Source: Nitrospira sp.
GTDB taxonomy: Bacteria > Nitrospirota > Nitrospiria > Nitrospirales > Nitrospiraceae
Length of the DNA stretch: 8,307 nucleotides
Assembly (NCBI GenBank): GCA_015904045.1
Contig: JABMDG010000049.1
Location: 15,320-23,626 of the forward strand
Direction of reading: 5' to 3'
Each line of letters opens with the position of its first letter. The stretch's first letter is position 1. The notes beneath the pieces are model-generated. The model did not search any database. It was not told the DNA's origin and saw only the letters and a list, made by a program, of their open reading frames with translations. Position numbers and translations under genes: made by a program. Below, one piece after another: positions 1-8,307 of the stretch.

Positions 1-179
1 CGCTGATCAATGCCGATAGCGCGAACAACCTCCGGCTTAAGATCAAGCTTGAAGGGCTGAAGGGCGATGAGGCGGTGAATGCTTTGTTGGACAAGCAGAT
101 CGGCGGGTCGACGGGCGATGCGTTCAGAATTCAGGGAGGTGGGTCCGGAAATGTCACGCCGATCCGCAAACGGTCATAA
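1..179 (+). CDS. C-terminal fragment of an unrecognised protein
   Basis: An open frame enters from the left edge (first whole codon at base 3) and ends at TAA 177-179, giving 58 residues. The sequence begins LINADSANNLRLKIKLEGLK and ends in a Gly/Ser-rich stretch and a basic tail (NVTPIRKRS). I do not recognise the family. The tail carries no membrane segment or Cys/His motif. It is the only plausible plus-strand gene here and converges with the cytochrome gene, whose stop lies 27 nt away. The frame has no internal stop and the amino-acid composition looks protein-like, which supports real coding, but the start and most of the protein are outside the window. Confidence 0.6.
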   Translation, partial: LINADSANNLRLKIKLEGLKGDEAVNALLDKQIGGSTGDAFRIQGGGSGNVTPIRKRS

Positions 180-203
180 GAGCCTAGAGCATCTCGACGT
201 GCG

Positions 204-216
204 GGCTCAGTGAGCC
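204..216. terminator. Short palindrome between convergent genes, possible bidirectional terminator
   Basis: GGCTCA-G-TGAGCC is a 6-bp inverted repeat centred on base 210. It covers the stop codon of the cytochrome gene (207-209) and lies about 25 nt after the stop of the plus-strand fragment. There is no T-run on either side and the loop is very short, so a terminator role is only a positional guess. Confidence 0.25.
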
Positions 217-758
217 GGACCTGAATCAGTCTGTTGTTCGAGATACGCGGCAATCTTCTCCAGCGCCAATCCGCTCAGTTTCGATCCATACCACGCGGGC
301 ATCGTTCGAGCAGGATAACCGGGCACGATGAACCGTTCCGGCTCAAGTACTGACTCAACGACATAGTCATGAATCGTTCTGGCCTGCCCGCGATAGGCCG
401 GATCGTTCAGCCGTTGTGTGCCCGTGGTTCCCAGGACCAGCTTCGGGCCCACTTGCCCCTCAGCTCCTGGAATTCCAGGAATAACATGACACACCGGACA
501 TCCGGCGCGAATAAAAATATCGGCAATGGGCTCTTCGCCCGTCGTGAGAGGGATCTTCTCGGGCGACAGGGGCATGGCCTGGGCCGATCCCATCGCGACC
601 GGCGGACCTTGCGGCGCCTTATCCTTTCGGAGCGCCCAGAGGACACATAACAAGACAAGACCGATCGCCACCAGGACAACAACCTTTTCCGGTGGCCGGG
701 AGGGAGGTTCACTGGGATGACGGTCTGATTCCGCCTGCTTCGTTGGATGGACGTCCAT
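207..758 (-). CDS. Membrane-anchored monohaem cytochrome c
   Basis: The product (183 aa) is a c-type cytochrome expected to carry electrons on the periplasmic face of the membrane. Residues about 25-43 form one hydrophobic anchor preceded by a charged, proline-rich cytoplasmic tail. A Pro/Gly-rich linker follows, then the haem site CPVCH at 87-91. Met153 in 'RTMPAWYG' is the likely distal haem ligand. The order haem site, 'GPKLVLGTTGTQR', 'DPAYRG', 'TMP', closing helix is typical of class I monohaem domains that I associate with Nitrospira. The gene lies 142 nt downstream of the molybdopterin oxidoreductase and could accept its electrons, as the cytochrome subunit SorB does for SorA sulfite dehydrogenase; that pairing is inferred. 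The ATG at 756-758 has only a weak ribosome site. No other start fits the anchor. Confidence 0.88.
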   Translation of the reverse strand: MDVHPTKQAESDRHPSEPPSRPPEKVVVLVAIGLVLLCVLWALRKDKAPQGPPVAMGSAQAMPLSPEKIPLTTGEEPIADIFIRAGCPVCHVIPGIPGAEGQVGPKLVLGTTGTQRLNDPAYRGQARTIHDYVVESVLEPERFIVPGYPARTMPAWYGSKLSGLALEKIAAYLEQQTDSGPAH

Positions 759-829
759 GCTTCGATAGGAACAGCCTACTCGATCGCAGTGTACTCGGCA
801 GGTGGAATGAACTCAATGGGCGGCCGGCC

Positions 830-857
830 TGCGCAGACGCCTGGCGGCGTCAGCGCA
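830..857 (-). terminator. Strong GC-rich hairpin after the molybdopterin gene
   Basis: The arms 830-841 and 846-857 pair over 12 positions with a single A/A mismatch around a TGGC loop (core GACGCC-TGGC-GGCGTC). On the minus strand it lies 43 nt past the stop of the molybdopterin gene and about 70 nt before the cytochrome start. An 8-bp palindrome GGCCGGCC (822-829) is directly next to it. There is no U-run after the stem, so it may be a weak or factor-assisted terminator, or an RNA processing or stability element separating expression of the two genes. The rest of 759-900 shows no clear promoter. Confidence 0.45.
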
Positions 858-900
858 CGTTCCGTACGAGATTCAATGCTACTCAATCAACAGAATAGTT

Positions 901-1533
901 CTATATCCCCGCATACCATTCATACCCCTGATCCTCCCAATACCAGCCCTTTCCCCCGCCGATATCGGCCAGAGACTCGACCAACTCGATTTGCATAACA
1001 TACTTCGCCTGTTTGTACCCCAGTTGCCGCTCAAACCGCAGACGCAATGGTGCGCCGTGGGGAACGTCCAGCGGTACGCTATTGAGTTCGTACGCCAGGA
1101 TCGTCTGCGGATGATAACAATCTGCAAGCGCGATGCTCTCGTAATAAGCAACTCCTTCATCATCCAGATCGGCACAGTGAAACACCGCATAGCGGGCATT
1201 CGGCAACGGCTCGACCTGGTGCATTAGATCGCCGATCGGCACTCCGGTCCATTTCCCGATGGCGCTCCAGCCCTCCACACAATCATGACGGGTGATTTGC
1301 GTCCGAGCGGGCAACTCTTTCAATGCGGCCAGCGACCAGCTTCTCGGAGCCTGCACCAAACCGACAACTTCCAGCGTCCATTCAGAAAAACCTTGCGCGA
1401 CATGTTCGGCATATTCTTCCGTGCCAGGATCAGTATTGCCGTTCGCCCGAAAGATCTTCGAGATATCAGCCGCACGATATTCTTTTGCCAGTGCGTCTCG
1501 TGGAGTGATCGCCCGCTGCACTGTCTCCGTCAA
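901..1533 (-). CDS. Sulfite-oxidase-type molybdopterin oxidoreductase lacking its N-terminal export signal
   Basis: The product has one oxidoreductase molybdopterin-binding domain of the sulfite oxidase/YedY fold. Cys85 in 'TRHDCVEGWSAIGKWTGVP' is the expected molybdenum ligand. Further family signatures are 'YAVFHCADLDDEG' (115-127), 'HPQTILAYELN' (141-151), 'HGAPLRLRFERQLGYKQAKYV' in two blocks (159-179), and the family-typical C-terminus 'YWEDQGYEWYAGI'. Substrate is unknown; sulfite or sulfoxides are possible. The only available start is TTG at 1531-1533, overlapping the TGA of the repeat-protein gene by 2 nt. Homologs as I recall them begin with a Tat or lipoprotein signal. Here homology continues upstream of the TTG to a Trp codon at 1564-1566 ('WFPGILGKAERLTETVQR') and then stops. 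The domain is intact but the export signal is absent, so the protein is cytoplasmic, made by frameshifting, or non-functional. Confidence 0.8.
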   Translation of the reverse strand: MTETVQRAITPRDALAKEYRAADISKIFRANGNTDPGTEEYAEHVAQGFSEWTLEVVGLVQAPRSWSLAALKELPARTQITRHDCVEGWSAIGKWTGVPIGDLMHQVEPLPNARYAVFHCADLDDEGVAYYESIALADCYHPQTILAYELNSVPLDVPHGAPLRLRFERQLGYKQAKYVMQIELVESLADIGGGKGWYWEDQGYEWYAGI

Positions 1534-1919
1534 TCGTTCGGCCTTGCCAAGGATGCCGGGGAACCATCTTTCGTGGCTTTCATCTCGCCCTTCATGGCAT
1601 CCTTTGACGCTTTCACCGAATCCTTCTGGGCCTGCATTTCCCCCTTCATCGCATCATTCTTGGCTTTGATGTCATCCTTCATGGCATCTTTCGATGAGCG
1701 CATCGCATCGGTCTTGGCCTTCATCGCATCAGATTTGCCCTTTACCGAATCCGTACCGGCGTTCATCTGCCCCTTCATCTCACCCTTCATGGCATCGACA
1801 TCGGCCTGCATTGCGCCTTTCATGTCATGCCCCATGGTGCTCATATCTTCGGCGAAGGAATATACGCCTGCCCCCATCACAGAAGCCACTGCTGCGATTG
1901 CGAACAACATCTTCTTCAT
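1530..1919 (-). CDS. Exported protein of 18-residue helical repeats, C-terminus probably altered
   Basis: The product is 129 aa. Residues 1-23 are a clear Sec signal peptide (MKKMLFAIAAVASVMGAGVY, then SFA-ED as the likely cleavage site). The ATG at 1917-1919 is chosen because AGGAGG lies 6 nt upstream; a longer frame to 1988 lacks any such site. The mature part is rich in Lys, Asp, Met and Ala with no Cys. Three nearly exact 18-residue units occupy 67-84, 85-102 and 103-120, with a looser unit before them. Eighteen residues equal five α-helical turns, so a long amphipathic helix is expected, perhaps binding membranes, metals or a partner. The family is not recognised. The repeat breaks at Asp118, and the last residues (GSPASLARPND) are the out-of-frame reading of molybdopterin-gene sequence, so the original C-terminus seems lost. 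Confidence 0.8.
   Translation of the reverse strand: MKKMLFAIAAVASVMGAGVYSFAEDMSTMGHDMKGAMQADVDAMKGEMKGQMNAGTDSVKGKSDAMKAKTDAMRSSKDAMKDDIKAKNDAMKGEMQAQKDSVKASKDAMKGEMKATKDGSPASLARPND
1560..1721 (-). repeat. Three tandem 54-bp coding repeats
   Basis: Units at 1668-1721, 1614-1667 and 1560-1613 encode KAKTDAMRSSKDAMKDDI, KAKNDAMKGEMQAQKDSV and a third copy starting KASKDAMKGEMKATKDG. Units 2 and 3 are the closest pair. The third copy is cut at its end by the junction near 1566. Repeats of this kind can change copy number by slippage or recombination. Confidence 0.75.
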
Positions 1920-1980
1920 CAAGAACCTCCTGGTTAAGAAAACAGAGATGGTGATGGCTGCCTTCTGTAGCCACACACAA

Positions 1981-2445
1981 TCACTCATGCACCTTGGTGA
2001 GCGTCATCACCGCCGGCCAGTTGGCATCCGCCTGTTGGATATACCCCGGGACATCCGACAGCCATCGTGAACGGACGGCGTCACTATAATTGAGATACAG
2101 TGTACCATGAATCACGCTAAAAGCCGCGGGATCGATTGTGGCCTTGTAGCCTTTCGCCATCCCATAGGCACAGTAGCCGCCGTACTGCGGAGCATACTTG
2201 TCCGGCTCGGCAGCAAACACATCCCGATGCGCGGCTGACGCAAACTGAAACGTCGAGCCTCGATGGACTGATTGAAACTCCGGCAATCCCTTGACCGGTT
2301 TCTGCTCAGTGAAATACGCAACCGGATCGTAGCCGCCAATTGCAACCCCGTCTCTCTCGAAATAGTCACCGGCAAAGACCGTAGCGAGACCGCTGATCCA
2401 GAGGACAACCGCTGTGAGGACACAATATCGAACGCTTCTGGTCAT
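1981..2445 (-). CDS. Exported YHS-domain protein
   Basis: The product (154 aa) starts with a Sec signal peptide (residues 1-25, ending VFA-G), so it acts outside the cytoplasm. The YHS domain occupies about 32-100: 'GVAIGGYDPVAYF' (33-45), 'GSTFQFASAAHRDVFAAEPDKY' in two blocks (63-84), and 'YAPQYGGYCAYGMAKG' (84-99). YHS domains are short cysteine-containing modules, in several proteins linked to metal handling; this exported, single-domain form has no firmly established role. The remaining 50 residues are also typical of the exported family ('VIHGTLYLNYSDAVRSRWL'). The start at 2443-2445 is chosen because AGGAG lies 9 nt upstream and the signal peptide follows directly. It lies 40 nt after the dehydrogenase gene and 61 nt before the repeat-protein gene, consistent with one transcript. 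Confidence 0.88.
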   Translation of the reverse strand: MTRSVRYCVLTAVVLWISGLATVFAGDYFERDGVAIGGYDPVAYFTEQKPVKGLPEFQSVHRGSTFQFASAAHRDVFAAEPDKYAPQYGGYCAYGMAKGYKATIDPAAFSVIHGTLYLNYSDAVRSRWLSDVPGYIQQADANWPAVMTLTKVHE

Positions 2446-2480
2446 CGTTGTCTGCTCCTGGTCATTCATCATCAGCAGGG

Positions 2481-2496
2481 GGCTATCAGCCATCAG
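2481..2496. repeat. Small intergenic sequence similar to 5228-5243
   Basis: GGCTATCAGCCATCAG here matches GGCTATCGGCCATTAG (the reverse complement of 5228-5243) at 14 of 16 bases. Here it supplies the stop codon of the dehydrogenase gene; the other copy sits in the long regulatory gap. It may be a dispersed short repeat. With only two copies in view, chance is not excluded. Confidence 0.3.
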
Positions 2497-3622
2497 TTCC
2501 CACCAGCTCTTGTATAGACGCCTCATATGCGACATTGACATACACCTTAATCGCATTCCGCTCGGTCGTAAGCGTTGCGATCATTTGGCCATAGTTCTCG
2601 AGCCCCTCCACTGGATGAGTCAGCAGTTGAGACAACCATCCAGGATACTCCAGTTCTGCGCGGGCAAAGTCATAGACACCGGCTTCAAAGTATTCGCGAT
2701 TGGCGTTCACTGTTCCCATCACCAACTTGTTCCCGAGTACAAAATCGAGGTTGATCCTGTCCGACGGGATGGCATGGTGCCGGTCGCCGCCCGTGACGCT
2801 GGCCAACACAAGCACGCCGTTCTTCCCGAGCGATTCCATGGCCTCGAAGGCCACCGGCGAATAGCCGGTCGCTTCGAACATCACGTCGAAGGGACCGAAC
2901 CGCTTCGCGGCCTCTCGGATCGACAGATCGTCGGTCGAGATGTACCGAACCCCGAGTTCGTCCAGCAGATCAAGATTGCGCGATGGCCCTGTCTGCTTTC
3001 CAAAGCTCGTGACCTCACAACCCTTCATCCTGAGAGAAAGCGCAGCCAGTAATCCGACTGTGCCGGCGCCCAACACCGCCGCTTTTTTCGGCCTCCAGAT
3101 CTTGAACCGCCGTTGTGCTTCGTACGCCTGAATGAGGCCCTTCTGGATAATCGACATCGGTTCGAGGAGCACGGCCACGTCTTTGAGTCCCTTGGGAACT
3201 TTCACCAAATACTCAGGGTCTTCCACAAACAACTCGGTGAGAAAGCCGTGGCGGAGATTGATGCCTCGCTCGTAGTAGGTGTCCTCCAGCGTCATGTCGT
3301 ATTGGCCGATCTGATCGTAGAAACTGCCGCCGGGACGGCGAACGGTCGGCACCACAAAGTCACCAGGCGAGAATTCCGAGACGCCATGTCCGACCTCCGC
3401 CACTTGCCCGAAGCATTCGTGGCCGATGACGAGGAAATCATAGCCGGGAGGGGCCAGGCCGTATTCAGCCGCATTGATCTCCTTATCTGTCCCATCGACT
3501 CCGACGCGCAATACTTGCACGAGCACCCCACGCCCATTTGGAATCTCATGCACCGACGGCTTGGGCAGATCGGCAAGATGGATCGAATTGGCTTGCCCCG
3601 GAATGACCGCAACGGATTTCAT
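2486..3622 (-). CDS. Glucose-1-dehydrogenase-like medium-chain dehydrogenase
   Basis: The product (378 aa) is a zinc-dependent medium-chain dehydrogenase of the archaeal glucose dehydrogenase type, oxidising a sugar or polyol with NAD(P)+ in the cytoplasm. The N-terminal catalytic domain has 'RVGVDGTDKEI' (39-49), 'FLVIGHECFG' (63-72) and 'AVLLEPMSI' (150-158). The zinc ligands are therefore likely Asp43, His68 and Glu154. Asp instead of Cys at the first ligand also occurs, as I recall, in the Haloferax enzyme. The structural-zinc cysteine loop is absent and replaced by 'RRPGGSFYDQIGQYDMTLED'. The dinucleotide site is 'VLGAGTVGLLAALSL' (183-197). The ATG at 3620-3622 has AAGGA 7 nt upstream. 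The gene lies 65 nt after the anti-sigma gene. The true substrate cannot be read from the sequence. Confidence 0.85.
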   Translation of the reverse strand: MKSVAVIPGQANSIHLADLPKPSVHEIPNGRGVLVQVLRVGVDGTDKEINAAEYGLAPPGYDFLVIGHECFGQVAEVGHGVSEFSPGDFVVPTVRRPGGSFYDQIGQYDMTLEDTYYERGINLRHGFLTELFVEDPEYLVKVPKGLKDVAVLLEPMSIIQKGLIQAYEAQRRFKIWRPKKAAVLGAGTVGLLAALSLRMKGCEVTSFGKQTGPSRNLDLLDELGVRYISTDDLSIREAAKRFGPFDVMFEATGYSPVAFEAMESLGKNGVLVLASVTGGDRHHAIPSDRINLDFVLGNKLVMGTVNANREYFEAGVYDFARAELEYPGWLSQLLTHPVEGLENYGQMIATLTTERNAIKVYVNVAYEASIQELVGTDG

Positions 3623-3648
3623 GTCATTGTCCTTTATGTTGTGAACGC

Positions 3649-3663
3649 GCCAAGAGACTTGGC
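3649..3663. promoter_or_regulatory. Inverted repeat upstream of the dehydrogenase gene
   Basis: GCCAAG-AGA-CTTGGC is a perfect 6-bp inverted repeat with a 3-nt spacer. It lies in the 65-nt gap between the anti-sigma gene and the dehydrogenase start, 27-41 nt upstream of the ATG. No T-run follows it on the minus strand, so an operator or a mild RNA hairpin is likelier than an intrinsic terminator. I found no convincing ECF-type or sigma-70 promoter in the gap. Confidence 0.35.
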
Positions 3664-3687
3664 CGATTTGGACATCAGAGTTGTTGT

Positions 3688-3957
3688 CTACCGCCGACGG
3701 AGCTTCGCAGCGACTGCCTGCCGAACCTGTTCTGATTCGGACGGCGAGTCCACGGTCTGCGGCAGCAGCCTGACCAGATCTCGGACAGAGGCAATCTGCC
3801 CGACATACGCCCCGCAGCCGGCACAGGCAGCGAGATGCAACGCGATTTGCTGCTTACGATCCTCGCCGACATGCGCATCCAGGTACGCCGAGATCCACTC
3901 CACGACTTCTCGGCACGTAATCTCTTCGTGAACGGATTGTGACGCGTCATGTGCCAT
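3688..3957 (-). CDS. Soluble zinc-binding anti-sigma factor (ZAS type)
   Basis: The product (89 aa) carries an anti-sigma zinc-finger (zf-HC2) domain: Cys15 in 'EEITCREVVEWISAYLDAHV', then His41-xxx-Cys45-xx-Cys48 in 'HLAACAGC'. This Hx3Cx2C motif binds zinc, and its cysteines can make such factors redox-sensitive. Proteins of this class hold their partner ECF sigma factor inactive. There is no transmembrane segment after the finger, so it acts in the cytoplasm, unlike many membrane-bound relatives. The rest is a short helical region ending in a basic tail (KLRRR). The start at 3955-3957 is preferred because AAGGAG lies 10 nt upstream; an in-frame GTG at 4030-4032 would add 25 low-complexity residues and overlap the sigma gene. 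It lies 56 nt downstream of the sigma gene, its evident partner. Confidence 0.88.
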   Translation of the reverse strand: MAHDASQSVHEEITCREVVEWISAYLDAHVGEDRKQQIALHLAACAGCGAYVGQIASVRDLVRLLPQTVDSPSESEQVRQAVAAKLRRR

Positions 3958-4013
3958 ATCTGGAAGACTCCTTGTAGGCGGCCTGCCCCTCAGTCTCCCC
4001 TCATCGGATTTCC

Positions 4014-4742
4014 TTACACCGCTCTCTGACACCCCTCCAGGTAGGTCTCCACCGCCCGGCGCACTCGTTCCCTGGCCCGATGCAGCCTGACGTATAAATT
4101 CGTCTCGGTAATCTTTAAGATTTCACAGACTTCCTTTGCGTCAACCCCTTCGACATCCCGGAGGATCAAGACGTCTTTCAAGGTGACCGGCAGCGCCTCG
4201 ATGGCCCGGTTCATAGCCTGGACCGCCTGTTGGGAGGCCAGGAGCTTCTCAGGCGTCTGGTCATCCCATGGTTGCGGAGGAAAGGCCCAATGGCCTGCCC
4301 ACTCACCGGACCGATGAAACCGAGAGGGATCGACAGCGTCTTCCTGCTCATCGTCGAAGGTCTCGAAATCCGAGAAGGTGGTGTGGCGCTTCTCACGCAC
4401 GCCGCGGTCTTTGGCCTTGTGGATCATGATGCCGAAGATCCAGGTGCGCAGCGACGATCGGCCTTCGAATCGGTCCAGACTTTCGATCACCGCCATCCAG
4501 GTGTCCTGCACCACTTCTTCGGCCACCTCCCGATCTCCCACATGGCCCATGGCCATGCGAATCAGAGCCCCATGATGCTTGGTGACCAGTTCGTCGAAGG
4601 CCTGCTCATCGCTTTGTCGCAGTCGCGTAAGGAGCCGCTGCTCGTCGCTGGGCAACGACCGGAGCGGAACGGACGAGGTGTTGGACAGAGCACGGGGCGA
4701 CTGCCCGATTGACTCACTGCGGGTCGTAGCGGCTGCATTCAT
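4014..4742 (-). CDS. ECF-family RNA polymerase sigma factor
   Basis: The product (242 aa) has sigma region 2 at about 47-113 ('AFDELVTKHHGALIRMAMG', 'EEVVQDTWMAVIESLDRFEG', 'SSLRTWIFGIMIHKAKD') and region 4 at about 174-235, with the helix-turn-helix 'VDAKEVCEILKITETNLYVR' (200-219) for -35 recognition. It lacks regions 1 and 3, as usual for ECF factors. The 60-residue linker is longer than usual and contains an acidic stretch and a Trp/Pro-rich block ('GHWAFPPQPWDD', 150-161) that may define its subgroup. A disordered N-terminal extension of about 30 residues precedes region 2. The ATG (4740-4742) overlaps the STAS stop as ATGA, and its strong ribosome site GGAGGAGG lies inside the last STAS codons, so translation is probably coupled. 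Its regulon is unknown; downstream redox genes are candidates. Confidence 0.93.
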   Translation of the reverse strand: MNAAATTRSESIGQSPRALSNTSSVPLRSLPSDEQRLLTRLRQSDEQAFDELVTKHHGALIRMAMGHVGDREVAEEVVQDTWMAVIESLDRFEGRSSLRTWIFGIMIHKAKDRGVREKRHTTFSDFETFDDEQEDAVDPSRFHRSGEWAGHWAFPPQPWDDQTPEKLLASQQAVQAMNRAIEALPVTLKDVLILRDVEGVDAKEVCEILKITETNLYVRLHRARERVRRAVETYLEGCQRAV

Positions 4743-5011
4743 GATCGGCCTCCTCCAACGTGAAGCAGCTCCACGACGAAACGAGGAGCGCTCATAAGGG
4801 TGACTTGTTTGCGCGGGAAGTTGTTGAAGACCTCCACGCCCCTGCTATCCACGTAATCCAACCGGGAACATTCCAGAAACACGTTTTTCTTCTGCCGGAG
4901 AATGGACCGGCACTCCCCGTCAAGCAGCGCCGCCCACTGATCCGTGACTTTGCCTTCCAGTTTGAGAAGGACATCGTGCGCGCTTTCTTGAATCTTGGTG
5001 ATCTTCAACAT
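4739..5011 (-). CDS. STAS-domain protein, anti-sigma-antagonist-like
   Basis: The product (90 aa) is a stand-alone STAS domain similar in plan to SpoIIAA/RsbV antagonists: a β-strand 'VLLKLEGKV' (14-22), a helix with 'LLDGECRSILRQKK' (29-42), strand 'NVFLECSRLDYVDSRG', then 'VTLMSAPRFVVELLH'. Ser56 in 'DYVDSRGVEVF' is at the position normally phosphorylated in this family, so a partner-switch role is possible. However, the second helix after the serine is short ('VEVFNNFP') and no serine kinase or phosphatase gene is in the window. It is the first gene of the sigma operon, 48 nt downstream of a sigma-54 promoter, with AAGGGGA before its ATG. Being coupled to an ECF sigma gene, it probably modulates the sigma or its anti-sigma; how is unknown. 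Confidence 0.82.
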   Translation of the reverse strand: MLKITKIQESAHDVLLKLEGKVTDQWAALLDGECRSILRQKKNVFLECSRLDYVDSRGVEVFNNFPRKQVTLMSAPRFVVELLHVGGGRS

Positions 5012-5058
5012 CGCCGTCCCCTTTCTGCTCTGTGCAACCTGCGGATGCCATGCTATTC

Positions 5059-5075
5059 AGCAATCGCAATGCCAG
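5059..5075 (-). promoter_or_regulatory. Sigma-54 (RpoN) promoter of the STAS-ECF-ZAS operon
   Basis: On the minus strand the sequence reads C-TGGCATTGCGATTGCT. The consensus is TGGCAC-N5-TTGCW: the GG of the -24 box and the GC of the -12 box are separated by exactly 10 bases, and all conserved positions match except C to T at the sixth. The predicted transcript start is near 5048, giving a leader of about 37 nt before the STAS ATG. A second TGGCAT…TTGCA at 5033-5050 has 2 bp too much spacing. Confidence 0.75.
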
Positions 5076-5165
5076 CACGAGAGTCATGTGATCAGAACGG
5101 TGTAAGTCGTTGATGTGGAAAATGAAGCGGATTCCAGATCAAACAGGCGGCAGCCTGACAAGGCA

Positions 5166-5209
5166 TGGGATAAGTCCCAATATTTTGGGACCGTCCCAAT
5201 TAGTTGGGA
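5166..5209. promoter_or_regulatory. Array of TCCCAA/TTGGGA palindromes, probable enhancer site
   Basis: Two perfect inverted repeats, TCCCAA-TATT-TTGGGA (5175-5190) and TCCCAA-TTAG-TTGGGA (5194-5209), are separated by CCG. A third, TGGGA-TAAG-TCCCA (5166-5179), shares an arm with the first. Half-sites recur every 9-10 bp, about one helical turn, so bound dimers would lie on the same DNA face. The centres are about 125-155 bp upstream of the predicted sigma-54 transcript start, the usual distance for enhancer-binding protein sites. The adjacent regulator gene ends 116 bp away. The binding protein is not identified from sequence. Confidence 0.7.
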
Positions 5210-5324
5210 AGTTTCGAGAGGATAAGAGCTAATGGCCGATAGCCTATCGCCTATGGCAGGAGAGAGAAAACACTTGAAGGAATGAGCGGTCTATCTACGA
5301 TGGCCGCGCTTCACGAGCGACGCT

Positions 5325-6998
5325 TCACACTTCACGTTTTTGTCGTTCGATGCCGAGTTTCTTCATCCGGGCTTCGAGGGTCGTCGCATTGAGACCGAGG
5401 ATCTTGGCGGCACCCTTCTCGCCGCTGACACGCCAATTGGTTTGTTCCAACACATCGACGATGTGCTGCCGTTCCATTTCTTCGAGTGTCAGGACTTGTT
5501 CACTGCCGGAAGGCTTGCCGCTGGTTGGTGTCAACCACTCGATCGGCTCCAACTGAGGCCCTTCGCTCAAGATCACCGCCCGCTCGATGACATGCTCCAG
5601 CTCCCGGATATTGCCAGGCCATTGGTAGCGTTGTAGCGCACCGAGCATTCGTTCGGGAATACGGGTGATCTTCTTGCCGAGGTTGGCCGAACACTTCTGG
5701 ACGAAATACTGTGCCAGCAGCGGGATGTCGCCCTCACGCTCCCGCAACGGAGGAAGATGAACGGGAAAAACGTTCAGACGGTAATACAGATCTGGCCGAT
5801 ACTGACCGGATTTCGAGAGTTGATCGAGATTCCGATTCGTCGCGGCGATGACACGGACATTCACTTTGAACGTCTGTGTGCCCCCAACACGCTCAAATTC
5901 ACCTTCTTGCAACACACGCAAGAGCTTCGATTGCAAATCCAGCGGCAGTTCACCGATCTCGTCCAGAAAGATCGTGCCCTTGTCCGCCACCTCGAACCGG
6001 CCGATCTTGAAGATCTTGAAGACGGACAAGACGCGCGGATCGTCGCGCATGGGCTTCGTATCCATCACGGCCAGATGCCCCATCACCGTGCCGGATCGGT
6101 CGAACACGGGAATCGCCAGGTAGCTCTCGACGCCCAGCTTCGCGAGATCTTCCCGGTGGTCCGGAAAGAGATCCTGCACCTTTTCTGGAAACAAGCAGAC
6201 CTCCCCGGACAGGACACGTTCACAAGGCGTGTGAGGAAGGTCATACTCGAAACTATCGAGGAAGCCATCACCTTTCCAAAAGGCCAATGTCCGCACGCGC
6301 GTGCGAGTCCCCTCCACGAACTTGGAGACGAAGGCATACCGTGTCTGAAGCGCCTCGGCCAAACTCTTGACGAGAGATGGGAAGAAGGCCGAGCCAGTGA
6401 CTGCCGCCGTTCCTTCATCGATCTTGCGGAGCATAAGGTCGCTTTTCCGCAAGGCCTGCTCATACCGAAGCCGGTCAAACTCCGCCGATGCCCGCATGGC
6501 AAAAATGCCGAGGATCGACAAGGCACGAACGTGATCCGGCATGGGCTTGGAATCCATGATGGCCAGATGCCCGACGACCCGGTCGCTGGAATCCACGATC
6601 GGCACTCCGCAATAGCTCTCAGCCTTCATCTCCTGAATCAGCGGGACCTGCGGATAGAGTGCCCGAAGCTGATCGGAATGATGGACGCATTGTCGCGTCA
6701 ACACCGTTTCACAGGGGCCATGCGCCGGCACGTCAAACGGCGGGAGTGGCTGTCCTGTGCCCCAACCGGCTTTGGAGAGGAACCGATCACCCGCTTCGTT
6801 GAGTTCGGAGATATAGGCGTAATCCACACCGAGGGCGGCGGCCAGCTGTTGCACCAGGGACGAAAAAAAATGCTCGCCGACCCTCGCCTCCAAGCCTTCG
6901 AGAATCTGGCGGAGAATCGCCCCGGTCTCTGCCCGCTCATCGAGTGCATGGACCTGTGAGGGACCGGGTTGCTGTTCAGGAAAGGGCATCCTCTGCAC
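5325..6998 (-). CDS. Dual-GAF enhancer-binding-type regulator with incomplete AAA+ domain
   Basis: The product (557 aa) resembles FhlA-like sigma-54 activators. GAF1 spans about 42-180 and GAF2 about 203-330; the two are similar ('[23 protein letters not shown]' against '[23 protein letters not shown]', each read in short blocks). After 'RVLSVFKIF' (322-330) the protein jumps to '[20 protein letters not shown]', the Walker B half of the AAA+ domain. Sensor I ('[10 protein letters not shown]'), the arginine-finger region ('[13 protein letters not shown]') and '[13 protein letters not shown]' are present, as is a Fis-type helix-turn-helix near 527-545 ('[19 protein letters not shown]'). Walker A and the GAFTGA loop, about 130-140 residues with the linker, are missing in frame. 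ATP hydrolysis and sigma-54 contact should be lost, though DNA and ligand binding could remain. Start is GTG 6996-6998; ATG 6987-6989 is equally possible. Confidence 0.85.
6003..6020 (-). repeat. Tandem 9-bp repeat at the regulator's deletion junction
   Basis: TTCAAGATC occurs twice in tandem on the minus strand (encoding FKI-FKI). It lies exactly where GAF2 ends and the partial AAA+ domain begins (residues 327-332). Short repeats at a junction are common in deletions by slippage or illegitimate recombination. Confidence 0.7.
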
Positions 6999-7102
6999 CC
7001 AACAATGGAATAGCCGAGGAAGGACTCAGGGCGTCAGAGTCTAGCACTGGAGAGGAAACCCTGGCAACGCGAACGGTGGGGGGTCCGACACTGAGGCAGC
7101 TT
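6999..7102. other. Gap upstream of the regulator gene
   Basis: This 104-nt gap separates the TVP38-like gene from the regulator. It holds a loose inverted repeat GACTC-N9-GAGTC but no convincing promoter, ribosome site or terminator. The regulator may be read from the upstream transcript. Confidence 0.35.
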
Positions 7103-7900
7103 TCACGATCTCGCGCCCGGAACGGAGTTTCCGCATCCCGCACAGGAGAGCGGCATGGACCGGCCGGCCGGCTGAAGTTCACTCGGAGGTGGTGGCGGTC
7201 CAAGAAGGAGCCGTGCCACACGACTCTCTCGGTAATTCAAGAGGATCTTTGGTGCCGCGAGGAAGAGGGCAACCATTATCATCCCTGCGAGAATCAACGG
7301 CCACTGGACGCTGATAACGCTACTCCCCAAATATGTGAAGGCAAAAGTGGGCGGAGCCATGCCGAATAGCGTGGCCAGGGCAAAAGTCTTCAGGGAGATT
7401 TTCGTCAGCCCTGCTCCATAACTCACGACATCAAACGAAAAGATTGGGACCAGCCTTGCAAAAAACACTAATCCCATCAATTGGTGATCCGTGCACCTTT
7501 GGCAGAAGACTGTTTCAACCTTGAGCAGTTTGGAAAGGGCGTCACGACCCAACACGCGTGCGAGCAGAAAACAGCCGATGGCTCCAATCTCCGCTCCAAT
7601 CACCGCATAGAACGCACCATAGAACGGGCCAAAAACCGCCCCTGCGGCAAGATCCAGCGGCACACTCGGGATCGGAGGAATGACGACGGCGCAGACCATG
7701 CTGCCGATCAACAGCAGCGGAGCCAGTGGCCCGGCATCGCGCAGCCAGTCAATCAGCACAGTCGGGGAGAGATACCGCTCGTAATCGACAGAAGACAGCC
7801 CCCAGCAGAGGGCACCGATCACGATCGCGGCCAGCCCGAGTTTGATCCAAGTCGTCATACTGCGTGGGGCCCCGATGGCCGTGATCGTGGCTGCGCTCAT
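7103..7900 (-). CDS. TVP38/TMEM64 family membrane protein
   Basis: The product (265 aa) is an integral inner-membrane protein of the SNARE-associated/VTT (DedA-related) family, whose members are implicated in lipid handling or membrane homeostasis. Hydrophobic segments lie near 20-36, 60-76, 86-114, 143-156, 172-190 and 200-217. Family hallmarks are 'LAAGAVFGPFYGAFYAVIGA' (84-103), 'FLLARVLGRD' (111-120) and 'FARLVPIFSFDVVSYGAGLT' (147-166). The C-terminal tail is unusual: a run of five prolines (235-239) and then 'CAGCGNSVPG' with a CxxC pair that could bind metal or form a disulfide. Its ATG (7898-7900) overlaps the upstream VOC gene's stop as ATGA, indicating coupled translation. An internal ATG at codon 15 ('MTTWIKLGLAAIV') is an alternative start; neither has a strong ribosome site. 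Confidence 0.85.
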   Translation of the reverse strand: MSAATITAIGAPRSMTTWIKLGLAAIVIGALCWGLSSVDYERYLSPTVLIDWLRDAGPLAPLLLIGSMVCAVVIPPIPSVPLDLAAGAVFGPFYGAFYAVIGAEIGAIGCFLLARVLGRDALSKLLKVETVFCQRCTDHQLMGLVFFARLVPIFSFDVVSYGAGLTKISLKTFALATLFGMAPPTFAFTYLGSSVISVQWPLILAGMIMVALFLAAPKILLNYRESRVARLLLGPPPPPSELQPAGRSMPLSCAGCGNSVPGARS

Positions 7901-8307
7901 GGTGACACAAGTTGAATCGCATGCCCATCAGGATCGCGGATAACCATTCCCATTGTGAATCCCAAACTCTTGTCCGGTAACGTGACAACACCGGCGGAAA
8001 TCATTTGTACCATCCCATGCACCTGGGCAGCAGCTATCTCCACATCCGGCACAATCATCGTCGTGTGCCAATGCCAGAGATCAGTCGGATGCGAATCGGC
8101 TGGAAATGGCCGACCTGCCGTTGGTCGCTCATACTCCAAGAACTCCACACCGAGTGGGCCTATTGTCGATGTCAGGCCAGTCACACGCGCGCGTGCGCCA
8201 GGCAAACTGTCGAGATGTTCCTGTTCCGCGCCCATATTCAACGTCCCGCCTGCGACCGTAAGACCGAGCAGATCGCGATAGAACTTGAGGCTGTTCTCGG
8301 TGCTTCG
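7897..8307 (-). CDS. VOC-superfamily (glyoxalase-like) protein, 5' end outside window
   Basis: The frame is open to the right edge, so the start is missing; 136 residues are visible. The first ones, 'STENSLKFYRDLLGLTVAG', are the classic opening of a VOC domain after its first β-strand. The second half follows as 'WHWHTTMIVPDVEIAAAQV' and 'GMVIRDPDGHAIQLVSP'. VOC proteins are metal-dependent lyases, dioxygenases or resistance proteins made of paired βαβββ units. The position that is often the metal-binding Glu in 'DPDGHxxEL' is Gln here, so the chemistry may differ or metal binding may be lost. The substrate cannot be told. It is coupled to the TVP38-like gene by a 4-nt overlap. Confidence 0.85.
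   Translation of the reverse strand, partial: RSTENSLKFYRDLLGLTVAGGTLNMGAEQEHLDSLPGARARVTGLTSTIGPLGVEFLEYERPTAGRPFPADSHPTDLWHWHTTMIVPDVEIAAAQVHGMVQMISAGVVTLPDKSLGFTMGMVIRDPDGHAIQLVSP

Follow-up and report, generated by a model that had tools for sequence, protein, structure and literature searches.

A likely two-tier sigma factor cascade in Nitrospira: a conserved sigma-54 promoter and palindrome pair upstream of an ECF sigma factor operon

The locus

The DNA analysed here, a Nitrospira-like stretch of 8,307 nucleotides (the window), carries the genes of the putative cascade all on its minus strand, as judged from its ORF map and Pfam matches. From the upstream end, these genes and their candidate control elements are:

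5325..6998, minus strand: gene of a sigma-54 activator (bEBP), GAF-GAF-truncated AAA+-lid-Fis HTH (Pfam, motif scan, alignment to the related loci L001 and L002)
5175..5209, minus strand: candidate upstream activating sequence made up of two TCCCAA-N4-TTGGGA palindromes, their centres 19 bp apart
5103..5115, minus strand: IHF-like site CATCAACGACTTA, agreeing at 8 of 9 positions with the IHF consensus WATCAANNNNTTR
5059..5074, minus strand: sigma-54 -24/-12 promoter TGGCAT-N5-TTGCT, TGGCATTGCGATTGCT, with GG-N10-GC, an exact match
4739..5011, minus strand: STAS-domain protein (Pfam STAS above cut-off, STAS_2 below)
4014..4742, minus strand: ECF sigma factor (Pfam Sigma70_r2 and r4_2; NCBIfam sigma70-ECF above cut-off)
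3992..4018, minus strand: candidate ECF-dependent promoter TGTAAGGAAATCCGATGAGGGGAGACT, 5' of the anti-sigma gene, one mismatch to the motif
3688..3957, minus strand: zinc anti-sigma factor (zf-HC2, C-x25-H-x3-C-x2-C; Pfam, with the NCBIfam RsrA model below cut-off)
2486..3622, minus strand: zinc alcohol/glucose dehydrogenase-like protein (Pfam), clustered likewise in many relatives (synteny)
1981..2445, minus strand: YHS-domain protein (Pfam below gathering score; the homologue at L005 is above the NCBIfam YHS (seleno)protein cut-off)
1530..1919, minus strand: methionine-rich ORF, its 3' end changed by a deletion at about 1565-1569
901..1533, minus strand: MsrP-like molybdopterin oxidoreductase (Pfam Oxidored_molyb), its 5' part missing; the L005 homologue is under the NCBIfam MsrP cut-off

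The end of the STAS gene and the start of the ECF gene share 4 nt, which places the ECF gene in an operon behind the sigma-54 box (ORF map, Pfam and synteny). Farther downstream the window lacks about 1.2 kb: the methionine-rich ORF is fused to the MsrP-like gene, the cytochrome b gene of the relatives is gone, and their thioredoxin-like gene is not found in the window after the MsrP-like gene (about position 901). The methionine-rich ORF has no Pfam match and no NCBIfam match above cut-off; in the cluster it and the MsrP-like enzyme go with a b561-type cytochrome, none of them above its NCBIfam cut-off. A SpoIIAA-like phospho-switch acting through the STAS protein was considered and set aside: the usual phospho-acceptor serine is found in 3 of 41 sequences (window, L001 and L002), and its place is taken in the others by G, A, Q, V, M, T or E.

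Promoter, paired palindromes and their spacing

The initial annotation had assigned a sigma-54 promoter to TGGCAT-N5-TTGCT, with GG-N10-GC spacing, 48 bp 5' of the STAS start (5011), and the sequence supports the assignment. Within the window, TGGCAYNNNNNTTGCW is matched exactly only by TGGCATTGCGATTGCT (one match is reached by 3 of 200 dinucleotide shuffles), and a GG-N10-GC box precedes the STAS gene in 43/43 related regions when, for each region, the best site up to 120 nt before the STAS start is taken: 34 are exact to TGGCAYNNNNNTTGCW, 7 have one mismatch and 2 have two. RpoN is present in 14/14 relatives searched.

The palindromes, at 5175-5190 and 5194-5209, are exact. Their 35-nt array occurs once in the window and in 0/200 shuffles even when 3 mismatches are allowed, which rules out chance palindromes; the sigma-54 box and the array, both exact in the window, are not due to chance. 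Lone palindromes with up to 3 mismatches are in no clear excess (7 observed vs 3.9 expected, with 17/200 shuffles getting to 7), so that the signal is the exact pair with its 19-bp spacing. The two perfect copies described at the outset stand; the partial third that was described with them is not conserved, its promoter-side half-site attaining 5/6 bases in the window alone among 42 related regions. In 17/42 regions (counted by eye), the window not among them, a lone TCCCA stands some 14 nt past the first palindrome on the far side of the array. TCCCAA-N4-TTGGGA is not known to match any activator site. The exact palindrome occurs only 0-3 times per genome (20 genomes), on which ground a large bEBP regulon was rejected.

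A search with the ECF protein yielded 22 loci: 2 from actinobacteria and 20 of Nitrospira type (18 titled Nitrospira or uncultured Nitrospira, 1 Nitrospiraceae, and 1 titled Nitrosospira that groups with Nitrospira in the tree). Two palindromes with 19-bp spacing and at most 2 mismatches each, together with a promoter having at most 1 mismatch, are found at 18 of these 20; left out of the 18 are L016, where the contig ends before the promoter, and L019, where it ends before the array. Extended to 395 genomes of the phylum, the ECF search gave a match at 1e-60 in 55, with no more than 7 candidates per genome scored; 41 genomes were counted as bearing the ortholog (identity of roughly 70% upward; G020 is truncated by a contig end). 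All 41 have the array, 36 of them at 3 or fewer mismatches and the other five (G386, G070, G268, G285 and G330) with up to 4 mismatches, two of these with an 18-bp step. Promoter and palindromes, whose joint lack of conservation before orthologous operons had been named as a finding that would tell against the initial annotation, are thus both retained there (box 43/43, array 41/41).

The DNA pattern alone, searched in the same 395 genomes, finds the array in 44 and its reversed control in 0. Beyond the 36, the eight array genomes are G038, whose ECF gene is interrupted by the end of its contig, G056, G170, G262, G264, G311, G328 and G270; the array match in G270 has 3 mismatches, and G388 gives an ECF match of 73% over part of the protein. 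Among 30 loci taken from the array search, 27 run into STAS-ECF, one (L053) ends with its contig, the STAS and ECF genes of that genome lying on its other contig, L104, and two (L058 and L060) are relics. In the genomes of these two, G056 (L088) and G170 (L089), the operon has been lost from the array up to the tail of the thioredoxin-like gene, only fragments of the activator survive, and the array is a relic. The ECF proteins of G262, G264, G311 and G328 are only 41-45% similar, and these genomes retain both activator and array. At L074, L075, L076 and L090 the same activator and array accompany a diverged ECF (41-45%), and the STAS match is weak or missing.

Among ECF paralogs (53-59% identical), 7/7 examined show neither a STAS match nor an array, and no STAS or array was found with the second ECF copy of G230 (L096, 72%). 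At L102 (G293) the neighbours of an ECF paralog are again the cytochrome b, molybdopterin oxidoreductase and thioredoxin-like genes, and both STAS and array are absent; the sigma-54 tier may be an add-on.

The array centre is 118 nt away from the -24 box in the window; among the 42 regions that reach the array, the first box base lies 115-118 nt from the array centre in 35 and 126-129 nt from it in 7, so that the enhancer-type geometry for a sigma-54 activator proposed for this one locus extends to 42/42. The two spacing classes are about one helical turn apart. On the STAS+ECF tree they need three changes and are compatible with a single origin; since they may reflect one event, the helical-phase argument is suggestive only. 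The IHF-like site of the window lies between these elements, 41 nt upstream of the -24 box. Matches of at least 8/9 at an offset of 40/41 nt above the box occur in 28/42 regions, against a mean of 0.04 and a maximum of 2 in 300 shuffle rounds, and the sequence is weaker than 8/9 in the other 14. An IHF-alpha-like protein is encoded in 6/6 genomes, at 107-119 bits, just below the himA cut-off of 120.25. An IHF site between enhancer and promoter is common, not obligatory, at sigma-54 promoters.

The neighbouring activator and the ECF motif

In 47/47 loci (window and two relics counted) the coding sequence for the C-terminal part of the activator precedes the array in the same orientation. Its end lies 17-213 bp from the array, or about 1.3-1.5 kb from it in relics and where a 450-aa gene intervenes. 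This gene (L005:6128-7480 and relatives), which separates activator from array in some genomes, has no Pfam or NCBIfam match. The intact activator of L005 reads GAF-GAF-PAS-AAA+-Fis, and Walker A and GAFTGA stand in one frame in 15/20 loci (L001-L020); in the remaining 5 the gene is split, cut or missing, or gives no match to the Walker A pattern. The activator is split, shortened or carries an insert near AAA+ in the assemblies of L015, L078, L081 and L003. Relative to L001 and L002, the window is short of 744 bp at 6008/6009, an in-frame stretch of 248 codons. The loss removes PAS, Walker A and GAFTGA (motif scan and alignment), so that the protein as written could not activate sigma-54, and the first tier would be broken in this contig unless the contig is misassembled. 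No equally deleted activator is seen in the best 120 of 7997 protein matches, which are all longer (786-942 aa). The joints of the deletions share 0-2 nt (by eye); the 744-bp and the ~1.2-kb losses of the window may be real deletions or misassembly.

The candidate signature of the second tier is a TGTAAG...GAC conservation first noticed before the YHS gene and later just 3' of the ECF gene. Written as TGTAAG-N16-CGACY it is, genome-wide, no commoner than its reversed control (116 vs 133 matches in 20 genomes). Of the 116 matches, 48 lie within 30 kb of the array vs 1.8 expected, figures to be read with the reservation that the motif was picked at this locus and that related genomes are not independent. 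The operon strand carries 46 of these 48, and 28 are outside the operon itself; the two off-strand matches are both at msrB, about 9 kb away, in G013 and G195. With at most 1 mismatch the motif stands before the anti-sigma gene in 37/39 loci, before the cytochrome b gene in 24/32, the dehydrogenase gene in 9/21 and the YHS gene in 8/28, where shuffles give 0-0.5%. At the same threshold it was not found before the methionine-rich gene (0/29), the MsrP-like gene (0/32), the thioredoxin-like gene (0/13) or the activator gene (0/5); the methionine-rich and MsrP-like genes would thus need read-through from upstream. Its count before STAS (0/45) disposes of autoregulation of the STAS promoter by the ECF sigma factor. 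In G001, a close relative of the window, an ECF-type motif lies 188 nt before the activator ORF start (L121, G001:C70:15073), and feedback from ECF to activator is possible there.

Nearby genes behind the motif encode a GMC oxidoreductase, an aquaporin, a second molybdopterin oxidoreductase and an MGH1-like glycoside hydrolase; msrA and msrB are among the further genes, most of which are unlinked. Counting the best copy per genome (one copy each for G008 and G014, which have two), 15 of the 18 ortholog-bearing genomes that gave an msrB match carry the motif before this gene, 13 of them exactly and 2 with one mismatch. The exceptions are G010 and G258 (2 mismatches each) and G397 (3); no msrB match came from G005 and G006, and the second msrB copy of G195 (L196), at 4 mismatches, is without the motif. 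For msrA the count is 18/19 ortholog-bearing genomes (7 exact, 11 with one mismatch), two of these matches, in G012 and G217, being doubtful because they overlap the ribosome-binding region; the exception is G142 (2 mismatches), and G014 is without an msrA match. The diverged-ECF genomes G262, G264 and G328 have no motif at msrA or msrB.

Several other readings of these facts have to be weighed. The array could be a terminator or attenuator hairpin of the activator gene, or the operator of a repressor, with the -24/-12 box alone mattering: the two palindromes can pair together (17-nt arms, 76% complementary), and in many loci they follow the aligned end of the activator by the short distance given above. 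However, where the 450-aa gene pushes the activator some 1.3-1.5 kb away, the array remains 115-118 nt from the -24 box, and no T-tract is conserved after it. Because the array stays with the promoter and the T-tract is not conserved, the terminator reading is rejected; a repressor-operator function may be compatible with the data, and the reading taken as a whole is highly improbable. The first tier might otherwise work as described, but with a different bEBP of the genome on the array. The window, whose neighbouring activator has no ATPase core and whose array is nonetheless perfect, speaks for this, as does the existence of further bEBP genes, for example beside the ECF paralog in L101; what makes it unlikely is that the neighbour keeps its strand in 47/47 loci, that activator and array are both retained where the ECF has diverged to 41-45%, and that loss of the operon in G056 and G170 accompanies decay of the activator (possibly one shared event). 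From the same-strand adjacency, the retention with a diverged ECF and the rarity of the palindrome, we infer a dedicated activator-array pair.

For the second tier, the competing reader of the motif is the paralogous ECF (~50-59% identical, with no STAS or array). Were the TGTAAG-N16-CGAC regulon mainly its own, the second tier of the cascade would be smaller. The motif is found downstream of the paralog genes in G002 and G009, and the paralogous ECF probably shares it. Genomes without the operon also keep it, G056 and G170 at msrA and msrB and G063 at msrA, as does the paralog-only G236 (exact at msrA, 1 mismatch at msrB). On the other hand, the motif precedes this operon's own anti-sigma gene in 37/39 loci and is concentrated within 30 kb of the array; eight genomes (G001, G012, G015, G195, G217, G299, G154 and G317) that show no second ECF at 1e-60 among the candidates scored, no more than 7 in each, have it exactly at msrB, and the paralog-only G138, G156 and G293 are without it, having at least 2 mismatches at msrA/msrB. 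That the paralog is the main reader is a minority view deserving some weight; the preferred reading is that the motif is read by the ECF of this operon, and not only by the paralog.

A putative two-tier scheme and its relation to known systems

On the DNA elements, their conservation and spacing, the gene identities and the synteny, all established by computation, the following scheme can be built. The GAF-GAF-PAS activator encoded just upstream would bind the two-palindrome enhancer, IHF would bend the DNA at its site 40-41 nt above the -24 box, and the activator would remodel sigma-54 polymerase at 5074-5059 to give expression of both STAS and ECF genes. The ECF sigma factor would then read TGTAAG-N16-CGAC(T/C) promoters, among them that of its own zinc anti-sigma factor, closing a delayed negative feedback loop. 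Its further targets would be the redox-repair genes that follow, several nearby genes, and the mostly unlinked msrA and msrB; the second sigma factor thus probably turns on genes that repair oxidised proteins. On comparative sequence evidence the first tier is strongly supported and the second tier is supported, and the scheme as a whole is likely to be a mode of control in Nitrospira. The sigma-54-to-ECF cascade postulated in the initial annotation accordingly gains support from the conserved box and array and from the second-tier motif, with the paralogous ECF as a rival reader of the latter.

The signal may be oxidant damage. Chlorite dismutase is frequent in Nitrospirae (PMC9751292), which makes reactive chlorine a reasonable candidate. 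A more speculative extension, offered tentatively and on balance doubtful, would make the system an oxidant coincidence detector: the cytoplasmic GAF-GAF-PAS activator, with about one enhancer per genome, would make the ECF sigma factor on a first signal, the zinc-thiol anti-sigma factor would free it on a second, and newly made, ECF-dependent anti-sigma factor would end the response; the core-less activator of the window would then be an enhancer-bound silencer.

Nitrospira are major nitrite oxidisers, and little is known of their stress sensing. Cascades from sigma-54 to an ECF sigma factor are known elsewhere and were not found described for these organisms in the open-access literature searched; the present one would extend such a cascade (HrpL-type in the literature found) to a distant phylum and to a repair regulon. 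The locus offers an enhancer motif, an activator that is probably dedicated to it, an IHF-like site, and a set of candidate ECF targets that includes msrA, msrB and the gene of an MsrP-like enzyme; its control DNA is conserved in dozens of Nitrospira-type genomes. The IHF-like site, the two spacing classes and the candidate TGTAAG-N16-CGAC regulon are additions to the initial annotation. None of the open-access papers found (PMC9751292 and PMC3162934 among them) describes such a Nitrospira cascade in its title or abstract opening, and no paper was found there on STAS domains together with ECF and anti-sigma factors in Nitrospirae.

The nearest precedent, by analogy, is HrpRS-sigma-54-IHF-HrpL: in Pseudomonas syringae, sigma-54 together with HrpRS and IHF directs synthesis of the ECF sigma factor HrpL (PMC5263251), and HrpS-HrpL of Pantoea is subject to the same type of control (PMC8103513). 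Shared with HrpL is a sigma-54-type promoter for an ECF gene with a candidate enhancer-binding-protein site, here predicted from sequence; the IHF site of the HrpL promoter may have its counterpart in the IHF-like sequence. Unlike HrpL, which has the HrpR/HrpS pair and serves type III secretion, the Nitrospira system has one GAF-GAF-PAS sensor activator, an ECF paired with a STAS protein and a zinc anti-sigma factor, and a candidate regulon of methionine-sulfoxide and redox repair. The intact L005 activator resembles FhlA and NifA in having GAF, PAS, AAA+ and Fis HTH domains and in matching both NCBIfam models, below their equivalog cut-offs.

The second tier recalls the ECF16 group. In outline (PMC8315932), BcrS is an ECF16 sigma factor, the BcrS-AbcS system with BcrXQP being an example of the group; it acts over a methionine-rich peptide and Msr system, is induced by hypochlorous acid and uses GTAA-N14-21-CGAA sites. 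The likeness would lie in the company of the ECF gene: a methionine-rich peptide, and an MsrP-like enzyme that goes with a cytochrome of the membrane, in Nitrospira none above its NCBIfam cut-off. Azospira SigF with MrpX-YedYZ is reportedly (Melnyk, 2015) another ECF16 system. The ECF16 promoter GTAA-N14-21-CGAA is to be set against the Nitrospira TGTAAG-N16-CGAC, and the Nitrospira cytochrome is b561-like, a STAS partner is present and ECF synthesis appears to be under sigma-54. Membership in ECF16 is rejected because the Nitrospira anti-sigma factor is of the zf-HC2 zinc type and not a six-helix DUF1109/NrsF protein. In this it is closer to SigR-RsrA: the spacing C-x25-H-x3-C-x2-C, found in 39/39 loci with an anti-sigma match, is RsrA-like, with the NCBIfam RsrA match below cut-off. 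Unlike in SigR-RsrA, the Nitrospira anti-sigma gene has its own candidate ECF promoter and the ECF gene is placed behind a sigma-54 promoter. By analogy, then, the present system reads as an HrpL-like first tier joined to a BcrS-like second tier with a zinc anti-sigma factor.
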